A DNA stretch of 64,000 nucleotides, taken from Celeribacter sp. PS-C1 (GTDB lineage Bacteria; Pseudomonadota; Alphaproteobacteria; Rhodobacterales; Rhodobacteraceae). The translations under genes and the position numbers were made by a program. Shown one piece after another: positions 1-64,000 of this stretch (its first letter is position 1; each line of letters opens with the position of its first letter). The DNA lies in the NCBI RefSeq assembly GCF_019429625.1, contig NZ_JAHXRW010000001.1:372001-436000 (forward strand), written 5' to 3'. The notes under the pieces are model-generated. The model did not search any database, had not been told where the DNA came from, and saw only the letters and a list, made by a program, of their open reading frames with translations.

Positions 1-1009
1 CCAGCGGCGCGGCCAGCATCATGATCGCCAAAAGCGTCACGGCATGCACGATCCCGGCGACCGGGGTCTTGCCGCCTGCGCGCACGTTGGTCGCGGTGCG
101 GGCAATCGCGCCGGTGGCAGGCAGGCCGCCAAACAGAGAAGACCCGATATTGGCCCAGCCCTGTGCCATCAGTTCTGCGTTGGAGCGGTGACGCCCACCG
201 ATCATCCGGTCCGCGACCATGGCCGAGAGGAGGGACTCGACACCGGCGAGAAAGGCAATGACAAGCGCGGAGGGCAACAGTTCTCGCAGGGTCGCAAAGC
301 TCAATTCCGGCAGATGCGGTGCGGGTAGGCTTTGTGGCAGCTCGCCAAACCGCGAGCGAATGGTCTCAACCGGTAGATCGAAAAGCGCCACCGCGGCGGA
401 CGTCAGCGCCACGGCGACGATCAGCCCCGGCAGGCGCGGAAAAGCTCGGCGTAAGGCAACGATCAGAACCATAGTGGAGAGGCCAATTCCAAAAGACGCG
501 GGGCTGAGGTCGGGCAAGGCCTCGATCAGCGCGGGAATTTTCTCGAGGAAATCGGCGGGGAAGGGGCCGGTAAGACCGAAGAGATCGGCCAGTTGGCTTG
601 TCCCGATGATCACGCCGATCCCGATGGTAAAGCCATTGATCACCGCTTCGGGCACATGGCGCACCAACTGCCCGGCGCGGAGCAATCCGGCAATGATGAG
701 GATAATCCCGGCGAGGAAGGTGGCGGCGACGAGACCGGTATAACCATGTGTGGCGATGACGCCTGCAACAACAACGATGAACGCACCAGTGGGCCCGCCA
801 ATTTGCACCCGGCTGCCGCCCAAAGCGGAGATCAGAAATCCCGCAACAATGGCCGTGACGAACCCCACGGCGGGCGCGGCACCCGAAGCGATGGCAATCG
901 CAATGGAAAGTGGCAGGGCGACGAGGGCAACAGTGATCCCCGCAAAGAGATCAGAGCCAAATTCGGCCCGCGTGTAGGTTTTCAGCGTGGTGAAAAGTTT
1001 GGGCGTCAT
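1..1009 (-). CDS. SulP family inorganic anion transporter, C-terminus cut by window edge
   Basis: Translating the minus strand from the ATG at 1009 gives a long polytopic membrane protein. It opens MTPKLFTTLKTYTRAEFGSD and continues with helices such as GITVALVALPLSIAIA, followed by the Gly/Ala-rich SulP core (GGSRVQIGGPTGAFIVVV). SulP proteins move sulfate, bicarbonate or other anions across the inner membrane, usually coupled to Na+ or H+. About 336 codons are present; the last transmembrane part and any cytoplasmic STAS domain lie outside the window. Its ATG is four bases after the nicotinamidase stop, so the two are probably one transcript. The substrate cannot be told from sequence. A beta-carbonic anhydrase also lies in the window, but far away, so bicarbonate transport is only a possibility. 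Confidence 0.9.
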   Translation of the reverse strand, partial: MTPKLFTTLKTYTRAEFGSDLFAGITVALVALPLSIAIAIASGAAPAVGFVTAIVAGFLISALGGSRVQIGGPTGAFIVVVAGVIATHGYTGLVAATFLAGIILIIAGLLRAGQLVRHVPEAVINGFTIGIGVIIGTSQLADLFGLTGPFPADFLEKIPALIEALPDLSPASFGIGLSTMVLIVALRRAFPRLPGLIVAVALTSAAVALFDLPVETIRSRFGELPQSLPAPHLPELSFATLRELLPSALVIAFLAGVESLLSAMVADRMIGGRHRSNAELMAQGWANIGSSLFGGLPATGAIARTATNVRAGGKTPVAGIVHAVTLLAIMMLAAPL

Positions 1010-1013
1010 GGCC

Positions 1014-1613
1014 CTAAAGGACCTCGACCCCGGCCGCGGTCATCCCACTGAGTGCCGCTGCCAGAGAGCCATCCATGTCAATCGCGCGACACAGATCTGT
1101 GCGCACGGTGACCTTGAAACCAAGTTTGGCGGCATCCACAGCGGAGAAATTCACACAGAAATCCGTCGCCAGCCCCACCAAAGTGAGCGTGTCGATCCCG
1201 CGGGTGCGCAGGTAGCCCTCAAGCCCGGTCGGGGTGACATGATCATTCTCGAAAAATGCCGAGTAGCTGTCGATCAGCGGGTTGAACCCTTTGCGGATGA
1301 TCAGGTCGCCCGTGGTCACGAGGTTCTTGTGGAATGCGGCGCCATCGGAGCCTTGTATGCAATGGTCGGGCCAAAGCACCTGCGTGCCATAGGGCATTTC
1401 AGTGGCCGAAAAGGGTGCGGCATCATGTGTGCTGGCAAAGGAACTGTGCCCAGCCGGGTGCCAATCCTGCGTCAGGATCACGGAGGCGAAGTCCGCCATC
1501 AGCGCATTGACCCCCGGCACAATCTCATCGCCTCCCGTCACTGCCAGCGCGCCGCCGGGGCAGAAGTCATTCTGGATGTCGATGACGATGAGGGCTTCGT
1601 TGGCTGCGCGCAT
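1014..1613 (-). CDS. pncA: nicotinamidase (PncA-type isochorismatase-fold hydrolase)
   Basis: Hydrolyses nicotinamide to nicotinate and ammonia in the NAD salvage pathway; cytoplasmic. The expected triad is visible: Asp12 in IDIQNDF, Lys108 in RKGF and nucleophile Cys153 in ATDFCVNFSA. Metal ligands are Asp50, His52 and a following His in QDWHPAGH plus WPDH. The 199-residue length is typical. An upstream in-frame ATG at 1676 would add 21 residues, but the ATG at 1613 has a GGAGA ribosome site at good distance and starts where the family starts. It lies directly ahead of the SulP gene with a 4-base gap. The pairing with a sulfate/bicarbonate transporter has no obvious metabolic logic. Confidence 0.92.
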   Translation of the reverse strand: MRAANEALIVIDIQNDFCPGGALAVTGGDEIVPGVNALMADFASVILTQDWHPAGHSSFASTHDAAPFSATEMPYGTQVLWPDHCIQGSDGAAFHKNLVTTGDLIIRKGFNPLIDSYSAFFENDHVTPTGLEGYLRTRGIDTLTLVGLATDFCVNFSAVDAAKLGFKVTVRTDLCRAIDMDGSLAAALSGMTAAGVEVL

Positions 1614-1812
1614 GGGAGGTCTCCTTTGCCAAAGTGGTAGCGCGGTGGCGAGTTTCGGGCAAGGTGCGGTCGTCAATGTGAGATATTCAGCATTTCTCTC
1701 AAAATGACGCGAGGGCTCAACGCTTTCTTAGCCTTTGCCTGCTTTACTTCTGTGTGAGCCGATTGGGGTCGGTGGTCTGAGGCGAGAAAGCCTCTTCACG
1801 TGGGGTGAAATC

Positions 1813-2337
1813 ATGACAGTCTTAAATTTTCTGCGCACGCTTTCGGCGTGTGCGCTGGAGGCCTGCAATCTACGTCGTCCGGTTCTTTTAGTGTGTTTGG
1901 CGTGGACGCTAGCCATGGGCGGTGCCTCAAGCGTGGAAGCTGCCAAGCCGGGATCGCAGCAGCCGGGGGCCACAATCGTTATCTCAAACGATTATGGCGG
2001 CAGTGTGCGCAAGCGGAAGGCGGAGATTCAGAAAATCAACCGCCTTGGCCAAACTGTGGAAATACGGGGCAGCGTCTGCATGTCCAGTTGCACGATGTTT
2101 TTAGGGGCCAACTCCGTTTGTGTGACGCCGGAGACGTCATTCGCGTTTCATGGGCCATATCGGTTTTTCTCGAAGCTCACACCTTTGGAATTTGACCAAT
2201 GGTCAAAAGTGATCGCTCATCATTACCCAAGCTTCCTGCGGAGCTGGTACATGCAGACCGGACGCTATCGAAGCGGCAACCCGGCGCGTGTCAAAGGCAG
2301 CGAGCTGATCCGACACGGGGTCGCTCAATGCCCTTGA
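1813..2337 (+). CDS. secreted hypothetical protein with ClpP-like signature
   Basis: A 174-residue protein, exported by a hydrophobic N-terminus (VLLVCLAWTLAMGGASSVEAA). The mature part reads like the small periplasmic ClpP/crotonase-fold group (COG3904-like): a beta strand and Gly-Gly turn (VISNDYGGSVRKR), then CMSSCTMFLGA, then FAFHGPY. In ClpP-fold proteases the nucleophile Ser sits in a small-residue motif and the His in a following H-x-P-like motif, so CMSSC and FHGP could be the corresponding sites. That is inference. Four Cys suggest disulfides. The start at 1813 (after GAAATC) was preferred to an ATG 78 bases earlier because it gives a normal signal peptide. Monocistronic and followed by a strong terminator. 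Confidence 0.7.
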   Translation: MTVLNFLRTLSACALEACNLRRPVLLVCLAWTLAMGGASSVEAAKPGSQQPGATIVISNDYGGSVRKRKAEIQKINRLGQTVEIRGSVCMSSCTMFLGANSVCVTPETSFAFHGPYRFFSKLTPLEFDQWSKVIAHHYPSFLRSWYMQTGRYRSGNPARVKGSELIRHGVAQCP

Positions 2338-2400
2338 ATGCGGCCTTCGGGGGCTGGAATTGGTGCGGGCGATGAAAAAACGGGCGATTTGCCCAAAGTG

Positions 2401-2430
2401 AGGCCGCATTTATGAGCGTGCGGCCTTTTT
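2401..2430 (+). terminator. rho-independent terminator
   Basis: Perfect 8-bp stem AGGCCGCA / TGCGGCCT with a 10-base loop, followed by five T. It lies 64 bases after the secreted protein gene and ahead of the transglutaminase operon, so it separates the two transcription units. Confidence 0.8.
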
Positions 2431-2500
2431 GCCCGTGAAGCTCTGAAACAGCCCTTATAACCTGTAGGTGAAGATCAGGGAAAAGGGCGCAGTCAGAGCC

Positions 2501-5500
2501 ATGGCGATTTACGCATCGATCCACCACGTCACCCATTACAAATACGACCGCAATGTCGAGCTTGGGCCACAAATCATCCGCCTGCGACCGGCGCCACATT
2601 CGCGCACGCGGGTGATTTCGCACTCACTCAAGGTCACGCCCTCGGGTCATTTCGTGAACCATCAACAAGACCCCTATGGCAACTGGCAATCGCGTTTCGT
2701 CTTCCCGGAGCCGGTGCGCGAATTCAAGATCGAGGTCGATCTGGTGGCCGATATGACCGTCTACAACCCGTTCGATTTCTTCGTAGAGGAAAGTGCCGAA
2801 CATTGGCCGTTCGAGTATCCGCCGGAGTTGAAAGACGATCTGGTGATTTATCGCACACCTGAACCTGAAGGCCCGCTTTTGGCGCAATTTGTGGGCTCGA
2901 TTGATTTCAAGGAAACCCGCACGGTCGATTTTCTCGTCGGCCTCAACGCTCGGATTTCGGACTATGTCGATTATACGATCCGCATGGAGCCGGGGGTGCA
3001 GACGCCCGATGAAACGCTCTCGAAAAAATCCGGTTCCTGTCGAGATAGCTCGTGGCTCTTGGTGCAGGTGCTGCGTCACCTAGGCTTCGCCGCACGCTTT
3101 GTCTCCGGCTATCTCATCCAGCTCAAACCTGACCTCGAAGCGCTAGATGGGCCGTCTGGGACCGATCATGATTTCACAGATCTACATGCTTGGTGCGAGG
3201 TCTTCCTACCCGGCGCGGGCTGGATCGGGCTGGACCCAACCTCCGGGCTTTTGACCGGCGAAAGCCACATCCCGTTGGCTGCCACCCCGCATTACCAAAA
3301 CGCCGCACCGATTGCGGGCGGGTTCTCTTCGGTCGGCACGCCGGAGGTGTCGTTTGATTTCGACATGCAGGTCAAACGCGTTGCCGAACATCCCCGCATC
3401 ACGAAACCTTTCTCCGAGGAAAGCTGGGACCGGCTCAACGCGCTGGGTCATAAGGTGGACGAGGCGCTCAAAGAGGGCGATGTGCGTCTGACCATGGGCG
3501 GCGAGCCGACGTTCGTGTCGATCGACGACTTCGAGAGCGATGAATGGAACACTGCCGCTGTCGGACCGCAAAAACGGGCGCTTGCCGATCAGTTGATCCG
3601 GCGTCTGCAAACCCGTTTCGCGCCGGGAGGCTTTCTGCATTACGGGCAGGGCAAATGGTATCCGGGCGAAAGCCTGCCGCGCTGGACCTTTTCGCTCTAT
3701 TGGCGGCATGACGGAAAACCTGTGTGGAAGAACCCCGATCTGATCGCGAAAGAGGACACCCCCTCGCCCGCCACGCCGAAGGATGCCGGGGATTTCATGA
3801 CGAAATTCGCCGAGAATTTGGGTGTCGATCCGATCTGCGCGCAGCCCGCCTTTGAAGACCCCGGCGAGTGGATTTTGAAGGAGTCTCTCCTGCCGGAAAA
3901 CGTCACACCCGAGAATTCGAAACTCAAAAACCCCGAAGATCGCGCGCGCTTTGCCCGCGTCTTTTCGCGTGGTTTGACGGAGCCCTCGGGCTATGTCCTC
4001 CCGATCCAGAGATGGCAGTCGAAAGCCGGATCAAGTTGGCTTTCGGAAGTTTGGAAAACCCGGCGCGGGCATTTGTTCCTGATCCCCGGTGATAGCCCTG
4101 TGGGCTTCCGCCTGCCGCTCAATGCGCTGCCCTATATTGCGCCCTCGGCCTATCCCTATTCCTACCCGGCGGACCCGATGATGGACCACGCACCGCTGCC
4201 GGATTTTCATGCAGCCATGGACGAACGGCGCAAGAAATTCCGCGCCGAAGTCGACCGGTTGGAAAAAGAGGAAGCGGAGCGCGAGGCAAAAGAAGCCAAG
4301 GAACGCGCAGATATTCTGCCAAAAACATCAAAAGAGCATAGTCAGCCTGTATCCGAAGTGTCCGGCGATGAGACCGAGCGGCAAAAGATCATGGCTCAAG
4401 GCGTTGATCCGGCGGGCGGTCAGGTCCGTACCGCGATCACCATCGAGCCACGCGATGGGCGTCTGTGCCTCTTCATGCCGCCGTGCGAAACGCTTGAAGA
4501 TTATCTCGACTTGATCGCCACTGCGGAGACCACGGCCGAGGAGCTTGGCCTGCCGATCCATATCGAGGGCTATTCCCCGCCCCATGACCCGCGTCTGAAC
4601 GTGATCCGCGTCGCCCCCGATCCCGGCGTGATCGAGGTGAACATCCACCCGGCGCACAGCTGGGACGATTGTGTTGCGACGACCGAAGCGATCTACGAAG
4701 AGGCGCGTCAGTCGCGTCTGGGCGCTGACAAATTCATGATCGACGGGCGGCATACTGGCACGGGCGGCGGCAACCACGTTGTGGTCGGCGGTGCGACCCC
4801 GTCGGACTCGCCCTTTTTGCGGCGGCCCGATCTCTTGAAGTCGCTGATCCTGATCTGGCAACGCCACCCGTCGCTGTCCTATCTGTTCTCGGGCCTCTTC
4901 ATCGGGCCGACCTCGCAAGCCCCGCGCATCGACGAAGCGCGGCACGACACGCTTTATGAGCTGGAAATCGCCCTGTCGCAGATCAAGCCTCCCTCGGAGG
5001 CCGCTGTGCCGCCCGCGTGGTTGGTCGACCGTCTGCTTAGAAACATGCTCACGGATGTCACGGGTAACACCCACCGGGCGGAGATTTGCATCGACAAGCT
5101 GTTCTCTCCTGATGGCCCGACCGGGCGTCTGGGGTTGGTCGAATTCCGCGGCTTCGAGATGCCGCCGGACCCGCGCATGTCTCTCGCGCAACAGCTCTTG
5201 CTCAGGGCTATCATCGCGCGCTGTTGGAACGCGCCCGTTGAGGGCAAGCCGGTGCGCTGGGGCACCGTGCTGCACGACCGTTTCATGTTGCCGCACTATC
5301 TGTGGGAAGACCTGCTTTCGCTCCTTGCGGATCTCAAACATCATGGCTTCGACATGGACCCAGAATGGTTCAAGGCGCAGGCTGAATTCCGATTCCCGTT
5401 CTGCGGTCAGATTGAGGCCGAAGGTGTGCATCTTGAGGTGCGACAAGCGCTGGAGCCCTGGCATGTTCTGGGCGAAACCGGTGCGATTGGCGGTACGGTG

Positions 5501-5944
5501 CGCTACACCGACAGTTCGGTCGAGCGGCTACAGGTCAAGATGACGACACTGCATCAGGATCGCTACCGGATCATGTGCAACCAAAGGCCGATCCCCTTGG
5601 CGAAAACCCAAACCTCGGGTGTGTCCGTCGCCGGTGTCCGGTTCAAGGCTTGGCAACCGCCAGAGGCGCTGCACCCGGTTTTGCCGGTTAATGCGCCTTT
5701 GCATTTCGACATCTATGACGACTGGACAGGCCGGCCCATCGCCGGTTGCACCTATCATGTGGCGCATCCGGGCGGGCGGAATTACGACACTTTCCCGGTG
5801 AACGGCAACGAGGCCGAAGCCCGGCGTTTGGCGCGGTTTGAACCCTATGGTCACACCCCGGGAAGCTATACACCCGGAACAGAAGTGCCACACCCGGAGT
5901 TTCCCTTGACGCTTGACCTCAGACGGCCCATTGGGCTTGTCTGA
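2501..5944 (+). CDS. transglutaminase-like / DUF2126 amidoligase fusion protein
   Basis: A very large two-part cytoplasmic protein of 1147 residues. Residues 1-290 are a bacterial transglutaminase-like region: a beta-rich N-terminal part (HYKYDRNVELGPQIIRLRP), then the papain-like triad Cys180 (KSGSCRDSS), His229 (DLHAWCEVF) and Asp245 (GWIGLDPTSG). From about residue 325 it becomes DUF2126, which Iyer and Aravind predicted to be a glutamine-synthetase-fold peptide amidoligase. Motifs there include LTMGGEPTFV, GKWYPGE, VIEVNIHP, and HTGTGGGNHVVVGG. A charged, probably coiled linker lies near residues 569-640. The start at 2501 matches the usual family opening MAIYASIHH; an in-frame ATG at 2468 is possible but gives an unlikely extension. 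It heads a three-gene operon with an ATP-grasp/alpha-E protein and a second transglutaminase. The substrate is unknown. Confidence 0.93.
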   Translation: MAIYASIHHVTHYKYDRNVELGPQIIRLRPAPHSRTRVISHSLKVTPSGHFVNHQQDPYGNWQSRFVFPEPVREFKIEVDLVADMTVYNPFDFFVEESAEHWPFEYPPELKDDLVIYRTPEPEGPLLAQFVGSIDFKETRTVDFLVGLNARISDYVDYTIRMEPGVQTPDETLSKKSGSCRDSSWLLVQVLRHLGFAARFVSGYLIQLKPDLEALDGPSGTDHDFTDLHAWCEVFLPGAGWIGLDPTSGLLTGESHIPLAATPHYQNAAPIAGGFSSVGTPEVSFDFDMQVKRVAEHPRITKPFSEESWDRLNALGHKVDEALKEGDVRLTMGGEPTFVSIDDFESDEWNTAAVGPQKRALADQLIRRLQTRFAPGGFLHYGQGKWYPGESLPRWTFSLYWRHDGKPVWKNPDLIAKEDTPSPATPKDAGDFMTKFAENLGVDPICAQPAFEDPGEWILKESLLPENVTPENSKLKNPEDRARFARVFSRGLTEPSGYVLPIQRWQSKAGSSWLSEVWKTRRGHLFLIPGDSPVGFRLPLNALPYIAPSAYPYSYPADPMMDHAPLPDFHAAMDERRKKFRAEVDRLEKEEAEREAKEAKERADILPKTSKEHSQPVSEVSGDETERQKIMAQGVDPAGGQVRTAITIEPRDGRLCLFMPPCETLEDYLDLIATAETTAEELGLPIHIEGYSPPHDPRLNVIRVAPDPGVIEVNIHPAHSWDDCVATTEAIYEEARQSRLGADKFMIDGRHTGTGGGNHVVVGGATPSDSPFLRRPDLLKSLILIWQRHPSLSYLFSGLFIGPTSQAPRIDEARHDTLYELEIALSQIKPPSEAAVPPAWLVDRLLRNMLTDVTGNTHRAEICIDKLFSPDGPTGRLGLVEFRGFEMPPDPRMSLAQQLLLRAIIARCWNAPVEGKPVRWGTVLHDRFMLPHYLWEDLLSLLADLKHHGFDMDPEWFKAQAEFRFPFCGQIEAEGVHLEVRQALEPWHVLGETGAIGGTVRYTDSSVERLQVKMTTLHQDRYRIMCNQRPIPLAKTQTSGVSVAGVRFKAWQPPEALHPVLPVNAPLHFDIYDDWTGRPIAGCTYHVAHPGGRNYDTFPVNGNEAEARRLARFEPYGHTPGSYTPGTEVPHPEFPLTLDLRRPIGLV

Positions 5945-5970
5945 ACAGCACCAAGGAAAACGAAACCACA

Positions 5971-8391
5971 ATGTCGCAGCGCCTGATCTCAGGTTCCGCT
6001 CATCCGGATCTCTTTGCAGACTATCAGCAAAGCCCGGATGTGGCCGACGAGCTTTTTGACGCCACAGGCCAGATGCGGCCTGTGTGGCGGCGCTTTGTCG
6101 ATCGGTTCTCGCGGCTTTCACCCGAAGAAATTCGCGCGCGCTTTGAGCGAGGCGATCAATATCTGCGCGATGCGGGCGTGTTTTTTCGGCAATATTCCAA
6201 CGATCCGCTGACCGAGCGCGCTTGGCCGTTGAGCCATATTCCCGTGATCCTGCATGAGCTGGAATGGGAGCACATCTGTGCGGGCCTGTCCCAACGCGCG
6301 GACTTGTTGGAGCGCGTCATGGCCGATCTTTATGGGCCAGCGCAACTGGTCAGTGACGGGCATCTGCCGGCCGAACTGATCGCACGCTCGCCGCAATGGC
6401 TGCGCCCGATGGTGGGGGTTCAGCCGAAGGGCGGGCATTACCTGCATTTTCTGGCCTTCGAGATTGGCCGCTCTCCCGATGGCTCTTGGTTCGTTCTGGG
6501 TGACCGGACGCAGGCGCCCTCAGGGGCAGGCTTTGCGCTTGAGAACCGCATGGCAACGGGGCGGATTTTTCCTGAGCGCTTCCCGCGCGCGCACATTCAC
6601 AAACTCGCGGGGTTCTTCAGCGCGTTCCGGGATTCTATGGAAGACCTTGCGAGCGCGTCCTTCAAACATCCGCACGTTGCCGGGATCCTGACGCCGGGGC
6701 CGTCGAACGACACCTATTACGAACACACCTACATCGCGCGCTACCTTGGCATGATGCTGCTCGAAGGTGAGGACATCGTCGTCGAAAACGGCGAGGCCAT
6801 GGTGCGCACCATTGATGGCCTACGGCCTCTGGGGATGCTGTGGCGCAGGATCGACGCGAGCTTTGCCGATCCGCTGGAATTCAACGCACGTTCACAGATC
6901 GGCACTCCGGGGCTGATGGAAGCAGTGCGGACGGGTCATCTGGCGATGGCCAATGCGCTTGGTTCCGGCGTTCTGGAAATGCGTGCAATGATGGCGTTTC
7001 TGCCTCGGATCAGCGAGGTGCTGATGGGCGAGAGGCTCAAGCTGCCCAACATTGCGACTTGGTGGTGCGGCGGCGCGACGGAGCGCGCTTATGTCCACGG
7101 CAACGCTCAGAACATGCTGATCAGCCCGGCCCATGCGGTGGATCTGCCATTTGATCTTGGCGCGACCACGGCGCTGGGCGGGGAGTTCCGTGGCAGGGCG
7201 ATGGGCTCGATCGCGGATTGGCTCGACCGCGAGGGCGAAAAGCTGGTCGGGCAAGAGGCTGTCACGCTCTCGACGACGCCAGCATGGGAAGACAGCGAGG
7301 AGGGTGGCACCGTGGTGCCGCGTCCGATGACCGTGCGGGTCTTTGCCGCGCGCACGCCCATCGGCTGGCAATTCATGAAGGGCGGCTATGCTCGGATTGG
7401 CCGCTCTGGGGATGCGACTGCGCTTGCGATGCAGCGCGGCGGGTCTGTGGCCGATGTGTGGGTCGTTTCCGACCGGCCTTTGGCGAGAACCGGACCGCGA
7501 CAAGAGGACGGCGTCTCCTATCTGCGCACCAGCCCCGGACTTTTGCCGTCGCGTGCGGCGGACAACCTCTATTGGCTCGGCCGTTATGTGGAGCGGTTTG
7601 AGGATGCCGCGCGATTGGTGCGGGCCTATCACCTTCGTCTGGCGGCGACGGACAACCGCAATGATCCGCGCTTGAAGGCGCTGCGAGATTACCTTTTGGG
7701 CTTTGGGATCGACCTGAAACAGACGTTGCCTGAGGCCCTCATCGGGCGGATCATCGCTGCGCGCGGCTGTGCCACAAAGGTGCGAGACCGGTTTTCTGCC
7801 GATGGCCTGTCGGCGCTCAATGATCTGTTGCAAACCGCGATGCGGATGACGGCGACGGCGCAGCCCGGTGACGATTGCGCGCGGGCGACCTCTGTCTTGA
7901 TCCGCAAGATTGCGGGCATCACCGGGCTTGTGCATGAGAACATGTATCGCTCTGCAGGGTGGCGATTCCTGAGCCTTGGGCGGGAGTTGGAGCGCGCCGA
8001 TGCGATGGCGGCTTTGCTGGCGGAATTTGCCGACAGTGCGGCGCCCGAAGGTTCGCTCGATTTGGCGGTCGAAGTGGGCGACTCCATCATCACGCATCAA
8101 CGCCGCTACCGTGTGGAGACCAGCCGCAATGCCGTGGTCGATCTTTTGGCACTCGATGCCGACAACCCGCGAGCGATCCTGTTCCTGATCCGCGAGATGC
8201 GCAAACATGCCGAGGCCTTGCCGCAGGCGGAACTGCATGGTCGTCCGTCGGAGTTGCTGCGCGCGATCCTGCCTTTGGAGGCGCGGCTGACCTGTGCCCG
8301 TCCAGAAGAGGTGACGACGGAGTATCTCTTGGGCGTTCGGGCCGATCTGGCGCATGTGTCCGATCTGGTCTCTACGATCTATCTGAGGTGA
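5971..8391 (+). CDS. circularly permuted type 2 ATP-grasp protein fused to alpha-E domain
   Basis: An 806-residue fusion. Roughly residues 1-480 form the circularly permuted ATP-grasp ligase: QRADLLERVMADLYGPAQLV, PKGGHYLHFLAFEIGRSPDG, then VENGEAMVRTIDGLRPLGMLWRR in the nucleotide-binding half. From about residue 527 (DNLYWLGRYVERFEDAARLV) to the end is the all-helical alpha-E domain. In many bacteria these are separate neighbouring genes; here they are one polypeptide. ATP-grasp enzymes activate a carboxylate as acyl phosphate and join it to an amine, so the fusion is expected to make an amide or peptide bond. It starts 26 bases after the amidoligase gene and ends 3 bases before the second transglutaminase gene, so the three proteins are very probably coexpressed. 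Product and substrate are unknown. Confidence 0.92.
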   Translation: MSQRLISGSAHPDLFADYQQSPDVADELFDATGQMRPVWRRFVDRFSRLSPEEIRARFERGDQYLRDAGVFFRQYSNDPLTERAWPLSHIPVILHELEWEHICAGLSQRADLLERVMADLYGPAQLVSDGHLPAELIARSPQWLRPMVGVQPKGGHYLHFLAFEIGRSPDGSWFVLGDRTQAPSGAGFALENRMATGRIFPERFPRAHIHKLAGFFSAFRDSMEDLASASFKHPHVAGILTPGPSNDTYYEHTYIARYLGMMLLEGEDIVVENGEAMVRTIDGLRPLGMLWRRIDASFADPLEFNARSQIGTPGLMEAVRTGHLAMANALGSGVLEMRAMMAFLPRISEVLMGERLKLPNIATWWCGGATERAYVHGNAQNMLISPAHAVDLPFDLGATTALGGEFRGRAMGSIADWLDREGEKLVGQEAVTLSTTPAWEDSEEGGTVVPRPMTVRVFAARTPIGWQFMKGGYARIGRSGDATALAMQRGGSVADVWVVSDRPLARTGPRQEDGVSYLRTSPGLLPSRAADNLYWLGRYVERFEDAARLVRAYHLRLAATDNRNDPRLKALRDYLLGFGIDLKQTLPEALIGRIIAARGCATKVRDRFSADGLSALNDLLQTAMRMTATAQPGDDCARATSVLIRKIAGITGLVHENMYRSAGWRFLSLGRELERADAMAALLAEFADSAAPEGSLDLAVEVGDSIITHQRRYRVETSRNAVVDLLALDADNPRAILFLIREMRKHAEALPQAELHGRPSELLRAILPLEARLTCARPEEVTTEYLLGVRADLAHVSDLVSTIYLR

Positions 8392-8394
8392 GCA

Positions 8395-9294
8395 ATGCTG
8401 TATGAGATCAGCCTGACCATCGATTATAGCTATGATGCGGCCTCGGACCGGGCGCGGAATATTCTGCGGCTTTTGCCCTCGAATGTGGCGGGGGTGCAGC
8501 AGGTGCGTCAGAGGTTGTTGACCATCTTGCCACGCCCCGACGAGCGCCGAGATGGCTGGGATTTCTTCGGCAACGAGATGAGCATGGTGGCCTGGCATCA
8601 CCCGATCGATGCCATGTCTATGCAGCTCACGGCCCAAATCGAGCGCTTTGAACCTGCTTCGCTTTTTGATCTCTCGCCGCCTTTGGAAGAGTTGCGTGCC
8701 GAAATTCTCGCGTTGAAATCGCTGGCTCCTGATGCGCCGCATCACTTTCTCGCGGCCTCGCCGCGTGTGGCTTTGTCACCAAAGATTACGGATTATGGTT
8801 GGGACTGCATCACGGATGTGGGGGACGGAGTGACCGCCCTCAAAGCCGTCGAGGCCGTCGGGCGCGCGCTCAATCGTGACATGAGTTTCGACCCAGAGGC
8901 TACAGATGTGGACACGCCGCCCGAGGTGGCGTTTGAGAACCGGCATGGAGTCTGTCAGGATTTCGCCCATATTATGATCGCCGCCCTTAGGGGGATCGGC
9001 ATTCCGGCAGGCTATGTCTCAGGTTTTCTGCGCACCTTCCCGCCGCCCGGGCAACCTCGGCTCGAAGGGGCCGATGCCATGCACGCCTGGGTGCGGGCCT
9101 GGGTCGGTAAACAGGTGGGCTGGATTGAATTCGACCCGACGAACGATCAGTTCGCCGGGACGGATTATATTACAATCGGGCATGGCCGGGATTACGGCGA
9201 TGTGGCGCCGGTCAAAGGCGCCGTGCGCTCGGCCGGTGGGCACAGCACCCAGCAGGCCGTCGACGTCATCCCGCTCGAAGATGCGCCCGCTTAA
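8395..9294 (+). CDS. transglutaminase family protein (second, stand-alone)
   Basis: A 299-residue bacterial transglutaminase-like protein with no signal peptide. The N-terminal half (residues 1-160) is the usual beta-rich domain (MLYEISLTIDYSYD). The catalytic domain follows, with Cys187 in ENRHGVCQDFAHIM, His230 in ADAMHAWVRAW and Asp247 in GWIEFDPTND, so the papain-like triad is complete. Family members are peptidases or acyl transferases on amide bonds. In this operon it is the natural candidate to hydrolyse or exchange bonds made by the two ligases upstream. Its ATG follows the preceding stop by 3 bases. Its stop codon overlaps by 4 bases the stop codon of the convergent glutathionyl-hydroquinone reductase gene. 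Confidence 0.92.
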   Translation: MLYEISLTIDYSYDAASDRARNILRLLPSNVAGVQQVRQRLLTILPRPDERRDGWDFFGNEMSMVAWHHPIDAMSMQLTAQIERFEPASLFDLSPPLEELRAEILALKSLAPDAPHHFLAASPRVALSPKITDYGWDCITDVGDGVTALKAVEAVGRALNRDMSFDPEATDVDTPPEVAFENRHGVCQDFAHIMIAALRGIGIPAGYVSGFLRTFPPPGQPRLEGADAMHAWVRAWVGKQVGWIEFDPTNDQFAGTDYITIGHGRDYGDVAPVKGAVRSAGGHSTQQAVDVIPLEDAPA

Positions 9295-10253
9295 ACGGAC
9301 GCGATCAATGCTTCGATATGCGCCGGACCTGTCGGGCGGATGCGGTTGGGGTTCAAGGCCTTGATCGAGTAATAGCCCCGCGTAATGTGGTCCATATTCA
9401 CCGTTTCGGCCACACCCGGAAGGCGATAGATGCGCTCCATATAGGCCGTCAGACGCGGGTAATCCTTGATCTGTTTCAGGTTACATTTGAACACGCCGTG
9501 ATAGGCGGCATCAAAGCGGATCAGCGTCACGAAGGTGCGAATGTCGGTTTCCGTGATCCGGTCGCCAAAGAGGTAATCGCCGGTCAAACGGGTCTCTAGA
9601 TCGTCCAGCATCTCGAACACGCCCGCGACGGCTTCGTCATAGGCCTCTTGCGAGGTCGCAAAGCCGGCCTTGTAGACGCCGTTGTTCAGCTGGTCGTAGA
9701 TCACCGGATTGAGCGCATCGATCTCGGCTGCCAGATCGTCGGGGTAGAGTCGCAAATCGGAGGGTACGAGGTGCTCAAACGCCGTGTCGAACATACGCAC
9801 GATGTCGGCGCTCTCGTTGTTCACGATGGTGTTCGTCTTGGTATCCCAAAGAACCGGCACCGTGGCGCGGCCCGAGACATGCGGATCGGCGCGGGTGTAA
9901 AGCTCGTGGATATAGGTGGCACCAAACAGCGGGTCTTCGTCCGCGGCATCATAGCCACCAAATTGCCACCCCTGATCGGTCATCGTCGGGTTCACTACGG
10001 TCACGGAGATGTAGTCTTCGAGACCTTTCAATTTTCGCGCGATCAGCGTGCGCGAGGCCCAGGGGCAGATGAAAGCGACGTAAAGCCGGTAACGCCCGGC
10101 CTCCGCCTTGTATCCGGCCTCCCCGGTCGGCCCGGCAGAGCCGTCCGGGGTGATCCAGTTGCGAAAGCTCGACACTTGCCGAACGAAACGGCCTTTGGCG
10201 TCGGATTTTTGGACCGGGTCCCAGCTTTTGGACCATGTTCCGTCAACAAGCAT
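9291..10253 (-). CDS. glutathionyl-hydroquinone reductase (GST Xi class, YqjG/PcpF type)
   Basis: Reduces glutathionyl-hydroquinones using glutathione; cytoplasmic. Diagnostic is the catalytic motif CPWASR in a context (YRLYVAFICPWASRTLIARK) typical of YqjG/PcpF. Also diagnostic are the N-terminal loop with FRNWIT, the thioredoxin-fold cis-Pro region (ATVPVLWD) and the helical C-domain (LFGDRITETDIRTFVTLIRF). The 320-residue length fits. An AAGGAG ribosome site lies inside the stop region of the upstream dioxygenase gene, so the two are translated from one message. Together with the DODA-type dioxygenase and DoxX it forms a block seen in other proteobacteria and thought to deal with quinones or aromatics. 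Confidence 0.93.
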   Translation of the reverse strand: MLVDGTWSKSWDPVQKSDAKGRFVRQVSSFRNWITPDGSAGPTGEAGYKAEAGRYRLYVAFICPWASRTLIARKLKGLEDYISVTVVNPTMTDQGWQFGGYDAADEDPLFGATYIHELYTRADPHVSGRATVPVLWDTKTNTIVNNESADIVRMFDTAFEHLVPSDLRLYPDDLAAEIDALNPVIYDQLNNGVYKAGFATSQEAYDEAVAGVFEMLDDLETRLTGDYLFGDRITETDIRTFVTLIRFDAAYHGVFKCNLKQIKDYPRLTAYMERIYRLPGVAETVNMDHITRGYYSIKALNPNRIRPTGPAHIEALIASV

Positions 10254-10263
10254 GTCAAACTCC

Positions 10264-11082
10264 TTAGTAGTAGATAAAGCTGCGCATGGAGACCGAGCCG
10301 ATGTCGATCGAGTCGTTCATGAACAACAATTCGTCTTTCGCGTCGGACGCGCCCGCGATGGTCAGCGCCGGAAGATAGTGGTCCACCGAGGGGTGTGCCA
10401 TTTTCAGAAGATGGCCGAGACCGGCGCGATCCGTGATCGTTTTATGGTCACGCGCCTGAAGACGGTCGGTGAACAGTTGGTCGAAATCCAGCGCCCAGTC
10501 GTAGGGCGTCGAGCCATAGCGCATGGCGCGCAGGTTGTGCACGATGTTGCCAGAGCCGAGGATCAAGACGCCGCGGTTGCGCAGATCGGCCAACGCCTGC
10601 CCGATTTCGAGATGATGTTCGAGGTCCTTGGTCATGTCGATCGACAGCTGGAACACCGGCACATCCGCATCCGGGTAGAGGAACTTCAGCACCGACCATG
10701 CCCCGTGATCCAGACCCCATGTGTCATCGCCTTCGGCGTGGTGGCTGGCCAGAAGGCTGATCACCTCTTGGGCCACCTCAGGAGCGCCGGGGGCAGGGTA
10801 CTGTTGGGCGAAAAGCTCGTCCGGGAAGCCATAGAAATCGTGAATCGTCTTCGGCATTTTCGAGACGTTCACCAAGGTCGATCCGCGAGTCATCCAGTGT
10901 GCGGAGACTACGAGAATGGCCTGCGGCTGGGGCAGGGACTCGCCCAGTTTTTTCCAGCTGCGGGAATAGCCGTTGTCCTCGATGGCGTTCATCGGGCTGC
11001 CGTGACCCAGAAAGACCACCGGCATCCGGTCGGAAGATTTGAGGCTGTCTTTGAGCCGTTGAAGTTGCTGTGCAATGCTCAT
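10264..11082 (-). CDS. ygiD: class III extradiol ring-cleavage dioxygenase, 4,5-DOPA dioxygenase (YgiD) family
   Basis: Non-heme metal enzyme of the LigB/DODA superfamily, which opens catechol-like rings. The metal-site motifs are visible: MPVVFLGHGSPMNAIEDN near residue 20, AILVVSAHWMTRG, and GLDHGAWSVLKFLYPD. GSGNIVHNLRAM follows. Length (272 residues) matches YgiD. A strong AAGGAGA ribosome site precedes the ATG. Middle gene of the DoxX-YgiD-GST set on the minus strand. The true substrate is unknown; YgiD-type enzymes act on DOPA-like catechols in vitro. Confidence 0.9.
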   Translation of the reverse strand: MSIAQQLQRLKDSLKSSDRMPVVFLGHGSPMNAIEDNGYSRSWKKLGESLPQPQAILVVSAHWMTRGSTLVNVSKMPKTIHDFYGFPDELFAQQYPAPGAPEVAQEVISLLASHHAEGDDTWGLDHGAWSVLKFLYPDADVPVFQLSIDMTKDLEHHLEIGQALADLRNRGVLILGSGNIVHNLRAMRYGSTPYDWALDFDQLFTDRLQARDHKTITDRAGLGHLLKMAHPSVDHYLPALTIAGASDAKDELLFMNDSIDIGSVSMRSFIYY

Positions 11083-11167
11083 GGCCGTCTCCTTTCAGAG
11101 GCTGATGTCTTAGAGTAGGTTACGAGGCCGCGCCGGGAAAGACGCGGCTCTCACACAGTCTTTGTGT

Positions 11168-11572
11168 TTATTTGCGTTTGAGCGGGTAGAGCGCATAGGC
11201 GCCATCGCCGAGCAGAACCAAAGCGGCCTGAACCATCGCCCACATCGCCGGATATTCCCAGCCGCCGCCGGTGTTGGCAAAGCCAAAGCCGTTGCCCCAG
11301 TGGGCAAAGATCACGGCACCCAGAAGCGGGAAGATGAGGGCGGCAGAGACGAGCCGTGTCGCGACGCCGAGGATCAGGGCAAGACCGCCTGCGATCTCAG
11401 CGATCATGGTCAGAATGCCGAGCCACCCGGGCAGGTCAAGGCTTTCGAAAAAGCCAGCGGTGCCGCCGGGGGTGAAGACGAAGAACTTCGTCAGCCCGTG
11501 GGCAAGAAACAGTCCACCCGTGGTTAGGCGCAGAAGCAGGGCGGCGTAGGGAGCGGTTTTTTGGTCAATCAT
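11168..11572 (-). CDS. DoxX family inner-membrane protein
   Basis: A 134-residue protein with four transmembrane helices (AALLLRLTTGGLFLAHGLTK, then GWLGILTMIAEIAGGLALILG, VSAALIFPLLGAVIFAH, and a C-terminal helix). DoxX proteins are widespread small membrane proteins, in several cases linked to redox or quinone stress. The start at 11572 is preceded by GGAGAG; an ATG 12 bases upstream is less likely. It is the promoter-proximal gene of the block with the dioxygenase and hydroquinone reductase. It is divergent from a LysR gene, its probable regulator. A 10-bp perfect inverted repeat lies just upstream. Confidence 0.88.
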   Translation of the reverse strand: MIDQKTAPYAALLLRLTTGGLFLAHGLTKFFVFTPGGTAGFFESLDLPGWLGILTMIAEIAGGLALILGVATRLVSAALIFPLLGAVIFAHWGNGFGFANTGGGWEYPAMWAMVQAALVLLGDGAYALYPLKRK

Positions 11573-11591
11573 AGGTCTCTCCATCTATCTT

Positions 11592-11619
11592 GGCCTTCTT
11601 CTGGTCCGTGAAGAAGGCC
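11592..11619. promoter_or_regulatory. 10-bp perfect inverted repeat upstream of doxX
   Basis: GGCCTTCTTC and GAAGAAGGCC separated by 8 bases, ending 20 bases before the DoxX start. No T-run follows on either strand, so it is not a normal terminator. It could be an operator, or a stable hairpin in the doxX leader. Confidence 0.45.
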
Positions 11620-11702
11620 GGTTGTGGCGTCCCGGCCTGTGCCGCTTTGCTGACGCGCTGTGTTTTGCGTTGATCCAAAGATGCCTCTTGCGGCTCAGGA
11701 AT

Positions 11703-11738
11703 AAAATGGCGAAGATGTAGAATAACTTTACCCATTTT
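11703..11738. promoter_or_regulatory. candidate LysR-type site between divergent genes
   Basis: AAAATGG at 11703-11709 is mirrored by CCATTTT at 11732-11738, in the AT-rich part of the intergenic region 28 bases before the LysR start. LysR proteins usually bind dyads in such divergent promoters. The spacing is longer than a single T-N11-A box, so this is tentative. Confidence 0.3.
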
Positions 11739-11765
11739 GTTCTTAATGGAGGCAAGGCGGCAGAT

Positions 11766-12662
11766 ATGGATTTGATCGACGGCTTGCGGGCCTTTGTGGC
11801 GACGGCGGAAACCGGGTCCTTCACGGGGGCGGCTGAGCGGCTTGGCATGTCCAACCGCCTGACCTCGAAATATGTCGCCGAACTGGAAGAGCGCCTTGGC
11901 GTCCGCCTGTTGCAGCGCACCACGCGCAGGGTTGGGCTGACCGCTTCCGGCGAGGACCTTTTGGCCCGCGCGCCCGCTTTGCTCGACGAGATGGACGACA
12001 TGCTGAGTGCCGTCACCGAAGACACGCGGGGCTATTCCGGTACGCTGCGCATCTCTGCACCTGTGACCTTCGGGGAGGTCTATGTGAAGGACTTGCTCAG
12101 CCGTTTCGCCGCGCCGCATCCCGATCTGGTGCTGGATTTGCGGCTAAGCGACGCCTTTGTTGACCTCGCCTCTGAGGGCATTGATCTGGCCTTTCGCATC
12201 GGCACGCCGGACGTCTCCGCGCTCAAGTCCCGCAAAATCGGCGAGCTGCAATCTCTTGTGGTCGCCTCGCCCGAGTATCTCGCGCATCATGACGCGCCGA
12301 AACATCCCGATGACCTGCAGAGCCACATCTGCATCATCGACAGCAACCGGCGGAACCCGTCGCGTTGGGGGTTTGTCCATGAGGGGCGTGAGCTGACCGT
12401 GCAGGTGCCCTCGCGCTTTACCGTCAACAGCGCCCGTGTGACCCGTGATCTGGCGCGGCGCGGTGAGGGCATCGCCTTTTGTCCGCCGTTCATCTTGGGC
12501 GACGATCTGGAAACCGGGCGGCTTGTGCAGCTTTTGCCGGAGTTCAAAGGCGCCACCCATCCGATCAGCATCGTCTATCTCGAAGGCCGCACCTTACCGC
12601 GCAAAGTCCGCGCTTTGATCGATTTCGCCGTGCAAGACTACCGGGAGAGGGCGAAATCGTGA
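11766..12662 (+). CDS. LysR family transcriptional regulator
   Basis: A 298-residue DNA-binding protein. Residues 1-60 form the winged helix (MDLIDGLRAFVATAETGSFT, then TSKYVAELEERLGVRLLQRT). An effector-binding domain follows (YSGTLRISAPVTFGEVYVKD, EGIDLAFRIGTPDVSALKSR), closest in pattern to the CrgA/DsdC-type short LysR regulators. It is transcribed divergently from doxX-ygiD-GST, the classic arrangement for a LysR protein controlling its neighbours and itself. The inducer is probably an aromatic or quinone compound, by inference from the target genes. It ends about 115 bases before the EF-G-like gene and is probably a separate transcription unit. Confidence 0.92.
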   Translation: MDLIDGLRAFVATAETGSFTGAAERLGMSNRLTSKYVAELEERLGVRLLQRTTRRVGLTASGEDLLARAPALLDEMDDMLSAVTEDTRGYSGTLRISAPVTFGEVYVKDLLSRFAAPHPDLVLDLRLSDAFVDLASEGIDLAFRIGTPDVSALKSRKIGELQSLVVASPEYLAHHDAPKHPDDLQSHICIIDSNRRNPSRWGFVHEGRELTVQVPSRFTVNSARVTRDLARRGEGIAFCPPFILGDDLETGRLVQLLPEFKGATHPISIVYLEGRTLPRKVRALIDFAVQDYRERAKS

Positions 12663-12777
12663 GAAAACCCGGCGCAACTTGACCTGAGCCAAGGTCGAGA
12701 TGCGCGCGGGTCCTATAGTGACTCCCGGACAGCGGCCGCAAATGTGGGCGCTTGCAACAGATCGGGAGACAGATGTC

Positions 12778-14694
12778 ATGAAAACCGTCACTATTCTCGG
12801 GCCGTCACAATCCGGCAAATCATCATTGGCGGCGGCGCTTGCCGGGCTGGATGCGGGCAAGTCCCAAAGCCTGCGCCTGTTCGGCGAGGCCGCAGTGACC
12901 CGGTTCAATTATCTCGATCAAGACTGGGCGATGCTCGACTGTCCGGGCGGTGCCGAGGGCCTCGCGCAGGCAGGCTCTGCGCTGGCCGTAAGTGATGCTG
13001 CCGTGCTTTGTGTGCCTGCCGAAGCCGAGGCCGCCGTTCTGGCCGCGCCTTACCTGCGGCTCTTGGAGGCCTCCGGCCTTCCGACGATGATTTTTATCAA
13101 CAAGATCGACGCCGCCACCGACCGCACCGCCGAAATCGCCGCCGCTCTGCAAACCTATTCCGCGCACGGCATCGTCCTTAGGGAAGTGCCGATCCGGGAA
13201 GGCGGCGAGATCACCGGCATGGTTGATTTGATTTCTGAGCGCGCTTGGGCCTTTAAAGAGGGCGAACGCTCTGCTCTGGTCGAAATGCCTGACAGCGCCC
13301 GCGCGCGCGAAGAGGAAGCCCGCGCCGAGCTTTTGGAACATCTCGCCGATTTCGATGATCACCTTTTGGAGGAATTGATCGAAGATCAGAAACCCATGTC
13401 CGATGAGCTTTACGAAGTCGCCACCAAGGTGCTGCAACATCACGACCTCATCCCGGCTTTCCTTGGGTCTGCGGCGAAGGCGAACGGGCTGACGCGTCTG
13501 ATGAAAAGCCTGCGTCATGAGGTGCCGGGTGTTGAGGCGCTCACGGATCGCTTTGGCGAAACACCTGTGGCCGTCGGTATCTTTGCGGATCAGATCAAAC
13601 ACCTTGGCAAAACCGTCTTGATCCGTGCTGTGGGCGAAACACTGAAGCCCGGCTCTGATCTGATGGGCGCGGCGATTGGGTCGCTTGTCGACATTGACAC
13701 GAAAACCCCTGTCGCGGAACTGGCGCCGGGTGAGATCGCTCTGACTGTGAAGACCGATCACTTGGCACTCCGGGCGCCGATTTATGGCGCAAGCGGTGCC
13801 ATTGATACGCCGGATTGGGCTGTGCCGCATAAGCCGAAAAACCGTGTGCTGCTGAGCCCCGAAAATGAGCGCGACGAAGCGCGGTTGTCCACGGCGCTGG
13901 GCAAGCTGGCGGAGATCGATCCGGGGTTGGCGGTCGTGCAAGATCCGCTCTCCGGCAAAACCATCCTCGCCACCCAGGGCCAGCTTCATGAGCGTCGTGT
14001 GCTCGAAAAGCTCACCGAAGTCTTTGGCGTTACTGTCGCCACCCAACCGATTCCGCCCGCCCTGCGTGAGACCATTCAAACCTCGGGGGGCACCCATTAT
14101 CGTCACCGCAAACAATCGGGCGGCGCAGGGCAATTCGCCGATGTGGTGATCGACGCGGCGCCTTTGGCCCGTGGCGCAGGGTTTGTCTTTGAAGAGGTCG
14201 TCAAGGGTGGCGCCGTGCCGCGCAATTACATGTCGGCGGTCGAGGCGGGGGTGCGCGATGCGCTGGCCGAGGGGCCGAACGGATTGCCGGTCGTGGATGT
14301 CAAAGTGACGCTCACAGATGGCAAACACCACGCGGTCGACAGTTCTGACTATGCCTTCCGCACGGCGGCCAAGGCGGCGGTGCGCGAGGCGCTGGCGGGC
14401 TGCAAACCCGTCGTGCTGCAACCCATCGACAAGATCGCGATCCATGTGCCGAGCGTCTATTCCGGCGGGCTGATGCCGCTGATCACCGGGCTCAAGGGGC
14501 AGGTTCTGGGCTTTGAGGCCCACCCCGAGGCCTCCGGTTGGGACGTCTTTAACGCGCTCTTGCCCGCGACTGCCGAGGCGGAACTGTTCCGGGCTTTGGG
14601 TGGTGCGACACGGGGCACGGCTTGGTATGAGGCCGAGCTTGATCACTACGAGGAAACCTTTGAGCCAGTGGCGCAATTGCTGGCCGTGGAATGA
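12778..14694 (+). CDS. elongation factor G-like GTPase with diverged G domain
   Basis: A 638-residue EF-G paralogue, shorter than the roughly 690 of canonical FusA. Domains III-V are recognisable (THYRHRKQSGGAGQFADVVI; YSGGLMPLITGLKGQVLGFE). In the G domain the P-loop is GPSQSGKSS (residues 8-16) and G4 is NKID (108-111). The G3 motif is DCPGG (54-58) where translating EF-Gs have DTPGH, so the catalytic His is missing. No canonical switch I (RGITI) is seen in the short stretch between G1 and G3. It may bind rather than efficiently hydrolyse GTP and act in stress or ribosome handling rather than routine elongation; that is inference. The start at 12778 was chosen from the P-loop position and a GGGAGA ribosome site; ORF codons upstream look noncoding. 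Confidence 0.88.
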   Translation: MKTVTILGPSQSGKSSLAAALAGLDAGKSQSLRLFGEAAVTRFNYLDQDWAMLDCPGGAEGLAQAGSALAVSDAAVLCVPAEAEAAVLAAPYLRLLEASGLPTMIFINKIDAATDRTAEIAAALQTYSAHGIVLREVPIREGGEITGMVDLISERAWAFKEGERSALVEMPDSARAREEEARAELLEHLADFDDHLLEELIEDQKPMSDELYEVATKVLQHHDLIPAFLGSAAKANGLTRLMKSLRHEVPGVEALTDRFGETPVAVGIFADQIKHLGKTVLIRAVGETLKPGSDLMGAAIGSLVDIDTKTPVAELAPGEIALTVKTDHLALRAPIYGASGAIDTPDWAVPHKPKNRVLLSPENERDEARLSTALGKLAEIDPGLAVVQDPLSGKTILATQGQLHERRVLEKLTEVFGVTVATQPIPPALRETIQTSGGTHYRHRKQSGGAGQFADVVIDAAPLARGAGFVFEEVVKGGAVPRNYMSAVEAGVRDALAEGPNGLPVVDVKVTLTDGKHHAVDSSDYAFRTAAKAAVREALAGCKPVVLQPIDKIAIHVPSVYSGGLMPLITGLKGQVLGFEAHPEASGWDVFNALLPATAEAELFRALGGATRGTAWYEAELDHYEETFEPVAQLLAVE

Positions 14695-14848
14695 TTACAG
14701 ACTGACATAGAAAGGCTTTGCTAGATGCCGTCGGGTCATCCGCCTGGCGGCATTTTGACATCTGGTCGCGACGGAAAGCCGGTTTACATCCGTATCACAT
14801 GTCTGATCGCTGATGTTGTCGGGCCGTTCGGGCCGTGAAAGGATTTCC

Positions 14849-16015
14849 ATGAAAACGCCGTTTCGTCTTTTAGGCTTCGCTCTTGTTGTCGTGGTCGGAT
14901 TGGTTGGCTGGACGCAATTTTCCGGCGAGGATGATACGGTCATTCCGCAAACCGCACGCGCGACACGCGGGACGGTGCAGGAAACCGTGCTGGCCTCCGG
15001 CGTGATTGAGGCGAGCCAGTTGGTCAGCGTCGGCGCACGCACCTCCGGCCAGATCGAGGAGCTTGCCGTTAGCTTGGGCGATCAGGTGGCCGCGGGCGAT
15101 TTGATCGCGCAGATCGACAGCGAAGATCAGCAAAACGACCTTTTGCAGGCGCAGGCGGACCTTGCCAATATCGAGGCGCAGATCGCCGCGAAACGCGCCA
15201 ATATCAAACAGGCGGAGTTAAGCCTGACGCGGGTCACCAGCCTTCATACGCAAAACTATGCCTCGCAAGAGGATGTCGAGGCGGCCGAGGCGACGCTTGA
15301 GGTCTATCAGGCGGAATTGGATGCGCTGAATGCGCAGAAATCCAGTGCCGAGGTGACGGTGTCCACGGCGCAAATCGCGCTGGACCGCACGAAAGTCACT
15401 GCGCCGATGGCAGGCACGGTCGTGGCCGTTGTCGTGGATGCGGGCCAGACGGTGAACGCCAGTACCGATGCGCCGACCATCGTGAAACTCGCCAATCTCG
15501 ACAAGATGATCGTCAAGGCGGAGATCTCAGAGGCTGATGTGGTGCATGTCGCGCCCGGTCAAAGCGTGCGGTTTTCCATTTTGGGGGAGCCGGACAAGGC
15601 GTTCGAGGCCACCGTGCGTGATGTAGAGCCGGCCCCATCCGAGATCGAAGACAGCGACACGATCAGCACGGATGAGGCGATTTACTACAACGGGCGGCTG
15701 GAGGTTGATAACCCAGACCATCTGTTGCGCATTGGGATGACCACCGAAGTGTCCATCGTGTTGGACGAGGCTTCCGATGTGTTGACCGTGCCGTCTTCGG
15801 CGCTCAGCAGCACGCCTGAGGGCTATTATATGGTCGAGATTTACAACGAGGGCGACAACACGCGCGAAGCCCGTCAGGTCGAGGTTGGTCTGAACAATAA
15901 GGTCACGGCAGAGATCATATCGGGCCTGAATGCAGGCGATCTGGTGGTTACCGGCGGCGCCGTCTCCGCAACGGCGTCCAGCAGCACCCGCATGGGCCCT
16001 CCGGGGATGTTCTAA
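14849..16015 (+). CDS. macA: MacA-like periplasmic adaptor subunit of an ABC/tripartite efflux pump
   Basis: Membrane-fusion protein of 388 residues linking an inner-membrane MacB-type transporter to an outer-membrane channel. An N-terminal anchor helix (FALVVVVGLVGW) is followed by the barrel/lipoyl half (VGARTSGQIEELAVSLGDQV) and a coiled-coil hairpin (LLQAQADLANIEAQIAAKRA, to about residue 180). The second lipoyl half (APMAGTVVAVVVDAGQTVNA), beta-barrel and C-terminal domain then follow. AAGGA precedes the ATG. The stop codon is one base from the macB start, so the two are cotranscribed. No TolC-like gene is in the window, so the outer-membrane partner must be elsewhere. Confidence 0.92.
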   Translation: MKTPFRLLGFALVVVVGLVGWTQFSGEDDTVIPQTARATRGTVQETVLASGVIEASQLVSVGARTSGQIEELAVSLGDQVAAGDLIAQIDSEDQQNDLLQAQADLANIEAQIAAKRANIKQAELSLTRVTSLHTQNYASQEDVEAAEATLEVYQAELDALNAQKSSAEVTVSTAQIALDRTKVTAPMAGTVVAVVVDAGQTVNASTDAPTIVKLANLDKMIVKAEISEADVVHVAPGQSVRFSILGEPDKAFEATVRDVEPAPSEIEDSDTISTDEAIYYNGRLEVDNPDHLLRIGMTTEVSIVLDEASDVLTVPSSALSSTPEGYYMVEIYNEGDNTREARQVEVGLNNKVTAEIISGLNAGDLVVTGGAVSATASSSTRMGPPGMF

Positions 16016-16016
16016 G

Positions 16017-17963
16017 ATGGCCGCGCCCCTTATTTCCGCCCGCGGCATCAGCCGCTCTTTCCAAGCTGGTGATGAAACCATCACCGTCTTGCGTGACGTC
16101 GATATCGACATCTACCCCGGCGAAATGGTCGCCATCATCGGCACCTCCGGCTCCGGCAAATCGACGCTGATGAACATTCTCGGCTGCCTCGATCATGCGA
16201 GCGCCGGGCAGTATGAATTCAACGGTAAGGATGTGAGCGATCTGAGCCCTGATGAGCTGGCGCAGCTCAGACGAGAGCATTTCGGGTTTATCTTTCAACG
16301 CTATCAATTGCTCTCCGATCTCGATGCGGTCGGCAATGTCGAAGTGCCTGCGATCTACGCTGGCGCCAGTCGGTCCGCGCGCCGTGATCACGCCAAAGCG
16401 CTCTTGGAGCAATTGGGCCTCGACACCCGCCTCGATCACCGCCCGTCCGAATTGTCGGGCGGTCAGCAACAGCGTGTCTCTGTTGCGCGCGCCTTGATGA
16501 ATGGCGGTGAGGTGATCCTCGCCGATGAGCCCACCGGCGCGCTCGACACAAAGAGCGGCGAAGACCTGATCAAACTGCTATTGGAGCTGAACGCCAAGGG
16601 GCACACCATCGTCATGGTGACCCACGACCCGAATGTCGCGGCGCATGCGCATCGGATCGTCGAGATCAGCGACGGGCGGATCATTTCCGACACGCGCAAA
16701 GAGGACACCTCTGTTCCAACCGCCCAATGGTCACGCCCGAGCGCGGATCATGCCGGTTTCGGCGCCGGTCTGCGGCGGTTGGGCGAGGCGTTCAACATCT
16801 CTCTCAAGGCCATGCTGGCCCATCGCACGCGGTCCTTTCTGACCATGCTCGGCATTATCATCGGCATCGCTTCCGTGGTGCTGGTCGTGGCTCTGGGCAA
16901 TGGATCACAGGAAAAGGTTCTGGAAAACATCTCGTCCTTGGGCACCAACACGATCACCGTGCGGGCGGGGTCGGGGTTTGGCTCCCGTGATCAGGGGCGG
17001 ATAGAGACCCTCGTGCCTTCGGATGCGGCCGCTCTTGCGCTCATGGATTTGGCCGATAGCGTGTCGCCTGCTGTGTCCTCCTCGGCCACCGTGCGGTATC
17101 GCAACACCGAGGCCTCTGCCGCGATCAATGGCGTGTCGGGTGATTATTTTCAGGTGCATTCCTACGAAACCGTCTCTGGATCCGTGTTCACCAAAGAGGA
17201 TGTCGACAGCTACGCCCAAGTCGCTGTGATCGACGCCGACACGCAGGAGACTTTCTTTGGCGCGAATTCCGATCCTTTGGGCGAAGTGCTGCTTTTGGGC
17301 CATGTCCCGGTGCGCATCATCGGCATTGTGCAATCGACGGGCGCCACCTTTGGGCCTTCGTCGCTCAACGTCTGGGTGCCCTACACCACGTCGATGGCGC
17401 GGGTCTCCGGGCAGGACAATCTCGACAGCATCGGTGTGCGCGTGGCGGATGCTTACGACATGACGCTGGCCGAGGCGGAGATTTCGGCGCTCTTGATCTC
17501 GCGCCACGGGACCAAGGATTTCTTTCTGTCGAACACCGATACGATCCGCGAGACCATCACCTCGACCACGGAGACGCTGACTTATCTGGTGGCGATGATC
17601 GCGGTGATTTCTTTGGTTGTGGGGGGCATTGGCGTGATGAACATCATGCTGGTCTCTGTGACAGAGAGGACCAAGGAAATCGGTGTGCGCATCGCCATCG
17701 GGGCGCGGCGCTCCGACATTGTCAGCCAGTTTCTAATCGAGGCGGTGATGGTCTGTTTCGTGGGGGGCGTCTTGGGCATTCTGGGCGCTCTGACGGGCGG
17801 CTATCTGATCGAGGAATTTGTCTCCAGTATCCGGCTCAGTTTCTCGACCACCGCGATTGTCGTGGCCTTCCTGTCCTCGACTCTCATTGGCATCACCTTC
17901 GGCTTCCTTCCGGCGCGCAACGCGGCGCGGCTCGATCCGGTGGTGGCGCTCAGCCGCGAGTGA
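16017..17963 (+). CDS. macB: MacB-like ABC transporter, fused ATPase and permease
   Basis: A 648-residue fused half-transporter. Residues 1-230 are the ATPase: Walker A GTSGSGKST, signature LSGGQQQRVSVARAL, Walker B VILADEPTGALD and switch His in MVTHDPN. Then come one helix (FLTMLGIIIGIASVVLVVAL), a large periplasmic MacB-PCD domain, and three C-terminal helices (VVGGIGVMNIMLVSVTERTK, FLIEAVMVCFVGGVLGILGA, IVVAFLSSTLIGITFGF), ending PARNAARLDPVVALS. With MacA it forms a mechanotransmission pump exporting macrolides, siderophores, peptides or similar. It starts one base after macA. Confidence 0.94.
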   Translation: MAAPLISARGISRSFQAGDETITVLRDVDIDIYPGEMVAIIGTSGSGKSTLMNILGCLDHASAGQYEFNGKDVSDLSPDELAQLRREHFGFIFQRYQLLSDLDAVGNVEVPAIYAGASRSARRDHAKALLEQLGLDTRLDHRPSELSGGQQQRVSVARALMNGGEVILADEPTGALDTKSGEDLIKLLLELNAKGHTIVMVTHDPNVAAHAHRIVEISDGRIISDTRKEDTSVPTAQWSRPSADHAGFGAGLRRLGEAFNISLKAMLAHRTRSFLTMLGIIIGIASVVLVVALGNGSQEKVLENISSLGTNTITVRAGSGFGSRDQGRIETLVPSDAAALALMDLADSVSPAVSSSATVRYRNTEASAAINGVSGDYFQVHSYETVSGSVFTKEDVDSYAQVAVIDADTQETFFGANSDPLGEVLLLGHVPVRIIGIVQSTGATFGPSSLNVWVPYTTSMARVSGQDNLDSIGVRVADAYDMTLAEAEISALLISRHGTKDFFLSNTDTIRETITSTTETLTYLVAMIAVISLVVGGIGVMNIMLVSVTERTKEIGVRIAIGARRSDIVSQFLIEAVMVCFVGGVLGILGALTGGYLIEEFVSSIRLSFSTTAIVVAFLSSTLIGITFGFLPARNAARLDPVVALSRE

Positions 17964-17974
17964 GGCCTCTTAAC

Positions 17975-18003
17975 TTGACTAAAAGACTAGGATAATTTAT
18001 CCG
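17975..18003 (+). promoter_or_regulatory. candidate exbB promoter with overlapping palindrome
   Basis: TTGACT at 17975 is a good -35; TATCCG at 17998 is a weak -10 after a 17-base spacer. A 13-base palindrome GGATAATTTATCC (17990-18002) covers the spacer end and -10. The GATAAT half resembles a classical Fur hexamer, but alphaproteobacterial iron regulators generally use other motifs. Iron control is plausible only from the genes downstream. Confidence 0.35.
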
Positions 18004-18047
18004 AGGCCAAACGCCAGCTGAATGGATCAGCCAGCTACACGCATAGT

Positions 18048-18740
18048 ATGGTGACTGATATGGATGATTCGGCTCTTTTCTCTTCTCTGTTCTCCTTCCT
18101 CGCCCAAGGCGGCCCGTCGATCTGGGCGATTGCGGCGCTGTCGGTGATTACCCTCGCGTTGATCTTTTGGAAGGTCTGGGATTTGGCCTATATGGGCGCG
18201 TGGCGTAGCCGGGCAGTAAGTGAACGTGCCTTAGCGCTTTGGGCGCAAGGAGATAGCCAATCTGCGCGTGAGGTATTGGCTGGGCGAAAGGGCCTGCGCT
18301 CGCGGTTCCTGCGTGAAGCCTTCGAGGCGCATGAAAACACAGGTTTTGACGATGCGGCGGCAGAAGCTGAGACCACCCGTCTGGCCAAGAAAGACCTCGA
18401 ACGCACCCGCACCGGCCTGCGCCCACTGGAACTCATCTCCACGATTGCCCCGCTTTTGGGTCTTTTGGGCACCGTTTTGGGCATGATCACCGCCTTTCAA
18501 ACCCTGCAAGAAGCCGGTGCCAAAGCCGATCCTGCGATGCTCGCGGGCGGTATTTGGGAAGCACTTTTGACCACCGCCGCCGGTATGGCCGTCGCCATTC
18601 CCGCCTCCATCGCCTTCACCGGCTTCGAGGCCGTCGCTGACCGCCTGCGTCACGAATTGGAAGACATGGCGACCCGCGTCTTCCTGCGTTCCCGTGTGGT
18701 CGACGGCTCCCGCCTGAGCGTCGCTCAAGCGGCGGAGTGA
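18048..18740 (+). CDS. exbB: MotA/TolQ/ExbB proton channel family protein
   Basis: Inner-membrane proton-channel subunit that, with ExbD, energises TonB. Three transmembrane segments are visible: SIWAIAALSVITLALIFW near residue 25, then LISTIAPLLGLLGTVLGMI and LLTTAAGMAVAIPASIAFTG near residues 130-200, with the usual cytoplasmic loop between the first two. The LLGLLGTVLGMI and TTAAGMAVAIPA motifs are diagnostic. The ATG at 18048 has no obvious ribosome site, and an in-frame ATG at 18060 is equally possible. It heads the exbB-exbD-exbD-tonB operon, with a 3-base gap to the first exbD. Confidence 0.9.
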   Translation: MVTDMDDSALFSSLFSFLAQGGPSIWAIAALSVITLALIFWKVWDLAYMGAWRSRAVSERALALWAQGDSQSAREVLAGRKGLRSRFLREAFEAHENTGFDDAAAEAETTRLAKKDLERTRTGLRPLELISTIAPLLGLLGTVLGMITAFQTLQEAGAKADPAMLAGGIWEALLTTAAGMAVAIPASIAFTGFEAVADRLRHELEDMATRVFLRSRVVDGSRLSVAQAAE

Positions 18741-18743
18741 GCC

Positions 18744-19121
18744 ATGGATTTCGGCGCACCCCGGCGCAAACACCGGATGTCGCTCACGCCGATGATCGAC
18801 GTTGTGTTCCTGCTTCTGGTCTTTTTCATGCTGGCCTCGCAATTCGGCACGCCCGCGCAGGTCTCATTGAGCTTGGGCGGCGGCGCGTCGAGCGGCTACA
18901 CCGGCCCCGCGCGTTTGATCCGCGTGGGCGATGAGGCCTTACAGCTCAATGGCGCGGCCCGCAACGAAGGCGACATCCTCGCGGCACTGCCCGGCCTCAT
19001 GGACGGTCCAGAAGACATGATTATCCTGCGCGCAGACGAAGAGGTGCCGATGCAACGGGTGATCGAGGTGATGGAATGGCTCGGCGCCGAGGGCTACAGC
19101 AACCTCGTGCTGGTGGAGTGA
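18744..19121 (+). CDS. exbD: ExbD/TolR family biopolymer transport protein, first copy
   Basis: A 125-residue single-pass protein. The cytoplasmic N-terminus (FGAPRRKHRMSLTPMIDVVF) leads into the membrane helix carrying the conserved Asp of the ExbD/TolR family, in PMIDVVFLLLVFFML, which is essential for proton use. A periplasmic domain follows. It lies 3 bases after exbB and 5 bases before a second ExbD gene. The two copies share the N-terminal membrane motif but differ strongly in the periplasmic part, so they probably form a hetero-ExbD pair. Confidence 0.9.
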   Translation: MDFGAPRRKHRMSLTPMIDVVFLLLVFFMLASQFGTPAQVSLSLGGGASSGYTGPARLIRVGDEALQLNGAARNEGDILAALPGLMDGPEDMIILRADEEVPMQRVIEVMEWLGAEGYSNLVLVE

Positions 19122-19126
19122 GCGGT

Positions 19127-19558
19127 ATGGATTTTTCCAACAAGCCCCGCCAAGCGCCTGCCGAGAGCGTTGTTCCGATGATCAACGTGGTGTTTCTTTT
19201 GCTGATCTTTTTCCTGATGACCGCCCAGATCGCGCCACCTGCACCCATCGAGGTCGAACTGCCCGACGCGGGTGTCGAGGCCGAGGTCGAGGCCGCGTTG
19301 CCGCTGTTCCTCGGGCGCGATGGTCTCTTGGCGTTTCAAGAGGCGCAGGGCGCGGAAGAGGCGCTTCATGCCTTGGAATTGGAGCGTCTGAAACTCTGCG
19401 CCGATGGAGGATGCGACGGAAGTGTAGGCCCCAGTGTGGCGCTTCATGCGGACCGCGAGGTGCCGGCCAAGGATGTTGCGGCGCTTTTACCAAAACTCTC
19501 GGCGCTCGGCTTTTCGCAGGTTGAACTGGTCACCAGCCAAGGCGGAGGTGCGCCATGA
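19127..19558 (+). CDS. exbD: ExbD/TolR family biopolymer transport protein, second copy
   Basis: A 143-residue second ExbD. The opening (SNKPRQAPAESVVPMINVVF) places Asn where the first copy has the conserved membrane Asp (PMINVVFLLLIFFLM against PMIDVVFLLLVFFML). This copy may therefore be unable to carry protons by the usual residue. The periplasmic part has two Cys in LKLCADGGCDGS. The start at 19127 was preferred to an earlier ATG at 19076 that overlaps the first exbD, because it aligns with the family N-terminus. Its stop overlaps the tonB start by 4 bases. Confidence 0.9.
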   Translation: MDFSNKPRQAPAESVVPMINVVFLLLIFFLMTAQIAPPAPIEVELPDAGVEAEVEAALPLFLGRDGLLAFQEAQGAEEALHALELERLKLCADGGCDGSVGPSVALHADREVPAKDVAALLPKLSALGFSQVELVTSQGGGAP

Positions 19559-20391
19559 AGCGGCTTTTGACCGGGCTTTTGTTTCTCGCGCTGGCTGTCG
19601 GGGCGCATCTGGCTGTGGCGGCGATCAGTCTCGCGGATCATTCGTCAGGAACAGAAGCCGCTGGCGCAGGCGGCGAGGCGCATTTGACGCTTCAGGCCTC
19701 TGACGTGGCTTTGGTCGCGATGGTCGACAGATGGGAAACCCCTGTTGAGCAGCCGATCGAACGGCTTGAGATGCCCCGCCCGGAGGAGCCCGTGATGCCG
19801 GTGCAGCCACGGGTGGACCTGCCGGAGATTGATCTCGCCCCGTCGCAAAAGGCTCTGCCGCTGCCCGTTCAGCCACCGCAGCCGACGGAAAGCTTTGCCG
19901 AGCCTAAGGCTCCGATCACTCCGCCGCCGCCAAAACCGCCCGCGCCACCGAAGAAAGTGGAGGCGCCCAAGGCTCAACCGGCAGAGGCCACCCAGCAAGC
20001 CCGTGCAGGTAGCGAACGCACCAGTAGTGCGACCCGTGCCGCAGGCAGCGGTGGTGGCGCGCAGGCAGGGCAGGCCCAAAGCGCGCAAGCGGCGGGCCTA
20101 TCGCAGGCAGCGCGGCAATCGGCGCTGAGCAAATGGCAGTCGATGATCCGTTCGCGCATCGAGCGGCGTAAACGGGCGCCCAGAGGCGCCGGGGCCGGCA
20201 GCGTGACTTTGGTGCTGACCATCGCCAACAGCGGTGCGCTGCAGCAGGTGAGCGTGACGAAAAGCTCCGGTATTTCTGCGCTTGATAGCGCGGCCCTTGC
20301 AGCGGTCAGAGGCGCGAGGTTCCCGCAAGCGCCCAAGGGCCTGACGGACCCTGTATATCGATTCCAGCAGACGATGACCTTCAATAATTGA
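19555..20391 (+). CDS. tonB: energy transducer TonB
   Basis: Links the ExbB/ExbD proton channel to TonB-dependent outer-membrane receptors. Residues 1-27 are the membrane anchor (LLTGLLFLALAVGAHLAVAA). A long Pro-rich periplasmic spacer (about residues 75-150, for example ITPPPPKPPAPPKKVEAPK) and a Gln/Ala-rich stretch follow. The C-terminal TonB fold comes last (VTLVLTIANSGALQQVSVTK, then ALDSAALAAVRGARFPQAP). Translationally coupled to the second exbD through an ATGA overlap. No TonB-dependent receptor is in the window, so the substrate (haem, siderophore, vitamin B12) cannot be named. Confidence 0.92.
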   Translation: MKRLLTGLLFLALAVGAHLAVAAISLADHSSGTEAAGAGGEAHLTLQASDVALVAMVDRWETPVEQPIERLEMPRPEEPVMPVQPRVDLPEIDLAPSQKALPLPVQPPQPTESFAEPKAPITPPPPKPPAPPKKVEAPKAQPAEATQQARAGSERTSSATRAAGSGGGAQAGQAQSAQAAGLSQAARQSALSKWQSMIRSRIERRKRAPRGAGAGSVTLVLTIANSGALQQVSVTKSSGISALDSAALAAVRGARFPQAPKGLTDPVYRFQQTMTFNN

Positions 20392-20483
20392 GCCCTACCT
20401 CGCATCCTTCTGGTTGAAATTGCCGATTCATCTTCGTTGAAAAGGCGTTATGATGAAGAGGCTTATCACTTTGGGGGCGTCAT

Positions 20484-21365
20484 ATGTTTGAGACCCGCCA
20501 CGCTTTCCTTGGGGCGTCCGGCCGAATTGGTCGGCTGTTGCGTGTGGCCGAACGCATGACTGTCGATCGTTCGATGCTCTGGCAGTTTCGGGGGCATGTT
20601 CCGGCGGACACGCGTGGCTTTCAGTGGTCCGATTTCTCTGATCCCGATCCGCTCATGGCTGTGAATCGCAAGGCGCCGATCTCAACGCTTCTTGTGCTTA
20701 GCGGCGTGACCCAGTCGGGGGATAAAAGCGATCCGGTTGCGATGCGGGCGAATATAACTCTTGTCGAACAGGCGATCTCTGCTGCGGCCCAGGCGGGTGT
20801 GCCACGTGTCCTCGTCGCCTCCTCTTCCGCGGTCTATGGCGCAGGGAAGGGGCAACCATTTCGGGAAGCCGAGCCTCTTGATCCGGTCAATGCCTACGGT
20901 GCTTCGAAAGCAGAGATGGAGGCTTTGGCAGCGCGGCGCGCACGGGACGAGGGGATTGAACTCTGCGCGCTTCGTATTGGCAATGTCGCGGGGGCGGATA
21001 TGTTGCTTGGCAACGCTATGGCGCGCCGGGGGGCGCCGCTCACGCTCGATGTGTTTCCGGACGGTGCCGGTCCGCGGCGCTCCTATATCGGGCCGCAGAC
21101 TTTGCTGCAGGTTCTCAAAGCCTTGTCCGACTTTGAGGGGCGTTTGCCTCCGTGTCTCAATGTGGCGGGAACGTCGCCTGTTGAGATGAATGCATTGCTT
21201 GATGCGGCGCAGGTGCCGTGGGAGGCGCGCTCAAAGACCGATCAGGGACATCAGAACATCACTCTGGAGTGTTCCGCTTTGGCCGAGATATGTGCCGGGG
21301 TTGACCTCAGTGGTGGTGCAGAGGACATCATAGCGGATTGGCAGGGCTGTCTGGAGCGGGAATGA
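20484..21365 (+). CDS. NAD-dependent epimerase/dehydratase (extended SDR)
   Basis: A 293-residue extended short-chain dehydrogenase/reductase acting on nucleotide sugars. The Rossmann glycine motif is GASGRIG near the start, catalytic Ser lies in LVASSSAVYG, and the YxxxK pair is in NAYGASKAEME. It is somewhat short for a 4-epimerase (usually about 310-340). Its stop overlaps by 4 bases the start of a phosphoglycosyl transferase gene, so its product probably feeds that glycan. A TATGAT hexamer lies about 30 bases upstream and may be the -10 of this operon. Substrate unknown. Confidence 0.85.
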   Translation: MFETRHAFLGASGRIGRLLRVAERMTVDRSMLWQFRGHVPADTRGFQWSDFSDPDPLMAVNRKAPISTLLVLSGVTQSGDKSDPVAMRANITLVEQAISAAAQAGVPRVLVASSSAVYGAGKGQPFREAEPLDPVNAYGASKAEMEALAARRARDEGIELCALRIGNVAGADMLLGNAMARRGAPLTLDVFPDGAGPRRSYIGPQTLLQVLKALSDFEGRLPPCLNVAGTSPVEMNALLDAAQVPWEARSKTDQGHQNITLECSALAEICAGVDLSGGAEDIIADWQGCLERE

Positions 21366-21976
21366 CATTCGGCAAGCGTCTCTTCGACATCATATTTGCG
21401 TTGGTCCTCGGGCTCTTGCTTTTGCCCGTCATGATGGTGATTGCCGCGTTGGTTCTTTTGCGGGATGGGCGCCCGATCCTGTTTCGATCTGAGCGCATGC
21501 AGACGCCCGAGCGTGCCTTTCAGCTGATCAAATTTCGTACAATGACAGTGAATGCCGCCGATCACGGGGTGTCTGGCGGCAATAAGGATCATCGGATCAC
21601 ACAGACGGGTGCCATGTTGCGGCGCACCCGTCTGGATGAGTTGCCACAGCTTTGGAACATCCTGAAAGGCGATATGTCTTTTGTTGGCCCGCGCCCGCCG
21701 CTTCGCCTCTACGTTGAAAAATTTCCCGAGCTTTATGTGCTGGTTTTGCGCAATCGGCCGGGTGTGACGGGGCTCGCGTCTCTGGTTTTTCATGAGCATG
21801 AAGCAAAGATTTTGGCGTCCTGTCAGAGTTCTGAAGAGACGGATCGGGTCTATAGTCGGCGATGTGTGCCACGAAAAGCACGCTTGGATCTGATCTATTT
21901 TTTGAACTCAAGCATTTGTTTAGATTTGGAGATTATCCTTAAGACAGTGCTGGGGACTTTGCGAAAACTCAAGTGA
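21362..21976 (+). CDS. sugar transferase, PglC/WbaP-type phosphoglycosyl transferase
   Basis: Transfers a phospho-sugar from a UDP-sugar onto undecaprenyl phosphate, the first step in glycan assembly at the inner membrane. A re-entrant membrane helix (KRLFDIIFALVLGLLLLP) leads into the catalytic block: FQLIKFRTM, then TRLDELPQLWNILKGDMSF and VGPRPPL. At 204 residues it is the small, PglC-like form lacking the extra helices of WbaP. The start at 21362 gives an ATGA overlap with the SDR gene; an ATG 24 bases earlier is less likely. The adjacent WbpM/PglF-type dehydratase suggests the substrate may be a UDP-diacetamido sugar. Confidence 0.92.
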   Translation: MTFGKRLFDIIFALVLGLLLLPVMMVIAALVLLRDGRPILFRSERMQTPERAFQLIKFRTMTVNAADHGVSGGNKDHRITQTGAMLRRTRLDELPQLWNILKGDMSFVGPRPPLRLYVEKFPELYVLVLRNRPGVTGLASLVFHEHEAKILASCQSSEETDRVYSRRCVPRKARLDLIYFLNSSICLDLEIILKTVLGTLRKLK

Positions 21977-22027
21977 GCGGCACGTGCTCGCTGAAGTTGT
22001 GTCAAAGTTTGCAAAAAGCGAACACTA

Positions 22028-22056
22028 TTGCTGGACTTGACGATGGTCCATATCTT
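22028..22056 (+). promoter_or_regulatory. candidate promoter for the CapD-like gene
   Basis: TTGCTG and TATCTT with a 17-base spacer, a reasonable sigma-70 type pair for alphaproteobacteria. It would start transcription near 22063 and give a leader of about 40-55 bases. Confidence 0.4.
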
Positions 22057-22116
22057 AGGTTGGGAATATGAGGGGCGGGATCACACTTTTCGAGCGAGTT
22101 GGCTTTGTATAGAAAA

Positions 22117-23988
22117 ATGCTGATCGTAGGACTGACGTCCTTGCCCCACAAAGTTGTCAGGGCGACCCTTTTGGTTGCAGACATCGCGATCATCGCCTTG
22201 GCATTGTCCCTCACCAACCTCTTCTTGCTGGGAACCCATCTGTCGCAATGGCCGAGCGCGACGCTTTGGACCTATCCCGTCTTATTGCTGACCGGGGCTG
22301 CGCTGATCTTTGGGTTGCGGTTGCATCGCATCAAACTTGTGATGCTCAATTCCACCGACATTCTGAACATCGCGCGCGCCAGCTTTGCCTTGGCGATGAC
22401 GCTTTTGGTGGCTTTGTTGGTCCTGAATGGAGCGCGGCCCATTGAAACCGTGTTGATCTTTAGCACCTTCGCCTTTTCCGGCATGGTGAGTGCGCGGGCC
22501 ATCGCTGTGTCGATTCTCGGGCATCTGCGCGAGCGCATGCGCAATCGTACGACGGTCGCTATCTTTGGTGCAGGGGCTGCTGGGGTGCAACTGGCCTCGG
22601 CGCTTAGCCAATCCATGGACATGCGCGTCGTGGCCTTTTTTGATGACAATCCGACGATGCATGGCATGGAGATCGGGGGCATCCCCGTTCTTGCGCCTGG
22701 CGATCTCGTCGGAGAGGTGTTTCGCAACTCAATCAAGAAGATGATGATCGCCTTGCCGGACACGGCGCGGCAGCGTCGCAACGCCATCGTCGAGATGTGC
22801 GATCGAGCAGAGATTGAGGTTCAGATCTTGCCTTCCTTCATCGATCTTCTGGCAGATCGCGGCAATGCCAAGCTGCGCACGGTGGAGCCGCATGAGGTTC
22901 TTGGGCGCGGTAAGGTCGATCTTGAAACGCCTGAGGTCGCAAAGAGTTACGCCGGACGTGTCGTCATGGTGACGGGCGCCGGGGGGTCTATCGGGTCGGA
23001 ACTTTGTCGGCAGTTGATGAACTGTCGTCCTGCGAAAATTATCCTCTTCGAGCGCAGTGAATTTAACCTCTACGAGGTCGAGCGCGATCTGCGCGTTCGC
23101 TCGTCAAAATACAACATTCCGATCAAGGCCTGCCTCGGTTCCGTCACCAATGCCGAGCGTTTGCGGCACGTTATGCGCAGCGAAGGTGTCGAGATCGTCA
23201 TCCACGCAGCGGCCTACAAACACGTGCCTCTTGTCGAGGAGAACGAGATCGAGGGGGCCCGGAACAACATCATCGGGACAAAGACCCTCGCGGATGTGGC
23301 CGTAGAAGAGAACGTTGAACGATTCATTTTGGTCTCCACTGACAAGGCTGTGCGTCCCAGCAGCGTCATGGGCGCGACGAAACGGATCGCGGAACTGGTG
23401 ATCCAAGATATTCAGACACGCGCCTCAGGGACGAAATTTGCTATGGTCCGTTTCGGCAATGTGCTTGGCTCCTCCGGCTCCGTTTTGCCGCTGTTTCAGT
23501 CTCAGATCGAAGCGGGCGGGCCGGTTACAGTCACCCACCCCGACGTGCGCCGCTATTTTATGACCGTGTCCGAAGCCTCTCGCTTGGTGCTTTTGTCCGG
23601 GGCTTATGCTGAGGGCGGTGATGTCTTTGTTCTGAACATGGGTGAGCCGCAGAAAATCATTCATCTCGCGCAAAAATTGATCCATCTCTCAGGGCGCCGG
23701 GTTTACAACCCGCAAACAGGCGAGGGCGACATCGAGATCAAGATCACGGGGTTGCGGCCTGGTGAGAAGCTTTGCGAAGAACTGTTCGTTACTTTGGACA
23801 ACCTGCGAAAAACGCCACACGCCAAAATTCTGCGTGCAGAAGAGGCAATGCTCAGTCAGATCGAAATCGCTGGGATGCTTCGTGAAATTCACAGCGCGAT
23901 CGACAGCGGCAATGCGCTTATGCTGCGCAGGGTTGTGACCGAACGTCTGGATGGTTACCCCGCGCCGCAGGTGCAGCGCGAGGCATAA
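22117..23988 (+). CDS. CapD/WbpM/PglF-like nucleotide-sugar 4,6-dehydratase, membrane-anchored
   Basis: A large (about 623 residues) UDP-N-acetylhexosamine 4,6-dehydratase. Four N-terminal membrane helices (ATLLVADIAIIALALSLTNL and following) precede a CoA-binding-like Rossmann fold (AIFGAGAAGVQLASALSQ, residues 145-250). The catalytic SDR domain comes next (MVTGAGGSIGSELCRQL; LVSTDKAVRPSSVMGATKRI). The catalytic Ser-Met-Lys arrangement (Met where most SDRs have Tyr) is the one known for WbpM-type large enzymes. They make the 4-keto-6-deoxy intermediate for bacillosamine, QuiNAc or FucNAc. The start is uncertain: a TTG at 22099 adds six residues. The ATG at 22117 matches where relatives begin. 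Confidence 0.9.
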   Translation: MLIVGLTSLPHKVVRATLLVADIAIIALALSLTNLFLLGTHLSQWPSATLWTYPVLLLTGAALIFGLRLHRIKLVMLNSTDILNIARASFALAMTLLVALLVLNGARPIETVLIFSTFAFSGMVSARAIAVSILGHLRERMRNRTTVAIFGAGAAGVQLASALSQSMDMRVVAFFDDNPTMHGMEIGGIPVLAPGDLVGEVFRNSIKKMMIALPDTARQRRNAIVEMCDRAEIEVQILPSFIDLLADRGNAKLRTVEPHEVLGRGKVDLETPEVAKSYAGRVVMVTGAGGSIGSELCRQLMNCRPAKIILFERSEFNLYEVERDLRVRSSKYNIPIKACLGSVTNAERLRHVMRSEGVEIVIHAAAYKHVPLVEENEIEGARNNIIGTKTLADVAVEENVERFILVSTDKAVRPSSVMGATKRIAELVIQDIQTRASGTKFAMVRFGNVLGSSGSVLPLFQSQIEAGGPVTVTHPDVRRYFMTVSEASRLVLLSGAYAEGGDVFVLNMGEPQKIIHLAQKLIHLSGRRVYNPQTGEGDIEIKITGLRPGEKLCEELFVTLDNLRKTPHAKILRAEEAMLSQIEIAGMLREIHSAIDSGNALMLRRVVTERLDGYPAPQVQREA

Positions 23989-24095
23989 ACCTCACGTCCA
24001 GACCTTGTTCGGCTTTGGCGGGAAATCTGTGATTCAGTTTTGACGCGAAACGCTTTAACCTGCGTCGAAACAAGAAGACGGTGGGGAGCCGAGCA

Positions 24096-26240
24096 ATGGT
24101 CAAGACGAAACGAGCGGCACAGCGGGACGCGACGCAATGGGCATCTGCGCGTGTTGTCTCGGCAGGGTCTCTGGGTGTTCTTTTGGCTGTTTCTGCTACG
24201 GCCCAAGACGCCGCGGACACACACTACGGTTTTTATGGCAATCCCGGCCTGCTTGATATGCCGACGGCGGAGATGGCGCCGAATGGGCAACTGAGTCTGT
24301 CACACAATCGCTTTGGCCCGATGCGTCGCTCCACGCTGACCTTCCAGATCACGCCAAAGCTGAGCGGCAGCTTTAGCTACACTGGCACAGACGACCTGAC
24401 CGATGATTTCGATGTCTATTGGGATCGAACCTTTGATCTGTCCTATCAGATTGTCGATGAAGGTGTGCTGCGCCCCTCGATCGCCGTCGGCTTGCGTGAC
24501 ATCATCGGAACCGGGCTTTTGAGCAGCGAATACATCGTGGCCACCAAATCCATTGGCGAGCGTTTGACGGTGACGGGCGGGCTCGGGTGGGGGCGGCTTG
24601 CGTCCGAGAATTCTCTAGGTCTGTCGATTGGCGAGCGTGATGAGACGGTGATCGAGACCGGCGGCACATTGAACTCCGGGCAATGGTTCCGCGGCCCTGT
24701 CGGGGCCTTTGGGGGGGTGAGCTACGACCTCACTGACAAGCTGACGCTTTTGGCTGAATATTCATCGGACGCCTATGTCGAGGAAACCGATCGCGGTATT
24801 GTGGACCACACGTCGCCCTATAACATCGGGCTGTCCTATGCGATTCACCCGAATATCTCGATGACTATGGCCTATATGTATGGCGACACTTTCGGGTTTG
24901 GTATCAGTGGCCACCTAAATCCCAATAACCCGGCCTATGCGGGCGGGATCGAAACCGCACCTATGCCGGTGAAACATCGACCGAGCCGGTCTGCCGATGC
25001 GCTCGGTTGGTCCGGGGCCTGGATTGAGGACGGGCGCGATGCGCCGGGCATTCGCAAAGCCCTTGCGGGTGCCATGCTCAAAGAGGGGCTGACGCTTGAG
25101 GCGATGTCTCTCACCGCCACCAAGGCCGAGATCGAATTCCGCAACAATCGCTACCCTGCGCATGCTCAGGCCTTGGGGCGTCTGTCGCGGCTTGCGACGC
25201 GGGCTTTTCCGCCCTCGGTCGAGACCTTTGTATTCACCGAAATTGTTCATGGCATGCCGGTGCAATCTACCGTGATCCGCCGCAGCGCCATTGAACAGCT
25301 TGAATTCGAACCCGCCGGCGAAATGCTCGCCGCCGCACGCTTTGTTGACCCGCTGGCCTTGCCCTCCGATCCGATGGTCCGGGCCGAGGGCGCCTATCCG
25401 GATTTTAACTGGAGTGTGACCCCCTATCTGAGCGCCACGCTCTTTGATCCGGACAGCCCGATCCGCGCTGATCTGGGGCTGCGTGGAAACCTATCCTATG
25501 AATTTGCTCCGGGGCTGTCGCTGACGAGCACCGCGTCTTTGAAACTGACGGGCAATGTCGATGACTTGGAGACGGCGAGTGGCGACGACGAGGCGCTGCC
25601 TCCGGTGCGCTCGAACGCGTCGAAATATTCCAATCAGTTCCAACTGAATTCTCTGGCGGCCAATTGGTATGCGCATCCGGCCGAGAATCTCTTCACGCGG
25701 GTTTCCGTGGGCTATCTGGAGCGTATGTTCGGCGGCGTGGCCGGTGAGGTGCTTTGGAAAAAGCCGGAGAACGCTTTCGCCCTTGGGGCTGAGATCGCCT
25801 ATGTTCAGCAACGCGATTACGAGGACCTTTTCGGCTTTCAGGATTACGATGTGGTGACGGGCCATGTCTCTGGCTACATGGATTTCGGCAATGGCTTCCA
25901 CGGTCAACTCGATGTCGGGCGTTATCTGGCCGAAGACTGGGGCGCGACGCTCTCGATCGACCGCGAATTTAACAACGGCTGGCGTGTTGGCGCCTATGCC
26001 ACACTGACCGATGTGCCGTTTGAGGATTTTGGCGAGGGCTCTTTTGACAAAGGTATTCGGATTTCCATGCCGGTCGATTGGTTCATCGGCACCCCGACGT
26101 CTGAGACCCGCGATCTCGATCTCAATTCGCTGTCGCGCGATGGCGGCGCGCGTCTTGATCTCTCTGGTCGCCTTTACGAACGTGTGCGAGGTGCGGGCCA
26201 GGCCGAGGTTGAGGATCGTTGGGGCCGGTTCTGGAGATGA
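24096..26240 (+). CDS. yjbH: YjbH domain outer-membrane protein (exopolysaccharide)
   Basis: A 714-residue exported protein of the YjbH/GfcD family, predicted outer-membrane beta-barrel proteins needed for exopolysaccharide or capsule. The signal peptide ends at VSATAQDAA. The signature follows: YGFYGNPGLLDMPTAEMAPN. Alternating aromatic/polar strands run through the protein, for example WFRGPVGAFGGVSYDLTD and GYMDFGNGFHGQLDVGRYL. It has a GGGAGC ribosome site. The stop codon overlaps the yjbF start by 4 bases. In E. coli the operon is yjbEFGH; here yjbH comes first, yjbF second, and no yjbG-like gene is present. Confidence 0.9.
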   Translation: MVKTKRAAQRDATQWASARVVSAGSLGVLLAVSATAQDAADTHYGFYGNPGLLDMPTAEMAPNGQLSLSHNRFGPMRRSTLTFQITPKLSGSFSYTGTDDLTDDFDVYWDRTFDLSYQIVDEGVLRPSIAVGLRDIIGTGLLSSEYIVATKSIGERLTVTGGLGWGRLASENSLGLSIGERDETVIETGGTLNSGQWFRGPVGAFGGVSYDLTDKLTLLAEYSSDAYVEETDRGIVDHTSPYNIGLSYAIHPNISMTMAYMYGDTFGFGISGHLNPNNPAYAGGIETAPMPVKHRPSRSADALGWSGAWIEDGRDAPGIRKALAGAMLKEGLTLEAMSLTATKAEIEFRNNRYPAHAQALGRLSRLATRAFPPSVETFVFTEIVHGMPVQSTVIRRSAIEQLEFEPAGEMLAAARFVDPLALPSDPMVRAEGAYPDFNWSVTPYLSATLFDPDSPIRADLGLRGNLSYEFAPGLSLTSTASLKLTGNVDDLETASGDDEALPPVRSNASKYSNQFQLNSLAANWYAHPAENLFTRVSVGYLERMFGGVAGEVLWKKPENAFALGAEIAYVQQRDYEDLFGFQDYDVVTGHVSGYMDFGNGFHGQLDVGRYLAEDWGATLSIDREFNNGWRVGAYATLTDVPFEDFGEGSFDKGIRISMPVDWFIGTPTSETRDLDLNSLSRDGGARLDLSGRLYERVRGAGQAEVEDRWGRFWR

Positions 26241-26950
26241 GAGATATGCTGACTGCCGCGCGTCTGCGCAAAGCTGTTTTGGGCCTCTTGGTGGTGTCGG
26301 GGCTCGCTCTGTCCGCCTGCGGCAATGATGCGAATACCAAACGCACGAAGGCCACGCTTGATGAGGTGAGCAGCCTGATCAAATCCGCTTTTGGCCGGAA
26401 CAAGGGGGCCGCCGGTCCGGGTGATCCCAATGTCATGATTGCCAATGCCTTGAGAGAATTCGAAGATGCGTCCCTGATGTTTGTGCTGCGGGAGAAGACC
26501 GGGGCCTATGGTATGGCGTCGATCTACGGGCAGAATGACCGTGTGACCACATGGGTGACGCGCGATATTGTGAGCCTCAGTTTGGATCGCCCGATGCTGA
26601 CCGCGACGCGGGGCTTTGGCAATGATCTGATGTCGGTCGAGGATGGTGGTGCCGCTGGGTTGATCACCGCGCGTCAGGCGGGGCAGGCTCAAAAGACTTA
26701 CCGCTTCCTGGATGGGCAGGATCGCACCAGCCGTCTGATCCTGAGCTGTTCCATTGTTCCGGGCGAGACCCAGGCGGTGGAGAGTGGGGTTATTTCGACC
26801 TCTACGCGAGTTGTGCGGGAAACCTGCCGCAGGGATGCGTTCAACTTCACCAACACCTATTGGATCGACGCGCAGGGCCGCATGGTTCAGTCTGTGCAAT
26901 GGGCCGGTGCCGAGAATGGCCAACTTGTGCTCCGCCGCGTGAGATGGTGA
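26237..26950 (+). CDS. yjbF: YjbF family lipoprotein
   Basis: A 237-residue lipoprotein of the YjbF/GfcB family, associated with exopolysaccharide secretion. The signal peptide ends in the lipobox LALSAC, which makes Cys the mature N-terminus. The rest (SMEDGG-type loop, YRFLDGQDRTSRLILSC, VVRETCRRDAFNFTNTYWID) fits the family. The start at 26237 gives an ATGA overlap with yjbH; an earlier in-frame ATG at 26219 adds six residues and is unlikely. A stem-loop follows downstream, but its U-tract serves the opposite strand. Confidence 0.88.
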   Translation: MRDMLTAARLRKAVLGLLVVSGLALSACGNDANTKRTKATLDEVSSLIKSAFGRNKGAAGPGDPNVMIANALREFEDASLMFVLREKTGAYGMASIYGQNDRVTTWVTRDIVSLSLDRPMLTATRGFGNDLMSVEDGGAAGLITARQAGQAQKTYRFLDGQDRTSRLILSCSIVPGETQAVESGVISTSTRVVRETCRRDAFNFTNTYWIDAQGRMVQSVQWAGAENGQLVLRRVRW

Positions 26951-26966
26951 GCGGGAGCGACACATG

Positions 26967-26990
26967 AAAACGGCGGCTCGAAAGCCGCCG
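26967..26990 (-). terminator. rho-independent terminator of the YjbE-like gene
   Basis: Perfect 8-bp stem CGGCGGCT / AGCCGCCG with a 4-base loop that reads TTCG on the minus strand (a stable UUCG tetraloop in RNA), followed on that strand by TTTT. It lies about 30 bases past the end of the minus-strand gene. Confidence 0.75.
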
Positions 26991-27018
26991 CTTCAAACCT
27001 TCGGGCTTTGACCCACGC

Positions 27019-27264
27019 TTAGTCAGGCTGCGGGTTGCTGTCGCCGCCGCTGGTCCCGTCGGAGGAATCGGAGTTCAGTGCCAGAGCAATCGCTGCTGCG
27101 CCGAGAAGGAGCAGGAGCGCACTGCCACCCATAGAACCTGCGGAGGAGCTGGAAGCCTCTTGAACGACGACGGGGGCATCCATCATCGGCTCTTCATAGC
27201 CGCCAGCGAAAGATGCAGACGCGGTCGCAAGAGCGAGCGCAGAAGCAAGGACAACTTTTTTCAT
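27019..27264 (-). CDS. small exported protein, YjbE-like in position and architecture
   Basis: An 81-residue protein with a clear signal peptide (KKVVLASALALATASASFA, cut before GGYEEP), a short acidic Pro/Val segment, a Ser-rich stretch (EASSSSAGSMGGS), one hydrophobic helix (ALLLLLGAAAIALAL) and a Ser/Gly/Asp tail. This resembles the low-complexity secreted YjbE/GfcA proteins encoded with yjbFGH, and it lies beside yjbH-yjbF but points the other way. The match is architectural, not residue by residue. Small proteins of this kind in Rhodobacteraceae are sometimes mislabelled ferrochelatase; nothing here supports that enzyme. Confidence 0.7.
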   Translation of the reverse strand: MKKVVLASALALATASASFAGGYEEPMMDAPVVVQEASSSSAGSMGGSALLLLLGAAAIALALNSDSSDGTSGGDSNPQPD

Positions 27265-27657
27265 TTGTAAGTATCTCCATTACGACAGATGCAATCGACC
27301 TTTGCGGCCAAGTTCACAATGAGCCTCGCATATGTGGTCAGAGCAGAAAACCCTTTAAGTTGTATTCGGGCGATTGGGTGCGGGATTTCGTCGAAGCGTG
27401 GCGAATTGGCGTCACATGTTGTTGTGCACTGTCGAAGTCGATGTCAGTCTCGGTGCAAAGCGCCGAAAAGATAGAGAAACTTCTAATTGAATTGAAGTGA
27501 AGTGCCTGACTTCAGAGCAGATTTCACCTTGTGGATTTGAGGGCGGGCTGTGTCGTCGCTTGTCGAAACGCTGTCGCTCGCTTAGATCGAAAGTGTGACA
27601 CGTATCGAAAGATGCGGGGAAGAATTCTCATGAGGCACACGACACAAGGGGCGGGCC
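27265..27657. other. 393-base intergenic region, regulatory DNA
   Basis: Less GC-rich than the flanking genes and without a convincing reading frame. It must hold the divergent promoters of the YjbE-like gene (minus) and the KpsS-like gene (plus). I see no strong inverted repeat or terminator and cannot place a -35/-10 pair with confidence. Confidence 0.6.
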
Positions 27658-28800
27658 GTGACGATCACCTATCTCAAAGGATTCACGAAGAAAAAGGACA
27701 GCTTTATGTCCTCCGTGGCGGCCGTCGATGGCGGTGCGCGGACGCTTTGGACCATCCCTTTGTCTTTGCGCGATTTTCCCGAGACTCCCGACCGTGTCAT
27801 TCGGGCGCTCACCGTGGCCAAAAGACAGCCGAAAAGGGCCCTGGGACGGGCGCTCAAGCGGGTGTTGCTGCGGCTTCAATATAACGGCTCGCGCCGCTAT
27901 TTCATGCGCCACTCCGACACCATCGCGATGTGCTGGAACGGCGTCACCGGATCGCGGCGTTTGTTCATGGAGGGCGCGCGCGATGCTGGCGTGCCGACAC
28001 TTTACGCCGAACTTGCCCCCTTTCCCGGGCGGATGCAGTTGGATCATGCGGGCGTCAACGCACTTGGCTCTGTCCCGCGCGATCCGGGGTTCTATGCCGC
28101 TTGGGCTGCAGGGCGTGAAGACCGTCAGGGCGAGGTTTGGCGGGCTTTGGGCGACACCCTCACGGCTAGGGTCTCGCGCCGGTCGGATGTGGGGCAAAAG
28201 TCAGGTGCGGATTTGGCGCAGGAGGATTTCATCTTTGTGCCGCTGCAAGTGCCCAATGACAGTCAGATCACATTGTTTTCCGGTTGGGTGCGTTCGGTCG
28301 AGAATATGATCGACATGCTGGCGCTGGCCGCGCCATCCCTGCCCGAAGGCTGGCACATTCGCATCAAGGAACACCCCTCGGCCAAGATTTCTCTCGCAGA
28401 TGCGCTGCATCGGGCGATTGAGATTTCCGGTCATCGTATTCGCATTGACAATGACACCGACACCTTCGATCAGGTCCGTGCCAGCCGCGCCGTTCTGACC
28501 ATCAATTCCTCGGTCGGGCTACAGGCGTTTTTCTACGACAAACCTGTGATCACCCTCGGAGAGGCCTTTTTCGCTATTCCGGGTCTCGTGCGGGCAGTCG
28601 ATGGCATCGAAGTGCTGCAAGAGGCCCTGTCTGGCGCAGAATCGCTCGGTTTTGATCCTGCTCTGCGCGCCGCTTTCATGAATTATCTTGATGAGGTGCA
28701 TTTCCCGAAAGTGTCGAACGGGGAGGATGGCGGCGTCACGGTCGACGAAACTGCCGCAAAGGCATGCATTCAGGCCGCTCGCAAGGCGCGCTCGCATTAA
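27658..28800 (+). CDS. capsular polysaccharide KpsS/LipB-like protein
   Basis: A 380-residue protein resembling the capsule biosynthesis family KpsS/LipB (PF05159), which includes Kdo transferases that build the lipid-linked capsule primer. Features are MCWNGVTGSRRLFMEGARDAG (the family N-half), FIFVPLQVPNDSQI, HIRIKEHPSAK and LTINSSVGLQAFFYDKPVIT, the last being the typical sugar-nucleotide side. The GTG at 27658 follows a GGGGCGGGC stretch. An ATG at 27630 is out of frame. Placed beside the yjb genes and the SDR/PglC/CapD set, it extends the surface-polysaccharide region. Exact activity is not assigned. Confidence 0.8.
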   Translation: MTITYLKGFTKKKDSFMSSVAAVDGGARTLWTIPLSLRDFPETPDRVIRALTVAKRQPKRALGRALKRVLLRLQYNGSRRYFMRHSDTIAMCWNGVTGSRRLFMEGARDAGVPTLYAELAPFPGRMQLDHAGVNALGSVPRDPGFYAAWAAGREDRQGEVWRALGDTLTARVSRRSDVGQKSGADLAQEDFIFVPLQVPNDSQITLFSGWVRSVENMIDMLALAAPSLPEGWHIRIKEHPSAKISLADALHRAIEISGHRIRIDNDTDTFDQVRASRAVLTINSSVGLQAFFYDKPVITLGEAFFAIPGLVRAVDGIEVLQEALSGAESLGFDPALRAAFMNYLDEVHFPKVSNGEDGGVTVDETAAKACIQAARKARSH

Positions 28801-28871
28801 ACGCTTTTCTCCAAAGCCCCTTTCTAGTAAGGGTCCGCGCCAGTCACCCTAAGACTGATGAGGAGACCCAA

Positions 28872-29894
28872 ATGGGCTATAAAGTCGTCGTCGTGGGCGC
28901 CACGGGCAATGTGGGCCGCGAAATGCTGAACATCCTCGCTGAACGCGAGTTTCCTGTTGATGAGATCGCCGCACTCGCGTCGCGCAAGTCTCTCGGCACC
29001 GAAGTGAGCTTTGGCGACAAGACCCTGACCACCAAGGATCTCGACACCTTCGATTTCTCCGGTTGGGACATCGCTCTGTTTGCGGTCGGCTCCGACGCCA
29101 CCAAAGTCTACGCCCCGAAAGCGGCGGCTGCGGGCTGTGTCGTGATCGACAACTCGTCCCTCTACCGCTACGATCCGGAAATCCCGTTGATCGTTCCGGA
29201 AGTGAACCCGGACGCGATCGAGATGTATTCCAACAAGAACATCATCGCGAACCCGAACTGCTCCACCGCGCAGATGGTTGTGGCTCTGAAGCCGCTGCAT
29301 GACCGTGCCAAGATCAAACGCGTTGTCGTGTCCACCTACCAATCCGTGTCGGGCGCTGGCAAAGAGGGCATCGACGAGCTTTGGGACCAGACCAAGGGCA
29401 TGTATGTCCCGGGTCAGGAAGTGGCCGCATCGAAATTCACCAAACAGATCGCCTTCAACGTGATCCCGCATATCGACGTCTTCATGGACTCTGGCGACAC
29501 GAAAGAAGAGTGGAAGATGATCGCAGAGACGAAGAAAATCGTCGACTCGTCGATCAAGGTCACCGCGACCTGCGTCCGTGTGCCGGTCTTCGTTGGTCAC
29601 TCTGAGTCGATCAACATTGAGTTTGAAGAGTTCCTCGACGAGGACGAAGCTCGCGAAATCCTGCGCACCGCGCCGGGCATTCTGGTGGTCGATAAGCGTG
29701 AAAACGGCGGTTATGTGACCCCGGTGGAATGCGTGGGCGATTTCGCGACGTTCATTTCCCGCATCCGTCAGGACGTCACCATTGAGAACGGTCTGAACCT
29801 CTGGTGCGTCTCCGACAACCTGCGCAAAGGCGCGGCGCTGAACGCGGTGCAGATCGCTGAGCTTCTGGGGCGTCGTGTGCTCAAAAAGGGCTGA
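28872..29894 (+). CDS. asd: aspartate-semialdehyde dehydrogenase
   Basis: Reduces aspartyl phosphate to aspartate semialdehyde with NADPH, the branch point to lysine/diaminopimelate, threonine and methionine. The N-terminal Rossmann motif is VVVGATGNVGREML, the catalytic Cys sits in ANPNCSTAQMV, and the substrate Arg/His region is CVRVPVFVGHSESINIEFEE. Length (340 residues) is standard. The start at 28872 has an AGGAGA ribosome site. Monocistronic: the upstream capsule gene ends 71 bases away and a strong terminator follows. Confidence 0.96.
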   Translation: MGYKVVVVGATGNVGREMLNILAEREFPVDEIAALASRKSLGTEVSFGDKTLTTKDLDTFDFSGWDIALFAVGSDATKVYAPKAAAAGCVVIDNSSLYRYDPEIPLIVPEVNPDAIEMYSNKNIIANPNCSTAQMVVALKPLHDRAKIKRVVVSTYQSVSGAGKEGIDELWDQTKGMYVPGQEVAASKFTKQIAFNVIPHIDVFMDSGDTKEEWKMIAETKKIVDSSIKVTATCVRVPVFVGHSESINIEFEEFLDEDEAREILRTAPGILVVDKRENGGYVTPVECVGDFATFISRIRQDVTIENGLNLWCVSDNLRKGAALNAVQIAELLGRRVLKKG

Positions 29895-29926
29895 GACGCT
29901 CTAGCAGGGTTACTAAACTCTTAACG

Positions 29927-29953
29927 AAAGGGCGCTCGTGGGCGCCCTTTTTT
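29927..29953 (+). terminator. rho-independent terminator of asd
   Basis: Stem AAAGGGCGC / GCGCCCTTT with a 6-base loop, the T-run continuing to 29953. It lies about 33 bases after the asd stop. Confidence 0.88.
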
Positions 29954-30223
29954 GCTGGCTCGATTCGGTCAGATCGGGCTGATTGAGGACGAAAGCGCCT
30001 CTTTGCCGTAACAGTGTTCGTAAAAGGTAGATCGCAGCCGCTTTGGGCCTCTCAGAAAAACTTCGATTTTTAAGTGTTCAAGGTTCTGAAATTTAAATGA
30101 ATTTCGAAACCATTCCGGGTGGGTGCGCCATTTATCTTAAACTTTAATCATCCACGCGGCGCAACGGCGGCGTTGCTATGCTTATTTTCGGTCAGCAGAG
30201 CCATGCAGCGAAGGGGTAGGGTG
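29954..30223. other. AT-richer intergenic region
   Basis: About 270 bases between the asd terminator and a small possible gene; with the terminator the gap exceeds 300 bases. It is clearly AT-richer than its surroundings (for example around 30068-30100) and contains a short GAAATT/AATTTC dyad. No convincing gene or promoter was placed. Confidence 0.5.
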
Positions 30224-30436
30224 ATGTTTCGAGTGAAAATCGATCTTGGCGCGACGCGTCATTACGACAAGAAAACAACGGATGCGGGGGCATCGCGATG
30301 TGCAGCGGACCGTCTGGGTGACTGGGCGGAGGAACTGTCCAAGCCCGCGCCCCGGCTCACCAAGGAAGACCTGTGTGAGACCTTTCATGAAAAGCTTCAG
30401 GACGGGTTCCTCCGCGAGACCAATACCGACGCCTGA
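30224..30436 (+). CDS. small hypothetical protein
   Basis: A possible 70-residue soluble protein with the mixed charged composition of a real gene (DRLGDWAEELSKPAPRL, EDLCETFHEKLQDGF). The ATG at 30224 follows an AAGGGGTAGGG stretch that could serve as ribosome site. An in-frame start 105 bases upstream is less likely because that part is AT-rich and low in coding character. I do not recognise a family. It lies 124 bases before muiA on the same strand. Confidence 0.4.
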   Translation: MFRVKIDLGATRHYDKKTTDAGASRCAADRLGDWAEELSKPAPRLTKEDLCETFHEKLQDGFLRETNTDA

Positions 30437-30533
30437 CTCATGAACCGGGGGATCGGCGAGGTTCCGCCGCGCGGGTGATCAGGGGCTGCCGGAAGCCGAA
30501 TTCCCCTTGCGCGGGACGGCCCCGCATCGGACC

Positions 30534-30558
30534 TTTCCTCCGATCTTTAAGGAGGAAA
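30534..30558 (+). promoter_or_regulatory. Shine-Dalgarno-sequestering hairpin ahead of muiA
   Basis: TTTCCTCC (30534-30541) is a perfect 8-base complement of GGAGGAAA (30551-30558), separated by 9 bases. The second arm is the muiA ribosome-binding site, two bases before the ATG at 30561. If the hairpin forms in the mRNA, ribosome access is blocked, as in RNA thermometers and other translational switches. Confidence 0.6.
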
Positions 30559-30560
30559 TC

Positions 30561-32216
30561 ATGTTCCCGAAATTTAGCACGCGTTCCATTCTGACCGTCA
30601 CCTGTCTCGCGGGGAGCGCCTTGGCTGCGCTGCCGGCCTATGCAGAGCGCTTCGAGGCGCGCAGCCTTGTGACCGAGGCCACTCTCTATCCGTCAGGCGC
30701 GATGATCACACGCGATGCGACCGTGTCCCTGCCCGGAGGCGCGCATGAGATCGTCTTTGCCGACATTCCGACCCGCTATTCCTACGAAGAGATCGCACGG
30801 AACATGCAGATCCGTGTCGAGGGGGGCGAACTTGGCCCAGTGGCTTATGGAATCGAAGAAATCTCTGAGGCGCTGCTCATTCGTTCGGAGGAGGAGAAAG
30901 CTGCTTGGGCCCGTGTCGAGGCGCTTGAGGATGAGATTGACGATCGACGGGCCGAAATCGCGCAAATCGGGTTCGAGGCCGAGGCTGCGGACGACACGCT
31001 TGCCTACCTCGCGCGACTGAAAGATGGGAAGGACGCCGAGCAAAGTGCTGCGACCGCGCGGATGATCCGTGAAGAATCGCTGGCGGCAAGAATTGCGCAA
31101 CAGGATGCGGAACGTCGGGCTGAGGCCGCCGAAGAGGCGTTGGAAGACCTGGAGACAGAACTGGCGGAGGCAATGAAGGCGCTTGAGCTGTTGGTACCGT
31201 CTGACGACAGCCGCATTTCCATCACCCTGCCTGTGACGATGGAGCAGTCCGGGGAGGTGCAGGTCCGTTTCACCTATATGGCTGATCAGGCCCATTGGCA
31301 GCCTCGGTACACTGCGCGCCTGAACACGGAGGACAGCACCCTGTCGCTCACGCGCTCGGTCGTCGCCATGCAAGACACCGGCGAGCCTTGGACCGATGTC
31401 GCGCTGACCCTCGCTACGGACGACCCGACACGGCGCAGTGTCCCGCACGAGGTTTATCCGCTGATCCGCCGCGTCTATGAGCCGCGTCCGATTGAGCCGC
31501 TGATGCGCAGTATGGCCAGTGACGAAATGGAGTCGGATGGCTACGCGGCCCCCGTTGTGGAATCGCCGGTGATGGTGAAAACCATGCAGGCGAACCTCTC
31601 CGGTTTGAGCCAGACCTACAGCTACCCGACGCCGGCAACGCTCTATTCGGGCGACGATGCGGTGGAGTTTGCTCTGGCCACCGTCGATCTGTCGCCGGAG
31701 GTGTTCGTGCGCGCCGTGCCGCTGCATGAGAAGACGGGCTATCTCATGGCGTCCTTCACGAATGAGACCGGAGAGATGCTGGTGCCAGGTCAGGTGCAGC
31801 TGATCCGCGACGGGGTGAGCCTCGGCGAAGCGGCGCTCGACACGTTGGTCGATGGGGAGGAGGCTGAGCTGGCCTTTGGGCCTATGGATGGCATCTCGGT
31901 GGAGCGCGTGCTGTTGACCCGCAACGAGGGCGACCGTGGCATGATCTCCAAATCCAACGAGACGGAAACGGAATGGCGGATTGAGGTCGCGAACCTGACC
32001 GCGCGCAGCTGGCCGATCGAGGTTCTGGATCGGGTCTCCGTGTCTGAACAGGACGAGTTGAAAGTGGAATGGTCCGCCTCGCCTTCGCCGGACGTCGAGG
32101 GCGTGGAGGACAAACGTGGCGTGTTGGCCTGGCATTTCGACCTTGATGCGGGCGAAAGTCAGGAGATCAGCCTGAGCGAAAACCTCCGTTGGCCGGAGGG
32201 CAAGATGCTGCAGTAA
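30561..32216 (+). CDS. mucoidy-inhibitor MuiA family protein (DUF4139/DUF4140)
   Basis: A 551-residue exported protein. The signal peptide ends in LPAYAERFEA. The mature N-terminus is the DUF4140 domain (TLYPSGAMITRDATVSLPGG). A long acidic coiled-coil region follows (about residues 95-215, for example ARVEALEDEIDDRRAEIAQI). The C-terminal beta-rich DUF4139 domain comes last (VRFTYMADQAHWQPRYTARL; LTLATDDPTRRS). MuiA homologues were named for suppressing mucoidy; biochemistry is unknown. A textbook AAGGAGG ribosome site lies at 30549-30555 but is buried in an 8-bp hairpin. Proximity to surface-polysaccharide genes is only suggestive. Confidence 0.88.
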   Translation: MFPKFSTRSILTVTCLAGSALAALPAYAERFEARSLVTEATLYPSGAMITRDATVSLPGGAHEIVFADIPTRYSYEEIARNMQIRVEGGELGPVAYGIEEISEALLIRSEEEKAAWARVEALEDEIDDRRAEIAQIGFEAEAADDTLAYLARLKDGKDAEQSAATARMIREESLAARIAQQDAERRAEAAEEALEDLETELAEAMKALELLVPSDDSRISITLPVTMEQSGEVQVRFTYMADQAHWQPRYTARLNTEDSTLSLTRSVVAMQDTGEPWTDVALTLATDDPTRRSVPHEVYPLIRRVYEPRPIEPLMRSMASDEMESDGYAAPVVESPVMVKTMQANLSGLSQTYSYPTPATLYSGDDAVEFALATVDLSPEVFVRAVPLHEKTGYLMASFTNETGEMLVPGQVQLIRDGVSLGEAALDTLVDGEEAELAFGPMDGISVERVLLTRNEGDRGMISKSNETETEWRIEVANLTARSWPIEVLDRVSVSEQDELKVEWSASPSPDVEGVEDKRGVLAWHFDLDAGESQEISLSENLRWPEGKMLQ

Positions 32217-32603
32217 GCGCGGTCCTGCGCCGAGCGTAGCCTACAATTTTTGCGGGTGCCCCACTGCCTTAAACGCGGTGTTCGGGCGCCCGCGATTCGG
32301 GAAATTTAAGGCTTTGTTAAGCCTGTCATAAAGCTGCCGCAGGAGGGTCCGATCGCGGTCATGGGTCTCAAGACAAATTAACCACATTTTAAGAGATATT
32401 AAGAATTTTAACTTTTGGATACCGCCTCGTTTGGGGGGCGGTATCCCTTTGACTTTTAATAGTTATTTTCTGTGCATCTGCGAGAAAAATCGCAAATATC
32501 TCAAATTGTTTCCATGCTCCATTTCCGCCGAACGACCGCGCGTGTTCCCATGATCTCAAGGGTTCCGAAGGATCGGAACGACTGGCGACGAAAGGATGGA
32601 AAC
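32217..32603. other. structured intergenic region of 387 bases
   Basis: No convincing gene. It contains four stem-loops on the plus strand: GCGGGTGCCC (32252-32261) with GGGCGCCCGC (32284-32293, one G-U pair); GGCTT/AAGCC near 32310-32323; GGATACCGCC (32417-32426) with GGCGGTATCC (32437-32446) followed by CTTTGACTTTT; and GTTCCGA/TCGGAAC (32562-32579). It could hold the muiA terminator, a small RNA, and the leader of the next small gene. Confidence 0.55.
32417..32457 (+). terminator. strong 10-bp hairpin, probable terminator
   Basis: Perfect 10-bp stem GGATACCGCC / GGCGGTATCC with a 10-base loop and a broken T-run (CTTTGACTTTT). It lies 200 bases after muiA, so it may end a separate short transcript rather than the muiA message. 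Confidence 0.55.
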
Positions 32604-32828
32604 ATGATCAAGCTGATGAGAACTGCAGGTCAACCTGTCGAGGCCAAAGGTGGGCTCCTTTTCAACTGGGACGTGCCCGCCGCCGATGCCGCAGGCCGCC
32701 CGGCCAACCATAATCTCACCCGCGAAGCGCGACGTTCGAACGTCATTCTTCTCGGAGGTCATCACTCTGCACCGGATTACCGCCCAGATCTCGGCGCGCG
32801 CGCGTCTCACGACGCCAAAGCCGCCTGA
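32604..32828 (+). CDS. small hypothetical protein
   Basis: A possible 74-residue soluble protein opening IKLMRTAGQPVEAKGGLLFN, then WDVPAADAAGRPANHNLTRE and a His-rich LLGGHHSAPDY. No signal peptide or membrane helix. The ATG has an AAAGGATGG ribosome site 4-12 bases upstream. I do not recognise a family. It lies 34 bases before another small unknown gene with the same orientation, and both may be one transcript. Codon use is similar to the neighbours. Confidence 0.5.
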   Translation: MIKLMRTAGQPVEAKGGLLFNWDVPAADAAGRPANHNLTREARRSNVILLGGHHSAPDYRPDLGARASHDAKAA

Positions 32829-32862
32829 CCCGGATCATTACATTTACAGAAAGGACGAACCC

Positions 32863-33168
32863 ATGACCGACTATTTCGAAAAAGCCCGCCAAGGCCGCAT
32901 CATCGCGCTGAACCTGCATCAAAGCGGTGCCGTGATGTTCTTTCCCGAAGATATGGAAGACGCCGCCATGACCGCACGGCCTAGCAGCCATCACATCATC
33001 ACGCAGGTGAGCAAGCCGATGTTTGTCCGCTCGGCGTCTATCACATCCGGCGCGATGATCGACGCGCCGCGCTTGGAAAATGTGGCCAATACGCCGCTCG
33101 TTCTGACGGAAGAGCATGCGGTGTCGGCAGAGGACGCCGTTGAAAACGTCCTGCACCTGGTTGCTTAA
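32863..33168 (+). CDS. hypothetical protein of 101 residues
   Basis: A soluble protein starting TDYFEKARQGRIIALNLHQS and continuing GAVMFFPEDMEDA, VSKPMFVRSASITSG and TPLVLTEEHAVSAEDAVENV. An AAAGGACG ribosome site lies upstream of the ATG at 32863. No recognised domain, signal peptide or membrane segment. It follows the preceding small gene by 34 bases. Downstream, 30 bases separate it from the stop codon of the convergent carbonic anhydrase gene. Codon use looks native and the reading frame is likely real, but its function is unknown. Confidence 0.6.
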   Translation: MTDYFEKARQGRIIALNLHQSGAVMFFPEDMEDAAMTARPSSHHIITQVSKPMFVRSASITSGAMIDAPRLENVANTPLVLTEEHAVSAEDAVENVLHLVA

Positions 33169-33198
33169 AGGTCGTTTTGATGCTCTCAGGCCGATAGG

Positions 33199-33846
33199 TT
33201 AAACGGGCAGGAACGACTTCGTTTCGGGATCGTATTGATGCAAATCACCCTCGCCAATATCCGTCCAGAGCCCGTGAAGGGTGAGATCGCCCTTCTCGAC
33301 GGCCTCGCGGACAAAGGGGAAGCTCATCAGGTTCTCGAGCGACACAAGGATGGATTCTTTCTCGAGGGCGCGTTTGCGTTGATCTTCCGGAATTTGCAGG
33401 ACGCGTTCGTAGCCAGGGCGGAGGATGTCCATCCAGCGACCGACAAAGGAGGATTTTTCCTCCAACTCCGGCGCATTGCCTGAACACATGTCGTAACAGC
33501 CCTGCACACCGCCGCAGTTAGAGTGCCCGAGCACGACGATATGAGCGACCTTCAGTGCGGTGACGGCATATTCCACCGCCGCGGAGGTCCCGTGGTGGTC
33601 GCCGTCGTCCGTGAAGGGCGGCACGAGGTTGGCGATATTGCGGTGAATGAAGAATTCGCCCTGATCCGCGCCGAAAATGGATGTCACATGAACACGCGAG
33701 TCGCAGCAGGAAATGATGAACGCCCGGGGACGTTGTCCTTCGTCTGCCAGACGGCGATACCAGGACTTGTTTTCCGAAAATGTGGTGGCTTTCCAGCCTT
33801 GATAGCGTTGCACCATATAGTTCGGGAGAGGTTTTGCGTATTTCAT
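33199..33846 (-). CDS. beta-class carbonic anhydrase
   Basis: Interconverts CO2 and bicarbonate. Zinc ligands Cys48, His108 and Cys111 are visible in ISCCDSRV and VLGHSNCGGV, and the Asp-Arg dyad is in CDSR. The N-terminus KYAKPLPNYMVQRYQGWKAT is typical of the alphaproteobacterial form, length about 215. The ATG at 33846 matches the family start; an in-frame GTG at 33861 would add five residues. Transcribed alone on the minus strand, convergent with the small unknown genes. Confidence 0.95.
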   Translation of the reverse strand: MKYAKPLPNYMVQRYQGWKATTFSENKSWYRRLADEGQRPRAFIISCCDSRVHVTSIFGADQGEFFIHRNIANLVPPFTDDGDHHGTSAAVEYAVTALKVAHIVVLGHSNCGGVQGCYDMCSGNAPELEEKSSFVGRWMDILRPGYERVLQIPEDQRKRALEKESILVSLENLMSFPFVREAVEKGDLTLHGLWTDIGEGDLHQYDPETKSFLPV

Positions 33847-34012
33847 CGCTGCGTAACTCACTTTGTGGAGGTCAGGGACAATCTCGGCGAATGTAATGAG
33901 AGTTTTCGAGGAATTCGAGTGAAAAACCTGTTTCGATTAAACCTTTTCTTGAGGCTGATCGGGCAAGGTCAACACACAGCGCGTGGGGCGCAGGAAAAAT
34001 TGGGGTATTGAT

Positions 34013-34390
34013 ATGGTGGTGGCAAGGTTGCGACCTGATGGGTCGGTGAATGTTGATCGAGACCGTTTGGATCAGCTTTATGATCAGCTAGGGACGTCCG
34101 GCGCGGACGGGGTTGTGTCCCGTGCGATGGAGGAGTTGGCGGTTCGGCTATCGAAGGTCGAAAGCAGCTATAAAAGAGGTGAGTTCGAGGAGATGCAGCG
34201 CGCTGCACGTTCGATGATCGCCATTTCGGAGCAGATCGGCATGGTCACCTTTGCACAGGTGGCCGAAGACGTGAAAACACTGGCGCTGACGGAAGACAGC
34301 ACGGCGCTTGCAGCTTGTGTCGCGCGTCTCATGCGGATCGGGGAAAATTCCCTTTTGGCGGTTTGGGACCTTCAGGGCGCCTCGCTTTAA
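34013..34390 (+). CDS. Hpt-like protein lacking the phospho-acceptor histidine
   Basis: A 125-residue, mostly helical protein (GGVSRAMEELAVRL-type helices; SSYKRGEFEEMQRAARSMIA; VTFAQVAEDVKTLALTEDS). The pattern resembles histidine phosphotransfer domains, where the helix carries AHxLKGxxxxxG. Here the equivalent is AARSMIAISEQIGM, so the His is Arg. If the assignment is right it cannot take a phosphate and might act as a decoy or adaptor, like other pseudo-Hpt proteins. It lies 112 bases before the leucyl aminopeptidase gene on the same strand. Confidence 0.6.
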   Translation: MVVARLRPDGSVNVDRDRLDQLYDQLGTSGADGVVSRAMEELAVRLSKVESSYKRGEFEEMQRAARSMIAISEQIGMVTFAQVAEDVKTLALTEDSTALAACVARLMRIGENSLLAVWDLQGASL

Positions 34391-34501
34391 GGGGGATCAA
34401 AAAGAATTGGTTCATGTGGTGCCAAAAGGTGCTTGGAACCAGCTTGCAGGTGGCATCGGATGGGCTACTCTTGGGGCGATCCTCAAGAAAGGCCCTATTC
34501 G

Positions 34502-35884
34502 ATGCCACTTTCCTTTGCCGCCTCCGGCAGCGCTTCCCTTCCGCTTCATCTCATCACGCCAGACCAGCTCGACGACACGCTGGCCGGTCTCGACCCGGCG
34601 CAAGCCGATTGGATCAGGGCGCAGGGATTTACCGCAGCCTCAGGAAGTGTTTGCACCTATCCGGGGGCCTCTGGCATTGCTGGCGCCGTGGCGGGGCTCG
34701 GGCCTGACAAGGAGCGGCTGCGTGGACGATTCGCGCTGGGGGCCGTGCGGAAATCTCTCCCGAAAGGTGTTTATCACCTGGAAACGACCCTTGCGGGGGC
34801 AGCGCTGGACGAGCAGCTTTTGGGATGGCTATTTGCGGGCTATGTCTTTGATACCTACGCGAAGAAGCCCGCACCCGAGGCCGAACTTATAGCTCCCGAA
34901 GGTGCCGATGCCGCACGGCTTGAGGCCATTGCAGCAGGCGAATCCCTCACCCGCGATCTGATCAATACACCCGCCAATGACATGGGGCCTGCGGAGCTGG
35001 AAGCTGCCGCAGTCGCACTGGCGAAAGATCATGCTGCGGAGATGTCTGTCATCAGCGGCGCCGATCTTTTGGATCAGAATTTCCCGATGATCCACGCCGT
35101 GGGCCGTGCCTCGCCGCGTGCGCCGCGGTTGATCGACATGCGCTGGGGCAAAGCTGGCCCAACGCTGACGCTCGTTGGCAAAGGGGTGTGTTTCGACACC
35201 GGCGGGCTGAACCTTAAACCGGGCGCTTCCATGGGGCTGATGAAAAAGGACATGGGCGGAGCGGCCACGGTTTTGGGGCTGGCGAAAATGATCATGGCGC
35301 TGAACTTGCCGTTGCAACTGCGCGTGCTGATCCCAGCGGTGGAAAACGCGGTTGATGGCTCTGCCTTCCGCCCGCAAGACATCCTGACCTCGCGCAAAGG
35401 TCTGACGGTCGAGATCAACAACACCGACGCCGAAGGGCGTCTGGTTCTGGCCGATGCTCTCGCGCTGGCCGATGAAAGCCCGAGCGATCTGGTGATCTCC
35501 ATGGCGACGCTGACGGGTGCTGCGCGGGTGGCGCTTGGTCCCGATGTGCCGCCGTTCTTTGCCACAGATGCGGCCGACGCAGGTGTGCTCTCTAAGGCCG
35601 CGATGACTGTTGCCGATCCGGTTTGGCAACTGCCCTATTGGGAGCCCTACGAGCCGATGATTGAACCGGGGATCGCCGATCTCGACAACGCGCCTTCGGG
35701 CGGCATGGCGGGGGCGATTACAGCCGCTTTGTTCTTGCGGCGTTTCGTGACTGAGACCCCGCGCTACATGCATTTCGACATTTACGGCTGGAATCCTTCG
35801 GCCAAACCGGCGCGTCCGAAAGGCGGCGTGGGGCAGGGGGCGCGGGCGATTCTTGCGGCTTTGCCGGAACTGTTGAAACTGTGA
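34502..35884 (+). CDS. leucyl aminopeptidase family (M17) metallopeptidase
   Basis: Removes N-terminal residues from peptides using two metal ions; cytoplasmic. The catalytic C-half holds VGKGVCFDTGGLNLKPG (metal ligands), MKKDMGGAA and the family signature NTDAEGRLVLADAL. Length is 460 residues. The N-terminal domain (about residues 1-150) is divergent from E. coli PepA, as in the DmpA-less PepB-like subgroup. Its stop overlaps by 4 bases (GTGA) the start of an NlpC/P60 peptidase gene, a pairing that suggests sequential peptide trimming, for example of murein peptides. Confidence 0.93.
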   Translation: MPLSFAASGSASLPLHLITPDQLDDTLAGLDPAQADWIRAQGFTAASGSVCTYPGASGIAGAVAGLGPDKERLRGRFALGAVRKSLPKGVYHLETTLAGAALDEQLLGWLFAGYVFDTYAKKPAPEAELIAPEGADAARLEAIAAGESLTRDLINTPANDMGPAELEAAAVALAKDHAAEMSVISGADLLDQNFPMIHAVGRASPRAPRLIDMRWGKAGPTLTLVGKGVCFDTGGLNLKPGASMGLMKKDMGGAATVLGLAKMIMALNLPLQLRVLIPAVENAVDGSAFRPQDILTSRKGLTVEINNTDAEGRLVLADALALADESPSDLVISMATLTGAARVALGPDVPPFFATDAADAGVLSKAAMTVADPVWQLPYWEPYEPMIEPGIADLDNAPSGGMAGAITAALFLRRFVTETPRYMHFDIYGWNPSAKPARPKGGVGQGARAILAALPELLKL

Positions 35885-36708
35885 GTGATCGTCGTCTGAC
35901 CCCCGCCAACACGCGTGTGGCCTTGGATGGGTTTGCCCAAGAGGGGCAGGCCGTCGTGACGCCTGAGCGCATGATTGTCTCTGTGCCGTTGGCAGATTTG
36001 CGCGCCAGCCCCGAGGGCAAGCGCGACCGTCAATTGCTTTGGGGTGAGGGTTTTGATGTCTTGGAGCGGCGCGAAGGCTGGGCCTTTGGCGTAGCCCTGC
36101 GCGATGGCTATGTCGGTTATGTCGATGAGAGCATGCTTGGCGCGGATCAAGTTGCAACGCACCTGATTTCGGTGCGCGCCACGCATCTTTACCCGACCGA
36201 TTCTTTCAAAGCTGAGGAGGTCACCAGCCTGTCCTTTGGAGCGCGTCTTCGCGTCGTCGATGAACGTCATAAGTTCATGGAAGTCGCGAGCGGCGACGGA
36301 ACGGAGACGCTTTTCGTCCCCAAGCCCCATATTCGCCCCATCGAACGCCCTTTCGCCGACCCGGTGACCATCGCGCAGCTGTTCTTCGGCACGCCGTATC
36401 TTTGGGGCGGGAACTCCGCCTTTGGGATTGATTGCTCTGGTCTGGTTCAGGCGGGGCTTTTGGCCTGTGGCATTTCCTGTCCCGGGGATAGCGATATGCA
36501 GCAGAGCCTCGGAGCTGAAGCTACAGGCGGCTATCAGCGCGGCGATTTATTGTTTTGGAAGGGCCATGTGGCCATCTGTGTCGATGACGAGGTGCTGATC
36601 CATGCCAATGCGCATCACATGGCGGTGGCCTATGAGCCGATCGCGCGGGCGATCACCCGGATTGAGGCGCAGGGTGACGGGCCGGTGACCGCCCACCGGA
36701 GACTCTAG
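35881..36708 (+). CDS. C40 family NlpC/P60 peptidase with SH3-like domains
   Basis: A 275-residue cysteine peptidase. Two SH3b-like domains lie near residues 30-85 and 95-145 (LRASPEGKRDRQLLWGE; THLYPTDSFKAEEVTSLSFG). The NlpC/P60 domain follows, with Cys in SAFGIDCSGLVQ, His in KGHVAICVDD and third polar residue in LIHANAHH. Such proteins cleave gamma-D-glutamyl-diamino acid bonds in murein stem peptides. No signal peptide is seen, so the substrate is probably an imported murein peptide, as for YkfC. The GTG start overlaps the aminopeptidase stop, giving translational coupling. Confidence 0.9.
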   Translation: MSDRRLTPANTRVALDGFAQEGQAVVTPERMIVSVPLADLRASPEGKRDRQLLWGEGFDVLERREGWAFGVALRDGYVGYVDESMLGADQVATHLISVRATHLYPTDSFKAEEVTSLSFGARLRVVDERHKFMEVASGDGTETLFVPKPHIRPIERPFADPVTIAQLFFGTPYLWGGNSAFGIDCSGLVQAGLLACGISCPGDSDMQQSLGAEATGGYQRGDLLFWKGHVAICVDDEVLIHANAHHMAVAYEPIARAITRIEAQGDGPVTAHRRL

Positions 36709-36709
36709 A

Positions 36710-37066
36710 TCACTCCACCGCGCGAATGAGTTTGCGGTCGAACACCCGCAGCACGGTGCGCAGATCCGCACCTCGTTTGAGGATCTGCCCGTCCATGCCG
36801 ATCACCGCATACATCCCCTGTTTGCCCCGCAGTTTGGGACGCTTTTCGATGCGATAGAGAGGGTGCTCGGCAGTGCGACGAAACACTGCGAATACAGCCA
36901 CTTCTTTGAGAAAGGACATGCCGTAGTCGCGCCACTCTCCAGCGGCAACCATCCGTCCATAAAGTCCCATGATCGCGCCAAGCTCATGCCGGTCGAAAAC
37001 GACCTTGTCAGGAGCTTGTGGAGCTTGCGGTTGGCCCGGAAAGGGCGTCGGCGTTTGTATGGTCAT
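36710..37066 (-). CDS. DUF2794 domain protein
   Basis: A 118-residue alphaproteobacterial protein of unknown function, with the family core KVVFDRHELGAIMGLYGRMV, then YGMSFLKEVAVFAVFRR and GMYAVIGMDGQILKRG. The N-terminus is a short Pro-rich tail. The start at 37066 is the first that gives the conserved beginning. The gene converges with the NlpC/P60 gene, with one base between the stop codons, and is divergent from a candidate noncoding RNA. Function unknown. Confidence 0.88.
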   Translation of the reverse strand: MTIQTPTPFPGQPQAPQAPDKVVFDRHELGAIMGLYGRMVAAGEWRDYGMSFLKEVAVFAVFRRTAEHPLYRIEKRPKLRGKQGMYAVIGMDGQILKRGADLRTVLRVFDRKLIRAVE

Positions 37067-37210
37067 AAGGTAAGAGTGGGGCCAATCGTGCAGTAAATCA
37101 AGAGAACTCCACCATAAGGCGAGAGGCGCCTTATTCTGGGCGCAAAATGGCCCACGTTTTTTCTTGTTGGGTTCCTCATTTGGCCGGGATGAATCGACAT
37201 AACGAATGTC

Positions 37211-37335
37211 AGAGCGAGAACGCTTTGCCCCGGTGCCGCGGTTTAACAGCCCCCACCCAGTTCGTGGCGCCGGGGATCTCGCTCTAAACCAACTTGTCAG
37301 GCCGAGGCAGCTCCACTGTCTCGGCTTTTCCTTTA
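37211..37335 (+). ncRNA. candidate structured noncoding RNA with its own terminator
   Basis: Between the DUF2794 gene and an I78 inhibitor gene. A long hairpin is formed by AGAGCGAGA (37211-37219) with TCTCGCTCT (37277-37285), then CCCCGGTGCC (37228-37237) with GGCGCCGGGG (37266-37275, one G-U), with an 8-base bulge and a 28-base loop containing CCCCCACCC. A second hairpin (37301-37325) with a T-rich tail looks like a terminator. No ORF explains it. It does not show the 4.5S, tmRNA, RNase P or tRNA hallmarks I know. Confidence 0.6.
37301..37335 (+). terminator. terminator of the candidate noncoding RNA
   Basis: GCCGAGGCAG / CTGTCTCGGC (10 bp, one G-U) with a 5-base loop, followed by TTTTCCTTT. 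It lies 24 bases before the stop codon of the minus-strand I78 gene and is oriented to stop plus-strand transcription. Confidence 0.7.
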
Positions 37336-37359
37336 TGTGCAGATTTGATGGTGCTGGTG

Positions 37360-37662
37360 TCAGCCGCACCAGACGCGGGCAATTCGTCCGTCGCGTCCGA
37401 TGTCGATATTTGTCCTGTTGGGGCGGTAGTCTTCGGTCATGGCCATACCAGGGCGGATTACCCGGACAGGTTCCGGAATGTCGAGCGTGTCGAGCACTGC
37501 GGGCAACTCTCCGATCAACGGCGTGATCAGATCTGTGGCGCAGCTAAGATCGTCTGGGGAGGGAATGGCAGGGTCGCGATCCTCTGAGGCGGGGGCCTCG
37601 TCTTTGCAGGCCATGAGGGCGCAAAATGAGAGAACGAGAAGACGGGCAGGTGTTTTGATCAT
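37360..37662 (-). CDS. I78 family peptidase-inhibitor lipoprotein
   Basis: A 100-residue exported lipoprotein of the I78 inhibitor group. The signal peptide ends in the lipobox LMAC, then a short linker and the I78 core (VRVIRPGMAMTEDYRPNRTN, then IDIGRDGRIARVWCG with the C-terminal Cys). Two Cys in the mature part (one early in LSCATDLI, one at the end) probably make the conserved disulfide. I78 proteins inhibit serine proteases in the periplasm or outside. The ATG overlaps the upstream TetR gene by 4 bases, so they are cotranscribed. Confidence 0.88.
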   Translation of the reverse strand: MIKTPARLLVLSFCALMACKDEAPASEDRDPAIPSPDDLSCATDLITPLIGELPAVLDTLDIPEPVRVIRPGMAMTEDYRPNRTNIDIGRDGRIARVWCG

Positions 37663-38282
37663 GAGCGGGTTCCGTATCGGGCCAAAAACAGGGCGACAGC
37701 GCTGTCGATGATCCTGTTTCGCTCTGCCTCATCCACGTCTGTGCGACCGAGGAACAGGCGGGCGGGGAACAGGTGCACCTTGCACAGTTCGGCGAATTGT
37801 TCCGCGGCCAGCTCTGGATCGTCAATGTTTAGGACACCTTGAGCGCTGCAACTGGCAAGATATTGCGACAACCTCTCCCTCAGCAGTCCCGGCCCGCTGT
37901 CGTAAAATTTCTGACCGATCTCCGGGAAACGCGCGCTTTCGGCGACGGCGATGCGAAACACGGCGATTCCGAAATCCGACAGGATGAAATCAATGATTTT
38001 GCGGCCCGCCGCGGGCAGAACGACCTCTGGCGGGTCTGTGATGTCCAGCCGATCCTCCTGCGCGTCTGCTTGCCGTCGGGTTTCGAGGGCTGCTATTTCC
38101 AGAAATAGCACGCGTTTGTCGGGGAAATAGCTATAGAGCGTGGCTTTCGACACGCCAGCCTCGCGGGCGATGTCATCGACCGAGGCGCCCTCATAGCCGT
38201 CTCGCAAAAACACAGTGCGTGCGCCTGCAATGACTTGATCGAATTTGCGCCCTTTTTTGATGCCGAGGGTCGTATGTGCCAT
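37659..38282 (-). CDS. TetR/AcrR family transcriptional regulator
   Basis: A 207-residue repressor-type regulator. The helix-turn-helix is at residues 30-55 (EGASVDDIAREAGVSKATLYSYF). The rest is the helical ligand/dimer domain, including a TetR C-terminal AefR-like part. It is the first gene of a two-gene unit with the I78 inhibitor lipoprotein. A long perfect palindrome 138 bases upstream is its likely operator; the same intergenic region carries the mbfA promoter. The effector is unknown. Confidence 0.92.
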   Translation of the reverse strand: MAHTTLGIKKGRKFDQVIAGARTVFLRDGYEGASVDDIAREAGVSKATLYSYFPDKRVLFLEIAALETRRQADAQEDRLDITDPPEVVLPAAGRKIIDFILSDFGIAVFRIAVAESARFPEIGQKFYDSGPGLLRERLSQYLASCSAQGVLNIDDPELAAEQFAELCKVHLFPARLFLGRTDVDEAERNRIIDSAVALFLARYGTRS

Positions 38283-38419
38283 GCTTTGCTCTTTCTATGG
38301 CTCGATCTTAGTGCGAGGTTCCCAATTATGGCCAGTGAAAAACCTGCAATGAAGAATACTCTGTCATGCGGCCTGCCCCGTCATCTAAGGTTGTAATGCC
38401 AATCTCATGGGGCTTTTTA

Positions 38420-38445
38420 AAATCTAAACAGATCAGTTTAGATTT
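38420..38445. promoter_or_regulatory. long palindrome, probable TetR-family operator
   Basis: AAATCTAAAC and GTTTAGATTT (10-bp perfect arms) separated by AGATCA, with a GATC core typical of TetR/AcrR family sites. It sits between the divergent tetR and mbfA genes, about 140 bases from the tetR start and 95 from the mbfA start, so it could control one or both. Confidence 0.55.
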
Positions 38446-38485
38446 CGCAAGTGCAGAATTTCTCCCTTCTGAGTGGCAATTTCTG

Positions 38486-38514
38486 TTGCAGACTGTGCAA
38501 GGTCTTACTAATTT
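38486..38514 (+). promoter_or_regulatory. mbfA promoter
   Basis: TTGCAG (38486-38491), a 17-base spacer, and TAATTT (38509-38514). It predicts a start near 38521, about 20 bases before the mbfA ATG. The -10 overlaps an Irr-type operator. Confidence 0.5.
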
Positions 38515-38529
38515 AGAACCATTCTAAAT
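38511..38529. promoter_or_regulatory. Irr-box (ICE-like operator) of mbfA
   Basis: ATTTAGAA-CCA-TTCTAAAT, a perfect 8-bp dyad matching the TTTAGAA-N3-TTCTAAA iron-control element bound by Irr in alphaproteobacteria. It overlaps the -10 and the start region, so bound Irr would block transcription when iron is low. This agrees with mbfA regulation known in rhizobia. Confidence 0.75.
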
Positions 38530-38540
38530 CGGAGATGCCC

Positions 38541-39518
38541 ATGTTCCCCGCCATTGCCAATCGTAAACGCTTTTCCGACCTCAGCGAGCAGGAAATCATC
38601 GCTCTGGCGATTTCCTCGGAGGAAGACGACGCGCGGATTTATCGGCAATATGCGGAACATCTGCGGGCCGATTTCCCGGATAGCGCCAAGATTTTCGATG
38701 GTATGGCCGAAGAGGAGGACGGGCACAGAGAGGCGTTGATCGCCTTGCACAAGCGTCGGTTTGGAGACGTTATTCCGCTTATTCGTCGCGAACACGTTGC
38801 GGGCTATTACACACGCAATCCTGTTTGGCTGATCGGCAACCTCGGCCTTGAGCGTATCCGCGAAGAAGCGCACGCGATGGAGCAGGGCGCCGAGGCCTTT
38901 TACCGCAAAGCGGCGGAGCGCACGCAGGACGCCGACACACGGGCGCTTCTTGGGCGGCTAGCGGCAGCGGAGGCCGGTCACGACAGACGTGCGAGTGAGC
39001 TGGAGGAGGAGCATCTCGACGATGCGACCCGCAGCGAAGAGGAAAAGACCGCACATCGCCAGTTTGTCCTGACCTGGGTGCAACCGGGTTTGGCGGGATT
39101 GATGGATGGCTCTGTCTCGACCCTCGCGCCGATCTTCGCCACCGCTTTCGCGACGCAGGACACGCACACGACCTTCCTCGTAGGCTTGGCGGCCTCCGTC
39201 GGTGCCGGGATTTCGATGGGCTTCACCGAGGCCGCCTCTGACGATGGTGAACTCTCGGGCCGTGGCTCGCCGATGAAACGCGGCATTGCTTCGGGTGTGA
39301 TGACGACTGTGGGTGGCCTGGGGCACGCACTACCCTATTTGATCCCGCATTTTTGGACCGCGACCTTCATTGCCATGGCGGTGGTGTTCATTGAACTCTG
39401 GTCCATCGCTTGGATTCAAAAGAAATATATGAACACGCCCTTCATGCGCGCGGCATTTCAGGTTGTGTTCGGGGGCGCTCTGGTGTTCGCTGCGGGCGTG
39501 CTCATCGGCGGCGGCTGA
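38541..39518 (+). CDS. mbfA: membrane-bound ferritin / iron exporter MbfA
   Basis: A 325-residue fusion of an N-terminal ferritin-like domain (residues 1-160, with EEDDARIYRQYAEH, EEEDGHREAL and EAGHDRR motifs) and a C-terminal VIT1/CCC1-like transporter (residues 170-325, for example LAGLMDGSVSTLAPIFATAF). In Bradyrhizobium and Agrobacterium MbfA exports iron and protects against iron and peroxide stress. The ATG at 38541 is 6 bases past GGAG; another ATG at 38535 leaves no spacing. An Irr-box overlaps the promoter. It is divergent from the TetR gene. Confidence 0.94.
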   Translation: MFPAIANRKRFSDLSEQEIIALAISSEEDDARIYRQYAEHLRADFPDSAKIFDGMAEEEDGHREALIALHKRRFGDVIPLIRREHVAGYYTRNPVWLIGNLGLERIREEAHAMEQGAEAFYRKAAERTQDADTRALLGRLAAAEAGHDRRASELEEEHLDDATRSEEEKTAHRQFVLTWVQPGLAGLMDGSVSTLAPIFATAFATQDTHTTFLVGLAASVGAGISMGFTEAASDDGELSGRGSPMKRGIASGVMTTVGGLGHALPYLIPHFWTATFIAMAVVFIELWSIAWIQKKYMNTPFMRAAFQVVFGGALVFAAGVLIGGG

Positions 39519-39563
39519 TTGAGTATTATTGCCACGAAAAAGACGCCAGAAAAGACGGACCCC

Positions 39564-40022
39564 GTGACCAAGATTTATGTCGATGCTGATGCCTGCCCCG
39601 TGAAAGCCGAGGTGGAAAAAGTCGCCACGCGGCATCAAATCCAGTGCCTGCTCGTCTGCAATGGTGGGCTTCGGCCTTCGCAAAATCCCTATGTCGAGAT
39701 GGTCTTTGTGCCCGATGGGCCGGATGTGGCCGACATGTGGATCGCGGAGCACGCGGGGCGCGGAGACGTGGTGGTCACGGGCGATATTCCTCTGGCCGCG
39801 AAAACAGTCGAGGCAGGGGCACGCACGCTCAAGCACGATGGTGAGGCGTTCACGCCGTCCAACATCGGCAATGCTTTGGCGACGCGGGATCTGATGTATG
39901 ACCTGCGCGCGGCGGACCCGTTTCGACAGGGCGGCGGCAAACCGTTCTCAAAAACGGATCGCTCGCGTTTTCTGGATGCTTTGGAGCGCGCCGTGCAGGG
40001 CGCCAAAAGGGATGCGACATGA
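39564..40022 (+). CDS. YaiI/YqxD family protein (DUF188)
   Basis: A 152-residue protein with the DUF188 core (KIYVDADACPVKAEVEKVA; VVVTGDIPLAAKTVE; GEAFTPSNIGNALATRDLM), a PIN-like fold of unknown function. The chosen GTG at 39564 gives the family start VTKIYVDADACP after a GACGGA ribosome site. A TTG 45 bases upstream overlaps the end of mbfA and is less likely. Its stop overlaps the following HAD phosphatase start (ATGA), and the gene lies 45 bases after mbfA. Confidence 0.9.
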   Translation: MTKIYVDADACPVKAEVEKVATRHQIQCLLVCNGGLRPSQNPYVEMVFVPDGPDVADMWIAEHAGRGDVVVTGDIPLAAKTVEAGARTLKHDGEAFTPSNIGNALATRDLMYDLRAADPFRQGGGKPFSKTDRSRFLDALERAVQGAKRDAT

Positions 40023-40639
40023 CGATTGAGGCGGTTATTTTCGACATCGGCAACGTGTTGATCGAATGGCAGCCGGAGCGGCATTACGATGCGGTGATTG
40101 GCGAAGCCCGGCGCAAGGCGATGTTCGAGGCGGTCGATCTGCATGCGATGAATGATCTGGTCGATCAGGGTCATGATTTCCGCAAGACAATCGAGGCCTG
40201 TGCCGCTCAATATCCTGAGTTCAAAGACGAAATCCTGATGTGGTATTTCGATTGGATCAAAATGGCGACGCCTGCGATTCCTGGCTCGGTCAAGATTTTG
40301 CGGGCTCTGCGCGCCAAAGGCGTGCCGGTTTTTGCACTGACGAATTTTGGGGTCGAAAGCTTTGAGTATGCCGAAACTCAATACCCGTTTCTGATGGAGT
40401 TTGACCGGCGCTATGTCTCCGGGCGGATGGGCTGCGTCAAACCGCATTCCATCATTTTCGAGATGGTCGAAGCCGATTGTAAAATCGTGCCGGAGCGCCT
40501 GTTGTTTACCGATGACCGGCAGGACAATATTGCCACCGCCGCCTCGCGCGGATGGCAGACGCATGTGTTCGAGGGGCCGGACGGCTGGGCCGCACGGCTG
40601 ATCTCAGAGGGGCTTTTGACGGCGGAAGACTTAGCTTAA
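40019..40639 (+). CDS. HAD family hydrolase (YihX-like phosphatase)
   Basis: A 206-residue haloacid-dehalogenase phosphatase. Motif I is VIFDIGNVLIEW (nucleophile Asp), motif II is FALTNFG, motif III is the Lys in GCVKPHSIIF and motif IV is LFTDDRQDN. The DIGN form of motif I is typical of the YihX/glucose-1-phosphatase and epoxide-hydrolase-N branch. The ATG overlaps the DUF188 stop by 4 bases. Its 3' end overlaps the stop of the convergent MFS gene by 9 bases. Physiological substrate unknown. Confidence 0.92.
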   Translation: MTIEAVIFDIGNVLIEWQPERHYDAVIGEARRKAMFEAVDLHAMNDLVDQGHDFRKTIEACAAQYPEFKDEILMWYFDWIKMATPAIPGSVKILRALRAKGVPVFALTNFGVESFEYAETQYPFLMEFDRRYVSGRMGCVKPHSIIFEMVEADCKIVPERLLFTDDRQDNIATAASRGWQTHVFEGPDGWAARLISEGLLTAEDLA

Positions 40640-41884
40640 CGCGCGCTCTGCGCGTTGCCCCAAGGGGATTTCCTTGACTGGCAGGTGCACGATCGCGGAG
40701 AACGCACCGATGCCGACACCGACCCACCAGACAAGGGTGTAATCGCCATAGAGATCGTACAAACGCCCGCCGAGCCAAACACCCAAAAATGCGCCCAATT
40801 GGTGGGAAAAGAACACAATCCCGTAGAGCGTGCCCATGTAGCGCAGCCCGTAGATATGTGCGACGAGCCCCGAGGTCAGCGGCACGGTGGCCAGCCATAG
40901 CGCGCCCATAACGACGGAGAATATCAGCACTGATGTGGGTGTGATCGGGAGGGCGATAAAGACGGCGGCTGCGAGCGTGCGGCCGAGGTAAATGCCTGCA
41001 AGCAGGTATTTCTTAGAGAACCGATTGCCGAGCCAGCCGGCAAACAAGGTGCCACCAATGTTGGCAAGGCCAATGAGAGAGATCGACACAGCGCCTAAGG
41101 CGGAGGTCGTCGAAACGCCTAGGGAGGCCAAAGTGCCAGAGGGGTCAATTGCGCCGCACATCTCGGTCACAAGCGCCGGGAAATGCGCGGTGATAAAGGC
41201 GAGCTGATAGCCGCAGGAGAAGAAGCCAAGGAAGATCAGCGTGTAGGTCGGGTCACGAAAGGCCTTGCCGAGAATGGCGCCAAGGCTTTCTTCCAACTCG
41301 GCTTTGCTGGCGACATCCGGGCTGCGCATCATCGGCAGGACGGCGAGAGACGCCAGCACGGACGCGGCGAACAGCAGGAATACGTTCTGCCAGGACATGA
41401 AGCTCAACAGCCACTCGGCCAAAGGTGCGCCAAAAACCTGACCGGCGGAACCCGCCGCGGTGGCGATGGCCAAGGACATTGAGCGGTTTTCATCACTTGA
41501 GGCCCGGCCCACGACGGCCAAAATTACGCCAAAACCGGTGCCCGCGATACCAAAACCCACGAGAGTTTCGTAGAATTGATGCGCGAGCGGTGAGACCGCC
41601 ATAGAGGACAACACAAGTCCCGCCGCATAGGTCACAGCGCCCAGAATGATCGCCTTGCGATCCCCGATGCGCTCGGCCAAGGCGCCGAAAATCGGCTGGC
41701 CGATGCCCCAAAACAGGTTTTGGATCGCAATCGCCAGAGAAAACTCGGCGCGGGGCCAGTTGAATTCTGTGGCAATCGGGATCTGAAATACGCCGAAAGA
41801 CGCGCGGATCGCAAAGCTGATGACGATGACGACACAGCCGGCGATGAGGACGGGCGTGATGAGGGGCGTGCGTGTTTGGGACAT
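40631..41884 (-). CDS. MFS transporter
   Basis: A 417-residue major facilitator with about 12 helices. The cytoplasmic loop motif GALAERIGDRKAIILGAV after helix 2 is the family A motif. The overall layout (FGVFQIPIATEFNWPRAEFS; GVILAVVGRASSDENRSMSL) resembles the OFA/MCT-like transporters for monocarboxylates or dicarboxylates such as oxalate/formate. The start at 41884 has a GGAGACC ribosome site; the longer ORF continues into intergenic DNA. Substrate unknown. Convergent with the HAD gene. Confidence 0.88.
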   Translation of the reverse strand: MSQTRTPLITPVLIAGCVVIVISFAIRASFGVFQIPIATEFNWPRAEFSLAIAIQNLFWGIGQPIFGALAERIGDRKAIILGAVTYAAGLVLSSMAVSPLAHQFYETLVGFGIAGTGFGVILAVVGRASSDENRSMSLAIATAAGSAGQVFGAPLAEWLLSFMSWQNVFLLFAASVLASLAVLPMMRSPDVASKAELEESLGAILGKAFRDPTYTLIFLGFFSCGYQLAFITAHFPALVTEMCGAIDPSGTLASLGVSTTSALGAVSISLIGLANIGGTLFAGWLGNRFSKKYLLAGIYLGRTLAAAVFIALPITPTSVLIFSVVMGALWLATVPLTSGLVAHIYGLRYMGTLYGIVFFSHQLGAFLGVWLGGRLYDLYGDYTLVWWVGVGIGAFSAIVHLPVKEIPLGQRAERALS

Positions 41885-41995
41885 CGGGGTCTCCTTTGCC
41901 ACAGGTTTCGGCAAAATTGAGCTTGCGGTCAATCGAATGATCAAGATGGTGTGCATCATCTTTCCTTATGCGTTGGCGCGCAGTAGGAACGGGGC

Positions 41996-43081
41996 ATGAC
42001 AACGTTGATGGACATTTACGCGGCCCGTGTGGCCGAAGGCACGCTGCGCGCCGATCCGGCGCAAGAGGCGGTCTTGCCGCTGTTGGAGCGGGTGCGCTCC
42101 GATCTTGCCAATCTGCCGACGAAGAAGGGCTTGATGTCCCTGATCGGTGGTCGCAAAAAGCCCGAAGCCGTGCTGGGGCTTTATCTATGGGGCGGTGTGG
42201 GGCGTGGCAAATCCATGCTGATGGACCTGTTCTATGAACACTCTCCCGTGCCCGCGCGCCGCGTGCATTTTCACGCCTTCATGCAAGAGGTCCAGGCCGG
42301 GATCGAGGCCGCGCGCAAGGCCGGAACCTCGGACGCCATTGCGCCCGTCGTCGATAAGCTTTCGCATGAGATCAAACTCTTGTGCTTTGATGAAATGCAG
42401 ATCACGGACATCGCCGATGCGATGATCGTGGGGCGGCTGTTCGAGGGGCTGTTTGCCAAGGGTGTGACCGTGGTCACCACCTCCAACCGTGTGCCGGACG
42501 ATCTTTATAAGGACGGGCTGAACCGGCAATTGTTCCTGCCCTTCATCGAGATTTTGAAACAGAAGCTCGAGGTGCATCACCTGCATTCGCCGGTGGATTA
42601 TCGGCAGGGGCGCCTGACTGGGACGCCCGTGTATTTCCATCCGGTGACGGGTGATGTGCGCGCGACGATCAACGACATCTGGAACGACCTGACCGGCGGC
42701 GCGACAGAGAGCCTGACGCTTAAGGTCAAAGGCCGTGATGTGGTCCTGCCAAAGTTCCACAACGGCATCGCACGGGCGACATTTTGGGATCTTTGCGGTC
42801 AGATGTTCGGGCCGGGGGACTACCTTGTGATCGCCGATGCGGTGAAGCTTTTGATTCTCGAAGACATCCCGCGTCTGACGCGTGGCAATTTCAACGAGGC
42901 GAAGCGGTTCGTGACCTTGATCGACGCGCTCTACGAGGCCAAAGTGCGCACGGTCTGCACCGCCGTCGATGAGCCGGAGCGGCTTTATATCGAAGGCGCA
43001 GGGGCGTTCGAGTTTGAACGTACCGCCTCGCGGTTGCGGGAGATGCAAGATAAAGATTGGGGGGAGGATAGTAAGTCCTAA
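41996..43081 (+). CDS. zapE: cell division protein ZapE (AFG1-like ATPase)
   Basis: A 361-residue AAA+ type ATPase associated with Z-ring constriction under stress in E. coli. Walker A is YLWGGVGRGKSMLMDLFY, Walker B is LLCFDEMQITDIADAMIV, followed by sensor TTSNRVPDDLYKDGLNR. The size and the HFHAFMQEV motif match ZapE/AFG1. The gene stands alone with 111 bases upstream (divergent MFS gene). Its 3' end forms an 8-bp hairpin with the convergent LLM oxidoreductase gene. Confidence 0.95.
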   Translation: MTTLMDIYAARVAEGTLRADPAQEAVLPLLERVRSDLANLPTKKGLMSLIGGRKKPEAVLGLYLWGGVGRGKSMLMDLFYEHSPVPARRVHFHAFMQEVQAGIEAARKAGTSDAIAPVVDKLSHEIKLLCFDEMQITDIADAMIVGRLFEGLFAKGVTVVTTSNRVPDDLYKDGLNRQLFLPFIEILKQKLEVHHLHSPVDYRQGRLTGTPVYFHPVTGDVRATINDIWNDLTGGATESLTLKVKGRDVVLPKFHNGIARATFWDLCGQMFGPGDYLVIADAVKLLILEDIPRLTRGNFNEAKRFVTLIDALYEAKVRTVCTAVDEPERLYIEGAGAFEFERTASRLREMQDKDWGEDSKS

Positions 43082-43089
43082 GACTTACT
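43070..43089. repeat. hairpin spanning two convergent stop codons
   Basis: AGTAAGTC (43070-43077), loop CTAA, GACTTACT (43082-43089), a perfect 8-bp dyad. It contains the zapE TAA (43079-43081) and the TAA of the minus-strand gene (43085-43087). No T-run follows. Confidence 0.6.
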
Positions 43090-44113
43090 TCCCTGCCAAA
43101 ATCTCCCGCACGCGCGGTGCGACCTCTTCGCCGTAGAGACGGATCGTGTCCATGATCGCGTCATGGCTCACAGGACCGGCGGAATATTTAAGGTCAAAAC
43201 GATCTAGCCCCAGCACAGAGACAGTGGCCGCGATTTTCTGTGCGACTGTTTCGGGCGAGCCGACAAAGAGCGCGCCGTGATCCACCTCATGTTCAAAGGC
43301 CTCGCGCGTCAAAGGCGGCCAGCCGCGGCTGCGGCCGATGCGTTGATGCATGATCCGGTAGCCGTCGAAATAGCGATCGCGGGCCTCGGCGTCCGTCTTG
43401 GCGATATGCCCCGGCGAATGCGCCCCTAGCGGCAACATCGGCGCATCCATTTGCTTGCGCACGTCGCGGTAAAGATCGGCAAAGGGTTTGAACCGCGCGG
43501 GGCTGCCGCCGATGATCGCAAGCGTCATGGAGACATCGTTGGTGGCCGCGCGCACCACCGATTGCGGGGTGCCGCCAACACCGAGCCAGACGGGGATCGG
43601 GCGTTCGGGACGCGGGTAGACCGCCTGCTGTTTCAACGCGGTGCGGTGACGTCCTGACCAGCTGACTTTGTCTTGCGTGGTCAAAAGTTTGAACAGTTCG
43701 AATTTCTCTTCGAACAGCATTTCGTAATCCGAGAGATCAAAGCCGAAGAGCGGAAAGCTTTCGGTGAACGAGCCTCGCCCCAGCGTGATCTCGGCGCGAC
43801 CATTGGAGATCGCTTGCAGCGTGGAGAAGCGCTGAAACACCCGGATCGGATCGTCGGAGGAGAGGACCGTGACGGCGGAGGTCAGTTTAACCTTCGAGGT
43901 CTGCGCGGCGATGGCGGAAAGCACGGGTTCGATGGCGGAGACGGCGAAATCCGGGCGGTGATGTTCGCCAAGGCCGAACACATCGAGGCCGACCTGATCG
44001 GTCAATACGCCTTCCGCGATGACGTTGCGAATGACCTGACCCTGCGGCAAATCATTGCCGTTTTCGTCCCATGTGACGTCGCCAAATGTGTCTACGCCGA
44101 ATTCCAAAGCCAT
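43085..44113 (-). CDS. LLM class flavin-dependent oxidoreductase (luciferase-like)
   Basis: A 342-residue FMN- or F420-type (beta/alpha)8 monooxygenase. Features are the N-terminal strand EFGVDTFGDVTWDENG, FGLGEHHRPDFAVSAIEPVL, AISNGRAEITLGRG and FGFDLSDYEMLFEEKFEL, typical of the luciferase-like bacterial family near the YceB/alkanal group. The start at 44113 has a GGAGACAGG ribosome site. Single gene, convergent with zapE and in the same direction as folC upstream. Substrate unknown. Confidence 0.92.
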   Translation of the reverse strand: MALEFGVDTFGDVTWDENGNDLPQGQVIRNVIAEGVLTDQVGLDVFGLGEHHRPDFAVSAIEPVLSAIAAQTSKVKLTSAVTVLSSDDPIRVFQRFSTLQAISNGRAEITLGRGSFTESFPLFGFDLSDYEMLFEEKFELFKLLTTQDKVSWSGRHRTALKQQAVYPRPERPIPVWLGVGGTPQSVVRAATNDVSMTLAIIGGSPARFKPFADLYRDVRKQMDAPMLPLGAHSPGHIAKTDAEARDRYFDGYRIMHQRIGRSRGWPPLTREAFEHEVDHGALFVGSPETVAQKIAATVSVLGLDRFDLKYSAGPVSHDAIMDTIRLYGEEVAPRVREILAGK

Positions 44114-44203
44114 GTCCTGTCTCCTTACACTTGCAGACAGAGATACGGTGTGTGTGCCCAAACGCAAACACGCGCGGGCGCACAGAAGCTGTTCGAAACG
44201 CTC

Positions 44204-45478
44204 TTAGCCGTTGGTTTGCAGCACATGCCCCGCGAGGTAGAGCGATCCGCAAATCAGGATGCGCGCCTCTGGATGGTCCGCGACGATGCCTTGGATCGCG
44301 GAGAGCACGCTGTCGGCTTCGAACGTGTCGAACCCTTCGGCGCGGGCGAACTCGGCGGTTTCATGCGCCGACAACGTGGCCTGAGAATCCGGGATCGATA
44401 CGGCGATCAGCTGTTCCGTGTGACTTTTGAGTGGACGCAGATAGCCGCTGACGTCTTTCGTGCTGAGCATGCCGCAGATCATATAGGTCGGGCGCTTGGG
44501 CAGGCGATCCAGCGCTTCGGCAAGGGCGATCCCTGCCGCCGGGTTATGCCCGCCATCGAGCCAAAGCTCGGCCTTGGGGGCTGCGTCGATCAGAGGTCCG
44601 GTTTTCAGGCGCTGCATGCGCGCAGGCCAATAGGCGTCGGTGAGGGCAGCCTCAAGCGCGTCGTCACCATAGCCCATGTGACGCAGCGCAGCGATGGCGG
44701 CGCCTGCGTTGATGATCTGGTGATGCCCAAGAAGGCGCGGCAAGGGCAGATCTCGCAGGCCGGTTTCGTCTTGGAAAATCAACCGGCCACGCTCTTCCCA
44801 AACATGCCATTCCTGACCGTAGCGCAGCAAAGGTGCGCCGAGGCGGGCGGCGGTGGCTTCGATCACGTCCAAAGCTTCGTCCGGCTGCGGGCCGACAACA
44901 CAGGGCACGCCGCGTTTGATGATCCCGGCCTTCTCGCCCGCAATTGCGGTGAGCGTTTCGCCGAGGAATTGCGTGTGGTCGATGGAAATCGGTGTGATGA
45001 TCGACAGCTCAGGCGCCTCGATCACATTGGTGGCGTCGAGGCGCCCGCCAAGGCCCACTTCCAACAGGGTGTAATCGGCTGGCACCCGCGACATGGCGAG
45101 GATGCCGGCCACGGTGGTGATCTCGAAATAGGTGATCGGCTCACCGCCATTGGCGCGTTCGCATTCTTCGAGCACGTCCATCAGGTCAGGCTCGGAAATC
45201 AGCTCTCCGGCCAGACGGATGCGTTCATGAAACCGCGCCAGATGCGGCGAGGTATAGGCGTGGACGTTTTTGCCCGCCGCCTCAAGACCAGCGCGGATCA
45301 TCGCCTGAGTGGAGCCTTTGCCATTGGTGCCCGCGATATGGATCACGGGCGGCAATTTGCGCTCCGGATGATCCAAAGCGTCAAGAAGGCGCCAGACACG
45401 ATCAAGGACAAGATCAATGATCTTGGGATGCAGGGACATCAGCCGGTCGAGGATGACGTCGGAATTTTGGGCGGTCAC
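44204..45478 (-). CDS. folC: bifunctional folylpolyglutamate/dihydrofolate synthase
   Basis: Adds glutamate to dihydropteroate and to folates. The ATP-binding loop is IHIAGTNGKGSTQAMIRAGL. The Mur-ligase-type centre includes YTSPHLARFHERIRL, PISIDHTQFLGETLTAIAGE, KAGIIKRG and WLDGGHNPAAG. It is 424 residues, slightly shorter than E. coli FolC as counted. It starts with GTG whose last base overlaps the accD stop (GTGA), so accD-folC are translationally coupled, as in E. coli. Confidence 0.96.
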   Translation of the reverse strand: MTAQNSDVILDRLMSLHPKIIDLVLDRVWRLLDALDHPERKLPPVIHIAGTNGKGSTQAMIRAGLEAAGKNVHAYTSPHLARFHERIRLAGELISEPDLMDVLEECERANGGEPITYFEITTVAGILAMSRVPADYTLLEVGLGGRLDATNVIEAPELSIITPISIDHTQFLGETLTAIAGEKAGIIKRGVPCVVGPQPDEALDVIEATAARLGAPLLRYGQEWHVWEERGRLIFQDETGLRDLPLPRLLGHHQIINAGAAIAALRHMGYGDDALEAALTDAYWPARMQRLKTGPLIDAAPKAELWLDGGHNPAAGIALAEALDRLPKRPTYMICGMLSTKDVSGYLRPLKSHTEQLIAVSIPDSQATLSAHETAEFARAEGFDTFEADSVLSAIQGIVADHPEARILICGSLYLAGHVLQTNG

Positions 45479-46434
45479 TTTTGCGCGTCCTTGTTTCCGC
45501 TCTTGGCGGAGGGCGTTTCAGATTTGGCCGGTTCTGCCGGAGCCTCTTCCGCTTTCGGCGCAGGCAATTCGCCCGCAACCGCTGGCGGCAGGCCGCCCAG
45601 CATCCGCAGAATGGTGACCAGCTCGTCCTTCATTTTCGTGCGATGTGTGACGCGGTCGAGCATGCCGTGATCCAAAAGGTATTCGGCGCGCTGGAAGCCT
45701 TCGGGCAGTTTCTCGCGGATCGTCTGTTCGATCACACGGGGACCCGCGAAACAGATCAGCGCGTTGGGTTCGGCAATCTGCACATCGCCCAACATCGCGT
45801 AAGACGCCGTCACGCCGCCCGTGGTCGGGTGGGTGAGGACGACGATATAGGGCAGACCCGCCTCTTTGAGCATTTCAATCGCCACAGTGGTGCGCGGCAT
45901 CTGCATCAGGGAGAGAATCCCCTCCTGCATCCGGGCGCCACCGGCAGCGGAGAACATGATGAAGGGGCGTTTCAATTCAATCGCGCGCTCTGCGCCAGCG
46001 ATGAAGGCGTTGCCGACATACATGCCCATGGAGCCGCCCATGAATGAGAAATCCTGAGCCGCAGCCACGACAGGCGTGCGACCGATCTCACCCTCGGCAA
46101 CGAGCATGGCTTCTTTCTCGCCCGTGGATTTCTGGGCGGCGCGCATGCGGTCCGGGTATTTCTTTTGATCGCGGAATTTCAGAGGGTCTTCAATCGGCTC
46201 GGGAACTTTGACCTCGGAAAAAATGCCGCCATCGAACATCGCCTTGAACCGCGCCCGCGGCGTGATGTGCATATGGTGGTCGCAATTGGTGCAGACGTTC
46301 TGGTTCTCCGCTAATTCGCGGTGGAACAGCATGGTGCCGCACTCCGGGCATTTCGTCCAAAGATTGTCCGGCGTCTCATGTTTCGAGAACAGCGAATTGA
46401 TCTTCGGGCGGACGTAGTTCGAGATCCAGTTCAT
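45475..46434 (-). CDS. accD: acetyl-CoA carboxylase carboxyltransferase subunit beta
   Basis: Half of the carboxyltransferase making malonyl-CoA for fatty-acid synthesis. The N-terminal zinc ribbon is WTKCPECGTML, then NVCTNCDHHMHI. The crotonase-fold core follows: AAAQDFSFMGGSMGMYVGNA, FSAAGGARMQEGI. A Pro/Ala/Lys-rich C-terminal tail of about 40 residues (AGELPAPKAEEAPAEP) is common in alphaproteobacteria. The start at 46434 gives the family opening NWISNYVRPKINSLF. folC follows by a 4-base overlap. Confidence 0.96.
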   Translation of the reverse strand: MNWISNYVRPKINSLFSKHETPDNLWTKCPECGTMLFHRELAENQNVCTNCDHHMHITPRARFKAMFDGGIFSEVKVPEPIEDPLKFRDQKKYPDRMRAAQKSTGEKEAMLVAEGEIGRTPVVAAAQDFSFMGGSMGMYVGNAFIAGAERAIELKRPFIMFSAAGGARMQEGILSLMQMPRTTVAIEMLKEAGLPYIVVLTHPTTGGVTASYAMLGDVQIAEPNALICFAGPRVIEQTIREKLPEGFQRAEYLLDHGMLDRVTHRTKMKDELVTILRMLGGLPPAVAGELPAPKAEEAPAEPAKSETPSAKSGNKDAQK

Positions 46435-46508
46435 GCGCGGGCCTTTGGACGTTACGTGACGGGGCGTTACTTGTGGCCCCAGATAAGCCTCTTGCGGATG
46501 AATTGCAA

Positions 46509-47426
46509 TCAACGCCTGATCGCGAGCCGCGCGACGAGCCAGCTTGTGATCAACAGGAGCGTTTGAAACACCATCACTTTCGGGTCGGCCAAAAGCACGG
46601 ATGGCTCCTCTGTCTGCACGAAAAGCGCGAAGCCAGACATCATATCCTGTTGTGCCGCCAAGAGGATGGGGCTGACATTGTTGACGAGATGAAGGGCGAT
46701 GGCCGGACCGATGGTGCCGGAGCGCATGGTCAGATCACCCGCCAAAAGGCCAAACCCCATGGCCCAAATCACGGGAAAAAACGCGGCCACGCCTTCCAGA
46801 GAGCCATTCATATGTGCCAGTCCGAACAGAACGGCGGAGGCGGCAAGCCCCAGCGGATAAGATCCGGTGGAGCCAGCGATTTGGCTTTGAAGATAGCCGC
46901 GAAAGAACAGCTCTTCTGCGGTGACCTGAATCATCAGTCCCAAAAGTGCGAAGGGGAGCCAGAACAACCACGTCCGGGGCTCTAGGTTTGCGACAACTTC
47001 TGTGTCTCCATCCCACGGCAGGAAAAAGATCAGCGCGGTAAAGCCCACGATCCATTTAAGTGTCGTGACAAACTGCGCACGCATGAGAGCGCCGGGACCC
47101 GTGATGTCACGCAAGCTGCGGGCGTGTAGCCGTCTTGCCATCCAAATCGTGCCAAATGCGACCAGCAAAAAGCCTGAGAGTATGGTGAACATTCCGCCGG
47201 GGGTTGCCCCAACCGCCAGACCACGCGCCCCGAACTGGAACGGGGCGAGATTGGGGGCAAAATGGCTGATGAGCGCGAAAAGCACCGGTGTTAGGATGAG
47301 GCCGATCAGAATGATCCCTACAATCGAAAGCCCCGCGCGCCACAGTTCAGGCCGACGCATCGCCGAGGCGATGATCGGCGCATAGGGATGATGAGCGGGG
47401 GGATGGGGGGAGGTGCGATCGGACAT
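46509..47426 (-). CDS. CPBP family intramembrane glutamic endopeptidase
   Basis: A 305-residue polytopic membrane protease. The CPBP (Rce1-like) catalytic motifs are QVTAEELFFRG (EExxxR), LFGLAHMNGS (FxxxH) and IALHLVNN (HxxxN). About eight hydrophobic helices, the first near residue 35 (LSIVGIILIGLILTPVLF). The N-terminus is His/Pro-rich (HPPAHHPYAP). The ATG at 47426 follows GAGAG. The following gene accD lies 75 bases downstream on the same strand. The substrate is unknown; bacteriocin immunity or prenylated-protein roles are known in relatives. Confidence 0.92.
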   Translation of the reverse strand: MSDRTSPHPPAHHPYAPIIASAMRRPELWRAGLSIVGIILIGLILTPVLFALISHFAPNLAPFQFGARGLAVGATPGGMFTILSGFLLVAFGTIWMARRLHARSLRDITGPGALMRAQFVTTLKWIVGFTALIFFLPWDGDTEVVANLEPRTWLFWLPFALLGLMIQVTAEELFFRGYLQSQIAGSTGSYPLGLAASAVLFGLAHMNGSLEGVAAFFPVIWAMGFGLLAGDLTMRSGTIGPAIALHLVNNVSPILLAAQQDMMSGFALFVQTEEPSVLLADPKVMVFQTLLLITSWLVARLAIRR

Positions 47427-47622
47427 GAAGCTCTCGGAAAACGGTTTCTCGAGCGATAGCATGGGGATGTGTGTAGGGGAAGCAATCGACCAAGCGCGGG
47501 ATTTCGCCGATTGACACATCTGTGTGACGTGGGGTGGCTTGGAAGCCGGGAAGAGGCCCTGTATGCCGTGCCGGAATCGCTTCCGGCTTGGGAGGCTGTG
47601 TGTCCAAAGGGGGATAGGGTCG

Positions 47623-48252
47623 ATGAAAAAGATGTTTTGGGCGATGTGCGCCCCGGTTTTCGCCCTTGTCTTGTCGGCCTGCACCCTTGAAACGCCGGGA
47701 ACGGGGCCGCGCCCTCCGAGCGCGGTGACGTTGCCGACCACCGGGCTGACTGTGTCAGGGCCGAGCGGGTTTTGCGTCGATACCGGCTCGATCCGGGACG
47801 GGGCTAACGGTGGTTTCGTCCTGTTGGGCAGCTGCACCGGCCTGAGCGGTGGCAACAATCCCAGTCTCAAGGGCAAAACCGCGGTTCTGACCCTTTCCGC
47901 CTCCGCCCCTTTGGCACAAGACGAGAGCTTTGATGCGCCGAGTGTCGAGGCCTTCTTTGCCTCCGAGACCGGGCGCAAGGCTCTGTCGCGCAGCGGATCG
48001 GCGCGCACGGTGACGTTGATCGAGAGCGAGGTCGAGAACGGGCGGCTGTGGCTTCATGCCCGTGACAGCGCGCCCAACATGTTGGCCGGGCAGAGCGACG
48101 AATACTGGCGGGCCCTGTTCGTGCTGAAAGGCCGTTTGGTCACTGTGACGGCCACGCCTTTTAACGAAGCGCCCATGCCTGAGGCGGGTCTGCGCAAGTT
48201 GTTGGACCGCTTTGTCTCTGATCTGCAGCGCCGCAATCCCGAGCCGCTTTAA
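47623..48252 (+). CDS. hypothetical lipoprotein
   Basis: A 209-residue lipoprotein. The signal peptide ends in the lipobox LSAC (FALVLSACTLETPG), so Cys17 would be lipidated. The mature protein is mixed alpha/beta with a conserved-looking core (GPSGFCVDTGSIRDGANGGF; LGSCTGLSGG; LKGKTAVLTLSASAP; LFVLKGRLVTVTATPFNEAP). I do not recognise the family with confidence. The GGGGATAGGG region may be its ribosome site. Monocistronic and divergent from the CPBP protease gene. Confidence 0.75.
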   Translation: MKKMFWAMCAPVFALVLSACTLETPGTGPRPPSAVTLPTTGLTVSGPSGFCVDTGSIRDGANGGFVLLGSCTGLSGGNNPSLKGKTAVLTLSASAPLAQDESFDAPSVEAFFASETGRKALSRSGSARTVTLIESEVENGRLWLHARDSAPNMLAGQSDEYWRALFVLKGRLVTVTATPFNEAPMPEAGLRKLLDRFVSDLQRRNPEPL

Positions 48253-48360
48253 AATACTGTTGCCGAAAAGGAACCAAACTCTGGAATCTTCTCGTCTTTG
48301 TTGAGTAGAAACCTTTGTCGGACATAGTAAAGCTCTGAAGAGTTTAGCAAGGGTTTGGGA

Positions 48361-49134
48361 ATGCGGCGCCGCCTCAGAAATCTGATTGAAAAAAGGTTCA
48401 ATACCATCTCGACCCGGCGCTGGTCGCGACGCGCAAAGACTGCGGACCAGCTGAGTGTGCGGGCCCTGCGCCGTCTTCGGGGGCAGGCACGGTCTTTGCG
48501 CTGGGAAATCGACCGGTTTCTGTTTTTGGCCGACGGACGTCTCGCGCTGCCGCTCATCGGGTCGAACGCGATGCAGTTGCCGCTGTACACCGATTGGTCG
48601 CATCGTCCGGAATTGTGGCGCGGACCGATTACACCGCAAGGCGCCTCCACTGTGCCGAACAAGGCATTGATCGGCTCCGAGGCGACGCTCTATCACGATT
48701 GTAAAATCTCTGAACTGACCTATCGACAGGTGCGCAACACGTTAGAGGAAGACCTTGCGCCCTTTGGTCTGCGTCTTGAGGTGTTTCGGTTCGACGGCTC
48801 CTTTTTGTCGCTGTCCATTGAGGTGCCGGACGACGTGTGTGACGGTCTGAGCCGTCGTCATATCGTGCGGCTGGATTATGCGGTGGATATGGAGAAAGGG
48901 TTGGAGATTTTCGCCCGTCTCAATGTGAAACACGGCCCCAATCTGGAACAGGTGGTCCGCGAGTTGCCGCTTCACACCGACGAAGGCCATGTGGATTTCG
49001 ATCTTGCTTACACCAAGCTCAACGAGAAGCGGGTTGAAAAGCTATGGATCGATTTGATTTTCGAAGGCCCGGAGATGAATCAAGTGTTCATCCGGGATTT
49101 GACCCTGTCGCGCCGTCCGCGCGCTGAACTGTGA
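48361..49134 (+). CDS. uncharacterised 257-residue protein
   Basis: No signal peptide; a basic N-terminus (RRRLRNLIEKRFNTISTRRW) leads into a mixed alpha/beta protein: DRFLFLADGRLALPLIGS, LPLYTDWSHRPELWRGPI, LRLEVFRFDGSFLSLSIEVP, EVHFDFDLAYTK-like strand, VFIRDLTLSRRPR. I think it is a Rhodobacterales-specific DUF (possibly DUF6478) but cannot confirm this. The ATG at 48361 was chosen over a TTG at 48355. Twelve bases separate it from the next small gene, probably one transcript. Confidence 0.75.
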   Translation: MRRRLRNLIEKRFNTISTRRWSRRAKTADQLSVRALRRLRGQARSLRWEIDRFLFLADGRLALPLIGSNAMQLPLYTDWSHRPELWRGPITPQGASTVPNKALIGSEATLYHDCKISELTYRQVRNTLEEDLAPFGLRLEVFRFDGSFLSLSIEVPDDVCDGLSRRHIVRLDYAVDMEKGLEIFARLNVKHGPNLEQVVRELPLHTDEGHVDFDLAYTKLNEKRVEKLWIDLIFEGPEMNQVFIRDLTLSRRPRAEL

Positions 49135-49146
49135 GGGATATGAGCG

Positions 49147-49533
49147 ATGGATGAGGTGACATTGGTCAAAACGCGGCTTCAGGCGGGAATTTGGGAGGGC
49201 GAATTGCATGTGCCGGATGTCGTCGCCACCTTGCCGGAGATCGAAGTGACTTATCTTGATCAGCCGGTGCAGGGTCACACGCTCTCTGAGGACACCGAAC
49301 GCGACGGCGTCTGGTTCTTTCGCTTTGCAGTGCCCGCGGAGTTGATCAACGACGGGGTGCAGACCTTTGTGATGACGGACCGCGCCACGGGTCAGGTGCT
49401 CAATTCGTTGTCCATGATTGCGGGCGAGGGGCTGTCCGAAGACATTCGTGCGGAGATGGATCTTTTGCGGCAAGAGTTGGACCTGTTGAAACGGGCTTTC
49501 CGTCGGCATTGTCTTGAGACCGGCACCAATTGA
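49147..49533 (+). CDS. uncharacterised 128-residue protein
   Basis: Soluble, acidic protein: TLVKTRLQAGIWEGELH, LPEIEVTYLDQPVQG, WFFRFAVPAELINDGVQTFV, and a heptad-like C-terminus (DIRAEMDLLRQELDLLKRAF) that probably forms a short coiled coil. The pattern looks like a beta-sandwich domain with a dimerisation helix. No family recognised. It follows the 257-residue protein by 12 bases, and the two may act together. Start at 49147 after GGGATATGAGCG. Confidence 0.7.
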   Translation: MDEVTLVKTRLQAGIWEGELHVPDVVATLPEIEVTYLDQPVQGHTLSEDTERDGVWFFRFAVPAELINDGVQTFVMTDRATGQVLNSLSMIAGEGLSEDIRAEMDLLRQELDLLKRAFRRHCLETGTN

Positions 49534-49617
49534 TGTCGATGTCACATTGATCTGACGTCGCGTTTCGGGTGACATCCCGCCTGCGCCTGCGCATTTTGGC
49601 GCCCAAGGTTGGCGTAA

Positions 49618-51651
<2,034 letters not shown>

Positions 51652-51670
51652 GCTGTTTCCTTTGTTGCAA

Positions 51671-51706
51671 AAAAATACTCCTGCCGGCGGCAAAATTCGG
51701 CAGGAG
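51671..51706 (-). terminator. hairpin with T-run on the minus strand
   Basis: CTCCTGCCG (51678-51686) and CGGCAGGAG (51698-51706), 9 bp, 11-base loop. The T-run (a reverse-strand TATTTTTTT) is on the minus side, though the only nearby gene end is fadH on the plus strand. It could act weakly for fadH and strongly against antisense transcription. Confidence 0.5.
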
Positions 51707-51852
51707 ATTTATGAAACCGTCATATTTCGTCCGTGTTTCCTGTGATTCAACGATCCCGGAAAGACCACGCTATTGTCCCCCGCCTTCCCCATTCTTGCCT
51801 GATTTGGCCACGATAAATTCTCCTCAGGGGCCAAGAACGTAGGTAAAATTAA

Positions 51853-52758
51853 ATGGACCGACTGACTGAAATGGAAGCCTTTGCCACGGTGGTGGATCAA
51901 GGCGGTTTCACGGATGCAGCCAAGAAGATGGGGATCTCTAAATCCGCCGTTTCCAAACACGTTTCTGCGCTTGAGGCCCGTCTTGGCGCCCGTCTTCTCA
52001 ATCGCACCACCCGCCGCGTGTCTCCGACGGAGATCGGCTTGGCCTATTACGACCGCGCGCGCCGTGTTTTGAATGATGCGGGCGAGGCGGATGCCCTTGT
52101 CACTTCGATGCAATCTGCGCCCTCGGGCCTCTTGCGCATTTCCGTTGCGACCGATTTTGGGGTGAATCATCTGTCGCCGGTGCTCGGCGAATTCCTGTCT
52201 GAATTCCCTGACATCACCGTGAATATGGTGCTGAACAACCGCTATGTCGAACTGATTTCCGAAGGCTTCGACATGGCTGTGCGCATCGGCGAGTTGGAAG
52301 ACAGCACGCTGCGTGCGCGCAAGCTGACGGAAACCACTAAACGCATGGTCGGCTCGCCGTCGTATTTCCAAAAATACGGTCGCCCGCAGAAGATCGACGA
52401 TCTGAATGAGCACAAGCTGCTGCACTATTCCAACCAGTCGAACGGCGCCGTGTGGAAGCTCACCGCGCCGTCGGGTGAAAAGCGTCAGGTGCGCACCGCC
52501 GGGTGGTTGACGGTCAACGACGGCCAGTCTTTGTTGAACGCTTGTATCTCCGGTCTCGGTATCGCGTATCTGCCGTCGTTCCTCTACGCTGATGCGATGG
52601 AGCAAGGGCTGATTGAAGAGGCGATCCCGGATTTGCCGACTGAGACACAAGGCATCTATGCCGTCTATCCGCCGGGTCGTTTTACCCAGCCGAAAGTGCG
52701 CGCTTTCATCGATTTCCTTGTCCATTCTTTTGCCGAAAAAGGCCCGGACAACTGGTGA
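51853..52758 (+). CDS. LysR family transcriptional regulator
   Basis: A 301-residue LysR protein. The N-terminal winged helix (DRLTEMEAFATVVDQGGFTD, then SKSAVSKHVSALEARLGARL) is followed by the effector domain (SGLLRISVATDFGVNHLSPV; ISEGFDMAVRIGELEDSTLR). Pattern close to the CrgA-like LysR group. It stands between fadH (same strand) and the convergent OmpA-like gene, so its target is unclear; autoregulation or control of fadH is possible. A leader with an AAGAACGTAGG ribosome-site region precedes the ATG. Confidence 0.92.
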   Translation: MDRLTEMEAFATVVDQGGFTDAAKKMGISKSAVSKHVSALEARLGARLLNRTTRRVSPTEIGLAYYDRARRVLNDAGEADALVTSMQSAPSGLLRISVATDFGVNHLSPVLGEFLSEFPDITVNMVLNNRYVELISEGFDMAVRIGELEDSTLRARKLTETTKRMVGSPSYFQKYGRPQKIDDLNEHKLLHYSNQSNGAVWKLTAPSGEKRQVRTAGWLTVNDGQSLLNACISGLGIAYLPSFLYADAMEQGLIEEAIPDLPTETQGIYAVYPPGRFTQPKVRAFIDFLVHSFAEKGPDNW

Positions 52759-52782
52759 GCGCGACCTAAATTTCTGTCGACA

Positions 52783-53733
52783 CTATTGGGTCGAGGCGAT
52801 CACCGCTTCGACCCTTCTGTTTTGCTCGCGCCCCTCAGGCGTGGCGTTCGAGACGCGCGGTGCAAGATAGCCGATGCCGTCGGCGCTGATCTGGCCAGAG
52901 GGCACACCATAGGTGTTGATCAGCCGCTGTCGCACAGCCTGCGCGCGCTGGCGCGACAGGTTGGTGTTGCTCTCAAGCGCGCCGGTATTATCCGTGTGAC
53001 CGACCAGAATGATCCGCACGTCGGGATGGGATGTCAGGTAGGCCGCAAGGTTTTGCAGAGAGGTGAACGGCCCGGTTCCGAGCGTCGCAGAGCCTGTATC
53101 AAAGGCCAGATCATCCAAGACAACGCGCCCGCGGGCCTCGAGACGGGTCACCAAGTCGCCGGTCGCGGGTGAGGGGCGAAGAGATTGGGTCAAATTCGTT
53201 TGGCTGGGCGTCGTCAGTTCAAGGGGCGGCGCGTCAGAGGGCGTTACCGTGCTGATCTGAACAAAGCCTGCGCCCGGCGCATGGCTGGTCAAAAGAGCAA
53301 CGACGCGCCCGTCGGCATGTTCGGCGACCAGATATTCATAGTCGCTCAGGTCCACATGCATCGCGGGTTCTGGCAGGACATCGAGCTGATAGCGGAAATC
53401 AAAGCCGCCACAAACTGTGTCGGCGCAAGAAAAGAGGGTTTGAAACCCTTCCGACTCCAACTGACTGCGCAGCGGCGTGATCAATTGGCGACTCGTCAGC
53501 GACGTACCTGTTACACGGTAAGCGACCCGTTCGACATCGCCTTCGGCCATGATCCTAGGCGTGTCAGCGCCCTGATAGGGGCCGGTCGGAAAGGGCTCGG
53601 CGGAGGTCAGTTCGCTTTGTCGTGCGGTTTCAGAGGCCGCCCCGGGCAGGTCGAGCGCCGCGGCGGCACAAGCCGATACAAGCCCATAAAAGGCAGAGGT
53701 CAGGCAAAAAGCGAGGCGCGGGGTCAGTCTCAT
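52783..53733 (-). CDS. OmpA family outer-membrane / peptidoglycan-binding protein
   Basis: A 316-residue exported protein. The signal peptide is about residues 1-25 (LAFCLTSAFYGLVSACAAAA), with a possible lipobox (VSAC). The middle is a 190-residue domain of unknown type, with Cys in FSCADTVCGGFDF. The C-terminal 120 residues are the OmpA-like peptidoglycan-binding domain (IILVGHTDNTGALESNTNLS, RQRAQAVRQRLINTYGV, GIGYLAPR). It starts 4 bases inside the GNAT gene stop, so the GNAT-OmpA genes are cotranscribed downstream of the CinA-type gene. Confidence 0.9.
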   Translation of the reverse strand: MRLTPRLAFCLTSAFYGLVSACAAAALDLPGAASETARQSELTSAEPFPTGPYQGADTPRIMAEGDVERVAYRVTGTSLTSRQLITPLRSQLESEGFQTLFSCADTVCGGFDFRYQLDVLPEPAMHVDLSDYEYLVAEHADGRVVALLTSHAPGAGFVQISTVTPSDAPPLELTTPSQTNLTQSLRPSPATGDLVTRLEARGRVVLDDLAFDTGSATLGTGPFTSLQNLAAYLTSHPDVRIILVGHTDNTGALESNTNLSRQRAQAVRQRLINTYGVPSGQISADGIGYLAPRVSNATPEGREQNRRVEAVIASTQ

Positions 53734-54452
53734 GCGTGTCCGGTCAAAACTTTGGTTCTGTAGTGGTACTGGCCCACCTCTTCCATTCCAAGCGAAGAAT
53801 AGAGCGCAAGTGCTGCCCTATTCGCCCGCGTGACCTGAAGTGCGAGGCTGTGGGCCCCGTTCGCGCGCGCCCAATCAGCAGCCAGCGCCATCATCGCGCG
53901 GGCAAGACCTCGGCGTCGCGCGGGCAGGGCAATTTCCAAGGCGTGAAGCGCGGCGATGCCATTATGCATGGCGACAAATCCGGTGCCGGCGGGCGTGTCT
54001 TCGAGGCGTCCAAGCAGCGTGCATTTCGGCTCAGGCGCGCGCAGCATGATCGCGATCCGCGAAGGTCCGATGCCACCCTCGGCCCAAATCTCCCGCTGGA
54101 TGGCGGTTGGTGGCCAAGAGACATACCCATCTTTGGCGTGAGCGGGGGCAAACCGGTCCAAGGGTGCCACGAGGCAGGCCACAGGATCAAACATCCGGTA
54201 GCCGCGCGCATCGAGTGCCGCATCAAAGGACTCTTCGTCGCTGCGAATTTGGAACAGGGCGTTACGCCCGTCCTTGGCAAAACGAGCCTCAATCTCGTCC
54301 AGCGCGCTGTCTGTCAGGTCACCATCGAGCGTTGCTGCCGACACGCGGCTGCCTCCGTTCGCCCCATCACGGTAGGTGAACGGCCCAAGGCTTTCGCGCG
54401 TCAAAGGCGGCCAAGTCGCCTCGAAGGCTTGAAACAGGTCAGGCCTGTTCAT
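53730..54452 (-). CDS. GNAT family acetyltransferase
   Basis: A 240-residue protein with an N-terminal half of unknown role and a C-terminal GNAT domain (ALEIALPARRRGLARAMMAL, then NGAHSLALQVTRANRAALAL, YSSLGMEEVG), the acetyl-CoA binding part being RRRGLARAMM. The ATG at 54452 lies in the end of the upstream CinA-type gene (14-base overlap). Its stop overlaps the OmpA start. Acceptor unknown. The three-gene overlapped unit is probably one operon. Confidence 0.88.
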   Translation of the reverse strand: MNRPDLFQAFEATWPPLTRESLGPFTYRDGANGGSRVSAATLDGDLTDSALDEIEARFAKDGRNALFQIRSDEESFDAALDARGYRMFDPVACLVAPLDRFAPAHAKDGYVSWPPTAIQREIWAEGGIGPSRIAIMLRAPEPKCTLLGRLEDTPAGTGFVAMHNGIAALHALEIALPARRRGLARAMMALAADWARANGAHSLALQVTRANRAALALYSSLGMEEVGQYHYRTKVLTGHA

Positions 54453-55179
54453 TGGCGGGGAAAATTGTGGCCAGCTCCAAAATTGCGGCATCGACCATCG
54501 CGCCGTCCTGCCCGCGGATTACAATATTGGTGCCAAAGGCCCCATCGCGGCTGAAGGGGTAGGACCCCATGGAAAGGGCGGGGTATTTCGCGGCCAATGT
54601 GCCCAGAGGCTCGGCCACGGCGCTTTCGGGCCGGTCGATGCGATAGGTCTGCGACAACAAAGGCTTGCCGCCGGTGAGCGTGGGCAAAAGTCCCGCGACC
54701 ATGGCGATAAAGACGCTCGGCACGCCTGCCATGACATGGACATTCTCTACAGAGAACCCCGGAGCAATAGAGACTGGATTTTCGATCAGGGTGGCGCCTT
54801 CGGGAATGCGGGCCATGCGCATGCGGGCCTCGTTGAACTCGACGCCGCGCCCCTCGTAATGCGCGGCCAAAAGCGCGCGGGCATCCTCGCGCACATCAAT
54901 GGAGCGCCCAAAAGCGGCGGCAATGCAATCGGCGGTGATGTCGTCATGGGTCGGCCCAATGCCGCCGGAGGTGAAGACATGGGTGTATTTCGAAGACAGA
55001 GTTTGAACTGCCTCGACAATCGCTTCGCTGTCATCGGAGACCACGCGCGCCTCTTTGAGATCAATGCCGACGCGGGTCAATTCACCGGCGAGGTGATACA
55101 TATTCGCATCGCGGGTCCGACCCGAGAGGATCTCGTCCCCGATGATGAGAATGGCGGCGGTGGGATTGTGATCGGTCAT
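54439..55179 (-). CDS. MoaB-like CinA N-terminal domain protein
   Basis: A 246-residue molybdopterin-binding (MoCF biosynthesis) domain protein of the CinA/MoaB type. Motifs are ILIIGDEILSGRTRDAN, VFTSGGIGPTHDDITADC and VHVMAGVPSVFIAMVAGLLP. It lacks the C-terminal nicotinamide-nucleotide deamidase domain of full CinA, so it is the short, stand-alone form (annotated competence/damage-inducible protein A). The start at 55179 has a GAGGGCGAG ribosome region. It is divergent from sfsA, with 48 bases between starts. Role: ADP-ribose or NMN pyrophosphatase-like activity is known for full CinA. Confidence 0.92.
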   Translation of the reverse strand: MTDHNPTAAILIIGDEILSGRTRDANMYHLAGELTRVGIDLKEARVVSDDSEAIVEAVQTLSSKYTHVFTSGGIGPTHDDITADCIAAAFGRSIDVREDARALLAAHYEGRGVEFNEARMRMARIPEGATLIENPVSIAPGFSVENVHVMAGVPSVFIAMVAGLLPTLTGGKPLLSQTYRIDRPESAVAEPLGTLAAKYPALSMGSYPFSRDGAFGTNIVIRGQDGAMVDAAILELATIFPANEQA

Positions 55180-55227
55180 GTCTCGCCCTCCTTGAGCGGC
55201 TGTTACATTGGGTATAGGCCTCTCCCC

Positions 55228-55920
55228 ATGCGCTTTCAAACTGATCTGATCCCCGCCACGCTTTTGCGCCGCTATAAACGCTTTCTCGCAGACATTCGTC
55301 TCGAAGACGGGCGCGAGGTGACGGCGCATTGTCCGAACCCCGGGTCTATGATGGGGCTGTCCGATCCGGGCACGCGCGTCTGGGTCGAACCCAATGACGA
55401 TCCGAAGAAAAAGCTCAAATTCGGGCTGCGGATTGTCGAGCTGGAGGCCGCGCGGGTGGTGGTCGACACTGGCGTTGCCAATCGTGTGGTGAAGGAGGCA
55501 CTTGAGGTCGGTCAAGTGTCGGGGCTGACGGGCGATGTGCGGGCCGAGGTCAAATATGGTGAAAACTCGCGCGCGGATTTTCTGGTGAGGCAGGGGGACC
55601 AAAACATCTGGGTTGAGGTGAAATCCGTGACGCTTTCACGCGAAACCGGATTGGCCGAATTCCCGGACGCCAAAACCGCGCGGGGCGCAAAACACCTCTC
55701 CGTTCTGGCCGATCAAGTGGCTAAGGGCGACCGGGCCGTGATGCTCTATCTCGTCTCGCGCGATGATTGCGACCGCTTTCATCCCGCCGCCGACATCGAC
55801 CCGACCTATGCGGCGGCAGAGGCGGCGGCGCGGGCGGCGGGGGTCGAGATCATGGTCTTCCCAGTCGAAATCACACCGCAGCAGGTCGTTTTTGTGCCCC
55901 GGGCTTTGCATCAGATGTAA
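55228..55920 (+). CDS. sfsA: sugar fermentation stimulation protein SfsA
   Basis: A 230-residue protein of the SfsA family, a nucleic-acid-binding and nuclease-fold protein named for an E. coli effect on maltose use. The core motifs are RYKRFLADIRLEDGREVTAH, CPNPGSMMGL, KYGENSRADFLV and WVEVKSVTLSRE (PD-(D/E)xK-like EVK), then DAKTARGAKHL. Divergent from the CinA-type gene. It ends 66 bases before map, which lies on the same strand and may be cotranscribed; sfsA-map pairing is common in alphaproteobacteria. Confidence 0.93.
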   Translation: MRFQTDLIPATLLRRYKRFLADIRLEDGREVTAHCPNPGSMMGLSDPGTRVWVEPNDDPKKKLKFGLRIVELEAARVVVDTGVANRVVKEALEVGQVSGLTGDVRAEVKYGENSRADFLVRQGDQNIWVEVKSVTLSRETGLAEFPDAKTARGAKHLSVLADQVAKGDRAVMLYLVSRDDCDRFHPAADIDPTYAAAEAAARAAGVEIMVFPVEITPQQVVFVPRALHQM

Positions 55921-55986
55921 TCCTCCGGCACTGGCCCTTTCTGCGCAAAGCCCTTATATCGGGTCGAAAGATAACGGAGTGGACCC

Positions 55987-56829
55987 TTGGACGAGACGCA
56001 TCGCGGCCGCATCACCAAAGACGGAATTCGGATTTACGAGGACGCCGATTTTGCCGGCATGCATGCCGCCGGTCAGGTCGCATCGCAAATCCTCGATGAG
56101 GTCGGCCCTCTGGTCGTGCCGGGGGCGACGACCGCAGAAATCGATGCTTTCATCGAACGCCGAGTGACGGAACTGGGCACCACCTCGGCGACCATCGGTT
56201 ACAAAGGCTACAAACACGCCTCCTGCATTTCGACCAACCATGTGGTCTGTCACGGCATCCCCGGCGCGAAAATTCCGGGGCATAAAGATGATACGTTGCT
56301 GGAAGGCGATATCATCAACATCGACGTGACGGTGATCAAGGACGGTTGGTTCGGCGACACCAGCCGGATGTATTTCGTCGGTCAGCCGAAGAAATTCGCC
56401 GAACGCCTCGTGCAAGTGACCCATGACTGCCTGATGTATGGCATCGAACAGGTGAAGCCCGGCAACACCTTCGATGACATCGCGCGCGCGATCCAAGAAC
56501 ATGCGCATAAGAACCGCATGTCGGTGGTGCGTGATTTCTGTGGCCATGGTCTGGGCCGGGTGTTCCACGCGCCGCCAAATGTCCTTCACTACGTGCCGCA
56601 TCGCCGCGCGGGCGAGACCGCCCCGGTGCTTGAAGAGGGTATGTTCTTTACCATTGAGCCTATGATCAATCTGGGCCGCCCCGAGACGAAAGTGCTCGGC
56701 GACGACTGGACCGCGATCACCAAGGACAAGAAGCTGTCCGCCCAGTTCGAACACTCGATCGGGGTGACTGCGACCGGGTGCGAGATCTTCACCCTCTCTC
56801 CGGGGAACATCTATTTCCCGACATATTGA
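55987..56829 (+). CDS. map: type I methionyl aminopeptidase
   Basis: Removes the initiator Met from new proteins; essential in bacteria. The metal ligands are Asp in INIDVTVIKDGWFGDTSRMY, His in GHGLGRVFHAPP, and Glu in FTIEPMINLG and QFEHSIGVT. Length is 280 residues. The start is TTG at 55987 after a CGGAGTGG ribosome site, in a position that gives a full-length protein; no ATG is available before the conserved core. A terminator follows at 56842. Confidence 0.94.
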   Translation: MDETHRGRITKDGIRIYEDADFAGMHAAGQVASQILDEVGPLVVPGATTAEIDAFIERRVTELGTTSATIGYKGYKHASCISTNHVVCHGIPGAKIPGHKDDTLLEGDIINIDVTVIKDGWFGDTSRMYFVGQPKKFAERLVQVTHDCLMYGIEQVKPGNTFDDIARAIQEHAHKNRMSVVRDFCGHGLGRVFHAPPNVLHYVPHRRAGETAPVLEEGMFFTIEPMINLGRPETKVLGDDWTAITKDKKLSAQFEHSIGVTATGCEIFTLSPGNIYFPTY

Positions 56830-56841
56830 GACAAACGCTAA

Positions 56842-56870
56842 GGCGGAGACTGAAAAGTTCTCCGCTTTTT
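56842..56870 (+). terminator. rho-independent terminator of map
   Basis: GCGGAGA (56843-56849) with TCTCCGC (56859-56865), 9-base loop, five T after. It starts 13 bases past the map stop. Confidence 0.8.
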
Positions 56871-57015
56871 CTTTATGAAACAAAGGACTGACTGATTGGT
56901 CAGAGAAAAGATAGGTTCAGGCTGTTGCGAGATACCCGTAAGCGGACTAGCAAATTGCCAAGTTTGAGCGATCCTGAATACGCGGTCGCGCTCACAGCCT
57001 GAAGGAGGCCTGCCG

Positions 57016-58101
57016 ATGAACCACCTCTTGAAATCCGCCGCTCTCGCCGCTCTGCTCACCGCGACCGGAACCCTGTCCGCGGCTGCGCAGGAGGTAACTC
57101 TCCGGTTCCAGCATTTCGTATCCCCGAAAGCCGGCTCCGCCACCTATTTCATGGAGCCTTGGGCCCGCAAAGTCGAGAAAGACAGCGGTGGGCGCATCAA
57201 GGTCGAGATTTACCCGCTGATGCAGCTCGGCGGCAAAGCGCCGGATCAATATGACCTGATCCGTGACGGCGCCATCGACGGCGGCTGGATCATCCCGGGC
57301 TATCAGCCGGGTCGTTTTCCGGAAACCGAAGCCATCGAGCTGCCGTTTGTCTCACTGAAATCGGCGGAACTCTCGTCGATGGCGGCGTGGGAATTTACCC
57401 AAGAGCACCTTATGGACGATTTCGCCGACATCCACATTCTGGCGGCCCACACTCATGGTGAGGGGTTGGTTCACAAGAAAGGCGAACCGATCCGTCAGGT
57501 CGAAGACTTCGAAGGTCTGAAACTCCGTGCGCCGACCCGCACCTCGACGCTTTTGCTCGAGAAAATGGGTGCGACGCCCGTTGGCTTGCCGGTCCCTGCC
57601 TTCCCCGAGGCGCTGTCCAAAGGCGTTCTGGATGGTGGCATCATCACTTTCGCCATGTCGCCGTCGTTGAAACTCGACGAGTTGACCGACGCGGAAACCG
57701 ACGTGGCGGGGGATCGGTCGTTTTATAACCTTTATTTCCTTTGGGCGATGAACAAGGCGAAATACGACAGCCTGCCCGATGATCTGAAAGAGGTGATCGA
57801 CCGCAACTCCGGTCTTATGGCCTCGCGTTGGTCCGGCATCGCCTATGACATGGGCGACGACGATGGCGTGAAAGTCATTGCGGCGAGCGACAATGCGGTC
57901 AACGTGTTGAGCGAGGAGGAGACCACAAAGATCACCGCCTTGGGCGACGAGGTCGTAGCCGACTGGATCGCCGAGATGGACGAGAAAGGCTTCGATGGTG
58001 AAAAGCTTGTAGCCGATGTGAAAGCGGCGATGGAGCATGCGCAGGATGCGGCGCCTTGGGTCGATGCGCAGGGCGCAGCTTATACGATCACCACGGAATA
58101 A
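57016..58101 (+). CDS. TRAP transporter solute-binding protein (DctP family)
   Basis: Periplasmic substrate-binding protein, 361 residues. The signal peptide ends in LSAAAQEV. The mature protein shows TRAP DctP features: LRFQHFVSPKAGSATYFMEP, GGRIKVEIYPLMQLGGKAPD, KLRAPTRTSTLLLEKMGATP (the conserved Arg that holds a carboxylate), and GLPVPAFPEALSKGVLDGG. The ligand is probably a carboxylate, such as a sugar acid or a 2-oxo acid; this is family knowledge. No DctQ or DctM membrane gene is adjacent, so it is an orphan in this window. GGAGG precedes the ATG; a terminator follows. Confidence 0.94.
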   Translation: MNHLLKSAALAALLTATGTLSAAAQEVTLRFQHFVSPKAGSATYFMEPWARKVEKDSGGRIKVEIYPLMQLGGKAPDQYDLIRDGAIDGGWIIPGYQPGRFPETEAIELPFVSLKSAELSSMAAWEFTQEHLMDDFADIHILAAHTHGEGLVHKKGEPIRQVEDFEGLKLRAPTRTSTLLLEKMGATPVGLPVPAFPEALSKGVLDGGIITFAMSPSLKLDELTDAETDVAGDRSFYNLYFLWAMNKAKYDSLPDDLKEVIDRNSGLMASRWSGIAYDMGDDDGVKVIAASDNAVNVLSEEETTKITALGDEVVADWIAEMDEKGFDGEKLVADVKAAMEHAQDAAPWVDAQGAAYTITTE

Positions 58102-58120
58102 TTTCTGTGATCATTTGAGA

Positions 58121-58148
58121 AAAGGCCGCCTTTGGGCGGCCTTTTTGT
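58121..58148 (+). terminator. rho-independent terminator of the DctP gene
   Basis: AAAGGCCGCC (58121-58130) and GGCGGCCTTT (58135-58144), 10-bp stem, 4-base loop, T-run ending near 58148. It lies between the DctP gene and the convergent HAD gene. Confidence 0.88.
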
Positions 58149-58173
58149 TTGATTATTTGATTTAGATTAAGAC

Positions 58174-58821
58174 TTAAAGCCCGAGGCGGGCGGGCAGCTC
58201 ATGCATGTCGGAGAGGTGCTCGGCGCCCTCTTTGATCAGCCGTGCGCCGTCGCCATGCGGATCAAAACCAAAGCAGCGCATTCCGGCCCGGCGCGCGGCG
58301 ATGCAGCCAGAGGGGCTGTCGTCAATCACCACGCAGTCTTCGGGTGCGATGCCAAGCTGTTCGGCGGCAATCAGGAAAAGTCCCGGCTCAGGTTTCGCCG
58401 TGCCATAGGTATGCGCGGAATGGATTCGGCCTTTGAGACGGGCAAAGACTGCGGGGTGTGCGCCGAGTGTCACGTCCATTTTCTCCATCGGTCCGTTGGA
58501 GCCAACCGCGTAGGGAATGTCCGCCGCGTCCAGCGCATCGAAGGCGGCCTCAACGCCTGGGATCAGTGGCACGCCTGAACGCAGCATCTCGAAAACGCGG
58601 GGGTAGACCTCGATCTGCCAATCGTCGGGCAGGGCGGCGCCTGCGGCCCGCGCACGCTCGCCCACAAGCGCCATGGTGCCGCCGACATATTTCGTCTCCA
58701 ACTCATGCAGCGAAATGTCGAGGCCAAAGCGCGCGAAGTCCTTTTGCAGGAACTCCAACAGCGGCGGCTCGCTATCGACGATCACCCCGTCACAATCGAA
58801 AATTACGGCTTTCGGTGTCAT
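58174..58821 (-). CDS. HAD family phosphatase (beta-phosphoglucomutase-like)
   Basis: A 215-residue HAD subfamily IA enzyme. Motif I is VIFDCDGVIVDSEPPLL, motif II is AVGSNGPMEKMDV, Lys motif III is GTAKPEPGLFL and motif IV is CVVIDDSPSGCIAA. The cap domain (residues 15-90) and the DCDGV motif place it with phosphoglycolate or sugar-phosphate phosphatases. Its start overlaps the rsmD stop by 4 bases, forming an operon with rsmD and the FAD-dependent reductase. Substrate unknown. Confidence 0.92.
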   Translation of the reverse strand: MTPKAVIFDCDGVIVDSEPPLLEFLQKDFARFGLDISLHELETKYVGGTMALVGERARAAGAALPDDWQIEVYPRVFEMLRSGVPLIPGVEAAFDALDAADIPYAVGSNGPMEKMDVTLGAHPAVFARLKGRIHSAHTYGTAKPEPGLFLIAAEQLGIAPEDCVVIDDSPSGCIAARRAGMRCFGFDPHGDGARLIKEGAEHLSDMHELPARLGL

Positions 58822-59378
58822 TTCGGCTCCAGAAAGTTGATTTTGGTGTCGCCATATTTGCGCGTGTCCAACAGCGTGAGAGCGTCAGGCGGCGTGATCT
58901 CCGCGCTGTCTTCCCAGACCACAAGCGCACGTTTTGTGAGCCAGTTCCCGGCAATCGCGGCGGCAATCGCAATCTCCCCCAACCCCTTGGCATAGGGCGG
59001 GTCGAGGAAGATCAGATCATAGGGTTCGGACGGATTTGCAGGCAATCGTGTCGCATCCATGCGCATTAGGTCGCAGCGGGCTTCGGCGCGGCATTTCCCG
59101 ATATTCTCGGTGATCAGGCTTTGCGCCTTGCGTCCGTCATCGACAAAGGTGACGCATTCCGCCCCGCGCGAAAGGGCCTCAAGGCCGAGTGCGCCGGTGC
59201 CAGCAAAGAGGTCGAGCACCCGCGCGTCTTCGACCGCATCGCCGTATTTACCAGCAGTCAAAACGGAAAACAGGCTCTCGCGCACGCGGTCCGTGGTCGG
59301 GCGCAGATGCGCGCCTGCATCGCCTTTTCCGACAGAGGCCAGCGCCAGCCCGCGAAATTCTCCAGCAATGATCCGCAT
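58818..59378 (-). CDS. rsmD: 16S rRNA (guanine966-N2)-methyltransferase
   Basis: Methylates G966 of 16S rRNA with S-adenosylmethionine. The 186-residue protein has the standard opening MRIIAGEFRGLAL, then LRPTTDRVRESLFSVL, SAM motif VLDLFAGTGALGLEALSRGA, and catalytic NPPY-type motif here DLIFLDPPYAKG. Its ATG overlaps by one base the TGA of the upstream oxidoreductase gene (TGATG). Its stop overlaps the HAD gene by 4 bases, so the three genes form a tight operon. Confidence 0.95.
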   Translation of the reverse strand: MRIIAGEFRGLALASVGKGDAGAHLRPTTDRVRESLFSVLTAGKYGDAVEDARVLDLFAGTGALGLEALSRGAECVTFVDDGRKAQSLITENIGKCRAEARCDLMRMDATRLPANPSEPYDLIFLDPPYAKGLGEIAIAAAIAGNWLTKRALVVWEDSAEITPPDALTLLDTRKYGDTKINFLEPK

Positions 59379-60583
59379 CAGCCGCGCATCAGTTCTTTGA
59401 GGTCGGTGGCGGGATCGGCCACCTTGGCCGGATCGGCGCTTTTACCGCTCTCAATGAGCCGTTTGGCGACCATGTAGCCACGTGGATCGTTCATGGCGTC
59501 GATGGCGATCAACTGGTCGTCCTTGTAATACCAATGGGAATGCGTGCCTTCGCCCTCGCGGATCACGACCCGGTCGTGGCCATTGAAGAGCCCGGCGATT
59601 TGCAGTTTGACGTCATATTGATCGGACCAGAACCACGGCTTCGGCATATAGGTGACGGCTTGGCCGAGCATGTTTTTCGCCACGACTGCGCCTTGATCAA
59701 TCGCATTGCCGACGGATTCGAGCCGCATCTGCGTGCCGTCATGCGGGAAGGAGGCACAGTCACCCGCCGCGAAAATATCGGAGTTCGAAGTGGCGCCATA
59801 GAGGTCGGTCTTGATGCCGTTCTCGAGCGTCAGCCCCGCGAGTTCGGCCAGCTCCGTGCCGGGGGTGATGCCGACGCCGACGATGACGAAATCCACATTG
59901 AGTGTGGTGCCGTCGGTCAGCTCAGCGGCTTCAACGCGCGTGTCGCCTGTCAGTTTCACAAGCCCCACGCCCTCGCGCAGATCGACGCCATGGGCACGGT
60001 GCAGCGCGCGGAAATAGTCGGAGGTCTCGACAGAGGCGACGCGTTGCAAAATCCGGTCGGCCATTTCCACGAGCGTGACCTTGAGCCCCTTCTTGGCGGC
60101 GACCGCGGCGGCCTCAAGCCCGATGTACCCGCCGCCGACGATCAGCACAGAGGCGCCTTCACGGAACTCCGGTTCGATCGCGTCAGCGTCGGCCAGCGTG
60201 CGCATGGTGTAGACCCCGCCAAGTTCGCCGCCGATGGCCGTCGGCAAGAGGCGCGGCGCAGAGCCCGTGGTGAGCGCCAGCTTGTCATAGGACAGAACCT
60301 CGTCACTAATGGAGATGGTCTTCTCCACCGGGTCGATGCCGGTCACCTTGGTGCTCATGCGCAGGGTGATGTTTTCATCCGCGTAATAGCTCTCGGGGCG
60401 CAGGAACATCCGATCCAGCTCCATCTCGCCCAGAAGGTAAGCCTTGGACAGAGGCGGGCGCTGATAGGGCGGCACAGGCTCTTCGCCGATCAAGGTGATC
60501 TCGCCCTCGAATCCTTGCCCGCGCAGGGTGGTGACGATGCTCTGCCCGGCCTGCCCGGCCCCGATGACGATGAAGTGGCTCAT
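59378..60583 (-). CDS. ferredoxin/rubredoxin reductase-like FAD-dependent oxidoreductase
   Basis: A 401-residue flavoprotein of the ferredoxin--NAD(P)H reductase family (BphA4/PdR type), which passes electrons from NAD(P)H to a ferredoxin. FAD motif VIGAGQAGQSIVTTLRGQGF, NAD(P)H motif VLIVGGGYIGLEAAAVAAKK, FAD second motif SDIFAAGDCASFPHDG, and the C-terminal reductase domain (WFWSDQYDVKLQIAGLFNGH). Its partner ferredoxin is not in the window. AGAGGAAAGAG ribosome region precedes the ATG at 60583. Divergent from the peroxiredoxin gene with a 78-base spacer. Confidence 0.93.
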   Translation of the reverse strand: MSHFIVIGAGQAGQSIVTTLRGQGFEGEITLIGEEPVPPYQRPPLSKAYLLGEMELDRMFLRPESYYADENITLRMSTKVTGIDPVEKTISISDEVLSYDKLALTTGSAPRLLPTAIGGELGGVYTMRTLADADAIEPEFREGASVLIVGGGYIGLEAAAVAAKKGLKVTLVEMADRILQRVASVETSDYFRALHRAHGVDLREGVGLVKLTGDTRVEAAELTDGTTLNVDFVIVGVGITPGTELAELAGLTLENGIKTDLYGATSNSDIFAAGDCASFPHDGTQMRLESVGNAIDQGAVVAKNMLGQAVTYMPKPWFWSDQYDVKLQIAGLFNGHDRVVIREGEGTHSHWYYKDDQLIAIDAMNDPRGYMVAKRLIESGKSADPAKVADPATDLKELMRG

Positions 60584-60661
60584 GCTCTTTCCTCTGGTCG
60601 CGAAACGCTCTGACCCTATATCGTCGCGAGATAAAATGACAACGCACAGAGGATCACAAAG

Positions 60662-61150
60662 ATGACGATTGCAACAGGAGACAACCTGCCGGGCGGCACG
60701 GTGCTTGAAATGACGGCAGAGGGACCGGCGACGGTTGATCTTGCCGCGAAATTCAAGGGCCGGAAGGTTGTGCTCTTTGGCCTTCCGGGCGCCTATACCG
60801 GGGTTTGCAGCACCGCGCATGTGCCGAGCTTTATTCGTACCATGCCGCAATTCAAAGAGAAGGGGGTCGATGAGGTGATTTGTGTCTCCGTCAACGATCC
60901 GTTCGTGATGGGCGCCTGGGGGAAAGACACCGGTGCCAATGAGGCCGGGATCACCATGATGGGTGACGCGGATGCAGGGTTCATCAAAGCATTGGGTCTC
61001 GATTTTACGGCGCCGCCTGCCGGGCTGATCAACCGTTCGAAACGCTTTGCGCTTTATGCCGAAGACGGGGTGGTCAAAGTGCTGGAGGTCGAGGAGAGCC
61101 CGGGCGAATGCACGATTTCCGCAGGGGAATCTCTGGTCGAGAAGATCTAA
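60662..61150 (+). CDS. Prx5-type peroxiredoxin
   Basis: A 162-residue thiol peroxidase that reduces hydrogen peroxide and organic peroxides. The peroxidatic Cys is in LPGAYTGVCSTAHVPSF, typical of the PRX5 family often coupled to glutaredoxin, with the conserved Arg in RFALYAED and CTISAGESLVEKI at the end. Length fits. The ATG follows an AGAGGATCACAAAG region. A bidirectional terminator follows its stop. Divergence from the FAD-dependent reductase may be chance. Confidence 0.94.
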   Translation: MTIATGDNLPGGTVLEMTAEGPATVDLAAKFKGRKVVLFGLPGAYTGVCSTAHVPSFIRTMPQFKEKGVDEVICVSVNDPFVMGAWGKDTGANEAGITMMGDADAGFIKALGLDFTAPPAGLINRSKRFALYAEDGVVKVLEVEESPGECTISAGESLVEKI

Positions 61151-61186
61151 AAAGAACGCCCGGGAGAGCATCCCGGGCGTTTTGCT
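61151..61186. terminator. bidirectional rho-independent terminator
   Basis: AACGCCCGGGA (61155-61165) and TCCCGGGCGTT (61171-61181), an 11-bp perfect stem with a 5-base loop. The plus side ends in TTTTGCTTT; the minus side ends in TTCTTTTT. It serves both the peroxiredoxin gene and the convergent mscS gene. Confidence 0.88.
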
Positions 61187-62035
61187 TTATTCGGCGGCGT
61201 TGACCAAGGTCCGCGTCGGGAAGGGAATATCCACCCCGGCCTCATCGAGCGCCTCTTTGACCTGACGTTTCATGTCGGCCTGAAACTGGAAGAAATCACC
61301 GGATTTGACCCAGACCCGGACGAGGAAATCGACGGAGAAATCGCCGAGATTGTTGACCTGAATGAAGGGCTCCGGCTCCATGAGAGCGCGCGGGTCCGAC
61401 AGGATCGTTTTGCGGATCACCTCTTCAGCGGTTTTCAGGTTCGCACCATAGCCCACGCCAAAGGTCCATTCGGCGCGGCGCGTCTGATTGGTCGAGAAGT
61501 TGGTGATGATATTGCCCCAGACCTGCGAGTTCGGCACGATGACCTGTACGTTGGACAGGTCGGCCAGCTCGGTGAAGTTCAGGGAAATGTCTTTCACAGT
61601 GCCCATTTTGCCGGAGACTTCGACGAAATCGCCGTTCTTGAAGGGGCGGAAGAGGATGATCATCACACCGGCCGCGACATTGGACAGCGTGCCTTGCAAG
61701 GCCAGACCGATGGCAAGACCGGCGGCACCGATGACGGCCACGATGGAGGTGGTCTGAATGCCGAAGGTGTTGAGGATGATCAGGACCGTAAAGGCCAGAA
61801 TCGCGTAGCGGGCGATATTGGCGAGGAAGTTGAACAGCGTATCATCGAGGCGTTCGTATCTCGCTCCGATGGCGCGAATGCGTCGACCGATCCAGCCGGA
61901 AATCATCATCCCGACGATTAACAACACCAGCGCGCCAAGGAACGATCCGGCGATGCCCGCCAGAAATTCGAGGGACAGGTAGTCCCCGACGGTCTGGCCG
62001 TTGTAGATTTGGTAATTCAGAAGGTCTTCAAACAT
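61187..62035 (-). CDS. MscS-type mechanosensitive ion channel
   Basis: A 282-residue inner-membrane channel opening under hypo-osmotic shock. Three transmembrane helices ([40 protein letters not shown]; pore helix [20 protein letters not shown] with the Gly/Ala pattern [20 protein letters not shown]). The cytoplasmic beta domain follows ([40 protein letters not shown]) and a C-terminal alpha/beta domain. Short MscS form. Its ATG overlaps the phhB stop by 8 bases, so it is cotranscribed with phhB and the GNAT gene. Confidence 0.95.
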
Positions 62036-62330
62036 GTGCGGCTGCCTCGTCCATTTTTTCTGCCAAGGTTATGTCTTTCTGGGTCAGTCCACCGGCATCA
62101 TGGGTCGAAAGCGTCACTTCAACCGTGCGGTAAACATTGCGCCAATCCGGGTGGTGATCGCGTTTCTCGGCCCAAAGTGCAACCCGTGTCATAAATCCGA
62201 AGGCCTCGTTAAAGTTCCGGAACTCATAGCGTTTCTCGATGGCCGTGCCGTCGTCTGTCTCGGTCCAGCCGCGTGAGAGCAAGGGGGCGAGTGCGTTGGT
62301 GCGGGCGGCGCCTTGCAAGGTCTCAGTCAT
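62028..62330 (-). CDS. phhB: 4a-hydroxytetrahydrobiopterin dehydratase (pterin-carbinolamine dehydratase)
   Basis: A 100-residue enzyme that regenerates the pterin cofactor of aromatic amino-acid hydroxylases by dehydrating the 4a-carbinolamine. The active-site motif is [20 protein letters not shown], then [16 protein letters not shown]. It can also act as a DCoH-like factor. No phenylalanine hydroxylase is in the window. It overlaps the GNAT gene by 8 bases and mscS by 8 bases, forming a three-gene operon with no obvious functional theme. Confidence 0.93.
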
Positions 62331-63501
62331 GATCGTCCTCCTCAGGAGTGGATTTGAACGGGCCGTAGGAGGTGAGTACCTCGACCTCTTCGGCTACGGC
62401 GGCGCGCTCGGCTTCGAGATATTCGGCCACGGCGCGGGCAAAGCCCGGATCGCGCATCCAATGCAGCGAATGCGTCGTGTTGGGCATATAGCCGCGTGCG
62501 AGCTTGTGCTCGCCCTGCGCGCCCGCCTCAACCCGTTTGAGGCCGTGGGCGATGGCGTAGTCGATGGCCTGATAATAGCAAATTTCGAAATGCAGGCTGG
62601 GGTGATATTCGGTGCAGCCCCAATAGCGCCCGAACAATCGATCCCGCCCGATGAAATTCAACGCGCCCGCAATCGGCACCCCGTCGATCTGTGCCAGCAC
62701 CAGCAAGACGTCGTCGCGCATGGTCTCCTGCAGCTCATCGAAGAACGCCCGCGTCAGGTACGGCGAGCCCCATTTGCGACTGCCGGTGTCCTGATAAAAG
62801 GTCCAGAAGGCGTCCCAGTGTTCAGGGCGAATGTCATCGCCGGTAAGCTGAACGATCTCGCCGCCAAAGCTCTGCGCCTGTGCGCGTTCCTTACGGATGT
62901 TCTTGCGCTTGCGTGACGACAGGACGGCGAGGAAATCGTCGAACGTGGCATAACCTGCGTTGTCCCAGTGAAACTGTTGCCCGGTGCGGTGCAAAAGCCC
63001 CATGGCCTCGCCAGCAGCCACTTCGTCTTCGGTGCAAAATGTCAGGTGCAGCGACGACAGCGTGTTCTGATCCGCCACCTCAACCGCACCTTGAACCAAT
63101 GCGGCCTTGCCGATGTCTTCGAACCCCGGACGTGTCAAAAGCCTGCGGCCTGTCACGGGCGTAAACGGCACCGCGATCTGGAGTTTCGGGTAATACCGCC
63201 CGCCCGCGCGCTCATAGGCATCGGCCCAGCCGTGGTCGAAGACATATTCGCCCTGGCTATGGCCCTTGGCATACATCGGCGCGACGGCGATCACCTGATC
63301 ACCCGCGCGCGCCACGAGATAGCTGGGCTGCCAGCCCGTGCCGGAACCGACAGAGCCGGAGTTTTCCAAAGCCATCAGGAACCGATGCGTGACAAAGGGA
63401 TCGTCGGACCGTCCAACTCCGGGAGCTGCACAAGCATCCCAGTCCTCCGGCGCAATCGCACCGAGGCTGTTCATCAGGCTGATCTCGATCTGGTCGGTCA
63501 T
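62323..63501 (-). CDS. GNAT family protein, COG3146 (DUF482) type
   Basis: A 392-residue GNAT-fold protein. Key segments: [75 protein letters not shown] (basic), [20 protein letters not shown], and [20 protein letters not shown]. This matches the DUF482/COG3146 group of predicted N-acyltransferases (peptidogalycan biosynthesis/recognition-like in annotation). Activity not established. It is the first gene of the operon GNAT-phhB-mscS. Confidence 0.9.
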
Positions 63502-63553
63502 AAAGGTCCTGCGCGCGTCCTCTGCCTAGAAACTGGCACGCAGGGCCTTCGCG

Positions 63554-64000
63554 TCAAGTCGGCAGGTAGCCTTCAAACGTGATATTCTCCGCAATCTTGC
63601 GTGCTTCTGCTTCGTCTTCCGGGTTTCGGATCGTCCAGCACAGAATATGAGCACCTGCGTCTTTCAACTCACTGACCCGAGGCGCGTTGAGGTTCGACCA
63701 TTGATGGCTGATGAAAGACGCCCCCACGCGCTCATAATCTTCGATGAGTCCCAAAGTTTCGCGGCGGTCGGCGGGGATGAGTTTCGCCCCCTCATCTTCC
63801 CAGTTCGCCGTGGTGATGCCGCGCGGGATCTCGGGGCAAAGTTCCGCCAGAACTGCGACCGAATGCGGGTTGAAGGACATAAGCGCGACAGGGCCATCGT
63901 AGCCCCCAAGCGCTTTGGCGGCAGCCACCTCCAGGGCGCCGACACTGGGCCCCATCGCTCCGTCCTGATCCTTCACTTCGATCAAGAGAGGCACGCGGCC
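63554..64000 (-). CDS. glycerophosphodiester phosphodiesterase, N-terminus cut by window edge
   Basis: The minus-strand reading frame runs past the right edge. The visible part (about 148 codons) begins GRVPLLIEVKDQDGAMGP and continues MSFNPHSVAVLAELCPEIPR, GASFISHQWSNLNAPRVSEL and HILCWTIRNPEDEAEARKIA. The LLIEVKD and CWTIRNPEDEAEA elements are typical of the GDPD family, which splits glycerophosphodiesters. The start and catalytic His (HRG) region are outside the window. It would lie upstream of the GNAT operon, 52 bases away. Confidence 0.9.
   Translation of the reverse strand, partial: GRVPLLIEVKDQDGAMGPSVGALEVAAAKALGGYDGPVALMSFNPHSVAVLAELCPEIPRGITTANWEDEGAKLIPADRRETLGLIEDYERVGASFISHQWSNLNAPRVSELKDAGAHILCWTIRNPEDEAEARKIAENITFEGYLPT

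Follow-up and report, generated by a model that had tools for sequence, protein, structure and literature searches.

The operon at positions 2501-9294 of the window, by which we mean the whole stretch of 64,000 nucleotides analysed, had been read in its initial annotation as an undescribed peptide-ligation system with two amide-bond-forming ligases. This raises the question of whether its three proteins form such a system or one part of a larger set that has already been predicted.

Layout of the operon and its flanks

The open reading frames and Pfam matches bore out the annotated layout of three plus-strand genes (2501-5944, 5971-8391 and 8395-9294) with spacers of 26 and 3 bases, in which circularly permuted ATP-grasp, alpha-E, transglutaminase-like and GS-like (DUF2126) genes all adjoin. 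The features are as follows.

2401..2430, + strand: candidate terminator-like hairpin (8-bp stem, 10-nt loop, T run; read by eye)
2501..5944, + strand: gene 1, 1147 aa, fusion of a transglutaminase-like domain with DUF2126, a GS-like putative amidoligase (ORF, Pfam)
3038-3040, 3185-3187 and 3233-3235, + strand: gene 1 triad codons C180, H229 and D245 (alignment)
3344..5923, + strand: DUF2126 domain, residues 282-1141 (Pfam)
5971..8391, + strand: gene 2, 806 aa, circularly permuted ATP-grasp, degenerate in its catalytic residues, followed by a fused alpha-E (ORF, Pfam, alignment)
6241..7398, + strand: ATP-grasp domain, residues 91-476 (alignment)
7543..8385, + strand: Alpha-E domain, residues 525-805 (Pfam PF04168)
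8395..9294, + strand: gene 3, a further transglutaminase-like protein of 299 aa (ORF, Pfam, alignment)
8953-8955, 9082-9084 and 9133-9135, + strand: gene 3 triad codons C187, H230 and D247 (alignment)

Gene 1 matched Bact_transglu_N (92.7 bits), Transglut_core (56.7) and DUF2126 (1327.1, profile positions 4-826 of 826), gene 2 matched CP_ATPgrasp_2 (421.8), CP_ATPgrasp_1 (272.3) and Alpha-E (182.6), and gene 3 matched Transglut_core (70.2) and Bact_transglu_N (53.6). Every match lies above its curated cut-off, so the domain matches are not due to chance. We take DUF2126 to be COG4196. A GTG at 2468 is a possible start of the mechanical ORF of gene 1; homologue alignments begin at the ATG at 2501. 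The candidate hairpin, which would form the boundary between the operon and the upstream gene, is missing from the hairpin scan because its loop exceeds the permitted loop length.

The compression of the parts into three polypeptides by two fusions, singled out in the initial annotation, turned out to be the standard form: the transglutaminase-DUF2126 fusion occurs in 80/80 relatives, and the ATP-grasp/alpha-E fusion adjoins it in 69 of 73. It is an unexceptional example of a gene set that is widespread in bacteria and has long been predicted to form or cleave bonds like those of peptides. The same gene set was reportedly predicted as a peptide-tagging/amidoligase system by Iyer, Abhiman, Burroughs and Aravind in 2009, so that the label "undescribed" probably does not apply. 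For the version of the set that contains Anbu, the excerpts of PMC5666114 and PMC6376114 credit Iyer et al. 2009.

The window neighbours of the operon (GST family, LigB-type dioxygenase and DoxX) were rejected as parts of the system, as they had no blastp match at 1e-20 across 80 loci. Among the 40 largest flanking clusters listed for these loci, no transporter or amine dehydrogenase was generally conserved next to the set. The top family of this ranking, which leaves out the three operon genes and ORFs in overlapping frames, was an ABC transporter ATPase (23/80 loci, either strand).

Catalytic residues of the three proteins

Both papain-like triads are intact, in line with the initial annotation. 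The Cys-His-Asp triad of transglutaminase-like and papain-like enzymes was found in gene 1, where Cys180, His229 and Asp245 are the same in 81/81 alignment rows, and in gene 3, where Cys187 and His230 are retained in 72/72 rows and Asp247 in 71/72 (one gap). The proposal that DUF2126 is a GS-like ligase candidate also held at that strength, and the GS-like domain is apparently permuted. Its eight candidate GS-like motif residues (E335, E689, D707, E712, H759, R859, E881 and R883), assigned by motif reading and a non-significant alignment to E. coli GlnA, are invariant in all 81 rows. In a Foldseek search with the DUF2126 model (pLDDT 74.8), GS-family chains ranked top without reaching significance (best E 0.02, TM-score 0.15 by query; 0/242 hits with E<=0.001), and hhalign of DUF2126 against GS gave a non-significant probability below 1%.

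The claim of a second ligase was not supported, as the gene 2 ATP-grasp lacks the catalytic residues. Their roles are presumably those of E330, N332, K498 and K533 of E. coli Gss, with the correspondence set by motif. In gene 2, the metal-ligand pair E..N is replaced by G177 and R179 (6499-6507), the ATP lysines by R338 (6982-6984) and S385 (7123-7125), and the glycine-rich loop is gone. Because metal ligands, both ATP lysines and loop are all lost, the domain is, as judged from its residues, not credible as a ligase. It belongs to a degenerate type that a single split with support of 100/100 divides from the live-type paralogues in the tree. All four residues are present in 26/26 live-type rows, as against none in 76 and one in 10 of the 86 degenerate rows, and the three loop glycines are jointly present in 26/26 live versus 1/86 degenerate rows. 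The single retained residue is the second lysine in eight rows, the glutamate in one, the first lysine in one and the asparagine in none. The metal pair and the first lysine are thus each absent in at least 85/86 rows, which span alpha-, beta- and gammaproteobacteria and Acidobacteriota. Loss of the second lysine is not universal in this type, as it persists in 8/86 rows, including Enterobacter, Granulicella and three Burkholderia. The alpha-E part of gene 2 keeps both ER motifs (E541/R542 and E674/R675), of which E541, R542 and E674 are invariant and R675 almost so (37 rows, alignment A3). The excerpts found on the set and its relatives contain no mention of this degenerate ATP-grasp.

The live paralogue set and nitrogen limitation

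A second locus of the same genome, on contig C12, carries a live ATP-grasp, alpha-E, a transglutaminase and the Ntn-hydrolase peptidase Anbu. The earlier statement that no proteasome-like peptidase lies next to the operon is correct, as Anbu adjoins the set neither in the window nor in any of 80 relatives (66 with more than 4 kb upstream), and is misleading for the genome. Anbu adjoins DUF2126 in a few other genomes (L119, L120 and L141), and of the 23 class-draw genomes that carry DUF2126, 17 contained it, while in 6 it was not found.

Live circularly permuted ATP-grasp was found in 23/23 genomes with DUF2126 versus 36/121 without it in the class draw, and in 92/92 versus 79/207 in the phylum draw, both being raw counts uncorrected for phylogeny and genome size; with the draws united, it was present in 112/112 DUF2126 genomes. 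The class draw also held four genomes with a pseudo-ATP-grasp and no DUF2126, and four DUF2126 genomes in which no pseudo-ATP-grasp was found (one of them, G106, being a fragment), where the live-type query may miss remote degenerate copies. The live and DUF2126 sets form joint clusters at L116, L117 and L118 and partly at L126, and they lie together in 6 of 11 plasmid-collection loci (L136, L137, L140, L142, L145 and L148). At L143, L146 and L147 the two sets do not lie within 9 kb of each other, and among the 80 named relatives the two sets are adjacent in only one (L110). L149 was left out of the analysed loci. The co-occurrence in 112/112 genomes, together with the joining of the sets in some of them, suggests that the window operon is the accessory half, with a GS-like DUF2126, two cysteine triads and a pseudo-ATP-grasp. 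It appears to depend on the live ATP-grasp copy at the other locus.

A joint cluster in Burkholderia cenocepacia offers a view of its regulation. In an ntrC mutant under nitrogen limitation, four genes (I35_5080-5083) were lowered in expression, at log2 -8.2, -9.4, -9.4 and -6.0 (PMC5491218, as excerpted). We assigned them to the start of the joint cluster, and took the fourth as transglutaminase-DUF2126 by gene order and by locus L140 of another strain; the last two genes, which bear the pseudo-ATP-grasp, are unnamed in the excerpt of PMC5491218. The NtrC regulon described there also includes urease, amine and dipeptide uptake genes. This NtrC/sigma54 dependence, as far as the excerpt goes, points to a link with nitrogen limitation. 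Sigma54-like sites were found upstream of live ATP-grasp genes at 7/27 loci (p<=0.01), with none upstream of the C12 live set, and in A. caldus ntrC and glnL lie close to the gene set. A sigma54 site at the window operon was rejected: there is no -24/-12 site directly before it, and the counts are at chance level both in the window (12 matches versus 12.6 expected) and across 79 upstream regions, one from the window and 78 from other loci, of which 3 had a site at p<=0.05.

Proposed function and related systems

The window set shares circularly permuted ATP-grasp, alpha-E, GS-like DUF2126 and transglutaminase-like parts with the system reportedly predicted by Iyer et al., and differs in its degenerate ATP-grasp, with Anbu at another locus and the live ATP-grasp in trans. 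With pupylation (PafA, Dop, Pup and proteasome), which is tied to nitrogen starvation in mycobacteria, it has in common a candidate GS-fold ligase, a proteasome relative and a probable link to nitrogen shortage; it differs by its additional papain-like and ATP-grasp parts and its apparently permuted GS-like domain. The Anbu operon, as far as the excerpts of PMC5666114 and PMC6376114 describe it, has paralogous ATP-grasp, alpha-E and transglutaminase genes, with a full copy on C12; in the window operon Anbu does not adjoin, DUF2126 is added, and the ATP-grasp is degenerate and fused to alpha-E. In the Yersinia study (PMC6376114, partial text), the live-type ATP-grasp of that operon freed phosphate from ATP, and neither peptidase activity of Anbu nor any specific interaction among the operon proteins was found. 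The B. cenocepacia cluster (PMC5491218, excerpt) is built from the same families, and unlike in the window, its live and DUF2126 sets are adjacent and the four genes are transcribed under NtrC/sigma54 control. The rlo operon of Pseudomonas, with an inactive membrane-bound transglutaminase and a RimK-like ATP-grasp, is a different system in the excerpt of PMC12239564. Two further leads were dropped on the text available: PMC4264754 names a proteasome-type protein in a list that gives no context, and PMC10318531 yielded only a citation. A search for DUF2126 returned no papers, and the literature found held neither an enzyme assay of any DUF2126-module protein nor an established substrate or product of the set, in agreement with the initial annotation.

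We favour, by somewhat better than an even chance, a reading in which the three genes supply the DUF2126 accessory module to a predicted amide-ligase system of wide distribution, with its live core on C12 and a role in nitrogen metabolism. The live ATP-grasp with alpha-E would convert a carboxylate to an acyl phosphate and join it to an amine, and the pseudo-ATP-grasp/alpha-E protein would be its non-catalytic partner, binding substrate or organising the complex. In the manner of GmaS, PuuA or PafA, DUF2126 would form an amide by activating a further carboxylate, one that is glutamate-like, and the papain-like triads, one of them in cis on DUF2126, may transfer or cut the amide via a thioester. 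Anbu, where present, might remove or degrade the product. Proteins, peptides and small amines are all conceivable acceptors, and the system would serve nitrogen economy at nitrogen limitation, as suggested by the expression of its relatives. A more specific form is speculative and in our view unlikely: a Pup-independent conjugation at nitrogen limitation, encoded at two loci, in which live ATP-grasp and permuted GS-like ligase, held by pseudo-ATP-grasp/alpha-E, place an isopeptide tag on proteins or peptides that the triads edit and Anbu recycles.

Small-amine nitrogen scavenging, in which DUF2126 would make gamma-glutamyl-type amides of amines or polyamines like GmaS and PuuA and the triads would hydrolyse them without any protein tag, is also unlikely, with an appreciable chance of being right. 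Gamma-glutamylmethylamide synthetases, alongside further GS-family chains, head the non-significant fold ranking of the DUF2126 model, the excerpted NtrC regulon is shared with the urease and uptake genes, and Anbu was not found in 6/23 DUF2126 genomes. However, such a pathway would not need as many parts as two ligase folds plus alpha-E and a pseudo-ATP-grasp, and the listed flanking clusters hold no generally conserved transporter or amine dehydrogenase, the ABC ATPase at 23 loci being the best. Rather improbable is a degradative or peptide-recycling unit in which the triads simply cleave and DUF2126 is no ligase. Transglutaminase-like cores are often hydrolases, and sequence relatives in the PDB include the putative cysteine protease 3isr; such a unit would also fit the presence of Anbu in 17/23 genomes. 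It is opposed by the eight GS-motif candidates retained in 81/81 rows and by the finding of DUF2126 only in genomes with a live-type ATP-grasp (112/112 surveyed). A degradative role for Anbu is favoured in the excerpt of PMC5666114, which argues for it as a protein-degrading protease and rates peptide synthesis less likely.

That gene 2 is a second active ligase, binding ATP via a rearranged site, is very improbable. Its ATP-grasp fold is retained (model pLDDT 85.7; match to 3n6x with E 1.3e-28 and to glutathione synthetases), D300, N328, G331, R193 and R456 are present in 86/86 degenerate rows, so the domain is under constraint, and eight rows keep the second lysine. Against this, the window protein is without all four residues and the loop, and the near-complete loss of the metal pair and first lysine extends across the four groups named above.

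Under the accessory-module reading, the gene 2 protein assayed alone as a ligase would probably be inactive, and the system would be misjudged. The family is widespread (DUF2126 in 92/299 phylum-draw genomes, 28 families) and has no established function in the literature found. Its role is now testable, since a protein expected to use ATP can be told from one that is not, DUF2126 was found only with a live ATP-grasp, and four joint-cluster genes depend on NtrC in one species.

Architecture of the operon in relatives

Open reading frames and Pfam matches confirmed the three-gene layout and the domains named in the initial annotation, with gaps of 26 and 3 bases between the genes. The operon and its flanking genes are as follows:

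1735-2337, + strand, open reading frame upstream of the operon, no Pfam match
2501-5944, + strand, gene 1, transglutaminase-DUF2126
5971-8391, + strand, gene 2, ATP-grasp/alpha-E
8395-9294, + strand, gene 3, transglutaminase
9291-11584, - strand, GST-family protein, LigB-type dioxygenase and DoxX (Pfam)

By eye, the upstream frame could be guessed to encode a secreted ClpP-like protein. The GST/LigB/DoxX set is separate and convergent with the operon, the reading frames overlapping by 4 bases, and its GST-family protein presumably resembles glutathionyl-hydroquinone reductase.

Both Cys-His-Asp triads proved intact: that of gene 1 was conserved in 81/81 rows of an alignment of the window with 80 named loci, and that of gene 3 (window, the paralogue on contig C12 of the same genome, and 70 of the 80 loci) in 72/72 rows for Cys, 72/72 for His and 71/72 for Asp, with one gap. 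The compression by two fusions that the initial annotation pointed out is the standard architecture. The transglutaminase-DUF2126 fusion was present in 80/80 named relatives, a sample biased to close kin because it takes only the 80 top-ranking loci from at least 593 candidates. The ATP-grasp/alpha-E fusion came next in 69 of the 73 relatives with at least 3.7 kb downstream (7 of the 80 loci were shorter and left out of this count) and was absent from that position in four (L042, L070, L076, L096). A second transglutaminase followed in 68 of those 69; it is present in the 69th (L091) too, where the predicted frame begins too far upstream. Among the 80 relatives we found no generally conserved further neighbours, and the proteasome-like peptidase Anbu adjoined the DUF2126 set in none, 66 of them having more than 4 kb upstream. 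DUF2126 occurred in 7 of the 23 genomes listed of the window's own family, and its distribution is thus patchy.

Gene 2 as a predicted pseudo-ATP-grasp and DUF2126 as a candidate ligase

The assignment of gene 2 as an amide-bond-forming ATP-grasp was not borne out, and the gene is predicted from its residues to encode a pseudo-ATP-grasp. The model (pLDDT 85.7) adopts the ATP-grasp fold, matching 3n6x (E 1.3e-28) as well as glutathione synthetases and E. coli Gss (2io7, 2io8). G177, R179, R338 and S385 replace the E..N, K and K of the C12 paralogue and 3n6x, and the glycine-rich loop of both is lost. By analogy with E. coli Gss, E..N would serve the metal, the first lysine ATP, and the second lysine together with the loop ATP. 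This correspondence was drawn by motif because hhalign found none; E330, N332, K498 and K533, the Gss residues with these roles, are present in its sequence.

Proteins were sorted as live or degenerate by the best-matching paralogue, independently of the four diagnostic residues. All four were kept in 26/26 live rows, whereas 76 of the 86 degenerate rows, the window's included, had none and 10 had one (E once, N never, the first lysine once, the second eight times); the three loop glycines stood together in 1/86 degenerate versus 26/26 live rows. Since the second lysine persists in eight rows, among them Enterobacter, Granulicella, Azospirillum and three Burkholderia, its loss would be later or piecemeal. 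A 60-row tree, built from the 26 live and 34 of the 86 degenerate rows, split the two types at one branch with support 100/100, and the degenerate side spans beta- and gammaproteobacteria and Granulicella (Acidobacteriota), which makes loss of the metal site look old. Conservation of R193, D300, N328, G331 and R456 in 86/86 degenerate rows argues that the protein is constrained and not decaying. It appears more variable than DUF2126, with 28-69% identity to the window (A3, 36 relatives) versus 58-82% (A2, 40 relatives) in different sets of loci.

The DUF2126 model was moderate (pLDDT 74.8). In Foldseek, GS-family chains took 11 of the top 12 ranks, led by gamma-glutamylmethylamide synthetase (TM-score 0.15 by query, 0.24 by target), none significantly (0/242 hits at E<=0.001). 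Comparison with GlnA by hhalign, also at non-significant scores, placed GGEPTF on the EPEF strand, GVIEV on GQNEV and GGGNH on GSGMH, and aligned the DUF2126 C-terminus with the GlnA N-terminus, the pattern expected of circular permutation. Together with these rankings and alignments, the identity of E335, E689, D707, E712, H759, R859, E881 and R883 in 81/81 rows makes DUF2126 a credible candidate ATP-dependent ligase, and the only one in the operon.

A live ATP-grasp and Anbu elsewhere in the genome

A proteasome-family search of the same genome matched two places: C1:166704, a strong match that we take to be a putative HslV, and contig C12, where the match adjoins another transglutaminase (locus L008):

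5173-6597, cpATP-grasp, live paralogue
ending at 7552, alpha-E
7559-8368, transglutaminase
8378-9109, Anbu (PF00227, 38 bits)

As the initial annotation noted, the peptidase is not beside the window operon; the genome does have it, in the paralogous one. The genome has two alpha-E family matches, one per set. A further transglutaminase-core protein, lacking a Bact_transglu_N match, lies on contig C6 (L009, 5421-6197).

With p-values that ignore kinship and genome size, the live type occurred in 23/23 genomes with DUF2126 versus 36/121 without in the class draw (n=144; DUF2126 in 23, Anbu in 46, live type in 59; Fisher 5e-11), Anbu in 17/23 versus 29/121 (8e-6), and the live type in 92/92 versus 79/207 in the phylum draw (n=299; 2e-29), where it was called from each genome's best E among the matches listed. 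The phylum-draw DUF2126 genomes fall into 28 families; a rough hand check with 28 independent families and an assumed base rate of 0.7 gives about 5e-5. The weakest of the 171 phylum-draw calls was 1.6e-143, well separated from the degenerate type, which reached 5.5e-97 at best (class draw). The live type was also present in 46/46 Anbu genomes of the class draw and, with both draws united, in 112/112 DUF2126 genomes. All 22 class-draw genomes with the degenerate protein have the live type; 18 carry DUF2126 and four do not (G010, G036, G046, G059). With a live-type query, which remote copies may escape, the degenerate protein was not found in DUF2126 genomes G020, G076, G124 and G134; nor was it found in G106, which has DUF2126 and where a contig end cuts the alpha-E/transglutaminase piece (L126). 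In G010, outside the class-draw DUF2126 matches, a pseudo-ATP-grasp/alpha-E fusion and a transglutaminase occur without DUF2126 (L135, 4830-8523).

By match coordinates, DUF2126 and the live ATP-grasp lie side by side in 5/23 class genomes. G034, G142 and G028 (L116-L118) share the order transglutaminase-DUF2126, pseudo-ATP-grasp/alpha-E, transglutaminase, live ATP-grasp, alpha-E; in G020 (L121) and G076 (L119), the latter also with Anbu, the live pair is divergent from DUF2126. Among the 80 named relatives the sets adjoin only in a Nitrospirales MAG (L110, 5293-14864), where the DUF2126 set lies next to, and divergent from, a live ATP-grasp/alpha-E pair. The live and degenerate sets occur together in 6 of 11 plasmid-collection loci analysed. 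Burkholderia cenocepacia (L140), stagnalis (L145) and arboris (L148) carry a joint six-gene cluster: live ATP-grasp, alpha-E, transglutaminase, transglutaminase-DUF2126, pseudo-ATP-grasp/alpha-E, transglutaminase. Two Caballeronia (L136, L137) have both sets, the halves of L136 being separated by an opposite-strand metallopeptidase gene. The sixth locus (L142, NZ_CP116251.1, 8760-17957), from an IncFII plasmid of Enterobacter roggenkampii, holds the full five-gene set next to arsC and insertion sequences, a context suggesting that the system is transferable between bacteria. Outside these six, Halomonas L144 has both sets, broken. An Acidithiobacillus caldus megaplasmid (L141, NZ_CP005987.1, 2299-14171) carries two Anbu-like genes, unfused transglutaminase and DUF2126, alpha-E and a live ATP-grasp, and lies close to ntrC and glnL; pseudo-ATP-grasp was not found at this locus, and in L143, L146 and L147 the live set was not found within 9 kb.

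Nitrogen regulation and reading of the operon

Under nitrogen limitation, an ntrC mutant of B. cenocepacia H111 expressed I35_5080-5083 (DUF404/407, DUF403, transglutaminase-like and 'large' transglutaminase-like) at levels lower by log2 8.2, 9.4, 9.4 and 6.0, and the study counts these genes among the NtrC/sigma54 targets; the last two genes of the Burkholderia cluster are not named in the available part of that source (PMC5491218). From L140, another strain, we infer that I35_5080-5083 would correspond to genes one to four of the six in that cluster. In P. putida, PP2685-2687, one transglutaminase-like, were up 11.1-, 6.6- and 7.1-fold in a table's first column, which we take to be nitrogen versus carbon limitation (PMC3325844, available part). 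The available part of PMC5666114 refers to work in which nitrogen limitation induced Anbu in P. putida, but also to unchanged expression under other conditions, and prefers protein degradation to peptide synthesis for Anbu. Sigma54-like sites preceded the live ATP-grasp in 7/27 loci at p<=0.01 versus 0.3 expected from mononucleotide shuffles, including two each from Caballeronia and Burkholderia; in the third Burkholderia the same site reaches p 0.09. None was found before the window operon or its C12 counterpart.

The window operon is genuine and an ordinary representative of a predicted system that is already known; it fits better as the accessory half accompanying a live ATP-grasp encoded elsewhere.
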